Below, one piece after another: positions 1 through 47,464 of a stretch of DNA of 47,464 bases. Each line of letters opens with the position of its first letter. Position 1 is the first letter of the stretch. Source of the stretch: Candidatus Gastranaerophilales bacterium (GTDB lineage Bacteria > Cyanobacteriota > Vampirovibrionia > Gastranaerophilales > Gastranaerophilaceae); contig CALUUK010000012.1 of assembly GCA_944323955.1 (NCBI GenBank), positions 1 through 47,464 on the forward strand, read 5' to 3'. The notes under the pieces were generated by a model. That model was not told where the DNA came from. It saw only the letters and a program-made list of their open reading frames with translations, and did not search any database. Both the position numbers and the translations under genes were made by a program.

Positions 1-116
1 TTCTTATCGGGACGAGAACCGTGGTTCGATACAAAGCGAACAGTTGAACCGAAGGTGAAACTTGTGAGCCTGTATGCGGAGGCATTGCCGCAGCTGTCCC
101 ACCTGAGGAGTTTTTT
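1..116. ncRNA. Partial structured RNA candidate, identity unknown
   Basis: This non-coding stretch at the left edge has clear pairing potential. AGGTG (53-57) can pair with CACCT (100-104), and inside it TGCGG (75-79) pairs with CCGCA (88-92), extended by AGC/GCT. A T-run follows at 111-116. The 5' part (1-50) contains GAACC/GGTTC and GTTCG/CGAAC pairings. The segment is cut by the window edge. It loosely resembles the 3' part of a 6S RNA, but I could not match it to any family with confidence, and the strand is not settled. Its first 50 bases recur at 133-182. Confidence 0.35.
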
Positions 117-182
117 ATTGTTTAGAAAAGTGTTCTTATCGGGACGAGAACCGTGGTTCGATACAAAGCGAACAGTTGAACC
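1..182. repeat. Perfect 50-bp direct repeat (1-50 and 133-182)
   Basis: Bases 1-50 and 133-182 are identical, with a period of 132 bp. The left copy belongs to the structured segment at 1-116. The right copy stands alone just upstream of the pyruvate kinase gene and is not followed by the rest of the RNA. The left copy touches the window edge, so the repeat may be longer. The arrangement, one partial copy of an RNA-like unit beside the fuller one, parallels the tRNA partial copies at 3459-3640 and 5976-6177. Confidence 0.9.
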
Positions 183-248
183 TTGCAAAACATTACTTTT
201 TCTTTTTTTTCTTATGATACAATTGTCATAGTTAAATGGAGATTAATC

Positions 249-1673
249 ATGAATGATAAATTTTTGAAAAGAACTAAAATAGTTGCCACAGTAGGCCCTG
301 CAATTGATAACGAAAATAAAATAAAAGAACTAATTAACGCAGGTGTTAATGTATTCAGATTAAACACCTCTCACGGTAATATGGAATATCACAGAGAAAA
401 GTTTAATTTGATTAGAAAAGTATCTCAAAAAATAGGTGAATATGTCGCAATAATGGTTGATTTACAAGGTCCGAAAATCCGGGTCGGCAATATGGATAAA
501 GAAATTTTTCTTAAAGACGGAGAAAAAATTATTTTCTCTCCGATAAAAGAAGAAGGAACAATTCCTGTTGATTATGACGGTATTGCGAATGATGTGCAAA
601 AGGGCGATAAAATACTCATTGATGACGGTAAAATTTCCGTAATTGTTGATAAAACAGAAGAAAATAAAGTATATGTTACCGTCTTAAACGGAGGAATTTT
701 AAAACCGAGAAAAGGTATAAACATACCCTCCTCTGCTTCCAGTCTTGATTCTGTGACTCCAAAAGACGTAGAATTTATTAAATTTGCCGTTGACATGAAA
801 GCGGATTACATAGCACTATCTTTTGTAAGAGAAAAAAATGATGTTTTATTGGCGAAAAAATATATTAATGATTTCGGCTCATCAATTCCTTTAATAGCAA
901 AATTGGAAAAACCGCAAGCTATTGAAAATCTAAGTGAAATCGTTTCAGTAAGTGATTGCATCATGATTGCAAGGGGCGATCTCGGTATAGAACTTTCTCC
1001 TGTCGAGGTACCAATCTGTCAAAAAATAATTATTGACGAATGTAATAAACAAAAGAAACCTGTAATTGTTGCAACTCAAATGCTTGAATCGATGATTGGG
1101 GCGCCGATACCGACAAGAGCAGAAGCCTCCGATGTAGCAAATGCCATATTGGACGGAGCAGACGCAGTAATGTTATCAGGCGAGACATCAATAGGCGAAT
1201 ACGCGCTTGATGCGGTAAAAACAATGGCAGATATTGCAAAACAGGCAGAAACAAGCAGTTTTTATAAATTTGACAGAGACTTTGAAGTATCCGAAGATAT
1301 GGCTTTGACTCGTCAAGCTATAGTTTTTGGTGCGGATAAAATGCTCAAATACGTTAATGCAAAAGCGGTTTTAAGTTTTTCACATTTCGGTTATTCAACA
1401 AGACTTGTATCAAAATTAAAACCGTCAGTACCTGTTATTATGGTATCGGATTTGGAGGAAACTTGCCGAAAAATGACTTTAATGTGGGGAATTTTTCCTT
1501 ATTTAAAAAAATGGGATAATGAATCGGGCGATGATCTTTTTATAAAAATCGATGAATTTTTAATAAATGAAATCGGGCTAAAAATGGGAGACTATGTCAT
1601 CATTATAGGCTCGTCCCTAAACCTGATTACAGGCAGAACAAACTTTGTCAGAGTTCACAAAATAGGAACATAA
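249..1673 (+). CDS. pyk: Pyruvate kinase
   Basis: This enzyme converts phosphoenolpyruvate and ADP to pyruvate and ATP, the last ATP-yielding step of glycolysis, in the cytosol. The 474-residue product has the expected family features: TVGPA near the N-terminus, the NTSHG segment, DLQGPKIR, and the active-site block IARGDLGIE followed by TQMLESM and PTRAEASDVANA. Length is typical of the short bacterial form, and the extra C-terminal PEP-utiliser domain seen in some bacteria is absent. I chose ATG 249 because a GGAG ribosome-binding site sits at 238-241 and homology begins there. The frame is open back to a TTG at 183, which lies at the end of the 50-bp repeat and is unlikely to be used. It is followed 26 bp later by a flavoprotein gene on the same strand. 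Confidence 0.97.
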   Translation: MNDKFLKRTKIVATVGPAIDNENKIKELINAGVNVFRLNTSHGNMEYHREKFNLIRKVSQKIGEYVAIMVDLQGPKIRVGNMDKEIFLKDGEKIIFSPIKEEGTIPVDYDGIANDVQKGDKILIDDGKISVIVDKTEENKVYVTVLNGGILKPRKGINIPSSASSLDSVTPKDVEFIKFAVDMKADYIALSFVREKNDVLLAKKYINDFGSSIPLIAKLEKPQAIENLSEIVSVSDCIMIARGDLGIELSPVEVPICQKIIIDECNKQKKPVIVATQMLESMIGAPIPTRAEASDVANAILDGADAVMLSGETSIGEYALDAVKTMADIAKQAETSSFYKFDRDFEVSEDMALTRQAIVFGADKMLKYVNAKAVLSFSHFGYSTRLVSKLKPSVPVIMVSDLEETCRKMTLMWGIFPYLKKWDNESGDDLFIKIDEFLINEIGLKMGDYVIIIGSSLNLITGRTNFVRVHKIGT

Positions 1674-1699
1674 AAATTATTTGAAAAGGACAGGCAATA

Positions 1700-2335
1700 A
1701 TGAAAGTTTTACTATTTAACGGTTCACCACACAAAGAAGGCTGTACTTATACGGCATTAAAAGAAGTTGCAAATACATTGAAAGAAGAAGGTATTGAAGC
1801 AGAAATTTTTCATGCCGGAAATGAAGCAATTGCATCATGCCGTTCCTGTTTTGCCTGTTCAAAAACAGGTAAATGTGTTATTAATGATAAGGTAAATGAT
1901 TTTGTTAATTTGATGGAAGAATGCGACGGATTAGTAATAGGTTCTCCTGTCCATTATGCTTCCGCATCCGGAGCAACGGTTTCTTTTTTGGATCGTGCTT
2001 TTTTCAGCGCATCAATGGCAGGACGCGGACACATTTTTAAATTTAAACCGGGATTTGCCGTTGCCAGTGCGAGAAGAGCCGGAACAACCGCAACCTTTGA
2101 CCAGTTAAACAAATATTTTACAATAACACAGATGCCTATTGTATCAGGAAGATATTGGAATATGGTGCATGGCAAGACCCCCGAAGATGTTAAACAGGAC
2201 AAAGAAGGTCTTCAAAATATGAGATTTCTTGCACGCAACATGGCCTGGATTTTAAAATGCAAAGACATTGCCCTAAAATCAGGTCTGTCTCTTCCTAATG
2301 AAGAAGAAGTTACTTATACCAATTTTATAAACTAG
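1700..2335 (+). CDS. NAD(P)H-dependent FMN flavoprotein (flavodoxin-like fold)
   Basis: The 211-residue protein matches the NADPH-dependent FMN reductase/iron-sulfur flavoprotein group. It starts MKVLLFNGSPHKEG, the typical first beta strand and phosphate-binding loop for FMN. The segment SCRSCFACSKTGKC (about 46-59) is the cysteine-rich loop seen in ISF-like members, where it can hold an Fe-S cluster. GSPVHYASASG (about 81-91) is the second flavin-contact loop. It probably reduces flavins, quinones or nitro compounds using NAD(P)H; the true substrate cannot be read from sequence. AAGGACAGG precedes the ATG. It lies 26 bp after pyk and may be co-transcribed. It ends two bases before the stop codon of the convergent small gene at 2338. 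Confidence 0.85.
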   Translation: MKVLLFNGSPHKEGCTYTALKEVANTLKEEGIEAEIFHAGNEAIASCRSCFACSKTGKCVINDKVNDFVNLMEECDGLVIGSPVHYASASGATVSFLDRAFFSASMAGRGHIFKFKPGFAVASARRAGTTATFDQLNKYFTITQMPIVSGRYWNMVHGKTPEDVKQDKEGLQNMRFLARNMAWILKCKDIALKSGLSLPNEEEVTYTNFIN

Positions 2336-2337
2336 TT

Positions 2338-2574
2338 TCACGCTATCTTATTAAATTTAGATTTACATTTATTTATCAAACGGCTAATGTTATCTTCTTT
2401 TGAAAATAAAGCACCGCCTACCAGCATAACAGCGGACACTATTGCGGAAAACAATGCCGCATCTTTGATTGTAATATTATTATGATGTGTTGCATAATCA
2501 TAATTATAACTGTCATCATATCCTTTAAAAATAGCGGCGGAAGGAATACTTGTTGATATTTTGCATATTTTCAT
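2338..2574 (-). CDS. Small membrane protein with Phe-Lys-Gly N-terminal leader
   Basis: I do not recognise this 78-residue protein. It begins MKICKISTSIPSAAIFKG, matching the short leader ending in a Phe-(Gly/Lys)-Gly-like motif seen on several other proteins in this window (for example the GAPDH paralogue at 25254-26495). One hydrophobic stretch (about 39-57, ALFSAIVSAVMLVGGALF) could span a membrane, followed by a basic tail with four lysines and one arginine. There is no cleavable Sec-type signal at the N-terminus. The ribosome-binding site is weak. Support for the gene comes from the leader and from its neat fit between genes; function is unknown. Confidence 0.6.
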   Translation of the reverse strand: MKICKISTSIPSAAIFKGYDDSYNYDYATHHNNITIKDAALFSAIVSAVMLVGGALFSKEDNISRLINKCKSKFNKIA

Positions 2575-2747
2575 AAAAAACTTTCACTCTTATCTAAAAT
2601 GTTTTTACATAATAGCTAAAGAGAATATTATTTTGTATCGGTAATACATTACTCCAATATGATAATTTATGCGGCAAAAAATTTGCCTGCAGAATATAAC
2701 ATTGTTAATTCTGATAAGGGATGTTAAAATACAAAAAAGGAGATGTT

Positions 2748-3395
2748 ATGTTTAACAATATGATTTTATGGAATTTATCCTATGGTATATATGTTATTTC
2801 GGTCATGGATAACGGAAGACCTACAGGATGTATTGCGAACTGTGCAATGCAATTAACAACAGATACCATTGCAATAAGCCTAAACCATAAAAATCACACA
2901 AATGAAGTTATAAAAAGAAATAAAGAATTTTCTATTTCCATATTATCAAATAATTCAGACCGTAACATAATTTCTGTTTTCGGGTTTACATCCGGAAGAG
3001 ATAAAAACAAATTTGAGAATATAGATTATACAATCATAAATAATCTTCCCGTACTTAAAGACTGCAGCGGATACATAACACTAAAAACAATTCAGGAGCT
3101 GGAACTTGAAACTCATACTTTATTTATCGCAAAGATAACAGGCGGAGATTTATTAAATAACGAAATACCTATGACATATAAATATTATCATGATGTTATA
3201 AAAGGCCGTGCACCAAAAACGGCCCCTACATATATAGACCCTGAAAAAACCGCTCAAAAGGAAGAAAACGATAAAGCGCCGAGATACAAATGCAAAATAT
3301 GCGGTTATATATATGAAGGTGATATTACAAAAGAAGACATTAATTATGTTTGCCCGATATGTAAACAGCCTAAAAGTGTTTTTATACCGTTTTAA
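2748..3395 (+). CDS. Flavin reductase domain-rubredoxin fusion (Hrb-like)
   Basis: The 215-residue protein joins two redox modules. The N-terminal ~160 residues resemble the flavin reductase-like FMN-binding domain (GCIANCAMQLT, ISLNHKNHTNE, FSISILS). The C-terminal ~40 residues form a rubredoxin-type iron site with two Cys pairs, CKICGY and CPICKQP. This order is that of high-molecular-weight rubredoxin (Hrb) from anaerobes, which passes electrons from NAD(P)H to flavodiiron proteins that remove O2 or NO. No flavodiiron gene is in the window. I chose ATG 2748 because AAAAAAGGAG ends five bases upstream; an in-frame ATG at 2721 has no such site. The role fits the nitrosative-stress genes at 43396-46165. 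Confidence 0.88.
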   Translation: MFNNMILWNLSYGIYVISVMDNGRPTGCIANCAMQLTTDTIAISLNHKNHTNEVIKRNKEFSISILSNNSDRNIISVFGFTSGRDKNKFENIDYTIINNLPVLKDCSGYITLKTIQELELETHTLFIAKITGGDLLNNEIPMTYKYYHDVIKGRAPKTAPTYIDPEKTAQKEENDKAPRYKCKICGYIYEGDITKEDINYVCPICKQPKSVFIPF

Positions 3396-3458
3396 GATAA
3401 TTGCAAACAAACAAATGTTATGGTAGTATAAAAAAGTCCTAATATTAATGTTGAATAT

Positions 3459-3640
3459 AGGCAATTAGCGCAGTTGACTCTGCCGAGGGGAAGGTGACTA
3501 AATGTCACGTTACCCGAGAGGTAGCATCACATTGATAATTGAATATTTTGGGCGGTTAGCGCAGTTGACTCTGCCGAGGGGAAGGTGACTAAATGTCACG
3601 TTACCCGAGAGGTAGCATCACATTGATAATTGAATATTTT
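3459..3640 (+). repeat. Two tandem 91-bp copies of the tRNA-Val 5' half with a D-arm hairpin
   Basis: Two units (3459-3549 and 3550-3640, period 91 bp) lie directly 5' of the intact tRNA-Val. Each starts like the tRNA (GGGCGGTTAGCGCAGTTG in the second, slightly decayed in the first). Each is then interrupted in the D-loop by about 40 bp holding a hairpin, and resumes with GGTAGC-ATCACATTGA before drifting into AT-rich sequence. The anticodon-arm 3' side, T-arm and 3' acceptor strand are missing, so neither unit can fold as a tRNA. In the first unit CTGCC (3480-3484) can pair with GGTAG (3520-3524), enclosing GTGAC-TAAAT-GTCAC (3494-3508). From the D-stem onward the two copies are essentially identical. 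Confidence 0.9.
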
Positions 3641-3716
3641 GGGCGGTTAGCGCAGTTGGTAGCGCATCACATTGACATTGTGGAGGTCGCTGGTTCGAGT
3701 CCAGTACTGCCCACCA
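3641..3716 (+). tRNA. tRNA-Val (anticodon GAC)
   Basis: A full cloverleaf is visible: acceptor stem GGGCGGT/ACTGCCC with one G-U pair, D-stem GCGC/GCGC, anticodon stem TCACA/TGTGG around loop TTGACAT (anticodon GAC), and T-stem GCTGG/CCAGT around TTCGAGT. The 3' CCA is encoded (3714-3716). GAC reads GUU and GUC valine codons. Two imperfect 5'-half copies precede it in tandem, and a glycosyltransferase gene begins 22 bases after its end. Confidence 0.97.
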
Positions 3717-3738
3717 TTTTTATTTACGGAGTGAATTA

Positions 3739-4671
3739 ATGACAAATTTTAAATTTATACTAACTCATCTGATTTATAAAAGTCTAAAATTTATTAATTA
3801 CTACGCAGGTACAATATATCTGTTAAAACAATATTTATATGTAATTGATAAAATAAAATACCCCTCCCCAACAGAGAAAAACGATACGGATAAAAGTAAT
3901 TATGTTTGGACAATGTGGTGGCAGGGTGAAGTTCCCGAATTGGTCAGTGTTTGTATTTCAAGTATTAAACGATTTTATCCGGATACAATTGTTATAACGG
4001 AAAATAATTTAAAAGATTATGTTGAAATTCCGGACTATATCATAGAAAAAATGAAAAAAAGGCAAATATGTTTGGCTCTTTTTTCCGATATAGTCAGACT
4101 TTGTTTACTTGAAAAATACGGCGGAACATGGATTGATTCGACCTGTTATTTAACAAATAAAATTCCAAATTACATAACTAATTCCGACATCTTTTTATTC
4201 GAGACAAAAAGATGTGAATATTTCGGGTATATAAATTATTTTTACGATTTAATAAGTAGTTTCTTTATATATGCCAAAAAAGATAATTATATTATAAAAG
4301 TTTTAAAAGCATTCCATCTGGAATATTGGAAATATGAGAATAAATCAGCACATTATTTTCTGTTTCACAAGTTTTGTGAACTGGCAAAGAAATATAATAG
4401 TAATTTTAAAGAAGAATGGGATAAAATACCTATTTCCTGCGGTATAAATACAAAAACAATGGCACATGTTTTGAAAAAACCGTTTGACAAAGATATTTAT
4501 GATTATCTGCATAATACAAGTTTTGTGCATAAACTAACCTATAAAAATTTTGACAGCGAAAAAATTCCTAAAGACAGTTTATATTTCTACTTAAAAGAGC
4601 AGGTAACATCAAAGGGATTTCAAATATCTTCTGATAAAAATCAAGTATCTCGGAAGGAAATAAGCCATTAA
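3739..4671 (+). CDS. Capsular polysaccharide-type glycosyltransferase
   Basis: The 310-residue protein resembles the capsular polysaccharide synthesis glycosyltransferase family (DXD-containing, GT32-like). VWTMWWQGEVPELV starts the nucleotide-sugar domain, and FSDIVRLCLLEKYGGTWIDS (about 114-133) is the characteristic helix plus D-x-D-like metal/donor motif. It probably transfers a sugar to a surface polysaccharide at the inner face of the membrane; donor and acceptor are unknown. CGGAG lies eight bases before ATG 3739. The gene's last 63 bases overlap, tail to tail, the end of the flippase gene on the other strand, which suggests the two belong to one polysaccharide function. Confidence 0.85.
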   Translation: MTNFKFILTHLIYKSLKFINYYAGTIYLLKQYLYVIDKIKYPSPTEKNDTDKSNYVWTMWWQGEVPELVSVCISSIKRFYPDTIVITENNLKDYVEIPDYIIEKMKKRQICLALFSDIVRLCLLEKYGGTWIDSTCYLTNKIPNYITNSDIFLFETKRCEYFGYINYFYDLISSFFIYAKKDNYIIKVLKAFHLEYWKYENKSAHYFLFHKFCELAKKYNSNFKEEWDKIPISCGINTKTMAHVLKKPFDKDIYDYLHNTSFVHKLTYKNFDSEKIPKDSLYFYLKEQVTSKGFQISSDKNQVSRKEISH

Positions 4672-5835
4672 TATAAAATAGAATAACAAAATCGCATATA
4701 TACCAAAGCGATAGAGGACAGCCAAACTAACCACCGAGATAATAAATCCTTCAATCTGACAGCGCTGATTAAATTTTTGATTTCCGCTTGCGGTTAAATA
4801 TGTTGCAAGTACCCCGCTGACACCATTCAACAAAGTTATAACGGAAAGAAGCACTAATATCGGATATCCGTTTAAATAATACTCTTTATTGTATATAAGC
4901 AGCAAAAGATTTTTTCCAAACAGAAGCAAGAAAACAACAACTACCGCATTTATGTAGAAAATTACCAACGCACTTTTTTTCATTACTCGGATAACTTCAT
5001 CTTTGGATTTATTTATCATTTCGGGTAAAATTTGCTGGAGCTGCGCTAAGGCAAACAACGAAGGAATGGTAGCTATATTATTGGAGGCAAAAAACAATGC
5101 CGCGGTTTCTTTTGGAAATAATGTTGCAACAACCAGTGAAGGAAGAGAAATCCTTGTCAAAAGAAGCGCAGAAGAAGTCATATACGGAATAATTCTTTTA
5201 TCTATAATTTTTCCTACATTCCTAAATAATTTAAAAAATTTAAAATAATTAATTTTTATGTAAAAAGAACATTGAACAAAGTTAATAACACCAAGTACAA
5301 GATATATAATAAGGTACTTTACAAGCGAAAGTTTCAGTATCAATGCACAAACGGCAATAATAACAGAAACGATGCTGTATAGAATATTAATTATACCGAT
5401 TTGTTTGAATTTCTTAGATGCCTGAAAATAAGGAAGAACAAGAGCAAAAAAAGTTCCGTCAAAGAAGCACTTAACCATTACCAGTGCAAAAACAAAATGG
5501 TCTTCCATAGGAACAAAAGCAGAGACTATCACGTATAAAGCAGTAATCAATACAGCCATTCCGATGAAAAAAGTCTGTTTTATTTTTACCATTTTTGCTT
5601 CATTATTTGCAGAGACCAAAATAAATTCGTTATATCCGAGATTTGCAATCAATAATAAATACGAAGCCAAATTAGCATAACTGGAATACAGACCGTAGTC
5701 ATAAACACTGAGATATCTCGCAATAAAAAAAACACTGAATGCTCCGGCTATTTTTCTTGAATAAAGAGAAACAGCATATAAGTTTGAAGTTATCAGATTC
5801 TTTAAAAATTGCAATATTTGTTTTGTTTTATCCAT
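4609..5835 (-). CDS. Polysaccharide flippase, Wzx/MATE-like membrane protein
   Basis: The 408-residue protein has about 12 hydrophobic segments spread along its length and the look of the oligosaccharide flippase group (polysaccharide biosynthesis family, MOP superfamily), which moves lipid-linked sugar units across the inner membrane. AGAFSVFFIARYLSVYDYGLY near the N-terminus is a typical Wzx opening. The frame stays open upstream through the tRNA at 5904-5975, but I place the start at ATG 5835: homology begins there, and a TATAAT lies six bases before the ATG, so the message may be leaderless. Its 3' end overlaps the convergent glycosyltransferase gene by 63 bp. Confidence 0.85.
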   Translation of the reverse strand: MDKTKQILQFLKNLITSNLYAVSLYSRKIAGAFSVFFIARYLSVYDYGLYSSYANLASYLLLIANLGYNEFILVSANNEAKMVKIKQTFFIGMAVLITALYVIVSAFVPMEDHFVFALVMVKCFFDGTFFALVLPYFQASKKFKQIGIINILYSIVSVIIAVCALILKLSLVKYLIIYLVLGVINFVQCSFYIKINYFKFFKLFRNVGKIIDKRIIPYMTSSALLLTRISLPSLVVATLFPKETAALFFASNNIATIPSLFALAQLQQILPEMINKSKDEVIRVMKKSALVIFYINAVVVVFLLLFGKNLLLLIYNKEYYLNGYPILVLLSVITLLNGVSGVLATYLTASGNQKFNQRCQIEGFIISVVSLAVLYRFGIYAILLFYFILMAYFLPRYLIFIRRYLKSL

Positions 5836-5903
5836 AACGCAATTATACAATAAACAATTTAAGTGCTGAGCGTAAGAAAACAGACAAAATTTGCACAAAA
5901 AAC

Positions 5904-5975
5904 TGGGCCCGGTAGGATTCGAACCTACGACCAAGGGATTATGAGTCCCCTGCGCTACCGCTGCGCCACAAGCCC
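5904..5975 (-). tRNA. tRNA with anticodon CAT (elongator Met or Ile2)
   Basis: On the minus strand a cloverleaf is formed by acceptor GGGCTTG/CGGGCCC, D-stem GCGC/GCGC, anticodon stem GGGGA/TCCCT around CTCATAA, and T-stem GTAGG/CCTAC around TTCGAAT, followed by discriminator A. The 3' CCA is not encoded, unlike the Val tRNA. The anticodon stem lacks the three consecutive G-C pairs of initiator tRNA, so this is elongator tRNA-Met or the lysidine-modified tRNA-Ile2; the sequence alone does not separate them. Two tandem imperfect copies of its 5' half precede it. Confidence 0.93.
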
Positions 5976-6177
5976 ATGTTTTCTTAATTTTCAATGTTCC
6001 AGCTTGCGGTAGCTGCGCTACCTACCTCTCGAAAAACGATACTTAATCGTTTTTCTCGGCACAGTGCCACAAGCCCATGTTTTCTTAATTTTCAATGTTC
6101 CAGCTTGCGGTAGCTGCGCTACCTACCTCTCGAAAAACGATACTTAATCGTTTTTCTCGGCACAGTGCCACAAGCCC
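5976..6177 (-). repeat. Two tandem 101-bp copies of the CAT tRNA 5' half with a D-arm hairpin
   Basis: Read on the minus strand, two identical 101-bp units (6177-6077 and 6076-5976) run straight into the intact tRNA at 5975. Each begins with the tRNA's GGGCTTGTGGC. It then carries an insert with a perfect 10-bp hairpin (arms 6031-6040 and 6046-6055 in the nearer copy, five-base loop), continues with GTAGCGCAG, and departs from the tRNA. A second small hairpin, GGTAGC-GCA-GCTACC, follows. T-arm and 3' acceptor strand are missing. The insert borders, TGCCGAG on one side and CGAGAGGTAG on the other, are the same as in the tRNA-Val copies. Confidence 0.92.
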
Positions 6178-6199
6178 ATGCACTAAATAAAGAATAACA

Positions 6200-7183
6200 T
6201 TAACAATTTTTGTCGTCAAGAAAAATTTCACGGTAATCAGCAAGCATGGCAGCACCGACCGCACCTGAAAAATCACCGAGTTGAGCACGTTCAAATACAA
6301 TTTCACGGGAAGGTACCGCAAGGGAATTTTCTTTTGCAAGTTTGACAGTTTTTTCATAGAAATAATCAATGCCGTTTATAAGTCCGCCGCCAAGAATTAT
6401 TTTAGACGGATTATAAAAATTAATTATTGAAGCAATTCCCAATGACAAATAAAAGCAAGTTTCATCAAGCACATCAATAACGGTTTTATCATTATTTTCC
6501 AGTGCCTTTTTCAACATCGCGGTTTTAATAGGCTTATCTTCTTTCATATAATTTATAATGTCAGAATTTACTCCCCTGTTAAGTTCAGCGCGAATTTTTC
6601 TTTCAATAGCAAGCCTTGACGCATAGGCTTCAAGACAACCTTTTGCACCGCAGCCGCAAAGTCTGCCATTGGGCTCAATAATAATATGACCTATTTCACC
6701 GGCACTGCCGGTGGCGCCATACCTGATTTTTCCGTTTTGAACGATACAAGACCCTACACCTGTACCTGCAAAAATACATACAAAATCTGTTTCTCCCTTA
6801 CCGCTTCCAAAAAGAATCTCGCCTATTGTTGCAACTTCAACATCATTCCCCAAATAAACGGGTTTTGAAAATTCTTTTTCCAAAATTTCCTTTATAGGTA
6901 CATTCTGAAGTCCGATATTCGGTGCATTTATAATTATTCCGTTTTGTCTGTCTGTCTGACCTGCAGCACCCATTCCTATATTTTCAATTTCTGATAATTT
7001 TTTATCAGCGGCAATTATAACCTCTTTAACAGATTTTATTATTTTTTTAATAAGTTTATCACTGCCTTTATCTTTTTTTGTCTTTACTTTTACAAAGCTC
7101 AAGACTTCGCCCGTTTTTTTATCCGCGAGTACCGTTAGTATTTTTGTTCCGCCTAAATCTATTCCGATAGAATAACTATTCAT
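6200..7183 (-). CDS. ROK-family sugar kinase, probable glucokinase
   Basis: The 327-residue protein carries the ROK signature. GIDLGGTKI at the N-terminus is the ATP phosphate-binding loop. GTGVGSCIV and GEIGHIIIEPNGRLCGCGAKGCLEAYAS-type segments (about 141-187) contain the catalytic-side residues, the HxxI motif and the Cys residues (CGCGxxGC) that bind zinc in this family. GGGLI near residue 275 belongs to the second half. It most likely phosphorylates glucose or a related hexose to feed glycolysis, matching pyruvate kinase and the secreted GH13 enzyme in this window; the exact sugar is not certain. AAAGGAATC precedes ATG 7183. The C-terminus lies 22 bp from the tRNA repeat block. Confidence 0.9.
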   Translation of the reverse strand: MNSYSIGIDLGGTKILTVLADKKTGEVLSFVKVKTKKDKGSDKLIKKIIKSVKEVIIAADKKLSEIENIGMGAAGQTDRQNGIIINAPNIGLQNVPIKEILEKEFSKPVYLGNDVEVATIGEILFGSGKGETDFVCIFAGTGVGSCIVQNGKIRYGATGSAGEIGHIIIEPNGRLCGCGAKGCLEAYASRLAIERKIRAELNRGVNSDIINYMKEDKPIKTAMLKKALENNDKTVIDVLDETCFYLSLGIASIINFYNPSKIILGGGLINGIDYFYEKTVKLAKENSLAVPSREIVFERAQLGDFSGAVGAAMLADYREIFLDDKNC

Positions 7184-7273
7184 TCGTTGATTCCTTTTAT
7201 TTAATTATAACATTTTTTCATCCAATTTAAATTAAATGTTAATTAAAAGGTTTAAATCATGGCTTAAATAGGG

Positions 7274-7279
7274 TATAAT
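7274..7279 (+). promoter_or_regulatory. Likely -10 element for hpf
   Basis: TATAAT lies 33 bases upstream of the hpf start codon in the divergent region between the ROK kinase and hpf. The -35 side (TTTAAA near 7251) is poor, so only the -10 is well supported. Confidence 0.4.
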
Positions 7280-7311
7280 AAGTAAGTATACATTTTATGG
7301 AGGCAAAATAA

Positions 7312-7671
7312 ATGCGCATTACAGTTAAAGGGCGTAACATTGAAATTACTGATCCGATCAGAGCTTATGCTGAAGAAAAAATAGGCAAAGTGCTAAATCA
7401 CTATGATCAAATTCAGTCAATAGAAGTTGTGTTGAATGTAATAAAAAATCCGTCTGTAGCTTTAAGCCATACAGCAGAAGTTCTATGCAAATTTAATTCA
7501 GGTTCCGTTAAAGCGGAAGAAAGTGCAGAAACAATGTATGCAAGCATAGACCTTGTTTCTGATAAACTTAACAGACAGGTTAAAAAGTTCAAAGAGAAAC
7601 AAATATCAAACTCCAAAAATGCATCAATAAGAACGGATGTAATTGAAGAAGAAACGGAAGAAAAAGCCTAG
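7312..7671 (+). CDS. hpf: Ribosome hibernation promoting factor, short form
   Basis: The 119-residue protein has the HPF/RaiA fold: MRITVKGRNIEITDPIRAYAEEKIGKV, an alternating beta strand around SIEVVL, and the second helix SAETMYASIDLVSDKLNRQVKKFK. This family binds the decoding centre of the small subunit and shuts ribosomes down in stationary phase. It lacks the C-terminal dimerisation domain of long HPF, so it is the short form; cyanobacteria usually carry the long form (LrtA). GGAGG precedes ATG 7312, and a strong hairpin terminator follows at 7676. It is monocistronic. Confidence 0.93.
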   Translation: MRITVKGRNIEITDPIRAYAEEKIGKVLNHYDQIQSIEVVLNVIKNPSVALSHTAEVLCKFNSGSVKAEESAETMYASIDLVSDKLNRQVKKFKEKQISNSKNASIRTDVIEEETEEKA

Positions 7672-7675
7672 AAAT

Positions 7676-7700
7676 AAAAAGCCCCGTTTGGGGCTTTTTT
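7676..7700. terminator. Rho-independent terminator, probably bidirectional
   Basis: The arms AAAAAGCCCC and GGGGCTTTTT enclose a GTTT loop and end in a T-run on the plus strand. It sits between the convergent ends of hpf and leuD, and the last bases of leuD overlap its 3' edge. The A-run on the left gives a T-run on the minus strand too. Confidence 0.9.
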
Positions 7701-8190
7701 AATGCAATAATTTTTCTTTTGTATAATTAATTAAACCGTTAGAATTAATTATTTTTTGTATTTCAGGGGGAAATTCAGCACATTTATATTCTTTTCCTGT
7801 TGTTAAATTTTTTACTATACCTGTAGAAAGATTACATTCAAGAATATCATCTTTTGAACACTCATCGGGCAGCAAGGGATTTTCCATGATGGCAAGCCCG
7901 ATATTTAATGCATTTCTGTAAAAAATCCTTGCAAAACTTTTTGCAATAACAAGGCTGACGCCGGATGCTTTAATTGCAATAGGGGCATGTTCACGGGAAC
8001 TTCCGCAGCCGAAATTTTCACCCGCGACGATAATATCACCTTGTTTAACTTCTTTGGCAAAAGATAAATCAATATCCTCCATACAATGTTTTGCAAGTTC
8101 TTCATGAGAAGAAGTATTTAAATATCTTGCGGGGATAATAACATCAGTGTCTATGTTATCAGCGTATTTCCAAACTTTTCCTTTTAACAT
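7699..8190 (-). CDS. leuD: 3-Isopropylmalate dehydratase small subunit
   Basis: This is the small (swivel-domain) subunit of isopropylmalate isomerase, which with LeuC moves the hydroxyl group of isopropylmalate in leucine synthesis. The 163-residue length fits the short archaeal/cyanobacterial-type LeuD. The diagnostic block is [12 protein letters not shown] (about 59-70), where the small subunit contacts the substrate, and [14 protein letters not shown] near the N-terminus is typical. The related HacB (homoaconitase small subunit) cannot be excluded. Neither leuC nor leuB is adjacent, so the partner is encoded elsewhere. No clear ribosome-binding site precedes ATG 8190. The stop lies inside the shared terminator. 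Confidence 0.9.
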
Positions 8191-8289
8191 TTTTAAACTT
8201 TACAACCTTTCCAATCTGTTCTATACTTTTATTATACAGTTACATGACAGAAATGTTAATAGCACTTAATCAAGGAAAAGGAGAATTGA

Positions 8290-8487
8290 ATGATGGAAAC
8301 TATCGGCGAAACAGCAGGACAAATCTGGAACTATTTAAATGAAAACGGTGAGTCCACAATAACAAAAATGAAAAAAGACTTAGACCTTAAATCAAATTTT
8401 GCAGAACTCGGCTTAGGCTGGTTAGCAAGAGAAGGCAAAGTTGAAATGACAAAAAAAGGTGCTTCAACAAACGTAAGATTAGTATAG
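8290..8487 (+). CDS. Small winged-helix protein
   Basis: The 65-residue protein is a single winged helix-turn-helix of the kind found as a stand-alone small bacterial family. GQIWNYLNENGESTITKMKKDLDL gives helices 1 and 2, FAELGLGWLAREGKVEM gives the recognition helix and first wing strand, and KGASTNVRLV gives the last strand. Its DNA target is unknown; such proteins are often described only as winged-helix domain proteins. GGAG precedes the start, where two ATG codons stand together (8290 or 8293). A hairpin terminator follows, so it is its own transcription unit. Confidence 0.8.
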   Translation: MMETIGETAGQIWNYLNENGESTITKMKKDLDLKSNFAELGLGWLAREGKVEMTKKGASTNVRLV

Positions 8488-8504
8488 TCTTATCAAAAAC
8501 AAAT

Positions 8505-8532
8505 AAAAGTCCGGCACCGTCCGGACTTTTTT
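8505..8532 (+). terminator. Rho-independent terminator
   Basis: AAAAGTCCGG, loop CACCGT and CCGGACTTTTTT form a GC-rich stem followed by a T-run, 17 bases after the winged-helix gene and just before tyrS. Confidence 0.92.
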
Positions 8533-8564
8533 AATACTTATATCAGAACAAAAGGGAAATATTG

Positions 8565-9788
8565 ATGGAAACAGTAACAATTAAAAAGGAATTTTTAGAA
8601 GAGGCAGAAATACTTGCAAGAGGAGCGGAAGTTCTTCCGGGTGGAATTGAAGAATTAGCATTAAAATTGCAAAAGGCAAAGGAAGAAAATAAACCCCTCA
8701 GAATAAAATTGGGAATGGATCCGTCAAGACCCGACCTTCACTTAGGTCATACCGTTGTTTTAAGAAAGGTCAAAAAGTTTCAGGAACTGGGTCATAAAAT
8801 TATTCTTATTGTAGGCGGCGGAACGGCAATGATAGGCGATCCTTCCGGAAAGTCAGACACACGTCCGAGCCTGACGAAAGAACAAGTTGAAGAAAATGCA
8901 AAAACATATTTTGAGCAGATATCAAAAGTTGTTGACGTTGATAATGCCGAAATAGTAAATAATTCTGACTGGCTTTTTAAACTAAACTTTGTTGATATGA
9001 TAAAACTTGCATCAAAGGTTACAGTTGCTCAAATTATGACAAGGGATGATTTTGCAAAAAGATTTGCAGAAAATCGTCCTATTTCGGTTCACGAATTCTT
9101 TTATCCGCTTATGCAGGCATACGACTCTGTTGTTGTAGATGCAGATATTGAATTTGGAGGTACCGATCAACGATTTAACAATCTCTTAGGCCGCGATATT
9201 CAAGCAGCCTACGGAAAAGAAAATCCGCAAATGGTTATTTTGCTGCCGCTTTTGGAAGGAACCGACGGTGTTGTAAAAATGTCAAAATCATTCCCTCAGC
9301 ACTGTATAAGTCTTACGGATTCTCCTAATGATATGTACGGAAAGTTAATGTCAATTTCCGATAATTTGATTATAAAATATTTTGCTCTGTTAACAGATAT
9401 ATCAAAAGAAGAATTAAATAAGCTCGAAGAAGAAATAAAAACAGAAAACCCCAGAGATTTGAAAATGAGACTTGCATACACTATTACAAAAATGTATAAC
9501 GGGGAGCAAGCTGCAAATCAAGCACAGGAAAACTTTGTAAAAGTAGTACAAAATAAAGAAATTCCTGATGATATTCCGGAAGTTAAAGTTTCAGAAGCAG
9601 TTTCATTAATAGATTTTATTTCAAACTTTGATAAATCTCTTTCAAGAGGCGACATAAAAAGACTCGCAGCATCAGGAGCAATCAAAATAAACGGAGAAAA
9701 ACAGCCTAATCCCGGATTTATTATTGAAACAAATACTCTTCCTGTTGTTATACAATACGGAAAAAGAAAATATATTAAAGGCGTATAA
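8565..9788 (+). CDS. tyrS: Tyrosyl-tRNA synthetase
   Basis: This class I synthetase charges tRNA-Tyr. The 407-residue protein has the HIGH-type motif HLGH (about 59-62), the tyrosine pocket with FEFGGTDQRFN-like residues (IEFGGTDQ, about 195-202), the KMSKS loop (about 238-242) and a C-terminal S4 RNA-binding domain (LSRGDIKRLAASGAIKINGEK). It resembles the TyrZ/TyrS-2 branch. I chose ATG 8565 over TTG 8562, since AAAGGG lies seven bases before the ATG. cysE starts on the base after the tyrS stop codon, so the two are translationally linked. Confidence 0.96.
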   Translation: METVTIKKEFLEEAEILARGAEVLPGGIEELALKLQKAKEENKPLRIKLGMDPSRPDLHLGHTVVLRKVKKFQELGHKIILIVGGGTAMIGDPSGKSDTRPSLTKEQVEENAKTYFEQISKVVDVDNAEIVNNSDWLFKLNFVDMIKLASKVTVAQIMTRDDFAKRFAENRPISVHEFFYPLMQAYDSVVVDADIEFGGTDQRFNNLLGRDIQAAYGKENPQMVILLPLLEGTDGVVKMSKSFPQHCISLTDSPNDMYGKLMSISDNLIIKYFALLTDISKEELNKLEEEIKTENPRDLKMRLAYTITKMYNGEQAANQAQENFVKVVQNKEIPDDIPEVKVSEAVSLIDFISNFDKSLSRGDIKRLAASGAIKINGEKQPNPGFIIETNTLPVVIQYGKRKYIKGV

Positions 9789-10448
9789 ATGAGACTTATA
9801 AAAAAAGTATTTTCACAAATAAAAGAAGATATACAGACAATATACGAAAAAGATCCTGCCGCAGAAAATATACTGGAAGTATTGTTCTGTTATCCAGGGC
9901 TCCATGCGCTAATTATGCACAGGATAGCTCACAAACTTAATTATTGGAAAATTCCTTTGATTCCAAGGGCAATTTCAAATATTTCAAGATTTTTTACGGG
10001 GATAGAAATACATCCGCAGGCAAGAATAGGTCGAAGATTTTTTATTGACCACGGGATGGGTGTTGTAATAGGCGCAACAACAATTATCGGTGACGATGTG
10101 CTTTTATATCAAGGTGTAACTCTTGGCGGTACAGGTAACGAACATGGCAAAAGGCACCCCACACTGGGCAGTAATATAGTTGTCGGAGCCGGTGCAAAAG
10201 TACTCGGTAATATTGAAATAGGAAACAATTCAAGAATAGGAGCAGGTTCGGTTGTTATAGATGACGTTCCCGAAAATTCTACAGTCATCGGTGTTCCCGG
10301 CAGAGTTGTAAAACAAAAACTTATGATACAAGGTCAATTAATGCATAACAGAATACCCGATCCGGTAACTTGTCAGTTAAACCGATTAAAATATGAGATG
10401 GCAGATGTAAAAGAAAAAATTGAAGAAATGAGAAAAGGCGGAAACTAG
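9789..10448 (+). CDS. cysE: Serine O-acetyltransferase
   Basis: CysE transfers acetyl from acetyl-CoA to serine, the first step of cysteine synthesis. The N-terminal helical part (EVLFCYPGLHALIMHRIAH, about 32-50) and the left-handed beta-helix of hexapeptide repeats (GIEIHPQARIGRRFFIDHGMGVVIG, LGGTG, KRHP, GAGAKVLGNIEIG) are both present. The catalytic His lie in IDHG and KRHPT. The 219-residue length matches the shorter plant/cyanobacterial-type SAT. It begins immediately after tyrS. A perfect 12-bp inverted repeat at 10434-10460 overlaps its stop codon and acts as terminator. Confidence 0.95.
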   Translation: MRLIKKVFSQIKEDIQTIYEKDPAAENILEVLFCYPGLHALIMHRIAHKLNYWKIPLIPRAISNISRFFTGIEIHPQARIGRRFFIDHGMGVVIGATTIIGDDVLLYQGVTLGGTGNEHGKRHPTLGSNIVVGAGAKVLGNIEIGNNSRIGAGSVVIDDVPENSTVIGVPGRVVKQKLMIQGQLMHNRIPDPVTCQLNRLKYEMADVKEKIEEMRKGGN

Positions 10449-10460
10449 TTTCCGCCTTTA
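10434..10460 (+). terminator. Terminator palindrome over the cysE stop codon
   Basis: AAAGGCGGAAAC and GTTTCCGCCTTT are exact inverted arms around TA, with the cysE stop TAG (10446-10448) in the centre. The symmetric arms could stop transcription from both sides; the convergent gene at 10482 ends 21 bp away. Confidence 0.8.
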
Positions 10461-10481
10461 TTGTTATTATATTTCGGTTAA

Positions 10482-11093
10482 TTACATTTTCTTTCCGCCA
10501 TTGAATAATGCGTTGAAACCAACAACAAACGGACTTGCTATACCTGCAAAGAATGACACAATCGGATTACCGTGACCTTCTTCTTCATCAATATCACACA
10601 TTGCTGCCAATAAATCTTCTTGACTTGTAGTATCACAATTACCCCAAGTTAAAACTGATTGATGTTCAACACCTGCCTGAGTTTTTGCATTTTCCCTAAT
10701 GATATCTTCAAGGTCAGCACCCAACTCAGCCTCTATAAGCTGTCTGGCAACAGCCCTCAATTGAGTATCATCGCCATCTTCACCGACCAATTGACCGTAT
10801 CTGGTTTGACCTTCCATTTCAGACAACAATTCTTCATATGCGGCTAATGCTTTGTCTTCCTTTCCGCTTGTCAAATAAGAGCTGATATTTGATATTTTTG
10901 ACTCAATTGCAGCGTCTCTTCCTGCATAAGAAATCTCGTATCCTTCTTTAGTGTCAGCATAATCATATTTTGAATCAAGATACTCTGTATTATACAAAGA
11001 ACTGACGCTTATTCCGCCGGATGTTGTAAATGTACTTGCCGTTGCGGTTCCACCCGTATAACTTCCATTCTGAAAAGAAATACCTGTTGTCAT
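10482..11093 (-). CDS. Hypothetical acidic protein
   Basis: I do not recognise this 203-residue protein. It has a low-complexity Ser/Thr/Gly-rich start (MTTGISFQNGSYTGGT), an acidic helical middle (about 55-175, with AAYEELLSEMEGQ and ARQLIEAELGADLEDIIREN), and a C-terminal hydrophobic run (NPIVSFFAGIASPFVVGFNALF). ISFQNG near the N-terminus is a weak match to the Phe-Gly leader of other proteins here. There is no signal peptide. AGGTGGAGG is a strong ribosome-binding site before ATG 11093, so the gene is probably well expressed. It stands alone between a terminator and a promoter-bearing gap. Confidence 0.75.
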   Translation of the reverse strand: MTTGISFQNGSYTGGTATASTFTTSGGISVSSLYNTEYLDSKYDYADTKEGYEISYAGRDAAIESKISNISSYLTSGKEDKALAAYEELLSEMEGQTRYGQLVGEDGDDTQLRAVARQLIEAELGADLEDIIRENAKTQAGVEHQSVLTWGNCDTTSQEDLLAAMCDIDEEEGHGNPIVSFFAGIASPFVVGFNALFNGGKKM

Positions 11094-11209
11094 AACTAAC
11101 CTCCACCTAAAAAATTAAATTCTTAAACTAACCCACATTTATATAAAAAATTTTGAGCGGGAAGAATTGTCTTTTTATATTAGTTTTGTTAATATTTCTT
11201 AACAAAACA

Positions 11210-11767
11210 TTAAAACATATCAAATGCTATTCCGCCTATTGCTCCTGCCGCAATAGTCAACAAAGGGTTTTTATTAAAAAAGGATAAAGGAATTATTAAC
11301 AATAGAAATAAAACAAACATCTTAATATCAAGACTGTATACACCGGAAAATTCACCGGGAACAATAGCTTCATAAAATAAAGTAATCCCGATTGATGCAA
11401 GAAGAGCGCATGATGCAGGTCTTAATCCCATAAATATACAGTTTACACAAGAATTATTTTTAAACTTTGTAATCAGTTTTGTTAATATTATCGTCATTAT
11501 AAAAGGAATAAGAACAATAGCCAGCGTAGAAATAACAGCACCTGTAAATCCTGCGGTTTTAAAACCGGTATAAGTTGCCATATTTATGCCGACAGGACCG
11601 GGGGTTAGATTTGAAACAGCTATCATATCAGTAAGTTCATCAACACTAAACCATTGATATTTTTGCTGTATATAAAACAAAAACGGAATTGTTGCATAAC
11701 CGCCGCCGACTGCAAACAATCCTATTTTATTAAATTCATAAAAGAGTAAAAAATATAATTTAAGCAT
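11210..11767 (-). CDS. Chromate transporter family protein, second half-size subunit
   Basis: The 185-residue membrane protein is one CHR domain. It carries FAVGGGYATIPFL near the N-terminus and SNLTPGPVGINMATYTGFK (about 51-69), the conserved Pro-Gly-Pro motif of ChrA. Full-length ChrA has two such domains in one chain; here they are two separate genes, and this one overlaps the first (11760-12308) by eight bases. The pair probably forms one heteromeric anion transporter. Chromate may not be the true substrate in an anaerobe. No neighbouring regulator indicates what induces it. Confidence 0.88.
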   Translation of the reverse strand: MLKLYFLLFYEFNKIGLFAVGGGYATIPFLFYIQQKYQWFSVDELTDMIAVSNLTPGPVGINMATYTGFKTAGFTGAVISTLAIVLIPFIMTIILTKLITKFKNNSCVNCIFMGLRPASCALLASIGITLFYEAIVPGEFSGVYSLDIKMFVLFLLLIIPLSFFNKNPLLTIAAGAIGGIAFDMF

Positions 11768-12308
11768 TATCCGGCCCTCTTAGTTTTGAATATAAAAGAG
11801 CCAGAAGGGCCGATGCAATAATAATAAGAGAAGGTGATATATCAGATAACAATAAAGCTGTTAATATCACAAAGAACAATACATATGAAAAAAACGAATT
11901 GACACTTTTTTTCCATAAATCCTTTACCGTAATTATGATAAGAACAATAACGGAAATTCGTATACCTTTAAAAGCATCTTGAACTATTTTATATTCTGAA
12001 ATACCGGTCATTAATACAGCAAATAAAAGAATTATAAAAAAAGCAGGAAGAATTATCCCAAGAGCAGCGGCTATTGCACCTCGAACTTTTCTTATTCTGT
12101 ACCCCGCACTAGTGGCTATATTAGCTGCAATAATACCCGGTATGCATTGATTCATAGCATAAAAATCAACCAACTCTTCATCACTCATCCACTGCCGTTC
12201 ATCAACTATGTATTTTTTTAACAACGGAACAATTACGTATCCTCCGCCAAGCAATTGAATACCTATTATAAAAAATACTTTGAAAATTTCAAATAAAGAT
12301 TTATTCAT
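11760..12308 (-). CDS. Chromate transporter family protein, first half-size subunit
   Basis: This 182-residue membrane protein is the other CHR domain. QLLGGGYVIVPLLKKYIVDERQWM and NQCIPGIIAANIATSAGYR match the paired motifs in its partner, with Pro-Gly-Ile in place of Pro-Gly-Pro. Several hydrophobic spans follow. It is the promoter-proximal gene of a two-gene operon with 11210-11767, and the eight-base overlap implies coupled translation. Short-chain CHR proteins are known to occur as such pairs. Confidence 0.88.
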   Translation of the reverse strand: MNKSLFEIFKVFFIIGIQLLGGGYVIVPLLKKYIVDERQWMSDEELVDFYAMNQCIPGIIAANIATSAGYRIRKVRGAIAAALGIILPAFFIILLFAVLMTGISEYKIVQDAFKGIRISVIVLIIITVKDLWKKSVNSFFSYVLFFVILTALLLSDISPSLIIIASALLALLYSKLRGPDNA

Positions 12309-12385
12309 AAGAAAATTATCTCATAAAAACCGAAAATGGTTTAAAAAAGGGCAAAAACGGGAATACTACAATTGTAGGAGTTAAT

Positions 12386-12898
12386 ATGCAAAAAGTCTTA
12401 CTTCTTGATAAAGAAAACAGACCTATTAACATTTGCTCTTGGAAAAGGGCAATAATTCTGCTGATGAAGGGAAAGGCTGAGACAGCCAGATATTTAAATG
12501 ATATTGACAGTATGATAAAAATAGATAATGTACTAATTCCGCGGGTAATAAAATTAACGTATGAATTGGCAGTTCAATATAAGGAACTGCCTTTTTGTCG
12601 TGAAAATATACTGGTCAGAGACGAGTTTGTATGCCAATATTGCGGAAAAAAATTCCCCGCCGCAGAACTCACACTGGATCATGTATATCCAAAATCAAGA
12701 CTTGGCCCCGACATATGGGAAAACATTGTTGCCTGCTGCCAAGAATGTAACCAAAAAAAAGCTGACAGAACACCAAAAGAAGCAAAGATGAAACTTTTAA
12801 GAAGACCTTACAGACCAAAAGACTATTTAAAGTTTGAATTAAAAAAATATCCCGAATCGGTTATAAAATATTGGAAAGAATATTTTGAAGCATCCTAA
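12386..12898 (+). CDS. HNH endonuclease family protein
   Basis: The 170-residue protein has an HNH nuclease fold in its second half: a Cys pair CQYCG (about 89-93), LDHVYPKSRLG (about 103-113) with the catalytic His, WENIVACCQECNQKKADRT (about 116-134) with the Asn and second Cys pair. The first ~75 residues (VLLLDKENRPINICSWKRAIILLMKGKAE) are the leader typical of the stand-alone HNH proteins common in Cyanobacteria. Its role in the cell is unknown; DNA nicking or repair is a family-level guess. Its stop codon directly abuts the stop of the convergent gene (12899) with no base between. Confidence 0.88.
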   Translation: MQKVLLLDKENRPINICSWKRAIILLMKGKAETARYLNDIDSMIKIDNVLIPRVIKLTYELAVQYKELPFCRENILVRDEFVCQYCGKKFPAAELTLDHVYPKSRLGPDIWENIVACCQECNQKKADRTPKEAKMKLLRRPYRPKDYLKFELKKYPESVIKYWKEYFEAS

Positions 12899-13699
12899 TT
12901 ATCCGACAACCAAAGAAGGGAAATTATTTGCTGCATATTCACCAAGATTTTTATTCGATTTCACTTTTGAAAAATCAGGTATGCGAAAATACAATTTTTG
13001 TGAAATATTATAGTCTTTTAGGTCAACTTCTTCACCTTTACCTGCTTTTTGATTTTTAAAATGCGACCATTGCTCATAAAACAATTCTTTTCTTAATTCA
13101 CTTTGAAAAACTTGTTTATATCTTGCTTTAGCGGAAGAGACACTGTCAGTAAATGAAAGCCAGGGGTCAATAACAACAATATCATCTTCTTTTGAAGAAT
13201 TACGTCCCATTGATGTTACAACAAAACAATGATCTGCTTCGTCACTTCTTGTATATTCGCATATACCGTCTTTTTTATTCACAAAATCCGTTTCAACATA
13301 AAGATTCACAATTTTTGCATCATAAATACCGTTTGCCGCTAAAGCAGCCAATACACCCACTGCAGATTCATAGCAGTTTCCTGCACGCATCTGTTCCATT
13401 CCCCTTAATATCGGAGCATACATAATATTTCTTTCTGATTTTGGGATATTAAGCCCGGGAGCAACAAGTTTCTCATCAAATATTCTGATATTATTAATTT
13501 TATCAAAAACATTATATGAAACTTTTCTTTTTAAACTATCTTTCCGGGGTGTTTCACTATGATAGAAATGATCAATATAACTTGAACTTACAACAGGGAA
13601 TGTGCGTTTGGATGCGCGCATAATTCTGTCAGCTTCGCGGACATCGCTTTTTCTGGCATTAAATGAAAAATTATAATTTTGTACAGATGAAATATTCAT
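12899..13699 (-). CDS. Papain-like (Cys-His-Asp) protein with Phe-Asn-Ala leader
   Basis: I do not recognise the family, but the 266-residue protein shows an ordered catalytic-looking triad: GNCYES (C109), ADHCFVV (H157) and VVIDPWL (D178). This Cys...His...Asp-Pro-Trp pattern is the hallmark of papain/transglutaminase-like folds used by bacterial effector proteases and deamidases (for example the C3 domain of Pasteurella toxin). The first 14 residues, MNISSVQNYNFSFNA, match the Phe-Gly-like leader on other proteins here, and there is no Sec signal. It ends a six-gene operon that starts at ligA, 43 bp after hisB, though function links to hisB are not evident. Substrate unknown. Confidence 0.7.
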   Translation of the reverse strand: MNISSVQNYNFSFNARKSDVREADRIMRASKRTFPVVSSSYIDHFYHSETPRKDSLKRKVSYNVFDKINNIRIFDEKLVAPGLNIPKSERNIMYAPILRGMEQMRAGNCYESAVGVLAALAANGIYDAKIVNLYVETDFVNKKDGICEYTRSDEADHCFVVTSMGRNSSKEDDIVVIDPWLSFTDSVSSAKARYKQVFQSELRKELFYEQWSHFKNQKAGKGEEVDLKDYNISQKLYFRIPDFSKVKSNKNLGEYAANNFPSLVVG

Positions 13700-13741
13700 A
13701 CAGTTTACAAAAACCGGAAAAAATTTTTTTTGCCAAAATTT

Positions 13742-14326
13742 TTAAAGAATTCCTTTTGTGGATGGTATCTTTTCCATGTTTTTTTCATCAAAAGATACTG
13801 CGGTCTTAAGTGCTTTACCGAAAGATTTAAATACCGCTTCTATAATATGATGAGTATCAAATCCGTCAAGCATTTTTATATGGATTGTCATTAATGCTGC
13901 CTGAGCAAAACTTGAAAAGAAATGAGGCAAAATAACGGTTTCAAAATCCGATGTTTTTTCATCGGGAACAACAACATCCGTTTTTGAAAAGACACGTCCT
14001 GATATATCAACAACACAAAGAATGAGCGCCTCATCCATCGGAAGAATTTTTTCTCCGTATCTTATAATGCCTTTTTTATCCCCCAGAGCATCTTTTAAAG
14101 CACTGCCAAGCGTTATTGCAACATCTTCAACGACATGATGATTATCTTTATCGTGGGAAATAACATTAATTTTCAAATCAAAACCTGAATGATGAGCAAA
14201 TTGTTCAAGCATATGATCAAAAAACTTAATTCCCGTATTTATATTATAAATTCCGCTTCCGTCAAGATTTATATTTACAAAAACTTCTGTTTCATTTGTT
14301 TTACGAATTTTTTCACACTGTCTCAT
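13742..14326 (-). CDS. hisB: Imidazoleglycerol-phosphate dehydratase
   Basis: HisB catalyses the sixth step of histidine synthesis, dehydrating imidazole glycerol phosphate. The 194-residue monofunctional form has the metal-binding signatures FFDHMLEQFAHHSGFDL (about 36-52), DNHHVVEDVAI (about 61-71) and DTHHIIEAVFKSFGKALK (about 156-173). It overlaps the upstream HisC-HAD gene by 14 bases, so the enzymes for dehydration, transamination and probably dephosphorylation are made together. The C-terminal end IPSTKGIL is family-typical. Confidence 0.96.
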   Translation of the reverse strand: MRQCEKIRKTNETEVFVNINLDGSGIYNINTGIKFFDHMLEQFAHHSGFDLKINVISHDKDNHHVVEDVAITLGSALKDALGDKKGIIRYGEKILPMDEALILCVVDISGRVFSKTDVVVPDEKTSDFETVILPHFFSSFAQAALMTIHIKMLDGFDTHHIIEAVFKSFGKALKTAVSFDEKNMEKIPSTKGIL

Positions 14327-16040
14327 ATTTTTGCTCCAATAAAGTTTTTATCTCACCTACGGAAGAAATTACTTGTTTTGCTCCGTTATTTTTCAATCTT
14401 TGAATTAAATCTTCTGATTTATCCTGCGGAGGAAGAGTTCCGACAGGGTAATATCCTGCATTTTTTGCACATATCATATCATCAACTGTATCTCCGAAAT
14501 AGAAAAATTCTTTTGCAAAAGATAAATCCTTAACAAGGTTAAGTCCGCAAGAATCCGGTTTTCCTTTACCATGAGGGATATCATCAGTTGTTATTACAGG
14601 ATAGAAGAATTTTAGAATATTAAATTTTTCAAGTGCGAAATATGCCTCTTTTTTAAGCCTGCCCGTGAAAACGGAAAGATTATAATCTTTTGAAAGTTCT
14701 TCAAACAGTTCAATGTCAAAAAGCGGAGTCTCAATATTTATCAAACCTTTACCATTATCCCAGTATATTTGCTGAAAAGTATCTACCAGCTCATCATAAG
14801 TAACATCAATTCCTTCTCTTCTTAAGAGAAAAAGGGTTAAGTCCCAATCATTATTCATACCGCCTTGATTTTTAATTTTTTGAACTTCTTCAAGAGTGAC
14901 TTGTTTCCCGGAATATTTTTCATAAGTTTTCAATATGGTTTGTCTGTATGAAACAGCATTAATCAAAACCCCGTCCATATCAAACACCAATGACGGTTTT
15001 ATTTCCAGAGCTTTTTTTATCAGAGCAGCGCCTTTTTTAGTCGGAATTGTTATCCTGAGATGATTTTCCAGCAGACTTCCTTTTTTAAACATCTTAACCG
15101 AAATATTATTCAATGAAAGTTTATGATGAAAAAAACCTGCTTTTTGTTTGAAATCAACAAGGAGAAAATTGGCATATGAATCATACACAATACCGCCAAG
15201 AGATTCAAAAAATTCTTTTAATTCCGTTTTTGATTCATCAATTTCTTTTTTTATTTGATTAAAATAATCAATGTCATCAAGAGCTGCAATACCTGCTTTC
15301 ATTGCAAACGAATTAACACTAAAAGGACTTACGACCTTTTTAAGATTGTCAATATTCTCAGAGCAGCTGATAATATACCCCAAACGTAATCCTGCCAGCG
15401 CAAAATCCTTTGAAAAAGATTTAATAATAAATACATTATCATATTCAAGCGCATACTTTTTATATGAAACACTGCCGTAGTTTGCATATGTTTCATCAAT
15501 AATAACCGCTTTCCCTTTGGAATTGGCAAGTATTTGCTTCAAATCATTTTCATTAATAATATTCCCCGTAGGATTATTGGGAGAAGCAATATAAATAACT
15601 TTGACATCGGGATTATCAAGTTCTTTCAGAAAATTATCAACAGGAAAAACCCACTTTTCTTTAAAAGGAACCTTTATAATTTTCCCGCCTTGAATTTGAG
15701 CATAAACAACAGGCATATCAAACGAAATATCCAATGTTAAAAGAGCATCATCAGGTTCCATATAAGTTTGAATAACAGCAGAAATTGATTCATCCGCTCC
15801 GTTAGTAACCTTTATGTTTGATATATCAACACCCTGATAATCCGCAATTTTTTGGGATAATTCGCCATAGAAAGGATAGAAACTAACTTGTGCTGTATCA
15901 CAATTATTCAATGCAGCTCTAACCTTTGGTGAAGGTCCGTAATTATTTTCGTTTGAGTCAATCTTTATGTCCCAATCTTTTTCATACATCGGAACAAAAT
16001 AACCCGCCATATTTTGGATTGATTGTTTTGGCTTTAGCAT
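14313..16040 (-). CDS. hisC: Histidinol-phosphate aminotransferase fused to a HAD phosphatase
   Basis: The 575-residue protein joins two enzymes. Residues about 1-350 form a class II PLP aminotransferase of HisC type: SNENNYGPSPKV, the PLP-pocket ASPNNPTGNII, and SFSKDFALAGLRLGY with the cofactor lysine. Residues about 352-575 are a HAD hydrolase: SLVFDMDGVLINAV (motif I, DxDG), FTGRLKKEA (motif II) and FFYFGDTVDDMICAKNAG (motif IV), similar to the subfamily IA group often found with histidine genes. The second domain is a good candidate for histidinol-phosphate phosphatase, so the fusion would run two consecutive steps. That assignment is an inference. hisB follows with overlap; hisD and the other his genes are not in view. 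Confidence 0.88.
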   Translation of the reverse strand: MLKPKQSIQNMAGYFVPMYEKDWDIKIDSNENNYGPSPKVRAALNNCDTAQVSFYPFYGELSQKIADYQGVDISNIKVTNGADESISAVIQTYMEPDDALLTLDISFDMPVVYAQIQGGKIIKVPFKEKWVFPVDNFLKELDNPDVKVIYIASPNNPTGNIINENDLKQILANSKGKAVIIDETYANYGSVSYKKYALEYDNVFIIKSFSKDFALAGLRLGYIISCSENIDNLKKVVSPFSVNSFAMKAGIAALDDIDYFNQIKKEIDESKTELKEFFESLGGIVYDSYANFLLVDFKQKAGFFHHKLSLNNISVKMFKKGSLLENHLRITIPTKKGAALIKKALEIKPSLVFDMDGVLINAVSYRQTILKTYEKYSGKQVTLEEVQKIKNQGGMNNDWDLTLFLLRREGIDVTYDELVDTFQQIYWDNGKGLINIETPLFDIELFEELSKDYNLSVFTGRLKKEAYFALEKFNILKFFYPVITTDDIPHGKGKPDSCGLNLVKDLSFAKEFFYFGDTVDDMICAKNAGYYPVGTLPPQDKSEDLIQRLKNNGAKQVISSVGEIKTLLEQKYETV

Positions 16041-16046
16041 AATTAC

Positions 16047-16793
16047 CTATTTTACATAAAAATCAACATTTACATAAACTCTGACTTTTACCTTGCCAGC
16101 TTCAACAGGTGTAGATAATGCTTCAGGAGCAGCCCCTGCTTCATCTGATACGGCACTTTTTGCCAATAAAAATCTGCCGTTTGAAACCATTGATTCAGAT
16201 GAACAGGATGCACTTATAGACTTAATTCCGTCCAGAGAAGTACCGGCCGCCTGTGCAATTGATGAAGCCTGAGCTTTCAACGAATTCATTAACTGCGGAT
16301 ACATTTCATTACAAGCATGATTTTCATTTTCATATGAATAATAAAGACCGTCTGTTCTGTTTGCTCCGTTTGCGATTGCAGCATCAATCAAATTAGAAAC
16401 GTTTGAAATATTTGATGTTTGGACGGTTATTGAATTAACTGCAGTATAATTTTTTATAATTCTTTTTCCGTCTTTATTTGTTGCATACACAGGTCTTACA
16501 GAAAAATTTGTTGTTCTTATAACATCAGTTTTTACATTTGTAATAAGTTTTAAAGCATCAATAATTTTTACGGATGCTTCATTATTTGCTGAAGATGCCT
16601 TTTGGGCAGTTTCTGCCGTATTTTCAACCGCAAAAGTAACTCTTGCAATATTAGGTTCAACTTCAACCGACTTTGATGCATTTAAAGAAATATAACCCGC
16701 ATCTTTTTTAACATCGGCAGCAGCCGCATTTACAAATTGACTGCAAGCAGTAAAACTCACACATAACAATAATAAAACTAAACTTTTTTTCAT
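16047..16793 (-). CDS. SIMPL-domain (DUF541) exported protein
   Basis: The 248-residue protein has an N-terminal export signal (MKKSLVLLLLCVSFTACSQ). FTAC is a possible lipobox, so it may be lipid-anchored. The remainder matches the SIMPL/DUF541 family: SLNASKSVEVEPNIARVTFAVEN, then TTNFSVRPVY, NYTAVNSITVQTSNIS and GANRTDGLYYSYEN. This periplasmic or outer-membrane family is found across Gram-negatives and its biochemical role is poorly known. It lies two bases after the upstream membrane-protein gene and six bases before HisC-HAD, inside the ligA-led operon. Confidence 0.88.
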   Translation of the reverse strand: MKKSLVLLLLCVSFTACSQFVNAAAADVKKDAGYISLNASKSVEVEPNIARVTFAVENTAETAQKASSANNEASVKIIDALKLITNVKTDVIRTTNFSVRPVYATNKDGKRIIKNYTAVNSITVQTSNISNVSNLIDAAIANGANRTDGLYYSYENENHACNEMYPQLMNSLKAQASSIAQAAGTSLDGIKSISASCSSESMVSNGRFLLAKSAVSDEAGAAPEALSTPVEAGKVKVRVYVNVDFYVK

Positions 16794-16795
16794 AA

Positions 16796-19238
<2,443 letters not shown>

Positions 19239-19273
19239 TTAGTTTCTTTATTTCATTTTATAATAAAAAAGCG

Positions 19274-20641
19274 ATGTCGATAGTAAATTTTATTGAAGAA
19301 TATAAAAAATCACGCAGAACATTATACACAACCCCTTCTCACGGACAGGGCAGTTTTGTTGCGCCGTTATCAAAAAAACTTATAGGCTCAAGATTTTTCA
19401 CATGTGATTACTCAGAAATAGAAGGATTTGACAATCTTTCAAATCCGAAAGGAATTATCAAATCCGTTCAAGATTATGCGGCACAGGTATATGAAGCGAA
19501 ATCAACTTTTTTTCTTACAAACGGCTCTTCTTCAGGAGTTACTGCTGCTATGTATGCCCTTTTAACCAGAGGAGACAAAGTACTTATAGCAAGAAACTGC
19601 CATAAGTCCGTTTATAACGGTTTAGTATTAACCGGAGCGGTTCCGGTATGGATAATGCCTCAATACAATAAAGAATGGGGGATTTTTGAAAGCATTAATA
19701 CGGAATATTTTGCTGAAATACTTCATAAAAACAAAGATATACGAGCGGTTATAATTACAAATCCCACATATGAAGGCGTAATGACAGACATATATAAAAT
19801 TTCTCTCATATGTAAAAAATACAATGTAAAATTGATTGTTGATGAAGCACACGGAGCTTTATGGAATTTTCACAAATCACTGGGAACTCCCGCACTGCTG
19901 CAAGGTGCTGATATTGTTGTTCAATCTCTTCACAAAACGGCAGGAGCTTTAAATCCTTCCGCTCTTCTTCATATAGGCAAGGAATCTTCCGTAGAACCAA
20001 AACATATACAAGAAGCGCTTAACCTTATAACAACAACTTCGCCCTCTTATCCTTTATTAATTAACATAGAAAGCACCATTAAATATTTGGACTCGGAAAA
20101 AGGTAAACTGCATATATTTGAAACCGTAAAAAATATTAACAGATTTATAAGGTCAATAAAAACAATACCAAACCTGGAAGTTTATACAAATAATAATGAT
20201 GTGACAAAAATTCTTGTTAAAGTTACCAACCTTTCAGGATTTGAGCTTTCTGATATTTTATTTAACGACTACAAAATTGAAGATGAACTTGCAAATGAAA
20301 AATCTGTATTGTTTTTGACAGGATTAGGCACAACAAAATCAAAACTTAAAAAACTGGAAAAAGCATTATTTGATTTATGTGCAAAAAATATAAAAATAAC
20401 CCAAAGCGGATATTATACTGACTATGTTCCCATTGAGCCGAGGGTCAGATATATTCCGTCGCTTATATGGGAAAAACCATGTAAAGAGGTAGAGCTGAAA
20501 TATTCACTTTCGCGTGTTTGTATGGAACTTATAGCGGATTATCCTCCGGGTATACCTGTTTTATTACCGGGAGAAGTAATAAAAAAAGAACACATTGAAT
20601 ATTTGGCATCAAAAAGGCAGAAAATCAGAGTGCTTTTGTAG
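19274..20641 (+). CDS. Orn/Lys/Arg decarboxylase-family PLP enzyme
   Basis: The 455-residue protein belongs to the fold-type I PLP family of ornithine/lysine/arginine decarboxylases (short form, SpeA/YaaO-like). TTPSHGQGS opens the fold, NGSSSGVTAAMYALLTRGD binds PLP phosphate, IVDEAHGALW carries the pyridine-contacting Asp and His, and SLHKTAGALN contains the Schiff-base lysine. The N-terminal wing domain of large biodegradative enzymes is missing, as in the biosynthetic short forms. It may make agmatine, cadaverine or putrescine, but substrate is uncertain. I chose ATG 19274, where homology begins, over an upstream in-frame start. The radical SAM and EamA genes follow closely. Confidence 0.85.
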   Translation: MSIVNFIEEYKKSRRTLYTTPSHGQGSFVAPLSKKLIGSRFFTCDYSEIEGFDNLSNPKGIIKSVQDYAAQVYEAKSTFFLTNGSSSGVTAAMYALLTRGDKVLIARNCHKSVYNGLVLTGAVPVWIMPQYNKEWGIFESINTEYFAEILHKNKDIRAVIITNPTYEGVMTDIYKISLICKKYNVKLIVDEAHGALWNFHKSLGTPALLQGADIVVQSLHKTAGALNPSALLHIGKESSVEPKHIQEALNLITTTSPSYPLLINIESTIKYLDSEKGKLHIFETVKNINRFIRSIKTIPNLEVYTNNNDVTKILVKVTNLSGFELSDILFNDYKIEDELANEKSVLFLTGLGTTKSKLKKLEKALFDLCAKNIKITQSGYYTDYVPIEPRVRYIPSLIWEKPCKEVELKYSLSRVCMELIADYPPGIPVLLPGEVIKKEHIEYLASKRQKIRVLL

Positions 20642-20652
20642 GTTGTTGTTCA

Positions 20653-21654
20653 ATGTTTAAAGATTTTTTTAAAAAGAAAAAATATCTGGATTGTCCGCTT
20701 ATGAAAGAGTCTCTGCACTTTTTTTATAACCAGATAAGACCTTGCTGCGCAAATGTCCCCGGTCCTTTATTCTATGACAATTATAAAGGTGAAAAAATAG
20801 ACTGGGATTATATATATAACGAAAGAAGAAACCTTATAAAAAAAATTCGAACTGCAAAAGGGAAAAATTATATTCCGGAAGAATGTAAAGGATGTTGTGA
20901 TACCAATTTATATTTAACAGAAGAAAAACCCGAAGAAAATTTTAAAAATGAAATAAAAAGAATTTATTTTCACAATCATATGCCCTGCAATGCAAAATGT
21001 ACATATTGCAGCTATGACCATTTTAACAACGGCTACGGATATGATGTACTTCCTTTTGTCAAAGAATTAATAAACAAAGGAATACTGTCAAAAGACGCAC
21101 TTATATATATGTCCGGAGGAGAAATAACAATATCAAAAGAATTTGAAGAATTAATGTCGCTTTTAACTTCATATCTTAATCCGCCGGTTGAAATACTTAC
21201 ATCGGGAATTAAATATTGCGAGTCAATAAAAGATGCATTTATAAAAAATAAATGCAGACTTATGATATCACTCGATGCAGGAACAAAAGAAGTCTATAAA
21301 AGAATAAAACAGGTTGATTGTTTTGATGAAGTTGTTGAAAATATGAAAAAATATATAAATGCTTCAGACAACGCAAAAACAGGAATAACCCTAAAATATA
21401 TAATTGTAGACGGAGTCAACGATACAAAAGAAGAAACAGAAAGATTTTTGACTCTTGCACAAGAACTCGGTATTGTTCATGTAAGAATAGATTTTGACAG
21501 CGTTAAATATAAGTACACGGGTAATATCAATGTTCCCGACTCATACTTTTACCTTATAGACTATTTTTATAAAAGCGCGGAAAAGAAACATCTCACAATA
21601 AGAAAATACGAGCAAACGGAAGCAATATTGAAAAAAGCAAAAGTAAATGGATAA
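20653..21654 (+). CDS. Radical SAM protein
   Basis: The 333-residue protein carries the radical SAM cluster motif CNAKCTYC (C112, C116, C119), followed by MSGGEITISKEFEELM, the SAM-contact GGE motif, and SLDAGTKEVYKRIKQVDCFDEVVENM. Extra cysteines at 14, 31, 32, 78, 81 and 82 lie before the motif and could bind an auxiliary cluster. There is no C-terminal SPASM domain, so it differs from the usual peptide-modifying enzymes. Substrate unknown. It starts 11 bases after the decarboxylase gene and overlaps the EamA transporter gene by eight bases, so the three form one operon and may act on one small molecule. Confidence 0.85.
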   Translation: MFKDFFKKKKYLDCPLMKESLHFFYNQIRPCCANVPGPLFYDNYKGEKIDWDYIYNERRNLIKKIRTAKGKNYIPEECKGCCDTNLYLTEEKPEENFKNEIKRIYFHNHMPCNAKCTYCSYDHFNNGYGYDVLPFVKELINKGILSKDALIYMSGGEITISKEFEELMSLLTSYLNPPVEILTSGIKYCESIKDAFIKNKCRLMISLDAGTKEVYKRIKQVDCFDEVVENMKKYINASDNAKTGITLKYIIVDGVNDTKEETERFLTLAQELGIVHVRIDFDSVKYKYTGNINVPDSYFYLIDYFYKSAEKKHLTIRKYEQTEAILKKAKVNG

Positions 21655-22507
21655 ACTGCTCTTAATAATATTTATAATAATAAGAATTTTATCAAACCCG
21701 ACAGCAAATATTTTTCAAAAAAAGCTATCTTCTTCTTATTCTTCAATAACAATAAATTTTTATACTTACCTTATATTAAGTCTGCTTTGTTTACACAATA
21801 TTGAAGCCGTTACAACATATCAATATACAACAGAATTTATTATACTTGTTATTAGCTGCGGTTTTTTATGCACAACGGGTATGGTTTGTATGATAAAAGC
21901 AATAAATATAGGTGAACTTTCAGTTCTTGGCCCGATAAATTCATACAAAAGCGTAATAGGTTTGATTATTGCTTTTTTTCTGCTGGGAGAATCTCCTCCC
22001 TTGCAAGGATTATTAGGTGTTTGTTTTGTTGTGCTGGGCAGCAGATACATTTTTCATGAAGAAAATAAAAAATGCGGATTAGAAGTATTAAAAAGAAAAG
22101 ATATACAATTAAGATTTCTTGCAATGACACTTACCGCAATAGAGGCTGTTCTGTTAAAGAAAATCATTCTTCTTTCATCAGTTGAAATATGTTTTATGTT
22201 CTGGTGTTTTACGGGATTTTTCTGGTCATTAATTCTGCTTATTTCAGATAAAAAATCCCCCGTGATAAAAAACGGAAAAAATTTCTTTTTTATGTTTGTT
22301 ATAGCCCTGTGCCTCGGATTAATGCAATACTCAACTAATTATGTATTTTCAAAAACGGATGTAGGATTGGCGCTGAGTCTCTTTCAACTTTCTTCGGCAG
22401 TGACGGTATTATTCGGCTGGAAAATATTTAAAGAACAAAATGTAAAAATGAAACTATTGGGATGTGCAATTATGACAATCGGCTCATGCCTGATTTTACT
22501 CAAATAA
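21647..22507 (+). CDS. EamA/DMT-family transporter
   Basis: The 286-residue protein has about ten hydrophobic segments in two similar halves, as in drug/metabolite transporters. GELSVLGPINSYKSVIGLIIAFFLLGE in the first half and VGLALSLFQLSSAVTVLFGWKIFKE in the second are the paired EamA motifs. It probably moves a small metabolite across the inner membrane. Its start lies inside the end of the radical SAM gene, so it is likely translated together with it, and the cargo may be the product of that operon. No terminator is visible after it. Confidence 0.88.
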   Translation: MDKLLLIIFIIIRILSNPTANIFQKKLSSSYSSITINFYTYLILSLLCLHNIEAVTTYQYTTEFIILVISCGFLCTTGMVCMIKAINIGELSVLGPINSYKSVIGLIIAFFLLGESPPLQGLLGVCFVVLGSRYIFHEENKKCGLEVLKRKDIQLRFLAMTLTAIEAVLLKKIILLSSVEICFMFWCFTGFFWSLILLISDKKSPVIKNGKNFFFMFVIALCLGLMQYSTNYVFSKTDVGLALSLFQLSSAVTVLFGWKIFKEQNVKMKLLGCAIMTIGSCLILLK

Positions 22508-22573
22508 TAAATTAGCCTTTCATAAGTCTTAATAAACTATATTATAGAATTATGGTTATATTATACTTTTTAT

Positions 22574-25210
22574 ATGAAGAAATTCAGAGTTCTTTCTTTT
22601 ATATTTCTTATTGTTTTGCCTGTAATAATTATAGGATTTTATTCAGCATATTTGTTTATATTACCCCCTGTCTTAAATTCCGTAAAAATGAATACCGCTG
22701 TTGAAAAATTCATTTATAAAAAAACCGGACTTGAATTAACATTAAATAAACTAAATATAAAAACTTATAAAAATCTGTCTTTTTCTTTCCATTCAGATGA
22801 AATATCTTTAAAAAAAGAAAAAAATAAGGTATTTGATGCAAATGATATAAACATAAAAATTTTTCCGTTTAATAAAGAATTGTCCGAGGTTTCAATTAAT
22901 AACATTTATCTGGATAAGGCAGGATTAAACAATCTTTTTACAAAACAAAATAAAGAAAACAATAAAAAGATAAGATTGGATTTAATTCCTCAGATAAAGG
23001 TATTAAAAGCAATAATAGAAATAAAAGATGACCATAATAATCATTCACTCATTGATATCGATAATTTTATTTTAAGATATGACAGAAAAGAAAAACATAA
23101 TACAACATTATTTGACGCAAAAATACAATCAACCAGACTAAAAAACCTGATTACGATAAATAACAGAAATAATATAAAATTTGACAGTGAAAATATAAAA
23201 ATCGAAAACCTTAAAATAAATATTTATAATACACACATTTTTATAAACGGAATAATCAACCCTAAAGAAAATAAAAAAGATTTACACTTTACAGGGAAGG
23301 ATATACCGGTAAACGATATTCAAAGCTCCGCTCTTTATTACTTAAAATTAAAAAATCAAAAGAAAAATTTTATGGAAAACTTTACGGATTATTCGGGCAG
23401 TGCCGATATAAATTTGAAAGTAAATAATAACGGGATAAACGGCAAAGTTTTTGTAAAACACCTCGGAGGAAAAACCGTATTATTTGAAGTACCTGTTAAA
23501 TTTCAAAACTTTACCGGATATTTTTACGGCGACAAAATAAAAGCGGAGGCATACGGAACACTTGGACAGGAAAAAGTTTTTACGAATTTTTATCTGTCTC
23601 ACTATGACAAAGAAAGAAGAAGAATACACGGAAGCGTTCATTCAATAATCACAAATAAAACAATGGAACAATACATGCCTGAATTTAAAATTGAAGGCAA
23701 TATTGATGCAACAGTAGGATATACAATAGAAAAATCCGTTCCAAAAGTTACATATACCGTAAAACTGGCTGAAGGCTCCAATCTGGAATATAAACATTTA
23801 AGTTTGGGGCTTGTTGATAAAAAAAGAAGATTAGTTGTAAAAACAAAGAAATATCCCGGCAAGTTATATATAACAAGTTATGACTATTATGTCCAAGACG
23901 GAGAACAAACAAATAAAATAATAACCGGAGACGGATTATTCGAAAATATAAATAATAAAATGCGGCCGTCTTATGTAACAATAAAAACTTTAAGTCCCGC
24001 CCCCGTATCAGTAACAGGGTCATTCGGGGAAAGGCTCGAAGGCGGAACTTTTTACGGTGATTTGAAATATGACTTCATTAAATCTCTTCTGACAGGCAAA
24101 TTTAATCTTTCAAATTCAAAATTTAAAGATTTTTATATAGAAAAAGCAGCCATAAATGCCGATGAAAATATTGCCGTCATTTCTTCGGAAGGAACTTATC
24201 TGAATTCTCCGTACAGCTGCTATATTAATATGGATAATAAATATACAGACTTAATAAAAGTACATACCGTTAATTTATTTTTAAATAAATATGTAATAAA
24301 AACAAAAAAACACAAACAAAAACAGAAAAGAACAATAAAAATCCCAAAACAAGTAAAAGAGCTTAACTATATCGTTGAAGAAGGAAGCATACGTTTAAAC
24401 GAACTTATACACGAAAGATTTCTAATACAAAATATTATTATTAACGGAGACCTCAATAATAATATTGTAACATTCAGAACAAAAGACGCCCGTTTTGCGA
24501 AAGGCAATCTCAGGGCAAAAGGAAGTTACAATATACATAATAAGAATGCTGATATTGACTTTTCCGCCGATAATATTGATTCAAATTCCGTAGCTGCAAT
24601 GATGTTTAATCTTCCCGGAGAAATAGAAGGAACCGCAAAAGCAAGCCTGAAAGCAAAAATAAATACCGAAACCCATGACGTTAATGCAAATGCCGAATTT
24701 GAAATAAAAGAAGGATATTTACCAAAAATAGGAAGTACTGAATTTATAATTAAAGGTTCTGATAAATATAATAAAAAGCCCTTAAGAATAAGATTATCAG
24801 ACATAATTAATATTGATATTTCAAAAGCAAAAGCAATGGCATCAGATATAAACGGCTCCTTTGAGATAGATAATAAAGACTTGGAAAATATAAGGCTGTT
24901 TTCAAAACAAAAATACCTCTCGCTTTTTGTTGAAGGTGAATATGATATAGATACAGAATGTGCAAATATAAAGTTGTGGGGGAAATACAATAAAACAGCC
25001 AGAAACAAGGTAAGAATTATGTTTGTTCCGCTCTCTTTTATTATGAAAATAATATTCAAAGAAGAACAAACTAAGCACCTGTATAAAAATAAAATAGAAC
25101 AAATTCCCCGAATTAACGCCAAACCTGATGAAGCAGAATATTTCAGAGTAAAAATGAACGGGAACTTAAATAATAACGATATTAAAATAGAACTGAAAAG
25201 TATAAAATAA
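22574..25210 (+). CDS. AsmA/YhdP-like envelope protein
   Basis: The 878-residue protein has one N-terminal hydrophobic anchor (about 7-32, LSFIFLIVLPVIIIGFYSAYLFIL) followed by a long series of amphipathic beta strands, many rich in Asn, Lys and Ile. This matches the AsmA-like/TamB-like bridge proteins that link the inner and outer membranes and carry phospholipids. The C-terminal part (GSFEIDNKDLENIRLF, WGKYNKTARNKVRIMFVPLSFIMKIIFKE) resembles AsmA-like C-terminal regions. Family assignment is moderate, as such proteins diverge quickly. It supports a diderm cell. A TATATTATA sequence lies just before the ATG, so the leader is very short. A strong terminator follows. Confidence 0.7.
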   Translation: MKKFRVLSFIFLIVLPVIIIGFYSAYLFILPPVLNSVKMNTAVEKFIYKKTGLELTLNKLNIKTYKNLSFSFHSDEISLKKEKNKVFDANDINIKIFPFNKELSEVSINNIYLDKAGLNNLFTKQNKENNKKIRLDLIPQIKVLKAIIEIKDDHNNHSLIDIDNFILRYDRKEKHNTTLFDAKIQSTRLKNLITINNRNNIKFDSENIKIENLKINIYNTHIFINGIINPKENKKDLHFTGKDIPVNDIQSSALYYLKLKNQKKNFMENFTDYSGSADINLKVNNNGINGKVFVKHLGGKTVLFEVPVKFQNFTGYFYGDKIKAEAYGTLGQEKVFTNFYLSHYDKERRRIHGSVHSIITNKTMEQYMPEFKIEGNIDATVGYTIEKSVPKVTYTVKLAEGSNLEYKHLSLGLVDKKRRLVVKTKKYPGKLYITSYDYYVQDGEQTNKIITGDGLFENINNKMRPSYVTIKTLSPAPVSVTGSFGERLEGGTFYGDLKYDFIKSLLTGKFNLSNSKFKDFYIEKAAINADENIAVISSEGTYLNSPYSCYINMDNKYTDLIKVHTVNLFLNKYVIKTKKHKQKQKRTIKIPKQVKELNYIVEEGSIRLNELIHERFLIQNIIINGDLNNNIVTFRTKDARFAKGNLRAKGSYNIHNKNADIDFSADNIDSNSVAAMMFNLPGEIEGTAKASLKAKINTETHDVNANAEFEIKEGYLPKIGSTEFIIKGSDKYNKKPLRIRLSDIINIDISKAKAMASDINGSFEIDNKDLENIRLFSKQKYLSLFVEGEYDIDTECANIKLWGKYNKTARNKVRIMFVPLSFIMKIIFKEEQTKHLYKNKIEQIPRINAKPDEAEYFRVKMNGNLNNNDIKIELKSIK

Positions 25211-25238
25211 AGAACCGCCGAATAAGCGGTTCTTTATT
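25206..25238. terminator. Bidirectional Rho-independent terminator
   Basis: A perfect 13-bp stem, AATAAAGAACCGC and GCGGTTCTTTATT, encloses CGAATAA and is followed by TTT. It lies between the convergent ends of the AsmA-like gene and the GAPDH paralogue gene and should serve both. Confidence 0.92.
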
Positions 25239-25253
25239 TTGTTTCTGAAACGG

Positions 25254-26495
25254 TTAGCCTCTTACTTTTTCGCCAACCTTGTCTGCAAGTGTCGCAAGGC
25301 TTCTTGTATAACCGAATTCGTTATCATAATAAACTTTTATAGATAACAAATCACCGTTTGTAAGTTTTATGGCTTCGGGGATATAAAGTCCGCTTTCAAT
25401 TCTGTTTATGACATCTTTTGAAGTTGAACCTTTCGGAGCCTTTGCAATAAGATTTTTATATGAAGGATCCTTTTCTGCTTCAGCGAGTACTGAACGAACA
25501 GTTTCCATATCTGTTTTATTCTTTAATTTTAAAGTAATAATTGCCATGGAACCGTCTGTAGTCGGAACTCTTGTTGCCATACCGTCCAAAGGAATTTTAC
25601 CGCCTTCTTTTGAGTTAATAACAAGACCTATTGCCTTAGCAGCACCTGTTGATGTCGGAATCATTGAATCCAAAGAACCGCGTTTTTTAGATTCAGCTTT
25701 TTCATTTGCTTTATCTGCTATATTTTGAGTAGCCGTAGCCGCATGAGTTGTATCAATAAATCCGCTTTCAATACCGAATTTATCTTCAAACAATTTAATA
25801 TAAGGAGCAATACAAGTTGTTGTACAGCTTGCTGCCGAAACAAGATTGCCGTTTTCTTCAATATCAGCCAATCTTTCGGTATTTACACCGGGAACAACCG
25901 TAAGCATATCCGAATTTTTTGAGGGCGCAGATAAAATTGCATATTTAACGGAACCGCCCAGATGACTTGCAAGTTTATCTTTTGTTGTGTTTGCACCTGT
26001 TGTATCAACAACAATTTGTGCACCGTACTGTGTCCAATTAACGGGATTTCTTGTTGCTTCAAGTTTGATTTTTTCTTTATCTCTTGCAGATTCCGCAACT
26101 AAAAATACTTCACGTTTGTCTTCCAGATCATTTTTTTCACCGGTTCTTTCAATACTTAATTTAACGGAATCCGGTAAATCACCGAGTACATTGCCATGCC
26201 TGATTTGGTCAATAATAACTTCATCGCTCAAATCAGCAATCTTTTTGTCACCTTTTAAGCCCATTGAGCCCATATTTAAAGTAACGAGATTTTGTTGTTC
26301 ATAAATTTTTCCGAGCTCATCCCATTTACCCCAAACACCTTGCGGAGCATGCTTTGCAAGCAAATATTGTCTCAGCATATTTTTCCCTATGCCGCTGCCT
26401 GCACCGTTAATCGCAAAGTTTGAATAATTTTTGTCATCCTTTCTTTCAATACCTTTGAATGCAAAAGAAGGACCACTAACAGCAGAAACTTTCAT
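25254..26495 (-). CDS. Divergent GAPDH paralogue with N-terminal Phe-Lys-Gly leader
   Basis: The 413-residue protein is clearly a glyceraldehyde-3-phosphate dehydrogenase relative. AASCTTTCIAP contains the catalytic Cys (C224), DTTHAATATQ the catalytic His (H251), with IPTSTGAAKAIG, GMATRVPT and YYDNEFGYTRS as in the family. Differences stand out. The usual Asn after the catalytic CTT is Thr. The NAD loop reads INGAGSGIGKN rather than INGFGRIGR. The chain is about 75 residues longer than standard, with an insert near 70-140. The first 15 residues, MKVSAVSGPSFAFKG, are an extra leader like those on other proteins here. It may be the working enzyme or a relocated version; the sequence does not decide. 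A terminator closes it. Confidence 0.85.
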   Translation of the reverse strand: MKVSAVSGPSFAFKGIERKDDKNYSNFAINGAGSGIGKNMLRQYLLAKHAPQGVWGKWDELGKIYEQQNLVTLNMGSMGLKGDKKIADLSDEVIIDQIRHGNVLGDLPDSVKLSIERTGEKNDLEDKREVFLVAESARDKEKIKLEATRNPVNWTQYGAQIVVDTTGANTTKDKLASHLGGSVKYAILSAPSKNSDMLTVVPGVNTERLADIEENGNLVSAASCTTTCIAPYIKLFEDKFGIESGFIDTTHAATATQNIADKANEKAESKKRGSLDSMIPTSTGAAKAIGLVINSKEGGKIPLDGMATRVPTTDGSMAIITLKLKNKTDMETVRSVLAEAEKDPSYKNLIAKAPKGSTSKDVINRIESGLYIPEAIKLTNGDLLSIKVYYDNEFGYTRSLATLADKVGEKVRG

Positions 26496-26719
26496 AGTTC
26501 TCTCTCTCTCCTATTTTTTACTATGAGACCATCATGATATAAAAACAAACAAAAAATCTTTTGCTATTTCTCCGTCATAAATTAATTAACTTTAAGAAAA
26601 TTGTTTATTTAATCTTTAAAAATAAAATTTCCTTTTTCAATAATTTAAAAAAATAAGAAAAGTATGATAGCATATTATACAGTCCATGGAAATATAATGA
26701 AAATAACATAAGGAGAATT

Positions 26720-28435
26720 ATGGGACTTGAAGAAATAATAAAATCGGCGAAGGGCGAAATAAAAGCCGACCTTGTAATAAAAAACGCACAGATTATAAAT
26801 GTTCATTCAGAAGAAATATATACTGCGGATGTCGCGATAAAAGACGGAATAATTTCAGGAATAGGAGAAAACTATTCAGGAATAACAGAAATAGATGCAA
26901 AAGGGAAATACCTTTCCCCTTCTTTTATTGACGGGCATGTTCACATAGAAAGTTCCATGCTGCTTCCCTCCGAATTTGCAAAAATGGTTGTCCCCGCAGG
27001 AACAACAACTATAGTTGCCGACCCTCATGAAATTTCAAATATTATAGGACTTCACGGAATAAGTTTTATGAGAGAAGCATCAAAAGATTTACCGTTGGAT
27101 GTTTATATGATGCTTCCGTCATGTGTTCCCGCATCGCCTTATGAAACCTCCGGATTTGAATTAAACAGTTATGATTTATCATTTCTTATAGACCGTCCAT
27201 GGGTTCTGGGAATTGGCGAAATGATGAACTTTCCGGGGGTAATTAATCTGGATAAAGAAGTTATCTCAAAAATAAAATTGGGAAAAAGTAATAATAAAAG
27301 AATTGACGGGCATGCGCCTTACCTTTCGGGGAAAAATTTATGTGCATATGCTGCAGCAGGAATAAACTCAGATCATGAATGTACAATACCCGAAGAAGCA
27401 ATAGAAAAATTAAGAAACGGGATGTATTTAATGGTCAGAGAAGGCAGTGCGGCAAGAGATTTAGATGCACTCATTCCGGTTTTAAAAGAGTATCCCGGAA
27501 GAAAATGCATGTTTGTGACCGATGACAGATACCCTTCTGCCCTTAAAGAGCATATAAATCTTATGGTCAGACGCGCGGCAGCAAAAGGCGTAAATCCGAT
27601 AAAGGCAATACAAATGGCAAGTATTAACGCAGCAGAATATTTCGGAATAAAAAATCTTGGTGCTGTTGCTCCGGGTTATCAAGCAGATTTACTGTTATTC
27701 GACGACCTTGAAAAATTTAATCCCGAAATCGTCATCAAAAAAGGTATTGTTGTTGCAAAAAACGGAAAGATGATTGTTGATATTGAAAAGAAAAATCTTT
27801 CTTCTTTGAGAGGAACAGTAAATATAAGGTGGCTTGATGAAGAAGACTTAAAAATTAAAGCGGAAGGAACTCGTGTAAAAGCTATTGAAGTCACGGAAGG
27901 ACAACTTGTTACCAAAAGTATTACAGCCGATATTAAGATTAAAAACGGTTATGCAGAAAGCAACATCGATGATGATATTATAAAAATTCTTGTTATAGAA
28001 AGACATAAAGCCAGCGGCAATATAGGGAAAGGATTTGTAAAAGGTTTCGGAATAAAATCGGGGGCAATTGCATCTACCGTTGCGCATGATTCACATAACA
28101 TGATTGTTATAGGAACAAATGATAATGATATGTTCAAGGCAATCAAAGAACTAGTAAAATCACAGGGCGGAAAAGTTATTGTTAATAACGGAGAAGTAAA
28201 AGCAAAACTTGAACTTCCCGTTGCAGGCTTGATGTCTGACGACACTGCGGAAAATGTTACGGAAAAATGCATAGAATTAAAAGAAGCTGAAAAAGAAATC
28301 GGCTGTAAAATAGCAGAACCTTTTATGACAATGTCTTTCCTTTCTTTATCTGTTATTCCCGAATTAAAACTCACAGATAAAGGTCTTATGGATGTTGTTA
28401 ACAATAAATTCACCGATTTATTTGAAAAGACATAA
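26720..28435 (+). CDS. ade: Adenine deaminase
   Basis: The 571-residue amidohydrolase converts adenine to hypoxanthine and ammonia. SFIDGHVHIESSM (H73, H75, E77) is the metal-binding start of the barrel. VADPHEISNI, RIDGHAPYLSG and INSDHECT supply further ligands and the substrate pocket, and VAPGYQADLLLFDD closes the barrel. The C-terminal domain (HDSHNMIVIGTND, LPVAGLMSDDTAE) is typical of Ade. AAGGAG lies seven bases before ATG 26720. It stands between a divergent GAPDH paralogue and the convergent HTH-repeat gene, and the intergenic 26496-26719 contains nothing else I can name. Confidence 0.96.
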   Translation: MGLEEIIKSAKGEIKADLVIKNAQIINVHSEEIYTADVAIKDGIISGIGENYSGITEIDAKGKYLSPSFIDGHVHIESSMLLPSEFAKMVVPAGTTTIVADPHEISNIIGLHGISFMREASKDLPLDVYMMLPSCVPASPYETSGFELNSYDLSFLIDRPWVLGIGEMMNFPGVINLDKEVISKIKLGKSNNKRIDGHAPYLSGKNLCAYAAAGINSDHECTIPEEAIEKLRNGMYLMVREGSAARDLDALIPVLKEYPGRKCMFVTDDRYPSALKEHINLMVRRAAAKGVNPIKAIQMASINAAEYFGIKNLGAVAPGYQADLLLFDDLEKFNPEIVIKKGIVVAKNGKMIVDIEKKNLSSLRGTVNIRWLDEEDLKIKAEGTRVKAIEVTEGQLVTKSITADIKIKNGYAESNIDDDIIKILVIERHKASGNIGKGFVKGFGIKSGAIASTVAHDSHNMIVIGTNDNDMFKAIKELVKSQGGKVIVNNGEVKAKLELPVAGLMSDDTAENVTEKCIELKEAEKEIGCKIAEPFMTMSFLSLSVIPELKLTDKGLMDVVNNKFTDLFEKT

Positions 28436-28445
28436 TCAAAATTTT

Positions 28446-29972
28446 TTATTCATCATTTGCGGTTGAAAAAACATAACCGTTTAGTGTTGTTTTTTTATCT
28501 CTTGTAGTTCCTTTACGCAGGAAAATTTCAATTTCTTCTTTATCCACATTAAGTTTTTGAGCCGCCTCATCCAAACTTTTAAATTCATGCACTTCGCCGC
28601 CTCTGTCCAGAGCATATACCATAAAAGGTTTTCTTTTCTTTTTAACAACCGCATCTTCATAAATAAAACTATATCCGCCGCTTGTTTTTTGCTTTCCCGA
28701 CAAACAGTTTGCAATTCCGCGCAGATTTATTCCGAGCGCTTCTGCGGCAGCTTTTTTATCGGCAAATTTTTGTCTGTGTTTATTTTCATCAAGTGCAACT
28801 ACAGCTCTTGGAGCTAATTTATGTGCTTCTTGAGCAAATTTTTTAAGCAAATCTCTGTTAATAACCACTTTTCCGTCTTTTAAAGTTTCTACATATGACG
28901 CTTTAATAACCGTGTATCCGTTAACACCTTTTTGTATCCCGTTAGCGCAGAAAAGAAGTGATGCCTCAGATATACCAAGTTTTTCCGATGCTTTTGAATA
29001 AGAATCATATCTGGTATATACACCTTTTGCGTCAACAACATAAATTGCATGTTTTATAACCTGTCTGAACTTTTCCTCTAAAATATCCTGTTTTAAAAAT
29101 ACTCTGCCTTTTTTGTCTTTTACCTCCAATTCATCAGCTCTGACAAAAGCATATCCCATTGCTGTTTCACGCTCATTTTTTAAGCATGCGTCTATATTTC
29201 TGCGTGGTGCGGATAATGCAGACGCAGCCTCTCCGACACTCGAATATTTTCTTAATCGGCCCTTTTCATTAATTGAATATACGGGAACCGGTGCTCTTTG
29301 CCCGAATTTTTCCTCAGGTATATTTATATTTACAATCATATTGCCTTTGCCGTCATCAGTTTCGACCTCATCTGCATAAACAAAAGCATAACCGCCCGAA
29401 GTATCTCTTTCTCCGTTAAGACATCTTGCTATACACGAATGGCTTATTCCTAATGCTTTCATTGCATCACGATTTCTTTCAAACTTTGTATAATTACCCT
29501 CACTGTCAACGGCATAAAAAGGTCTTATAACAGGTAAAGACGACAATACTTGTTCAACAAACAATCGTTTTTTCTCAATCTTTTTTTTATCAACAGCAAA
29601 ATTACCGTCTTTTCCGAATATTTCAACATCCGAAGCATAAAGAAAGCCATGCCCCGCTGCCGTATTTTGTTTGCCTTTCAGACACTTGGAAATATTTGAA
29701 TCCGTTGCACCAAGTTCTCTCGCCGCTGCTTTAATACTTGAATATTTTTTATAATTGCCGTCTTTATCAACGGCATATATGGAAACAGCGGTTGAATCCG
29801 CAGGCTCAGACTTATTTATACCGGAAAAAGATATATTATAATTTGCCAATAAATTCAATGAAGTAAAAAATGTATCATGATAAAAATCATTCCTGATGCT
29901 CTTTGTCTGCACCGGAACATTATCATAAGTTCTACAACTTACCGAATATATATTTATAGGATGCACTTTCAT
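28446..29972 (-). CDS. Six-copy NUMOD1-like helix-turn-helix repeat protein with Phe-Ser-Gly leader
   Basis: The 508-residue protein is a leader followed by six repeats of 61-87 residues, starting near 65, 152, 231, 310, 391 and 452. Each begins with a strand such as IYAVDKDGNYKKY, then two helices (SSIKAAARELG, ISKCLKG) and a glycine-aromatic strand (GHGFLYA, GGYAFVYADEVET). This is the pattern of NUMOD1/intron-endonuclease HTH repeats that bind DNA, but no HNH or GIY-YIG nuclease follows. A linker rich in charged residues joins the copies. The N-terminus MKVHPINIYS and the NYNISFSG site (about 44-51) match the paralogue 36 bp upstream. Role unknown; DNA binding is inferred. Confidence 0.75.
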   Translation of the reverse strand: MKVHPINIYSVSCRTYDNVPVQTKSIRNDFYHDTFFTSLNLLANYNISFSGINKSEPADSTAVSIYAVDKDGNYKKYSSIKAAARELGATDSNISKCLKGKQNTAAGHGFLYASDVEIFGKDGNFAVDKKKIEKKRLFVEQVLSSLPVIRPFYAVDSEGNYTKFERNRDAMKALGISHSCIARCLNGERDTSGGYAFVYADEVETDDGKGNMIVNINIPEEKFGQRAPVPVYSINEKGRLRKYSSVGEAASALSAPRRNIDACLKNERETAMGYAFVRADELEVKDKKGRVFLKQDILEEKFRQVIKHAIYVVDAKGVYTRYDSYSKASEKLGISEASLLFCANGIQKGVNGYTVIKASYVETLKDGKVVINRDLLKKFAQEAHKLAPRAVVALDENKHRQKFADKKAAAEALGINLRGIANCLSGKQKTSGGYSFIYEDAVVKKKRKPFMVYALDRGGEVHEFKSLDEAAQKLNVDKEEIEIFLRKGTTRDKKTTLNGYVFSTANDE

Positions 29973-30007
29973 ATCAAAGACAAAACCCGTGAATTAAAAA
30001 TTTGCCT

Positions 30008-32113
30008 TTATTCGTCTTTTTCGCAGGAAAAAACATAACCATTAACAGAGTTACTTCCGTATCTTGAATCAACCCCTCTTTTTAAAAGAGAAATAATTAA
30101 GTCTTCATCTAATTGAAGCGCCCTTGCCGCTTCTCTGACATTTCCGAATTCTTGAACATTTACATCTTTGATTGCATATATTTTGCCAAATTGTGCATTT
30201 CGTTTGGCAAGCTGAGGATTGATTTTTTCGGAAATTTTATCCAATTTACCGTAATCAACTGATATCTGTCCGTTTTCATCGCGATGTTCAAATTTATCAG
30301 CATATATAAAACGATAACCTTTTGAGGAATCACGATTACCTGCAAGGCACTCTTTTACGGTAGTATAAGAAAGCCCTGTATTTTCGGCAGCTTCACGGGC
30401 GCCGTTATAACGCACACAGTCACCTTTCTGATTAAAAAGGTATACTGCTTTAACTCTCGGTGTTGAAATTTCCAGAGCTATTTTTTTCAAAAATGCTCTG
30501 TTTACATATAAATTCCCTTCTTCAAAACTTTCTACATCGCTTGCTTTAACAAAACCTCGTCCCGATGCCATTGTACTTATACCGTTGACACATTGCGAAA
30601 TTTTAGTTCTTCTTATACCAAGCGCATCAGCAGCTTCTTGCTGAGTATGATATTTTTGATAAGTTCCGTCAGGATTAACCGCATATACCGAATTTTTATT
30701 TGCCTGTTCATATTTCTCAGATAAAATATCGTAATTAAGCACTGTTTTTCCGTTTTCATCAATTGTCTCAATTTCTTCCGCAGAAACCACCGCATATCCG
30801 TTTACAACATTATATCTTCCTTTTAAACAATGCTGCAGCGCCGCCGGTTCAACACCTATAGCTCTTGCTGCCCGATTTTTATTAACATATCTTTTATATT
30901 TTCCGTTCATATCTATTGTATAAACAGGGACAAAACTATCTCTTATTTGAGTTTCTTTATTAATTTGTCTCAATTTTTCGGTATCAACTGTAACTCTGTT
31001 ATTTTCATCAACGGTTTCAATATCCTCAGCGCGGACAAAGGTATAGTTCCCGACTCTTTTTTGTCCGCCGTTAAGACACCGCGAAACATTTGCAGGTTCC
31101 AAAGAAAGCTCTCTTGCCGCTTTTCTTATACCTGAAAATTTACGATAAAAACCGTATTCATCAATTGCATATACCGCTGTTGAATTTGTTTCTTCAAAAG
31201 CAGCAGAAACGGTATCTGACAATTTTTTTCTGTCTACGACCGGTACACCGTCTTTATTTATAGTTTCTATTTCCCCGGGGAACGCAAATGTATAGCCGCC
31301 TGTTTTGTTTATTTCTTTATTCAAAACTTTTATAATGTGCGGCGTTGAAATACCCAGCATTTTTGCGGCATTAGCTTTACTGGGATATTTTTTGAACCGC
31401 CCGTTTGAATCAATTGCATAGATTGGAATAGGCTTATCCAGAGAATCAATAAAAGAATTAACCTGATCAAGTTTTTCTTTCAGTTTTGTTTTATCAAGAA
31501 CAGCATTACCGTTCTCATCCAAAGTTTCAATTTCTTCCGCATAAACAAAAGTATATTCGTGCGTATACGCCCTTTTTCCCTGAAGACATTGAGCAACATT
31601 TCCTTTGGACATTGATAAAGCCTTCGCTGCTTCACTTCTTTCATTAAATTTTTGAACACTGCCGTCTTTTAAAGATATACAATAAAAAGGACGTGATTTT
31701 GGTTCCGCTTCTATTGCGGGAACTATCTCACTGATTTTATCAGCCAGTTTTTTTTCATCAATTATTTTTTCGCCTCGGTTGTTTATTGTTTCAATTTTAT
31801 CAGCATAAACAAATCCGTATCCGTGCGACGACAATCGTTTTCCCTGCAAGCATCTGTCTATGCCGTCAATAGGAATTGAAAGAGCTTCTTTAGCGGATTT
31901 TCGGTCCTCAAATTTTTGGTAATCACCATTCTTATCAATTACATATAAAGGTTTTTTAGCGGAACCGAACGTTAAATTATAAACTCCCGCTGCGCTAAGG
32001 TAATCGAATACTTTATCAGCCGAAACTCTATCGGCATTATAATTTATCTGCTTATTTTTTACATTATATGCAGATAAATTAACATAATTCAAATTTATAG
32101 GATGCACATTCAT
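30008..32113 (-). CDS. Eight-copy NUMOD1-like helix-turn-helix repeat protein with Phe-Gly leader
   Basis: This 701-residue paralogue of the protein at 28446-29972 has eight repeats, starting near 56, 143, 231, 314, 397, 477, 557 and 645. Most copies read xYAIDxNGxYxKY, then a helix EAAxALGI, then a helix xxISQCLNG, then GYTFVYAEEIET, followed by an acidic-basic linker ending in DKxKL. The last repeat ends NGYVFSCEKDE, parallel to NGYVFSTANDE in the paralogue, so the end is conserved. The start MNVHPINLNY and the NLTFGSAKK site (about 46-54) match the leader. The two genes are a tandem duplication with changed copy number. No nuclease domain or Sec signal is present. Confidence 0.75.
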   Translation of the reverse strand: MNVHPINLNYVNLSAYNVKNKQINYNADRVSADKVFDYLSAAGVYNLTFGSAKKPLYVIDKNGDYQKFEDRKSAKEALSIPIDGIDRCLQGKRLSSHGYGFVYADKIETINNRGEKIIDEKKLADKISEIVPAIEAEPKSRPFYCISLKDGSVQKFNERSEAAKALSMSKGNVAQCLQGKRAYTHEYTFVYAEEIETLDENGNAVLDKTKLKEKLDQVNSFIDSLDKPIPIYAIDSNGRFKKYPSKANAAKMLGISTPHIIKVLNKEINKTGGYTFAFPGEIETINKDGVPVVDRKKLSDTVSAAFEETNSTAVYAIDEYGFYRKFSGIRKAARELSLEPANVSRCLNGGQKRVGNYTFVRAEDIETVDENNRVTVDTEKLRQINKETQIRDSFVPVYTIDMNGKYKRYVNKNRAARAIGVEPAALQHCLKGRYNVVNGYAVVSAEEIETIDENGKTVLNYDILSEKYEQANKNSVYAVNPDGTYQKYHTQQEAADALGIRRTKISQCVNGISTMASGRGFVKASDVESFEEGNLYVNRAFLKKIALEISTPRVKAVYLFNQKGDCVRYNGAREAAENTGLSYTTVKECLAGNRDSSKGYRFIYADKFEHRDENGQISVDYGKLDKISEKINPQLAKRNAQFGKIYAIKDVNVQEFGNVREAARALQLDEDLIISLLKRGVDSRYGSNSVNGYVFSCEKDE

Positions 32114-32204
32114 ACAAAAAACAAAACACGTAAATAAAAAACTTGCATGAATAACAAAATATTTTTTTTTCGTATTTTAAATTGTGTATCAGGGAGTAAA
32201 AAAT

Positions 32205-33623
32205 TTGAGAATATCATCAATTCATACACAAAAAGCCAGTTTCGGTTATGATAAAAAACTAAATCAGGAACTTAAAGAACAATTATCCGAATATCCGGAC
32301 AGGCAATGGGCCAAAACCATATCAACACTTAACTCATATTGTAATGGTATTGAGGCAAATTTAAAGAGGGAAGAAAAAAATACAAATTCAACAAGATATA
32401 GCGACTACTTAGATATATTTCTGTCGGCAAAACAAATGCTGGCTGGTTTTGTTGAGATAACTTTTGAAAATCTTCATTTTGCAGACAGAGAATATAAACA
32501 CTACGATGATGAATTTATAAAAAACGGCTCCAATAAAAGAGATTGGAGAAAAGAAATGTGTAATTATTTGCTCGATTGGACAACAACAATTCCACAAGAA
32601 AAACAAAATAAATCGGCTCAAAACACAAAAATCCGGCAAACGGATGAAAAAGCTGATACAAAACAGAGTGAGCAAGAACAAATAATTAAAGAAACAAACA
32701 AAGCCGAAGAAACAGAAACTCAATCTTTATTATCACTTCTTACCCCAAAATCTTTTTTGGAAGAATACAAGCCGGAGGAACAATCACCAAAAGGATTTAT
32801 GGATGTTGCCGGCATGGCAGAATTAAAACGTGATTTACAAGAAGGAATAATCCAACTGGTTCAAAACCCTCAACAAGCTCAGTTGGATTTTGAAGAATAC
32901 GGAAAAACAATTCCTAAAGGTATTCTGTTATTTGGTCCTCCGGGGTGCGGAAAGACATATATTACACAGGCTCTTGCCTCAGAAATTGATACACCTATGT
33001 ATATGTTAAACATAAGTAAAGCAGGCTCTCATTATATTAATATGACATCTAAAAACCTAAAATCAGCATTTGATGAAGCAATAAAAATTGCAGAAAAAAC
33101 GGATAAACCATGTCTTTTATTTATGGACGAAATAGATTCATTAGGTTTTGACAGAAATTCAAGAATGGAGCCCGATGACTTAAAACAAGTTTCGACTATG
33201 CTACAGGCTATGGATAGTGCAAAAAAGTCAAATGTAATCATTATCGGGGCAACAAATAAATATAATTTATTAGATCCTGCAATAAGAAGAAGATTTGATA
33301 AACGAATACTTGTTGATATTCCTGATACAGAATCTATAGCAGCACTTATAACAAAGAATTTACAACCAATGAAGAAAGGGCAAAAACTACTTTCTTCTCC
33401 TGAAGAAATTCAAATAATTGCCGAAAAATTAAAGGGTTATTCAAACAGCTCAATATGCAATATAACAAAAGAAGCAGCATTGAACGCAATGAGAAGAGAC
33501 AGAGCCGATATTGAAGTACAGGATTTTGAAAAAGCAATAGAAATGACAAGTGAAGAAAAACCCGACAGACAATTATATATGTCTGAATCAAAAGCAAATA
33601 CAAGAAAAATCGGATTTAATTAG
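32205..33623 (+). CDS. AAA ATPase with Phe-Gly N-terminal leader, TTG start
   Basis: From TTG 32205 the 472-residue protein starts MRISSIHTQKASFGYDKK. This matches the leader of its neighbours and has AGGGAG nine bases upstream, while the open frame begins at GTG 32184 without such a site. The first ~180 residues are helical and unrecognised, with a Lys/Glu-rich linker. Then comes a Cdc48/FtsH-like AAA domain: Walker A GPPGCGKT (about 244-251), Walker B LLFMDEID (about 304-311), the GATNKYNLLDPAIRRRFDKRI arm (sensor 1, arginine finger), and a C-terminal lid. No peptidase or substrate-binding domain is seen. It is divergent from the HTH-repeat gene, 91 bp apart. Confidence 0.8.
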   Translation: MRISSIHTQKASFGYDKKLNQELKEQLSEYPDRQWAKTISTLNSYCNGIEANLKREEKNTNSTRYSDYLDIFLSAKQMLAGFVEITFENLHFADREYKHYDDEFIKNGSNKRDWRKEMCNYLLDWTTTIPQEKQNKSAQNTKIRQTDEKADTKQSEQEQIIKETNKAEETETQSLLSLLTPKSFLEEYKPEEQSPKGFMDVAGMAELKRDLQEGIIQLVQNPQQAQLDFEEYGKTIPKGILLFGPPGCGKTYITQALASEIDTPMYMLNISKAGSHYINMTSKNLKSAFDEAIKIAEKTDKPCLLFMDEIDSLGFDRNSRMEPDDLKQVSTMLQAMDSAKKSNVIIIGATNKYNLLDPAIRRRFDKRILVDIPDTESIAALITKNLQPMKKGQKLLSSPEEIQIIAEKLKGYSNSSICNITKEAALNAMRRDRADIEVQDFEKAIEMTSEEKPDRQLYMSESKANTRKIGFN

Positions 33624-33630
33624 TTAATTA

Positions 33631-34746
33631 TTATATTCCCAAAAACATTCTCGTATTGGCATCTTTATTGATTTTTTTGATAATTAGTTTTGAAACAAAT
33701 AATGTCAAAACAGATAGTCCCGTAACAGCTATAAACCTTATAATAACTATTCCAAACACTGTCATATAATTTGAAGCATCAATAGGAACAACTTCGGGAA
33801 GATTTAGTAACTTATCATATATAAATAACCAGTACCAGTGAATAAAAAATAAACCGAAACTGTACTTTGCAATAAAATCCAGCGTTTTATTCGTATTAGA
33901 ATGAGAAAGAATAAATTCATCATAATGCTTTAAATACCCTAACAAAAGCATAATTAAAAATGTCTTTGACAAAGTATAACTTGCATAGATACCTTTATAT
34001 GAAGTATAAACATTCAATGCCGCAGCTGCAATCATTAAAATAAACAATAAAAATCTTTTTTCATAGAATTTGTCGATAATTTCTTTTCGTGAGGAACAAA
34101 ACATTCCGAAAACATATAATGAAAAGAAATGAATATATCCTGTAATAACATAATTTGCGTATGAAAGGTATTTATCAAAATAACTCAAGTTCATTATCGC
34201 GTCATATTCCATTTCGCCTCTGGGGAAAAGGAGAGTAATAAGAAACATGAAAGGCAAAAGTTTATATAAAATCCCTTTTTTTTCAAGTTTTAAAAGCAGC
34301 CAAGAAGAAATAAAAAATAAAACAATCATAGGAATAAACCAGGTCGGCACATTATGCACTCTTCCTATAGAAAGCAATATTGGAACCTGCAGAAAATGAT
34401 TCAAACCGTCAAACGGATTTTTATACAAATCAGGGCAGTAAAAACAGAAAAACAATCCGGGAATTGCAGTAATAAAATATGGCAAAATTACGTTAGTCCA
34501 CTTTTTGGATAAATAATTTTTATATTCAAATTTTCCTGAAAGATGGTGGAACAAAAAGCCGGATATAAAAATAAACAAAGCTGTACCGCCGCAAGTTATT
34601 TCACAATTTATAATATGTGCAAGACTTCCCGGCTCGCCAAACTGCATAACATGCCCCATTATTATAAGCAAAATAGCAAGTCCTCTAAAAACATTTATAT
34701 AATTCAAAAACGACTTTTTGGGTTTATTTTCGGTCGTATTCTCCAT
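33631..34746 (-). CDS. Acyltransferase-3 family membrane protein
   Basis: The 371-residue protein has about ten hydrophobic spans and the acyltransferase-3 pattern: RGLAILLIIMGHVMQFGEPG with the conserved R...H near the N-terminus, LFIFISGFLFHHLSGKFEYK, and SYGLFFIHWYW-like FGLFFIHWYW in the last third. Such proteins usually add acetyl or similar groups to surface glycans. I chose ATG 34746, with TAAGGAG eight bases upstream, rather than the open-frame start at 34791, which would lie inside the GH13 gene. It is ten bases downstream of the GH13 gene end, so the two are probably co-transcribed. Confidence 0.85.
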   Translation of the reverse strand: MENTTENKPKKSFLNYINVFRGLAILLIIMGHVMQFGEPGSLAHIINCEITCGGTALFIFISGFLFHHLSGKFEYKNYLSKKWTNVILPYFITAIPGLFFCFYCPDLYKNPFDGLNHFLQVPILLSIGRVHNVPTWFIPMIVLFFISSWLLLKLEKKGILYKLLPFMFLITLLFPRGEMEYDAIMNLSYFDKYLSYANYVITGYIHFFSLYVFGMFCSSRKEIIDKFYEKRFLLFILMIAAAALNVYTSYKGIYASYTLSKTFLIMLLLGYLKHYDEFILSHSNTNKTLDFIAKYSFGLFFIHWYWLFIYDKLLNLPEVVPIDASNYMTVFGIVIIRFIAVTGLSVLTLFVSKLIIKKINKDANTRMFLGI

Positions 34747-34756
34747 AGTTAACTCC

Positions 34757-36790
34757 TTATAACACCAGCCACAAAACCTGATAAGGCGCAATTCTTAAAT
34801 GCATAGTTCTGTTTTGCAGCGATATATCAACTTTTACATCATCATCATTTATCAAATTTCTTAAGCTCGTGATGCGTCCGTTATTTTTTAAAACAATACT
34901 CGGCGGCAATGTAATTTCAGCAACTTGTTTTTCATTTGATAAATTATTAACAAACAAAATCTGTTCATTTTTGTTTTTTCTGATATAACAGAAATTACTC
35001 TTAGATTTCGTTTTTAATATTTCAAAATCACCGTTTACAATAACAGGATAGTTCTTTCTTATCTCAATAAGATTTTTTATCTTTTTATAAATTCCCGAAT
35101 TGAATTTATAATAACCCTTTGTAGAACCGTAAAAGAGTTTTTTCGGAATTTCACCCCTGTTAATATCACGAGAATCAAAGACGGATAAAAGATTAATATG
35201 TTTTTTTGCTTTTTTACTTCTTTTTTTTGCGGATTTACGCGCATTTTCAAAATTATTTGCAGCTCCCACTTCATCACCGTAATATATTATGGGTATACCG
35301 GGGATAGAGAAAAGTATTGCAAATGCTTGTTCAATACGATCGGGATTCTTATCCAAAAAGTTCGCAAGACGTCCGCTTACTCCAAAGCCGTTTCTGAAAT
35401 CAGCTCCTTTTGTAACAAGATTTTCAAAAATTAAATTTCTAACTTCAGGACTGACCATTTCCAACGACAATTCATCATGCACGCGTAAGAAATTAGCCCA
35501 AACTGCCGTTTTAGGAATATCGGGTGTTTTTTTATAGGTTTCAATAAAATATTTTTTATCGGAAGTTATTAAACTTGCCCAAATAGCATTCATATAAGGG
35601 AAGTGATATGCTATTTGCGCTTCCGAAGATCTTTTAAATTTTATAATATCATCATCAATCGTTGTTTGAACTTCTCTGTCTTTTCCAAAGTATTTCAAAA
35701 TATCTTTTGGCGGCTGGCAGGCTTCCACCTGTATAACTGAAGACGGAGCCGTCAACTGAATATAATCACTTAATAAATTTACTATTGCATGTGTTTTAGG
35801 AAGATTCTCGGCATTTGTTCCTTTTTCTTTCGATAAATAAGGAATTGCATCCATTCTGAAAATATCTACGCCGAGATTTGCCCAGCTTGAGATTGTATCA
35901 AGCATATAATAAAGAACTTCGGGATTCTCCCAATTTATATCGGGCTGAAAAGGATAAAAAGTATGATATATATAATAATCCTTATTATTTACGGTAATTT
36001 TCCTGTAATTGTTTTCGGTACTTTCGGGGAAAATAAGCCTTCTTTTTGATATACGGCCGTCCTCTTCTTTATATTCAACAACGGTGCCTAATCTTTCATC
36101 TAAATATTTTGTATATTCAGGCATTTTTTCTTCATAAACAAAATAATCAAGATAAGATTCATCCCCTGCAAGCAATTTTTTAAACCATTCATGTTCATCT
36201 GATAAATGGTTTAAAACAAGATCAGCTTTTATTTTAAACCCTCTGCTTTTTGCCTCTTTTACAAACTCTTTAAATTGAAGCATTCCTCCAAGGTCTTTCC
36301 TTACTTTTCTCGGATTTTTAACATCAAATCCGGCATCCCCCATGGGACTGTCCGCAAACGGAAGCATGTATAAAGTTGTAACACCCAGATTTTCAAGATA
36401 ATCAAACATTGCAACAGTATCACGAAATGTATTTGCTTCGTTTTTCTTAACAACTCCGAACTGGTCAACATAGAACATATATATAATTTCGTTTTTATAC
36501 CAGTCCGATTTTCTTGTTTTATCCTGAATTTTTAAAGATTTAGGCCTCTCGTTTATTGCTTTATAAGCATGAGATAATATATTTTTATATATTTCATCTG
36601 AATTTTCTTTTCCGTAAACAAGAGCAACAGCATCTCTCATTTCTTTTTCAAGTTTATTTTTTACATCAATTGTTTCAGCCGGAGAATAAATATTTTCTTC
36701 GGCAGAAGCAGGTAAATTCCAAGCAAAAGAAGAAACGGAAAATACCGTAAGCAACAATAAAGTTAATACAAAACTATTTCTTACATTCAT
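34757..36790 (-). CDS. Secreted GH13 alpha-glucan enzyme
   Basis: The 677-residue protein has a Sec signal (NSFVLTLLLLTVFSVSSFA) and a GH13 catalytic barrel. YVDQFG and LPFADSPMGDAGFDV begin the barrel. VDIFRMDAIP holds the nucleophile D (about 314), VIQVEACQPP the acid/base Glu (about 356), and LRVHDELSL the His-Asp of motif IV (about 438-439). The domain order and IPIIYYGDEVGA suggest the trehalose synthase/amylosucrase/oligo-glucosidase side of GH13, but the product cannot be told. A C-terminal beta domain is present. I chose ATG 36790 over GTG 36793; GGGGG lies 12 bases upstream. Export implies it acts on glucan outside the cytosol, feeding the sugar-kinase route. Confidence 0.88.
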   Translation of the reverse strand: MNVRNSFVLTLLLLTVFSVSSFAWNLPASAEENIYSPAETIDVKNKLEKEMRDAVALVYGKENSDEIYKNILSHAYKAINERPKSLKIQDKTRKSDWYKNEIIYMFYVDQFGVVKKNEANTFRDTVAMFDYLENLGVTTLYMLPFADSPMGDAGFDVKNPRKVRKDLGGMLQFKEFVKEAKSRGFKIKADLVLNHLSDEHEWFKKLLAGDESYLDYFVYEEKMPEYTKYLDERLGTVVEYKEEDGRISKRRLIFPESTENNYRKITVNNKDYYIYHTFYPFQPDINWENPEVLYYMLDTISSWANLGVDIFRMDAIPYLSKEKGTNAENLPKTHAIVNLLSDYIQLTAPSSVIQVEACQPPKDILKYFGKDREVQTTIDDDIIKFKRSSEAQIAYHFPYMNAIWASLITSDKKYFIETYKKTPDIPKTAVWANFLRVHDELSLEMVSPEVRNLIFENLVTKGADFRNGFGVSGRLANFLDKNPDRIEQAFAILFSIPGIPIIYYGDEVGAANNFENARKSAKKRSKKAKKHINLLSVFDSRDINRGEIPKKLFYGSTKGYYKFNSGIYKKIKNLIEIRKNYPVIVNGDFEILKTKSKSNFCYIRKNKNEQILFVNNLSNEKQVAEITLPPSIVLKNNGRITSLRNLINDDDVKVDISLQNRTMHLRIAPYQVLWLVL

Positions 36791-36873
36791 CACATTAATA
36801 ATCCCCCAGTTAATGATTTTAATTATACATGGTAATTTTATTTTGTATATAAACCAAAGAATTAAAACCGCTT

Positions 36874-37236
36874 TTAATAATTACCCTGAAAAGGTTTGCG
36901 CTTTTCTTTACTTTGTGTCTCATTTTCTTTTGCAAGTTTTAACACGGCATCTTTCATACAAGAAACAACATTATGAAAATTTTTAGAAATATACCGCATA
37001 ATATTTCCTCTGTCATCCGTTTCGACAACAACACCGCCACAATCACCAAGCCCTCTTATTTCAAGATTTTTATCACCTGAAATTTCTTCAAGGTCTTTAT
37101 ATAGTTTTTGATACATATCGCCTGTTTGTCTGTTTTGGCAAAGCACAGCCTCTTTATCATAAAAAGAAGTATGTACACGCAGAGCGCCAAATTTTGTATT
37201 ATCCGAGGAAAAAGTTTTTACACCATCTATTTTCAT
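36874..37236 (-). CDS. Small hypothetical protein with Phe-Gly leader
   Basis: I do not recognise this 120-residue protein. It begins MKIDGVKTFSSDNTKFGALRV, the leader type shared by other proteins in the window. The middle (about 55-85) reads like a mixed beta sheet, with GLGDCGGVVVETDDRGNIMRY, and the end is a basic helix (CMKDAVLKLAKENETQSKEKRKP). There is no signal peptide or membrane span. It is a separate unit, divergent from the CDF transporter 132 bp away. Function unknown. Confidence 0.7.
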   Translation of the reverse strand: MKIDGVKTFSSDNTKFGALRVHTSFYDKEAVLCQNRQTGDMYQKLYKDLEEISGDKNLEIRGLGDCGGVVVETDDRGNIMRYISKNFHNVVSCMKDAVLKLAKENETQSKEKRKPFQGNY

Positions 37237-37368
37237 ATTACATCTCCAACTATATTATACAAAAACGAACAAAATAATTTTTGCTTTAATATAGTTTTAG
37301 CTTAATTTGAGATTGTTATATAATAATAAGAAATTGTCTTTTAATAAATATTGCGCAGGGAAGATTAT

Positions 37369-38256
37369 ATGGAAATAAATACACAAAAAAAATTTGCCGC
37401 AGGATTATCAATTACTTCCAATGCATTAATCATATTATTGAAGATAGCGGCAGGGACTATTTCAGGAAGTATAAGTATAATTTCCGAAGCCATACATTCT
37501 TTTTCGGATTTTCTGGCATCCGTTCTTACATTCTTTGCTGTTTCACGTTCAAGTGAACCCGCGGATAAAGGTCATCCTTTCGGACATGGTAAATATGAAG
37601 ATATATCAGGATTTATTGAAGGCGGACTTATAATTTTAGCCGGCTTGTACATTATATATGAGTCAGTAAGAAAATTAATTTTTGGATATGAATTAAAAAC
37701 CGAAACAATGGTCGGTATATATGTAATGGCTTTTGCCGTTATTGCAAACTTTACGGTCAGCAGTTATTTGTTTTATGTTGCAAAAAAAGCGGATTCAGTT
37801 TCGTTATACGCGGATGCACAGCATTTAAGAACTGATATTTTTTCATCTCTCGGAGTTTTACTCGGATTGATTTTAATCAAAATTACCGGATATACCGTTA
37901 TTGACCCGCTAATTGCCCTCATTGTTGCCCTAATTATTATAAAGACAGGATATTCCATATCCAAAGAAACGCTAAACAATTTGCTGGACGGTTCTTTGCC
38001 CGCTGAAGAAATAAACAAGATTGAAAATATATTGAATAATAATCCTTCCGTAAAAGGTTATAAAAACATAAAAGCAAGGAAAGCAGGACATTGCAAGGAT
38101 ATTGAAATAACAGTATTTTTCAATCCTGATTTAAAAATATCAGAATGTCATAAAATATGTGACGACATTGAAAATGATCTTGCAAAAGAACTTGATGAAA
38201 TTACGGTTGTGATACATCCTGAACCTGAAAATACAAAAATGGCAAGCCGCAATTAA
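37369..38256 (+). CDS. Cation diffusion facilitator
   Basis: The 295-residue protein has the CDF layout: six hydrophobic spans with SISIISEAIHSFSDFLASVLTFFAV (metal site in TM2, here HSFSD), HPFGHGKYED after TM2, HLRTDIFSSLGVLLG in TM5 (the second HxxxD site), and a C-terminal cytosolic ferredoxin-like domain with VIHPEPEN. It exports Zn, Fe, Mn or Co; the sequence alone does not say which. I chose ATG 37369 with AGGGAAG upstream; a TTG at 37351 is less likely. It precedes a small outer-membrane candidate by 60 bp. Confidence 0.9.
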   Translation: MEINTQKKFAAGLSITSNALIILLKIAAGTISGSISIISEAIHSFSDFLASVLTFFAVSRSSEPADKGHPFGHGKYEDISGFIEGGLIILAGLYIIYESVRKLIFGYELKTETMVGIYVMAFAVIANFTVSSYLFYVAKKADSVSLYADAQHLRTDIFSSLGVLLGLILIKITGYTVIDPLIALIVALIIIKTGYSISKETLNNLLDGSLPAEEINKIENILNNNPSVKGYKNIKARKAGHCKDIEITVFFNPDLKISECHKICDDIENDLAKELDEITVVIHPEPENTKMASRN

Positions 38257-38316
38257 CAATGTCTGCCTTTACAATAAATATTGTCGAAATTATTAAACTG
38301 ACAGTATAATATATAT

Positions 38317-38985
38317 ATGAAATTTATTCTATTTATATTAACCGTAATTATTATACAAAATTCCTGTGTCTTTGCCCTTGAGACAGATGATGATCCAAAT
38401 GCGGTTTTTTTAAATTTCAGCGAAGATGAAAAATCAGATTTTAATATTAATAATATAAAGAAGGGAACAATATACCGTGATAATATAAATTTAAACGAAG
38501 CTCCTTTAAAAAGAAATTATGATAAATTATTATACCAGGATGTTAACCGTCCTATTCCACGGAAAAAATCAGTTTCAAAATCGCTTGAAAAAAACATAAA
38601 TGAAAATACAATATTCGGTACTTCCTACAAAACAACTTCTGATGCAAACGGATGGAATGACTCTTTATCACTATATTCAAAATATAAAAAAGACAGATTT
38701 TCTTTTACTTCCTCATATATCCAAAAAGATCTTGATATAAGAGGCAAGAAGCGGCCGGGTTCTGTTTCTCTTACTCCTGAACTTAAAATAAACGACCATA
38801 TATCTTTAAAAAACATTTTTACAAATAACATTACCGATAAACAACGTAAAAACGAAGTTGTTATATCTTTAAAACCGTTTAAAGACGGAAGAATGGATCT
38901 GGATTTGGGCGCAGGACAAACATATTCCTTAATGAATGAACCTTCAAATTCCCATCTGAAGTTTTCAACAAGATTTCGTTTTTAA
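38317..38985 (+). CDS. Small outer-membrane beta-barrel candidate
   Basis: The 222-residue protein has a Sec signal (FILFILTVIIIQNSCVFA) and an acidic, Asn-rich N-terminal third. The second half contains alternating short strands (TSYKTTSDANGWN, SLSLYSKYKKDRFSFTSSYIQ, GSVSLTPELKINDHISLKNIFTN, GRMDLDLGAGQTYSL) and ends in HLKFSTRFRF. A terminal Phe preceded by alternating aromatic or hydrophobic residues is the usual outer-membrane barrel signal. About eight strands can be counted. I do not recognise the family. It supports a diderm envelope. Confidence 0.65.
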   Translation: MKFILFILTVIIIQNSCVFALETDDDPNAVFLNFSEDEKSDFNINNIKKGTIYRDNINLNEAPLKRNYDKLLYQDVNRPIPRKKSVSKSLEKNINENTIFGTSYKTTSDANGWNDSLSLYSKYKKDRFSFTSSYIQKDLDIRGKKRPGSVSLTPELKINDHISLKNIFTNNITDKQRKNEVVISLKPFKDGRMDLDLGAGQTYSLMNEPSNSHLKFSTRFRF

Positions 38986-39051
38986 CATTCAGAAGCTGAT
39001 TAAAAACCTCCGGCATTCATTTTTAAAATCTAATCTGCATTTTTTAAATTT

Positions 39052-39921
39052 TCACGAACATTTTAATTCATTCATATTTTTTCTTATTTCAATAATCCCG
39101 CCGCATTTCATAATTGCATCATCGCGTATTATCTCACCCACGGAATCTGCGGTTATAACACCTGATTTTGGATTTTTTACCGAGAGGATGTGTCCTTTTA
39201 TATCAGCTTCAACCTCCGAATATTCAAAAGAAAAATCACAATCAATCATTTCACAATTTATTAATTTTAAATTTTTACAATAACATAACGGCTGAGTACC
39301 GATAATTTTACAATTTAGAAAAGTCAGATTCTCGCTGAACCAACCGAGATATTCACCTTTTACAACGGAATTTTCTACGGTAATATTCTTACTGTGCCAG
39401 AATGCATCTTTAGTATCCAAATTCGAATTTTTAATATTAAGATTTTTCATATACTGAAAAGAGTATTTACCCGTCATATTCAAATTCTCAATTTGAACAT
39501 CTTTTGACTCAAAGAGGAAATAAACAGCATTTATTTTAGAATCCTTAATCTCCACCCCTTTACAGCGCCATCCGAATTCTATAGAATCAATGTCACAATT
39601 ATCAACCGCAATATTTTTACATTCGCGGAGTGTTTTAACTCCGGAAATTTTACATCCTTTAAGTTTTCCGTCCGAAGAATACCAAATCGGAGCACGGGTT
39701 AAATCATCCATTGTTGAGTTAATAAGTTCAAATTTTTTTGCATGCCATAAAGGGTATCTTAGTGAAAAAAAGCAATTATTTACACTGATATTACGGCATT
39801 CTTTTAAAACGGATTCGCCGTCTTTAGGTCCTGCAAATATGCAATCAGATACTTCTGTGTTTCTAATATTATATAAAGAGCGTTCTTCATCAAAAGTTTG
39901 GTTAATTATTTGCTTTTTCAT
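39052..39921 (-). CDS. DUF3737-type beta-helix protein
   Basis: The 289-residue protein consists of many short repeats of the form xxxNCxFxxxYPLWHxK and KxLxIxNSxxDxKDAFWHSKN, a right-handed beta-helix-like pattern that matches the DUF3737 family of gut bacteria. No signal peptide or catalytic motif is visible. Cys, Trp and Asn are enriched at repeat positions (SVNNCFFSLRYPLWHAKKFE, DNCDIDSIEFGWRCKGVE). The role of the family is not known. It overlaps the end of the upstream EamA transporter gene by 20 bases, so they form an operon. Confidence 0.82.
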   Translation of the reverse strand: MKKQIINQTFDEERSLYNIRNTEVSDCIFAGPKDGESVLKECRNISVNNCFFSLRYPLWHAKKFELINSTMDDLTRAPIWYSSDGKLKGCKISGVKTLRECKNIAVDNCDIDSIEFGWRCKGVEIKDSKINAVYFLFESKDVQIENLNMTGKYSFQYMKNLNIKNSNLDTKDAFWHSKNITVENSVVKGEYLGWFSENLTFLNCKIIGTQPLCYCKNLKLINCEMIDCDFSFEYSEVEADIKGHILSVKNPKSGVITADSVGEIIRDDAIMKCGGIIEIRKNMNELKCS

Positions 39922-40810
39922 TGAAACCTCCTTTTAGCTTTATTTGAGAAAGTATAATAGCCCCCATCATAATAATGCAGCCTGTTACTTCTCTTATTGT
40001 TAATGTTTCGTTTAATATAATCATTCCGCCCAAAACTGCAAAAACAGCCTCCGAACTAAGAATAAGTGTTGCAAGTATCGGTTTTGTGGCTTTATGTCCG
40101 AAAATTTGCAATGTATAAGCCCCTGCCGTTACAATTACGCCGATAAATAAAACAGGTTTCCAGCCCGCAAGAATTAATTGAATTTCGGGTTTATCAAAAA
40201 ACAACGAAAAGGGCAAAGACAACATTCCCGCTATAATAAATTGCATCATTGCCAGTTTTACCGCATCTGTTCTTTTAGAGTAATAACTTACTACAATAAT
40301 ATGTAATGCAAAGAAAAATGCGCTGACAAGCAGAAATATATCCCACAATTCAAAACTTGACATTTCTTTTGCGCACAATAAATAAAGACCGATAAGCGCG
40401 ATAAAAATGCTTATTGAAACATTCATTGTAAGTCTGTGTTTAAGAAAAACAGCGATTAAAGGAACAAATAAGATATATAAAGACGTTATAAATCCTGCTT
40501 TTCCGGCATCAGCATATATCATACAATATTGATTTATTGAAAAAGCAATAAATAAAACAATTCCCGCAAGCAAACCGCCTTTAAACAAATTTTTAACAGG
40601 ATATTTTGTATCAAATTTGCGCAATAAAAACATAAGAGGAAGCAGTGAAACAGCACCGATAAAACACCTCAAAGTATTAAAAGTAAACGGCTCAACATAA
40701 TTCATTCCAAGTTTTTGAGCAACAAATGACAACCCGGAGATAAACGCTGCAAGCACAAGCGAAATATTGCAATATATATTAAGTTTCTTTATACTTTTCC
40801 TATCTTTCAT
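39902..40810 (-). CDS. EamA/DMT-family transporter
   Basis: The 302-residue protein has about ten membrane spans in two EamA halves. GLSFVAQKLGMNYVEPFTFNTLRC opens the first, AGKAGFITSLYILFVPLIAVFLKHRL and ATLILSSEAVFAVLGGMIILNETLT are the conserved EamA blocks. It probably exports or imports a small metabolite such as an amino acid. The DUF3737 gene follows with a 20-base overlap. It is unrelated at close range to the EamA gene at 21647-22507. Confidence 0.9.
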   Translation of the reverse strand: MKDRKSIKKLNIYCNISLVLAAFISGLSFVAQKLGMNYVEPFTFNTLRCFIGAVSLLPLMFLLRKFDTKYPVKNLFKGGLLAGIVLFIAFSINQYCMIYADAGKAGFITSLYILFVPLIAVFLKHRLTMNVSISIFIALIGLYLLCAKEMSSFELWDIFLLVSAFFFALHIIVVSYYSKRTDAVKLAMMQFIIAGMLSLPFSLFFDKPEIQLILAGWKPVLFIGVIVTAGAYTLQIFGHKATKPILATLILSSEAVFAVLGGMIILNETLTIREVTGCIIMMGAIILSQIKLKGGFNEKANN

Positions 40811-41099
40811 ATTTTTATTATTTACTACAAATTTTTCAATATCAAATACTTATACCAGATAAATCGCTATGCCTCACAGGCATAATAAAGTGTAATATAT
40901 TCATTTAAAAAATTATAAAAAGTAGCGCGTTTCACTCTTCCGAGTAAAACGTGTGTAAAAGAACACATGGTTTGATTATTTGTTCCACATGGTTTGATTA
41001 TTTTGGGCAACATAAAATTTGAAATATTAAATAAATGAGCAAATTTGCAATTTTAAGAATATAAAGTTACTATCATAAAAACAAATTAAAATATATAAG
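40811..41099. other. Intergenic accessory boundary with hairpin and tandem repeat
   Basis: This 289-bp gap between the EamA and csoR genes has no gene I can support. It carries an imperfect hairpin at 40928-40951 (CGTTTCACTC/GAGTAAAACG, one mismatch). Next comes a tandem pair of near-identical 17-22-bp repeats, CACATGGTTTGATTATTT at 40964 and 40986, ending TTTTGGGCA at 41009. A similar arrangement with a different core lies at 47399-47445, and a decayed relative at 43226-43295. Confidence 0.6.
40964..41009 (+). repeat. Two 22-bp-spaced tandem repeats resembling an IS end
   Basis: CACATGGTTTGATTATTT occurs at 40964 and 40986. The second copy runs on to TTTTGGGCA, and the pair is preceded by GTAAAAGAA. 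A pair at 47399-47445 has the same spacing, the same upstream GTAAAAGAA and the same TTTTGGG...CA end. Multiple tandem terminal repeats ending in CA recall the right ends of IS21-type elements. No transposase is nearby, so it would be a solo remnant. Confidence 0.45.
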
Positions 41100-41408
41100 T
41101 TAACTCTGCATTTTATCAAGCAGAGTTTTAATTTCCATAATTTTTTCTTTTGCAATTTCAGAATCAGAAAAAGACTTAGCAACACATTCTTCAAGATGTG
41201 TTTTCAATATATTGCTTTCAACATGTTTTATTGCTGAACGTACAGCCTTGAGCTGCACAATAATATCCGGACAATATCGTTGTTCTTCAATCATTTTCTT
41301 GATACCTTCCAACTGACCTATTGCCCTGTTTAGGCGAGGTATCTCATGTTTATGGCTCGGATTTTCTGATTTTTTTATGTTCATATCTTTTTTAGACTCT
41401 TTTTTCAT
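41100..41408 (-). CDS. CsoR/RcnR-family metal-sensing repressor
   Basis: The protein has the all-helical DUF156 fold. HEIPRLNRAIGQLEGIKKMIEEQRYCPDII sits around the first metal Cys, and HVESNILKTHLEECV supplies the His and second Cys, giving the C-x-H-C ligand set typical of copper-binding CsoR. It should repress its operon until metal binds. The start is uncertain: ATG 41408 gives 102 residues, but TTG 41438 has AAGGAG six bases upstream and would give 112. It lies 58 bp (from ATG) downstream of the metallothionein gene, and CsoR-type operators sit in the promoter before that gene (41607-41657). Confidence 0.85.
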   Translation of the reverse strand: MKKESKKDMNIKKSENPSHKHEIPRLNRAIGQLEGIKKMIEEQRYCPDIIVQLKAVRSAIKHVESNILKTHLEECVAKSFSDSEIAKEKIMEIKTLLDKMQS

Positions 41409-41466
41409 TCTTTCATTATACACAAAAAGAAGCAGCAACGCCGCTCCTTAATCCTAAAATAATATT

Positions 41467-41586
41467 CTATTTTTCAGAAGGTTCATTGCACTCAGGCGGG
41501 CAATTACATTTGTCTTCGGTGCAAGTACAGTTGTCTCCGCATTTGCAGTTAACGCATTTGCAATGTGGATTTGAACATTTAGCCAT
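41467..41586 (-). CDS. Metallothionein, 39 residues
   Basis: This gene is short but strong. The 39-residue product starts MAKCSNPHCKCVNCKCGDNC and has ten cysteines, mostly in C-x-C and C-x-x-C spacings (for example CKCVNCKC and CNCPPEC). That pattern is that of cyanobacterial-type bacterial metallothioneins, which bind Cu, Zn or Cd ions. AGGAGG stands a few bases before ATG 41586. It lies under a consensus promoter bearing two CsoR-type operators, with csoR itself next downstream, so it is probably induced by copper or a similar metal. Confidence 0.9.
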   Translation of the reverse strand: MAKCSNPHCKCVNCKCGDNCTCTEDKCNCPPECNEPSEK

Positions 41587-41606
41587 ATTAGCCTCCTTTT
41601 TCTTTT

Positions 41607-41666
41607 ATACCCACAGGGGGTATCTAACTACATGTACATAATACCCTATAGGGGTATATTTGTCAA
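41607..41666 (-). promoter_or_regulatory. Consensus promoter with two CsoR-type operators
   Basis: Read on the minus strand: -35 TTGACA (41661-41666), a 17-bp spacer, then -10 TATTAT (41638-41643). The palindrome ATACCCTATAGGGGTAT (41641-41657) fills the spacer, and ATACCCACAGGGGGTAT (41607-41623) lies downstream, 34 bp centre to centre. Both have the G-tract/C-tract dyad known for CsoR. A repressor here would block RNA polymerase. The metallothionein and csoR genes lie downstream. Confidence 0.85.
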
Positions 41667-41692
41667 GTGGTCTTTTTATGATAAATCGTGTA

Positions 41693-42052
41693 TTAATCCA
41701 TCTCACCCTTGTAGGCGCAGGGGATATTTTCTTCTTTTAAATAATTCATTCCCCACTTGTTTAACTCAATAATTGCAGGAATAAGTGTTTCACCTCTTTT
41801 AGTGAGAGAATATTCAGTTTTTGGCGGCACTACGGGATAAAGTTTTCGTTTGATTATTCCATCTGTTTCAAGTTCTTTTAACTGTTGTATAAGCATTTTG
41901 GGAGTTGCGTGTGAAATCAATTTTTGTAGTTCATTATATCTCAATGTTTTATTTATAAGGTGTCCGATTATAACTCCTTTGTATTTCCCTCCGATTATAT
42001 CCATTGTTGCCTCAAGCGGACATTTATATTCATCTTTCTTATGCTTAGTCAT
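41693..42052 (-). CDS. HxlR-family transcriptional regulator
   Basis: The 119-residue protein has the winged-helix HxlR domain: CPLEATMDIIGGKYKGVIIGHL, then the helix-turn-helix (RYNELQKLISHATPKMLIQQLKELETDGIIKRKLY) and the wing (PPKTEYSLTKRGETL). The Cys at the start of the domain (KCPLE) is the conserved position used as a redox or electrophile sensor in some relatives such as YodB and HypR. It is divergent from the metallo-hydrolase gene at 42160, across a 107-bp region with an inverted repeat, so it probably controls both itself and that gene. Confidence 0.92.
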   Translation of the reverse strand: MTKHKKDEYKCPLEATMDIIGGKYKGVIIGHLINKTLRYNELQKLISHATPKMLIQQLKELETDGIIKRKLYPVVPPKTEYSLTKRGETLIPAIIELNKWGMNYLKEENIPCAYKGEMD

Positions 42053-42071
42053 AATTAAAGTCCCTAATTTA

Positions 42072-42113
42072 CTTTTTGGTAAGTATTATACAAAAAAGTG
42101 CATTCTTGTCAAA
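42072..42113 (-). promoter_or_regulatory. Promoter of the HxlR gene with inverted repeat
   Basis: On the minus strand -35 TTGACA (42108-42113) and -10 TATAAT (42086-42091) have a 16-bp spacer. The inverted arms ACTTTTT (42072-42078) and AAAAAGT (42094-42100) flank the -10. This spacing suits a winged-helix dimer such as HxlR, so autoregulation is likely. The divergent hydrolase promoter is less clear. Confidence 0.65.
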
Positions 42114-42159
42114 AAGATAATAAATGTATAAAATTGCTTTATTAAAGGAGGAAATCTAA

Positions 42160-42951
42160 ATGAAAATTACACAGGTAAGAAGTGCAACAATTATAGTTGA
42201 ATATAATAATACAAAATTTTTAATTGACCCATGGCTTATGCCCAAAGATTATATGCCCGGGTTTGATGTTGCAATAAATTCCGATGTCAGACAGCCAAGA
42301 GTGGAGCTGCCTTTTGGAATTGAAAAAATTGTTGATGTTGATGCTGTTATTATCACTCATATCCACCCTGACCACTGGGATGAATTTGCAGAAAAAGCTC
42401 TGGATAAAAATATAAAAGTTTTTGTTCAATCTTCTGTTGATAAAGACTACGTTATCTCAAAGGGTTTTACAAATGTTGAGATTATACAAGAATCCGGAAT
42501 AGAATATAATGCCATAACCCTATACAAAACAGGAACTCAACATGGCAAAAGAGAGATAATAAAACCGTTATGTGATTCTGTTGGCTTGCCTTATGATGCA
42601 ATGGGTGTTGTTTTTAAATCAAATAATGAAAAATCATTGTATATTGCAGGCGATACAATTTGGTGTGAGGAAGTAAAAGATGTCTTAGGCAAATACAAGC
42701 CTGAAGTTATAGTAGTAAATGCCTGTGCGGCAACTCTTTTGAACGGAGAACGCATAATTATGAATATTGAAGATGTAAAAAATGTTTTGGATGCTGCGCC
42801 TGACGCAAAAGTAATTGCAAGTCATTTAGATACAGTCAGCCATCTTTCTGTTACAAGAGAAGATTTAAAAGAATTTAAAACTAAAAATAATATCGGTAAT
42901 CTGCTAATCCCTAATGATGGAGAAACGCTTGATTTTATAGGCAATAATTAA
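42160..42951 (+). CDS. Metallo-beta-lactamase-fold hydrolase
   Basis: The 263-residue protein has the MBL fold. IDPWLMPKD, then the metal motif THIHPDHWDEF (HxHxDH), GTQHGKRE with a further His, YIAGDTIWC with the bridging Asp, and ASHLDTVSH with the last His. It is of the UlaG-like branch of small cytosolic hydrolases, and the substrate is unknown. AAAGGAGG gives a strong ribosome-binding site. The divergent HxlR regulator suggests it answers reactive-electrophile or related stress. Confidence 0.88.
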   Translation: MKITQVRSATIIVEYNNTKFLIDPWLMPKDYMPGFDVAINSDVRQPRVELPFGIEKIVDVDAVIITHIHPDHWDEFAEKALDKNIKVFVQSSVDKDYVISKGFTNVEIIQESGIEYNAITLYKTGTQHGKREIIKPLCDSVGLPYDAMGVVFKSNNEKSLYIAGDTIWCEEVKDVLGKYKPEVIVVNACAATLLNGERIIMNIEDVKNVLDAAPDAKVIASHLDTVSHLSVTREDLKEFKTKNNIGNLLIPNDGETLDFIGNN

Positions 42952-43395
42952 AATTTTATACTAATGAAGTTGCTCAACCCAAGGTCGGAAAAATTTTCCC
43001 GACCTTGTTTCAAATTCTCAAACCTTATGATATTTTTGTAAAATTTTGCGGAACTGGACTATTCCGAAATAATCAAATTATCCGTACAGTTCAAATTTGG
43101 TGCGTATCTCACTGATAATATACAAATCTCAATCTATCCGTACAGTCCAGAAAAAGTCCAGTTTTCCAGTTTGATTTTTTTGGAACACTTAATTTTTCCG
43201 ACCCGAAAACGCCCACACAAAGCCTGCTTTACCAAATACAAAAAGACACATAGTTTGATTTCAATTTACAGATGGTTTGATTATTTTGGTAAAGCTCATT
43301 GTAAAAAAATATAGCTTATAAACAAATTTTAACTTTGTTAAAAACTTTTAAAAAATAAATCATATAAATAGCATTAAAAAATTTCACATTTTTAA
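42952..43395. other. Non-coding 444 bp with decayed repeats
   Basis: No gene is supported here. Near 43048-43061 and 43136-43150 the sequence TCCGTACAGT recurs and GTCCAG elements are repeated nearby, hinting at internal duplication. A 70-bp inverted repeat sits at 43226-43295. CACAAAGCCTGCTTTACC at 43215 recurs with one change at 47297, where it breaks the nuclease reading frame. The stretch looks like mobile-element debris. Confidence 0.6.
43226..43295. repeat. 70-bp inverted-repeat element
   Basis: GCTTTACCAAA (43226-43236) and TTTGGTAAAGC (43285-43295) are perfect 11-bp inverted arms. Inside lie two diverged copies of the repeat seen at 40964-41009 (ATAGTTTGATTTCA and ATGGTTTGATTATTTT). 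It could be a small non-autonomous element or a decayed IS end. Confidence 0.6.
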
Positions 43396-43704
43396 TTAGT
43401 GAATATGTTTTGGGCGTAATAGTAACATCTTTGTATCTTCTACAGCTTTTAGCCCATGAAGTGTTTTTGCAGGCATTACAATCATTTCTCCAGCTTTCAA
43501 TCTGTAAACTTTATCACCGACTGTAATATCTGCCAATCCCTCAATAATTTGAGCAACTTCATCTTTTTCATCACAATGCAGACTTCTTTCCACACCTGCT
43601 TTGAACGAGAGCAGAGTCAAAGAACTCTGCTCGTTGTCAAACACAAGTTTTTTATTAATTTTATCAGAATATTCAATATCTTTTAAATTAATTATTTCGC
43701 TCAT
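43396..43704 (-). CDS. Small cupin protein
   Basis: The 102-residue protein is a single cupin barrel: GVERSLHCDEKDEVAQIIEGLADI is the first conserved motif with His and Glu metal ligands, and GEMIVMPAKTLHGL the second with its His. Its ATG overlaps the stop of the hybrid-cluster protein gene by four bases (ATGA), so translation is coupled. Such cupins often accompany redox-stress genes, but the ligand is unknown. Confidence 0.88.
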   Translation of the reverse strand: MSEIINLKDIEYSDKINKKLVFDNEQSSLTLLSFKAGVERSLHCDEKDEVAQIIEGLADITVGDKVYRLKAGEMIVMPAKTLHGLKAVEDTKMLLLRPKHIH

Positions 43705-45236
43705 CTATTCAAAATCTCCTTAAGATCTTCTTTAGGTGTTGTAACAGGCTTTATTTTATACTTATCAACTAATATATTTAAAACATTTGGTGATACAAAT
43801 GCAGGTAATGTAGGTCCAAGTTTTATATTTTCAATGCCCAAATATAAAAGAGTCAATAAAATACAAACTGCCTTTTGCTCATACCAAGAAAGAACTAACG
43901 ATAATGGCAACTCATTTACTGAACAATTGAAAGCTTTAGATAATTCTACTGCTACTTTAATAGCTGAATAAGCATCATTGCACTGTCCCATATCCAATAA
44001 TCTCGGAATTCCATTTATCTCACCTAAATCCAAATCATTAAATCTGTATTTGCCGCAAGCTAATGTGAGAATAATAGAATCTTTCGGAGCTTGCTTTACA
44101 AAATCAGTATAATAATTTCTTCCAGGTCTTGCACCATCACATCCGCCTACCAAGAAAATATGTTTTATATCACCTGATTTTACTGCTTCTATAACTTTAT
44201 CAGCTACAGATAAAACTGTTCCATGTCCAAATCCAACAGTTAGGGTATCGCCACCATTTATACCAGTCATTTTTTTATCTTCTTTATACCCGCCAAGTTC
44301 AATAGCTTTTTCAATTACTGGTGTAAAATCTTTATCCTCTCCAATATGTACCATATCAGGATATTCAACAACTGAGGTTGTAAATACTCTATCTTTGTAA
44401 CTGTCTTTCACAGGCATAATACAATTTGTTGTAAATAAAATAGCGGCAGGGACATTATCAAATTCTTTTTGTTGATTTTGCCAAGCAGTTCCAAAATTAC
44501 CTTTCAAATGCGGATATTTATTCAATTCAGGATAAGCATGGCAAGGAAGCATTTCCCCATGTGTATAAATATTTACACCCTTATCTTTTGTCTGTTCAAG
44601 AAGCAAGCTCAAATCTCGCAAATCGTGACCTGTTACAATAATAAAAGGACCTTTTTCAATATTTGTTGTAACTTTTCTAGGTGCAGGAGTTCCGTAAGTT
44701 TCAGTATTTGCCTTATCTAAAAGCTCCATACATTTTAAATTTATTTCACCTGTTTTCAAAACTAAATTTAATAGCTCATCTGCTGATAAATCTTTTGAAA
44801 TTTCCTGTAATGCTTCGTAAAAGAAATTATCTGCATCAACATCTTTATAGCCTAAAACTCTTGCATGATGAGTATAAGCTGCCATACCTTTTAAACCGAA
44901 CAATATCAGCGATTTCAAACTTCTTATATCTTCATCACAATCCCAAACAGTTTTTATATCAAATTTAGAATCACAATGAATATTTTTTTGAACTTTTTCA
45001 ATAAATTCTTTAATAGATCTATCGTCAAAATTAACATTTGTAATTGTTGTGAATAAACCGTCAATTAAAAGTTCTGTATTCATATCACTTTTTTCTGCAC
45101 AATTCGCAAGCTCAATTAATTTGCTTGTAAGCTCATCTTGCAAATTTGAAGTATCAGCTTTTTTACCACACACACCTTGTACCGTACATCCTTTTCCATG
45201 AGCGGTTTGCTCACATTGAAAACAAAACATATTCAT
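43701..45236 (-). CDS. hcp: Hybrid-cluster protein, class I
   Basis: The 511-residue protein is the hydroxylamine reductase/NO reductase-type hybrid-cluster protein. The N-terminal cluster Cys are C5, C8, C17 and C23 (C-x2-C-x8-C-x5-C), the spacing of the [4Fe-4S] class found in strict anaerobes, not the [2Fe-2S] class of facultative bacteria. Later motifs include TGHDLRDL, YTHGEMLPCHAYPEL, TTNCIMPVKDSYKDR, GGCDGARPGRNYYTDF and LACGKYRFN. It detoxifies NO or hydroxylamine. GTAGGAG precedes ATG 45236. It lies between the Rrf2 regulator and cupin genes in one operon. Confidence 0.96.
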   Translation of the reverse strand: MNMFCFQCEQTAHGKGCTVQGVCGKKADTSNLQDELTSKLIELANCAEKSDMNTELLIDGLFTTITNVNFDDRSIKEFIEKVQKNIHCDSKFDIKTVWDCDEDIRSLKSLILFGLKGMAAYTHHARVLGYKDVDADNFFYEALQEISKDLSADELLNLVLKTGEINLKCMELLDKANTETYGTPAPRKVTTNIEKGPFIIVTGHDLRDLSLLLEQTKDKGVNIYTHGEMLPCHAYPELNKYPHLKGNFGTAWQNQQKEFDNVPAAILFTTNCIMPVKDSYKDRVFTTSVVEYPDMVHIGEDKDFTPVIEKAIELGGYKEDKKMTGINGGDTLTVGFGHGTVLSVADKVIEAVKSGDIKHIFLVGGCDGARPGRNYYTDFVKQAPKDSIILTLACGKYRFNDLDLGEINGIPRLLDMGQCNDAYSAIKVAVELSKAFNCSVNELPLSLVLSWYEQKAVCILLTLLYLGIENIKLGPTLPAFVSPNVLNILVDKYKIKPVTTPKEDLKEILNR

Positions 45237-45245
45237 AATTTTCTC

Positions 45246-45641
45246 CTACAATTTTAAATTACTAATACTGTTGTTTTTCATAAATTCTTCAAACATATTA
45301 TTGATTGAAGAAATAAGCGGTTTCATAATACAGCAACAAGATGTTATATGTCTTGATGAGAACAGACAATCTTTACGGATATATTTTCCTTCAATAGCTT
45401 CATAAATGTCCATAAGACTTGAATTTTCTTTTCCTTTAACAATACTAAAACCACCTTTAGGTCCCTTGACGGAAGCTAAAAAACCACTTTTTACAAGTCT
45501 TTGCAAAACTTTAGACAAATGATTTTCCGAGATTGAAAAAACTTTTGCAATCTCTTTTAATGGAACAATTTCACCTTTTCGATGTGCAATATAAATCATT
45601 ACATGTAGCCCTATTGCTGTCGCTTCTGAAATATTAATCAT
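45246..45641 (-). CDS. Rrf2-family regulator, NsrR-like
   Basis: The 131-residue protein has the Rrf2 winged helix (LKEIAKVFSISENHLSKVLQRLVKSGFLASVKGPKGGFSI) and, in its C-terminal half, cysteines at 92, 102, 103 and 104 (DCLFSSRHITSCCC). In NsrR three Cys near 91-102 hold the NO-sensing cluster, so this is probably an NsrR-type nitrosative-stress sensor. It is directly upstream of hcp, its likely target. Palindromes at 46213-46231 and 46267-46302, ahead of the operon, are candidate operators. Confidence 0.88.
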   Translation of the reverse strand: MINISEATAIGLHVMIYIAHRKGEIVPLKEIAKVFSISENHLSKVLQRLVKSGFLASVKGPKGGFSIVKGKENSSLMDIYEAIEGKYIRKDCLFSSRHITSCCCIMKPLISSINNMFEEFMKNNSISNLKL

Positions 45642-45685
45642 ATCAATCCTTTTTAATTCCTTTTTTAGATATTGTATAAAGTAAT

Positions 45686-46165
45686 TTAGCTTTCATTAAT
45701 TAATTTCCCTGTAATATGCTCAGGAACTAACTCTAAACAAGCTACCGCATTTGCAAATTTTTTGATTTCATCTTCTATGAAGTCTTCATCTGCAAAATCA
45801 AATTGTCGGCTTATGTTTCGACAAATGCTTAAAGTTTTTTCTCTATTTTCAATAAATTTTATACGACCAAAAATAATTACACTCCTAACATCTAAACCTC
45901 TTTTTGATTCGACAGGTATTCCTTTTTCAAAGACGGTAAAAGATACTTTATCATTCATTTTTATTGCATCAATTTTATGTCCCTTTTTTGCCCCATGAAA
46001 GTAAATTTTATTTTCAGTTGTAGAATATTTATAGTTTATTGGTATTCCATAAGGATAACCATTATCTCCATTAACTGATAAGACACCTCTTACTTCGTTA
46101 TTTAAAATTTCCTGACATTCTTCAAGAGATAGTTGTTGTTTTTTTCTTCTCATCTCTCTAAACAT
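45686..46165 (-). CDS. Pyridoxamine 5'-phosphate oxidase-fold flavoprotein, NimA-like
   Basis: The 159-residue protein resembles the nitroimidazole-resistance/FMN-binding split-barrel group: RGVLSVNGDNGYPYGIPINYKY, KIYFHGAKKGHKIDAIKMNDKVSFTVFEKG, and SVIIFGRIKFIE. It probably binds FMN and may reduce nitro compounds or related oxidants. It is upstream of the Rrf2-hcp-cupin genes on the same strand, and may be the first gene of that operon. GAGGA precedes ATG 46165. Confidence 0.85.
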   Translation of the reverse strand: MFREMRRKKQQLSLEECQEILNNEVRGVLSVNGDNGYPYGIPINYKYSTTENKIYFHGAKKGHKIDAIKMNDKVSFTVFEKGIPVESKRGLDVRSVIIFGRIKFIENREKTLSICRNISRQFDFADEDFIEDEIKKFANAVACLELVPEHITGKLINES

Positions 46166-46212
46166 ATTAAAATCCTCAATTTCTTATTAATTTCATCATT
46201 TAGGTCGACTAA

Positions 46213-46231
46213 TAATACATAATATGTATTA
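46213..46231 (-). promoter_or_regulatory. 19-bp palindrome upstream of the nitrosative-stress operon
   Basis: TAATACATA and TATGTATTA flank a single A/T centre, a 9-1-9 dyad 48 bases before the NimA-like start. Its 11-1-11-like geometry and ATGTATT half-site recall operators of NsrR/Rrf2 regulators. TATTAT within it could be the -10, so binding would repress. No -35 is obvious. Confidence 0.55.
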
Positions 46232-46266
46232 AGACTTAAACTTAAATAAGTAACAAAAATAATAAT

Positions 46267-46302
46267 TTTAGTATATTGGTATATTAATACCAATATACTA
46301 AA
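46267..46302. promoter_or_regulatory. 16-bp perfect inverted repeat between divergent genes
   Basis: TTTAGTATATTGGTAT (46267-46282) and its exact reverse complement (46287-46302) enclose ATTA. It lies between the divergent NimA-like and nuclease genes, so an operator is more likely than a terminator. The inner GGTAT...ATACC dyad differs from the 46213 palindrome, suggesting a second regulator. Confidence 0.5.
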
Positions 46303-46383
46303 TAGTCAATTGTTTTTTACAGAATAAAATATATTTTATATTTGTATATTATTTTCTTTATTATTTTATGTATAATAATATCA

Positions 46384-47370
46384 ATGAAAACAAATATAAT
46401 AATATTATTATTATTCGCATTAACATTTAGTGTAAATCTTGCATCTGCTGAAGCAAATTCCCATAAAGTTATCAAGGTTATTGATGGTGATACTGTATAT
46501 ATTGATTTTAATGATAACGGAATTCCTGAGCAAAATGAAAAAGTTCGTATTAATGGAATTGATACCTTTGAAACTAAATTAAATGACAGTTTAGAATGGC
46601 AAATGAAACTTTATGGCTTATCACAAGACAAAGCCTTAGGACTTGGGTATTATGGGAAAGAGTTTGCTAAAAAAGAGCTACTAAATAAACCTGTAAGAGC
46701 GGAATACACAGCAGAAGAAAAGTTTGACAAGAATAACAGACACTTGATGTCGCTTTACTATGATTGCAATAGACATGGTAAATGCAAGAGCTATGAAAAA
46801 GAAGTGCTGAAAGCAGGACTTGCTACAATTTATACAAAATCAAACCTTGCAGATGAATTAAAAACTTATGAGAATACAGATAAAATAAAACAAAATGCTA
46901 AAAGAGCACATAAATTAAATCTTGTTGTATTAAATTATAAAAACGGTAAATATCACAAAATTACTTGTGAATACGCTTTTTTAGCTAGTCAACAAGAGTT
47001 AATTAAAAAGACTTCAAAATATATCCCTTCATCTTGTTGTTTTAATATCCCAAAAAGAAAACAGCATAATTATCCACATAAAGACATTAAATTAAATAGA
47101 GATATATCTCTGTATTTTGTTGACCCCACAAAAAATGAATTTCCTAAAAATGAATGCACATCTCCTAACTGTAAAGCATTATTGAATATTATTCAAAGTG
47201 CAAATAATACAATAGATTTTGCTTTATATGGATTTAATGAACAAGATGACATTTTAGATGCTCTAATTCAAGCACAATACAGAGGAGTTAAATTACACAA
47301 AGCCTACTTTACCCCAATAATCTATCTAACCGTACAACTCAACCTGGACAAAAAACTACAACGACACTAG
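46384..47370 (+). pseudogene. Exported SNase-phospholipase D protein, truncated by a repeat
   Basis: From ATG 46384 the product has a Sec signal (MKTNIIILLLFALTFSVNLASA), then a thermonuclease (SNase-like) domain with VIDGDTVYIDF, RINGIDTFETK and GYYGKEFAKKELL, and then a phospholipase D-like domain that begins SANNTIDFALYGFNEQDDILDALIQAQYRGVKLH. After about residue 304 (near 47296) the PLD fold, including its HxK motif, does not continue. The last 23 residues are unrelated. At that point the DNA matches 43215 (CACAAAGCCT-CTTTACC), so a repeat or insertion has probably cut the gene. Its start lies far from any IS, and no second half is in view. Confidence 0.7.
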
Positions 47371-47398
47371 ATTATAATTTATATTTCATGTAAAAGAA

Positions 47399-47445
47399 CA
47401 ACCAGTTCCGGAATATTTGACAACCAGTTTCGGAATTTTGGGACA
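47399..47445 (+). repeat. IS-end-like tandem 22-bp repeats
   Basis: CAACCAGTTCCGGAATATTTGA (47399-47420) is followed by a second copy CAACCAGTTTCGGAATTTTGGGACA (47421-47445). Read from the other strand it begins TGTCCCAAAATTCCGAAACTGG, with a second TTCCGGAACTGGTTG. TG/CA ends with multiple terminal repeats are a feature of IS21-type elements. No transposase remains in the window. Confidence 0.5.
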
Positions 47446-47464
47446 GTTAGATAAAAATTTTTAA

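Follow-up and report, generated by a model that had tools for sequence, protein, structure and literature searches.

A candidate family of miniature palindromic mobile elements at the tRNA genes of Gastranaerophilales

Two hairpin arrays in front of tRNA genes

The window, a stretch of 47,464 nucleotides from Candidatus Gastranaerophilales bacterium (GCA_944323955.1 CALUUK010000012.1:1-47464), contains two short arrays of a hairpin-forming sequence, here called the core. Two cores lie on the plus strand before a tRNA-Val gene (gac), and two lie on the minus strand before a tRNA-Met gene (cat). The tRNA-Val array is a perfect tandem repeat with a period of 91 bp (3465–3658, plus strand). At its outer end, the first 18 nt of tRNA-Val recur as a displaced copy with slight divergence (aGGCaaTTAGCGCAGTTG, 3459–3476), recognized by comparison with positions 3641–3658. 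The outer 91-bp unit (3477–3567) consists of a core hairpin, the target-like sequence GCATCACATTG, an AT-rich spacer, and a copy of the tRNA-Val 5′ end. Its core (3477–3523) has the order ACTC-TGCCGAG-stem-TAAAT-stem-CGAGAGGTA and was identified both by pattern and by a covariance model (60.4 bits). The inner unit (3568–3658) carries the second core (3568–3614; pattern and covariance model), and its final 18 nt form the 5′ end of a complete tRNA-Val, the regenerated target (3641–3716; ARAGORN and Rfam tRNA, 66.8 bits).

The tRNA-Met array, on the minus strand, is a perfect tandem repeat with a period of 101 bp (5965–6180). The complete tRNA-Met, again the regenerated target, occupies 5904–5975 (5903–5976 in ARAGORN, with support from Rfam). 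The inner unit (5965–6065) is composed of the core, a hairpin (GGTAGCGCAGCTACC), GCAAGC, an AT-rich spacer with TTGAAAATTAAGA, and the tRNA-Met 5′ end GGGCTTGTGGC. The outer unit (6066–6166) has the same sequence according to tandem-repeat analysis. Pattern and covariance model both place the third core, with loop TAAGT, at 6023–6065 (65.5 bits) and the fourth at 6124–6166. The array ends in a displaced 11-nt outer fragment of tRNA-Met (GGGCTTGTGGC, 6167–6177), identified from the sequence and from orthologous empty sites. Outside the array is a promoter-like TTGACG-17-TATTCT (6191–6219, minus strand), at the equivalent place to that in relatives with an empty tRNA-Met site. Because the array lies in sense orientation between this promoter and the tRNA, it is probably transcribed.

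The exact pattern TGCCGAG-N(10–36)-CGAGAGGTAG occurs four times in the window (3481–3524 and 3572–3615 on the plus strand, 6022–6061 and 6123–6162 on the minus strand) and is absent from 100 dinucleotide shuffles; the core coordinates given above include the ACT(C/G) edge. Eight exact cores are present in the whole genome, at tRNA-Val, tRNA-Met, and tRNA-Pro (ggg, tgg, and cgg). The first-pass annotation of this DNA had described common borders, ACTC or ACTG followed by TGCCGAG on the 5′ side and CGAGAGGTAG on the 3′ side, and these are found at all four cores. The different stems and five-base loops that it noted are also present, with TAAAT at tRNA-Val, TAAGT at tRNA-Met, and unlike stems in the two sets. 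The range it gave, 3480–6064, covers three of the cores, but the fourth falls outside. Between the two core-bearing tRNAs (3739–5848) are convergent glycosyltransferase-like and flippase-like genes, a pair that may have been acquired horizontally. Two other short tandem repeats, each of about two copies of 22 bp, occur at 40965–41013 and 47398–47440, the second at the contig end.

Architecture and covariation of the repeat unit

The constant part of the family is a hairpin core of 41–47 nt with fixed feet, ACTSTGCCGA and GAGAGGTA, a freely changing stem, and a conserved purine internal loop near the core foot. The complete unit is non-coding and measures ~84–250 bp. Read toward the tRNA, it starts with the displaced outer tRNA fragment (5′ end into the D arm), followed by ACT(C/G), TGCCGAG, the variable stem-loop, and CGAGAGGTA. 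A short stretch that resembles the target just past the junction comes next and is often followed by its inverse. Then come a spacer and the repeated tRNA end, which is continuous with the complete gene. A spacer like TTGAAAAYTRAATA was found in 47 of 70 sense units, compared with 2 of 37 antisense units and 55 of 2140 shuffles; a terminator-like hairpin is frequent in the spacers of antisense units at tRNA 3′ ends. A universal three-way junction formed from both arms of the unit is not claimed, since pairing of the arms exceeds that in shuffles only slightly (22 of 154 at p ≤ 0.05).

At three loci, L411 (G031), L426 (G002), and L118 (175–270), one core stands immediately behind the GGTAG that forms the foot of a second core, an arrangement suggestive of insertion into it. 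The presence of a core inside another unit in G031 and G002 suggests that the core is the minimal unit. At the tRNA-Met of G039 (L346, 1522–1993), the units are 242 bp long and include a long conserved insert of apparently structured sequence without an Rfam match.

Covariation in the stem is strong. In an alignment of 84 distinct copies that was fitted to the tested structure itself, 97% of the stem cells pair, 168 cells show double-sided changes (at most 10 in slid controls), and the covariation score is 0.394 (at most 0.070 in slid controls). The MAFFT alignment A1 gives the same picture, with 55 double-change cells and at most 8 in slid controls. The stems of 83 distinct hairpins comprise 894 cells, of which 831 are Watson-Crick pairs, and substitutions are almost solely double changes from one Watson-Crick pair to another; G·T occurs in 10 cells and A·C in 7. 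Wobble on one strand is normally tolerated in RNA helices; the similar numbers of G·T and A·C therefore lean toward DNA or a strand-symmetric correction. Two stem classes have recurrent mismatches, a G·G and tandem GA/GA, which indicates that the stems are not simply perfected.

Distribution, genomic contexts, and orthologous sites

A covariance model (R1) built from 24 distinct cores matched 40 of the 41 genomes of the window's genus and 216 of the 241 genomes of the order, nearly all in the window's own family, with a small number in two further families. Of 292 genomes sampled from the phylum, 123 had a match at E ≤ 1e-4, and among the matches listed all were of the order and no core lay outside Gastranaerophilales. 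The genomes are one per species and mostly fragmented, and arrays are cut at contig ends, so that copy counts are lower bounds; match counts per genome in the order and phylum searches are also to be read as at least the number given. The core is also present in the Candidatus Gastranaerophilales bacterium record CANPXC010000150.1. A reversed-pattern control gave no match in 58 genomes. Phage records contained no core match. Among IMG/VR viral contigs the strict form had no match, and a looser form had two, which are candidate members only; a short pattern used in a search of this type hit mostly GC-rich contigs, as chance matches. No description of this repeat was found in the open-access literature, the scope of our literature search. 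The first-pass annotation had proposed a covariance search and had favored one mobile element family over chance; the many further copies, very often adjoining tRNAs and with strong compensatory change, support that view.

The core was placed in 200 distinct contexts, taken from fetched loci that are mostly the best-scoring ones and thus non-random, so the tRNA-adjacent share is no genome-wide rate. There are 82 sense contexts before a tRNA (Met, Pro, Val, Thr, some Leu, and others) and 46 antisense contexts after the 3′ end of a tRNA or tmRNA (Leu-caa, Arg, Glu, tmRNA, His, Phe, and others). The remaining 72 have no tRNA within 450 nt, and many of them are contig ends or GC-rich intergenic repeats. 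In sense and antisense contexts alike, the core is directed toward the interior of the gene, and the outer tRNA end is duplicated. Placeable junctions lie 6–8, 11–12, or 17–20 nt from the 5′ end or 11–15 nt from the 3′ end; a single Pro row with a junction at 77 is a placement failure. The offsets cluster by tRNA type, yet vary even inside one type. As the outer 6–20 nt of the tRNA are duplicated wherever the junction could be placed, an intact gene remains. Comparison of the two tRNA ends suggests that ~5–7 bp of the target at the junction appear to be replaced in the displaced copy.

Copies are also found dispersed away from tRNAs. In G072, near-identical copies with common flanks (CCCTCCCC..core..GGGTGGGG) are scattered in intergenic DNA. 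At loci L377–L391 of this genome there are at least 12 near-identical cores with common GC-rich flanks, and the subfamily looks recently active. Within the window's genus, a genome's hairpins at its various tRNAs show no excess similarity over expectation (8.2 versus 8.7 edits, with values this low in 397 of 2000 permutations), which gives no support in the genus for recent copying between tRNA sites; concerted evolution of hairpins inside a genome was accordingly dismissed there. Loci L012 and L030 have a core within an open frame, at or immediately before the start of a C5-cytosine-methylase-like gene (RFFDAFSGIGGFKL). Short non-coding cassettes of another type begin with GGAGTGTCTTGCTCGYTCGCG or a similar sequence, contain no core, and occupy the T-arm junction of tRNA-Leu and tRNA-Arg that antisense core units use. 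They occur in tandem with core units at L361 (minus view, ~1698–1887), L362 (~1625–1830), and L387 (minus view, ~735–925). The use of one T-arm junction by unrelated short cassettes suggests that the junction itself is a hot spot.

Orthologous sites with and without units could be compared at two tRNA genes. A glucokinase-like (ROK) gene adjoining tRNA-Met is conserved in the genus, and the tRNA-Met site beside it is empty in G058, G025, G060, G023, and G011 and filled in 16 other genomes. Compared with the empty site of G011, G020 has an insert of 105 bp, and only GGGCTTGTGGC, 11 nt of the tRNA, is duplicated. The promoter of G020 remains outside the array, and the spacer is no copy of the native leader. 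The empty sites have no scar and do not group together phylogenetically; in a tree of the neighboring protein, they require at least three changes on well-supported branches, and G011 is nested among filled relatives sharing one unit type. These counts fit gain or loss alike, and five of the unit-type labels were assigned by hand from sequence. Hairpins that differ in length and sequence occur at one and the same orthologous site. At tRNA-Arg, an intact core is present in G002, G004, and G019; the other genomes are without one, some with unit-like remnants.

A putative mobile element and alternative explanations

The reading that we consider probable is that the cores belong to a family of miniature, non-coding, palindromic mobile elements, confined to Gastranaerophilales among the genomes searched, which split and restore tRNA genes. 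Mobility is argued for by the occurrence of exact cores far above chance, the order-wide spread, the covariation, the orientation rule, and the duplicated tRNA end, and further by the empty and filled tRNA-Met and tRNA-Arg sites, the dispersed G072 copies, and the core inside another unit. At tRNA and tmRNA genes, the contexts found most often, the element lies between a displaced outer fragment (6–20 nt of the 5′ end in sense units, 11–15 nt of the 3′ end in antisense units) and the complete gene, whose end the unit supplies; gene function is thus kept by the split-and-restore logic of genomic islands in tRNA genes. Tandem arrays may expand and contract, and recombination between the two copies of the tRNA end could remove units scarlessly. 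The hairpin may act as DNA, either extruded or single-stranded, and would be moved in trans by a recombinase or by processing at the replication fork.

Two known classes of short palindromic repeats invite comparison. REP/REPIN sequences are short palindromes that go with RAYT transposases and have a GTAG tag at one palindrome end, whereas Rickettsia palindromic elements (RPE) have CGTC ends, insert in frame in protein genes, and have no known transposase (PMC3733652). Like REP/REPIN, the present family includes dispersed short non-coding palindromes, some of them in GC-rich intergenic repeats, but it differs in its strong preference for tRNA ends, in its tandem units with a copied tRNA end, and in core-rich genomes that mostly lack Y1. 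GTAG occurs in the family solely as part of the right foot of sense-type copies, where the GGTAG after the stem coincides with the D-loop sequence of the tRNA; many antisense or dispersed copies have GGTAA, GGTG, or GGGA. The likeness to RPE lies in being palindromic, able to sit in genes, and without a known transposase, and the difference in a preference for tRNA and tmRNA ends among the contexts found. The CGTC foot is absent from the aligned cores. RPE-like in-frame insertion was set aside: of 26 non-tRNA loci, L012 and L030 alone run in frame into the methylase gene, and the start codon there is unsure. Given the absence of RAYT from most core-rich genomes tested, the missing CGTC tag, and the tRNA preference, which is no defining trait of either class, we file the family with the small palindromic mobile repeats, as a member of neither REP nor RPE.

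Candidate enzymes were sought in 12 core-bearing genomes. RAYT (Y1, PF01797) was found in five and is absent from G000 (the window's genome), G025, G072, G212, G148, G202, and G039. Reverse transcriptase (RVT_1, PF00078) was found in three and the IS110 transposase (PF01548) in one. A RAYT/REP mover, retrotransposition, and a bridge-RNA IS110 satellite were rejected, since the respective enzyme is missing from most of the core-rich genomes tested. Tyrosine recombinases are present in every genome tested, which makes their presence or absence uninformative, and such enzymes are possible movers.

Integron attC sites have conserved feet and a hairpin whose sequence is variable while its structure is kept. 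The fixed feet and structure-conserved hairpin of the core resemble this arrangement by analogy, but the arrays inspected have no gene cassettes, and the foot sequences differ from those generally known for attC. We hold tentatively, as a possibility, that the core is a structure-recognized recombination site of attC-like logic but unrelated origin, at which a host-encoded or trans-acting recombinase would insert tiny non-coding cassettes at tRNA and tmRNA ends throughout the order, with arrays built and shed and the tRNA always regenerated.

It is rather doubtful that the units are functional RNAs, that is, structures in pre-tRNA leaders that control tRNA processing or expression and are kept by selection on pairing. 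The position of the tRNA-Met array between promoter and tRNA fits such a role, as does the common AT-rich spacer of sense units directly before the tRNA. The core folds better than shuffles as RNA (z about −3). At the fourth foot pair, 69 rows have U-A and 10 have U·G, and the foot pairs as TGCC/GGUA with RNA energies only. The TGCC/GGTA pairing noted in the first pass thus forms in the RNA fold; it includes a G-U pair and is absent from the DNA fold. Against an RNA role, wobble pairs are no commoner than A·C among the 894 stem cells, 46 of the 128 tRNA-adjacent contexts are antisense to the tRNA, some of them past its terminator, and many copies are distant from any tRNA, including those in GC-rich intergenic repeats. 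Close relatives have empty sites, and the arms of the unit pair weakly. Rfam 15 found nothing but tRNA at gathering score in the window arrays and six related loci, with a few chance matches below. The initial suggestion of selection on RNA structure is not established by these data.

An origin of the units from tyrosine-integrase islands, as att scars or reduced remnants, is unlikely. Such islands enter tRNA and tmRNA genes, where the target is split and then restored, with a displaced fragment at the far end (PMC4383910), and the core units share both the displaced fragment and the regenerated tRNA. The other short cassettes at the same T-arm junction are also in keeping with this origin. 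Two loci have an island-like content. In L046 (2900–4950, tRNA-Glu), two core units 1.8 kb apart flank a partial tRNA-Glu, a membrane protein gene, and two small neighboring genes resembling a toxin-antitoxin pair, so that the locus resembles a small island with the core at its end. In L023 (G025:C2:223208-223804 and 224150-224290), a tyrosine integrase gene lies beside a tRNA-fMet cut at the anticodon, with two cores upstream. In contrast to islands, core units are only ~84–250 bp long without genes or integrase, enter either the 5′ or the 3′ end at variable junctions, and appear to have target bases near the junction replaced. The 41–47 nt core is conserved over many different tRNAs and is also found outside tRNAs without a duplicated tRNA end, and the phage records and, for the strict form, the viral contigs gave no match. 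An integrase island beside the arrays was also looked for in eight array neighborhoods, which, judged from reading frames, contain ordinary-looking genes and no mobile-element genes or integrase islands.

An origin without mobility, in which palindrome-driven slippage and template switching would duplicate sequence locally at tRNA genes and palindrome correction would keep the stems perfect, accommodates the identical tandem units of the window arrays, the double Watson-Crick changes without wobble intermediates, and the failure of RAYT, reverse transcriptase, and IS110 as transposase candidates, but it is very improbable, since the same feet at unrelated tRNAs, tmRNA, and intergenic repeats throughout the order could not arise by local slippage and the dispersed G072 copies have common flanks.

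If the family does consist of mobile elements, a common gut lineage harbors, in most of its members, an uncatalogued mobile repeat with a preference for tRNA genes, and this repeat persists in these genes, which are among the most conserved, by restoring them. It would be among the smallest split-and-restore elements described, and a natural experiment on keeping hairpin structure, not sequence, in mobile DNA. Because many contig ends coincide with arrays, these probably break Gastranaerophilales assemblies at tRNA genes. In the window's own genome, two contigs end in the same tRNA-Pro core array (G000:C3:31-77 and G000:C10:80175-80221); they are probably neighbors, with the assembly broken by the array.

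Follow-up and report, generated by a model that had tools for sequence, protein, structure and literature searches.

On balance, we regard the two repeated units upstream of the tRNA-Met (CAT) gene as members of a Gastranaerophilales family of mobile hairpins that are very small and non-autonomous and leave their target gene intact. The Gastranaerophilales are a non-photosynthetic sister lineage of Cyanobacteria, consisting of uncultured gut bacteria. The window, that is, the whole stretch of DNA analyzed, is contig C12 (47,464 bp) of the source genome (G000; 1.96 Mb in 28 contigs, 99% complete). At the Met locus, the following features were located.

5903..5976, minus strand: intact tRNA-Met with CAT anticodon (ARAGORN; Rfam RF00005, 70.4 bits)
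5976..5998, minus strand: spacer, copy 2, directly before G1 of the tRNA at 5975 (sequence)
5999..6021, minus strand: segment X, copy 2 (RNA fold)
6022..6065, minus strand: module M, copy 2 (module pattern)
6066..6076, minus strand: second copy of the tRNA-Met 5′ end (repeat comparison)
6077..6099, minus strand: AT-rich spacer, copy 1, with a TTGAAAATTAA motif (sequence)
6100..6122, minus strand: segment X, copy 1 (fold of 6100-6177 of the minus strand, z −4.45; inverted matches)
6123..6166, minus strand: module M, copy 1, ACTGTGCCGAG-hairpin-CGAGAGGTAG (module pattern; RNA fold z −4.35)
6167..6177, minus strand: U, first copy of the tRNA-Met 5′ end, GGGCTTGTGGC (sequence)
6191..6219, minus strand: sigma70-like promoter TTGACG-17-TATTCT, upstream of both units (read directly; relatives without a unit have the same promoter directly before the tRNA)

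The CAT-anticodon tRNA may be elongator tRNA-Met or lysidine-modified tRNA-Ile2. On the 5′ side of this minus-strand gene, the original prediction had placed two identical 101-bp partial copies with a 10-bp hairpin, which were recovered using ARAGORN and repeat comparison. The copies, two as assembled, are in tandem (5965-6065 and 6066-6166), 100% identical and devoid of the tRNA 3′ half. Each unit consists of 11 nt of the tRNA start, a 44-nt module whose hairpin has a perfect 10-bp stem and a further 46 nt, in the order U (GGGCTTGTGGC), M (ACTGTGCCGAGAAAAACGATTAAGTATCGTTTTTCGAGAGGTAG, 44 nt), X (GTAGCGCAGCTACCGCAAGCTGG) and AT-rich spacer. X, which pairs with U, begins with a short forward piece of the tRNA and continues through a loop into the 5′ part of the tRNA in inverted orientation. 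Folded as RNA, the unit reached z −4.45 with a 9-bp U-X pairing, and this pairing is kept through C-to-T changes in relatives.

A second array in the window (3460-3641) precedes tRNA-Val (GAC) and comprises the following features.

3460..3476, plus strand: diverged copy of the tRNA-Val 5′ part (repeat comparison)
3477..3524, plus strand: module M, copy 1 (module pattern; fold z −4.0)
3550..3567, plus strand: second copy of the tRNA-Val 5′ part, 18/18 identical to the tRNA (repeat comparison)
3568..3615, plus strand: module M, copy 2 (module pattern)
3641..3716, plus strand: intact tRNA-Val (GAC) (ARAGORN)

The Met and Val arrays had been described as unrelated and as not being one duplication copied twice. 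The latter holds, with different tRNAs, independent arrangements and different hairpin stems. The former was overturned, since the conserved flanks ACTSTGCCGA...GAGAGGTAG are common to both and place them in the same element family. By sequence, the Val and Met hairpins are thus variants of one module family with invariant flanks. The consensus of M is ACTSTGCCGA, followed by a variable hairpin of approximately 25-30 nt and by GAGAGGTAG, 43-50 nt in total. This pattern was matched four times in the window and not once in 100 dinucleotide shuffles, and is therefore not a chance occurrence. In the source genome, eight matches were obtained versus none in the reversed control.

The tRNA loci of the source genome were surveyed one by one, as had been proposed, for copies upstream. 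Five of the 44 tRNA and tmRNA genes located carry them, with modules directly upstream of tRNAs Met (CAT), Val (GAC), Pro (GGG), Pro (TGG) and Pro (CGG); Thr (GGT) is a sixth, with a degenerate copy. The Met and Val genes are accordingly not the only carriers, and copies were also found in many relatives. The Pro (CGG) copy is the one at the C10 contig end, and its module recurs unchanged where C3 starts. The assembly thus appears to be broken by this array, and the two contigs probably join at the tRNA-Pro (CGG) array. Collapse of the assembly was excluded as the sole cause of the repeats because independent assemblies of dozens of species agree, the copies are not all identical and orthologous sites without a unit exist.

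In M, CTGCC pairs with GGTAG as an outer helix that contains an invariant G-U pair. This is followed by a purine-rich internal loop (GA/GAGA) and an inner helix of 10-12 bp closed by a 5-nt loop. Covariation was assessed on 26 distinct modules of 44 nt. All ten pairs of the inner helix were changed on both sides, and 95.6% of its cells were paired versus 78.7% in shuffles (0/500 shuffles as high). Double changes accounted for 64 cells and G-U pairs for only two. This scarcity of G-U intermediates points to renewal of the entire palindrome at once, by hairpin exchange or DNA copying, rather than to slow RNA covariation. The unit at locus L054 folds into a three-way junction (z −3.3); the folding results exclude L051 and L222. 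In an Rfam scan of the units, only tRNAs exceeded the gathering score, the few weak overlaps being AT-rich chance matches below the cut-off; a known RNA family or riboswitch was rejected on this basis.

The target rule was derived from 124 sites with a matched downstream gene (91 sense, 33 antisense), at which the sequence left of M is a copy of the gene end. In sense orientation, M replaces exactly 6 nt of that copy at 70/91 sites, the stretch being GYAGYG-like (GTAGCG 42, GCAGCG 22, GCAGTG 3, GTAGAG 3) and the targets being copies of the 5′ half of Met, Val, Pro, Thr, Ala and Lys tRNAs. In antisense orientation, 7 nt (GGAKTCG) are replaced at 25/33 sites (GGATTCG 15, GGAGTCG 10), in copies of the 3′ end of Leu (CAA), Arg (ACG), Glu (CTC), Met and tmRNA; the stretch lost in the tmRNA copy is GAATCG. 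The junctions are uniform across many different genes. tRNA-Pro contains two GTAGCG sequences and both are used (L055 and L060 versus L051), so that the decisive factor seems to be the replaced sequence and not where it lies in the tRNA. To the right of M, the copy of the gene picks up again for a few nucleotides (D). In most units this is followed by a loop, an inverted copy of D and of the replaced stretch, often also of U, and finally by the spacer and the intact gene.

Read in the direction of M itself, the intact gene comes after M, whether M is sense or antisense. Among 126 sites with a tRNA within 400 bp, 118 have it downstream of M. In the resolvable sense exceptions with an upstream tRNA (Tyr loci), the target is the next tRNA downstream, Thr. 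Identity of the copied end was judged on the 97 outermost sites (70 sense, 27 antisense); 57 of the sense and 20 of the antisense copies match the gene without any difference. The match passes the gene end by at most 5 nt in 49 of the 70 sense sites; as a rule, the copy is homologous up to the mature gene end and no further. Double modules (L043/L268, L269) and decayed copies (L246, L263) also occur. Placement of the copies on the 5′ side, with the 3′ half missing, and a copy number of two, both put forward as common features of the two arrays, thus apply to this window alone: elsewhere, one to four copies are found, and antisense units lie at the 3′ ends of genes. Polarity is set by the orientation of the module rather than by the tRNA 5′ end.

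Loci with the same motif are almost all from Candidatus Gastranaerophilales. Module-positive genomes amount to 21/41 in the genus and 79/239 in the family, where they represent 22/41 genera, with no matches in the reversed control. A class-wide sample yielded 34/97 positive genomes in the same family, the single genome sampled from another family of the order (1/1), and 0/96 in the other orders of the class. Copy numbers per genome are highest in G136 (50), G045 (24) and G087 (12), and near-identical copies of M lie at unrelated sites within such high-copy genomes. Near-identical hairpins were shared more often between different loci within one genome than between genomes (label permutation, p 0.016), an excess that contig fragments of one locus may have inflated. 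In genera g10 (G087, G139) and g6 (G136, G045), M is contained, singly or paired, in other repeats scattered over the genome. These host repeats (L100-L106 in G087, L107-L115 in G136) are non-coding, a few hundred bp long, start with TGTCYGAG and carry one or two modules each. Comparison of the G136 host repeat with and without M again revealed a 6-nt replacement, GGAGTG or GAAGTG being swapped for M.

Between close relatives, units may be present or absent and vary in number. At the tRNA-Met locus of G001, G005, G015, G024 and G029, no unit is present and the sigma70 promoter is followed by the tRNA after about 12-22 nt. In G011, G012, G013, G018 and the source genome, the same kind of promoter is followed by one or two units and then the tRNA. 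The flanks of G011 and G001 are 93% and 87% identical, and the upstream flanks of G018 and G015 97%. Precise occupied and empty orthologous sites thus exist, which may reflect either gain or loss. From the order of promoter, unit and tRNA, together with closely related sites without a unit, it follows that the Met units lie within the predicted transcribed leader and that units are gained or lost over short times.

Other repeats were observed near tRNA genes. A second family of approximately 100 bp (ATACAAAGYGAA...CTGTATSCGG) has three exact matches in the source genome. It lies downstream of tRNA-Asp (GTC) (L026) and tRNA-Gly (GCC) (L024), in each case with a copy of the tRNA 3′ end and its terminator on both sides, and at 1-182 of the window between 50-bp direct repeats. 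A similar duplication of the 3′ end is found at tRNA-Leu (CAA) (L033). At L255 (G017), upstream of tRNA-Met, a repeat of approximately 64 bp resembling this second family is nested in the loop of M. A boxA-like motif (TTGAAAATTRAATA / TTTGAAAACT) is common in Gastranaerophilales tRNA leaders. It was considered as an element-borne spacer (22/68 spacers) and rejected as such: it is a common leader motif, because it is also present in 25/133 leaders of other tRNAs. A 16S gene, sought for comparison of this motif with rRNA leaders, was found in none of five genomes of the genus.

Insertion of the mobile hairpin favored here may proceed by copy-back or template switching at the foldable tRNA end, as the anatomy of the units suggests. 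U, M and D would be written, the copying would turn, the inverted D, the replaced stretch and U would follow, and the intact gene would be copied once more. The host would keep a working tRNA and therefore tolerate the insertion, and arrays could grow or shrink through recombination between direct repeats. That this amounts to an undescribed insertion by copying, in which a 45-nt hairpin replaces 6-7 nt in the new copy, an inverted copy is added and the intact gene is regenerated, is put forward tentatively and is somewhat doubtful; the module would then perhaps be the smallest gene-sparing mobile element known.

The enzyme supplying M may act in trans; no mobilizing enzyme was identified among the Y1/RAYT and RVT_1 genes examined. 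Y1/RAYT genes were found in 13/20 module-rich genomes versus 5/20. Despite this enrichment they were rejected, as they lie beside their own REPs and no Y1 gene is present in the source genome or in six other module-bearing genomes. The RAYT-type Y1 transposases at L274, L280, L286, L291 and L295 are flanked by GTAGGTTGGGC..GCCCAAC REPs. RVT_1 (a group II intron or other retroelement) was discarded, being absent from G136, G227, G045, G155 and G000. In viral contigs, a pattern count gave six matches and no indication that a phage carries the module.

The strongest competing reading is a leader RNA maintained by selection. The units would then have a function within tRNA transcripts, as leader or trailer RNAs with a three-way junction and an acceptor-like stem that control tRNA maturation, transcription or RNase P processing; they would have been duplicated locally and retained by selection. 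This is possible but unlikely. It accounts for units lying between promoter and tRNA, for the folds of the Met unit (z −4.45) and of L054 (z −3.3), for the invariant G-U pair and GA/GAGA internal loop of M, and for a U-X pairing that survives C-to-T changes. The identity of the copied end with the gene in 57/70 sense cases, despite diverged flanks, likewise fits a selected function. It does not readily explain antisense units at gene 3′ ends, dispersed copies of M away from any tRNA, patchiness among close relatives, decayed copies (L246, L263), or a hairpin nearly free of G-U intermediates. Against mobility, many tRNA-linked units are common to related species, with the same site and spacer type, so that much of the pattern reflects vertical inheritance. 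The empty sites could also have arisen by deletion between direct repeats and need not be pre-insertion states. The mobile-hairpin and leader-RNA readings are not exclusive; the hairpin may be tolerated because U-X pairing avoids competition with folding of the tRNA.

Scars of site-specific integration by a tyrosine recombinase, left by small or collapsed elements with the gene end as duplicated att identity block, are improbable. In favor, T-loop-containing ends of tRNA and tmRNA genes are classical attB sites, a restored gene stands beside a duplicate of its end, and 6-7 nt approach the size of a recombinase overlap region. Nevertheless, the whole insert measures approximately 80-120 bp without integrase or coding capacity, the same M is combined with very different identity blocks and is present in both arms, and inverted target copies follow it. 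Plain tandem duplication of a tRNA 5′ end, by slippage at a hairpin, or an assembly artefact would agree with the tandem arrays and with one array that appears to break two contigs. Both are strongly disfavored and have very little probability, given a module signature of 18-20 nt kept across 22 genera with no control matches, unique single units in dozens of independent assemblies, and orthologous sites without a unit.

Taken as a mobile hairpin, the module, its replaced stretch of 6-7 nt, its polarity and the inverted target copy constitute a sequence code by which a non-coding element spreads while sparing an essential gene. With about one third of sampled family genomes positive and with occupied and empty sites in close relatives, the movement of very small repeats becomes testable. 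For annotators, tRNA ends in Gastranaerophilales are flanked by pseudo-copies, possibly co-transcribed with the tRNA.

A literature search retrieved no account of such units in Gastranaerophilales, nor of comparable tRNA-end repeats. Rickettsia palindromic elements, which are also small and rich in hairpins, enter genes and do not destroy them; they lie inside genes, whereas with M the gene is restored beside a partial copy. tRNA-targeted integrative elements with tyrosine recombinases share with M the duplicated tRNA or tmRNA end and the restored gene, but the M insert is approximately 100 bp without integrase gene, carries an inverted target copy and replaces 6-7 nt. REP/REPIN elements, moved by RAYT transposases (PMC3116915), are likewise small, non-autonomous and palindromic, and RAYT genes are present in several of the genomes studied here. 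However, these RAYTs have their own GTAG-type REPs, and M lies beside a RAYT only via one host repeat in G136. M also departs from REPINs in every feature tested (flanking RAYT, Y1 in the genome, inverted doublets), being one oriented hairpin, alone or in direct repeats. Small dispersed repeats (SDRs) of Nostoc punctiforme were reportedly described by Elhai et al. in 2008. These are very small hairpin repeats with compensatory changes, nested in each other and in tandem and other small repeats, and we know of no mobilizer for them. M is like SDRs in its tiny, dispersed, near-identical hairpins, compensatory changes, nesting and cyanobacterial lineage at large. It differs in being about twice as long, in belonging to another order and context, and in being tied to tRNA and tmRNA ends, where the end of the gene is duplicated, a constant 6-7 nt are replaced and polarity follows a rule. 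SDRs are also mentioned in PMC3116915. With near-identical copies dispersed over several contexts, a covarying structure, and occupied and empty sites, M appears, by analogy, to work most like the Nostoc SDRs.
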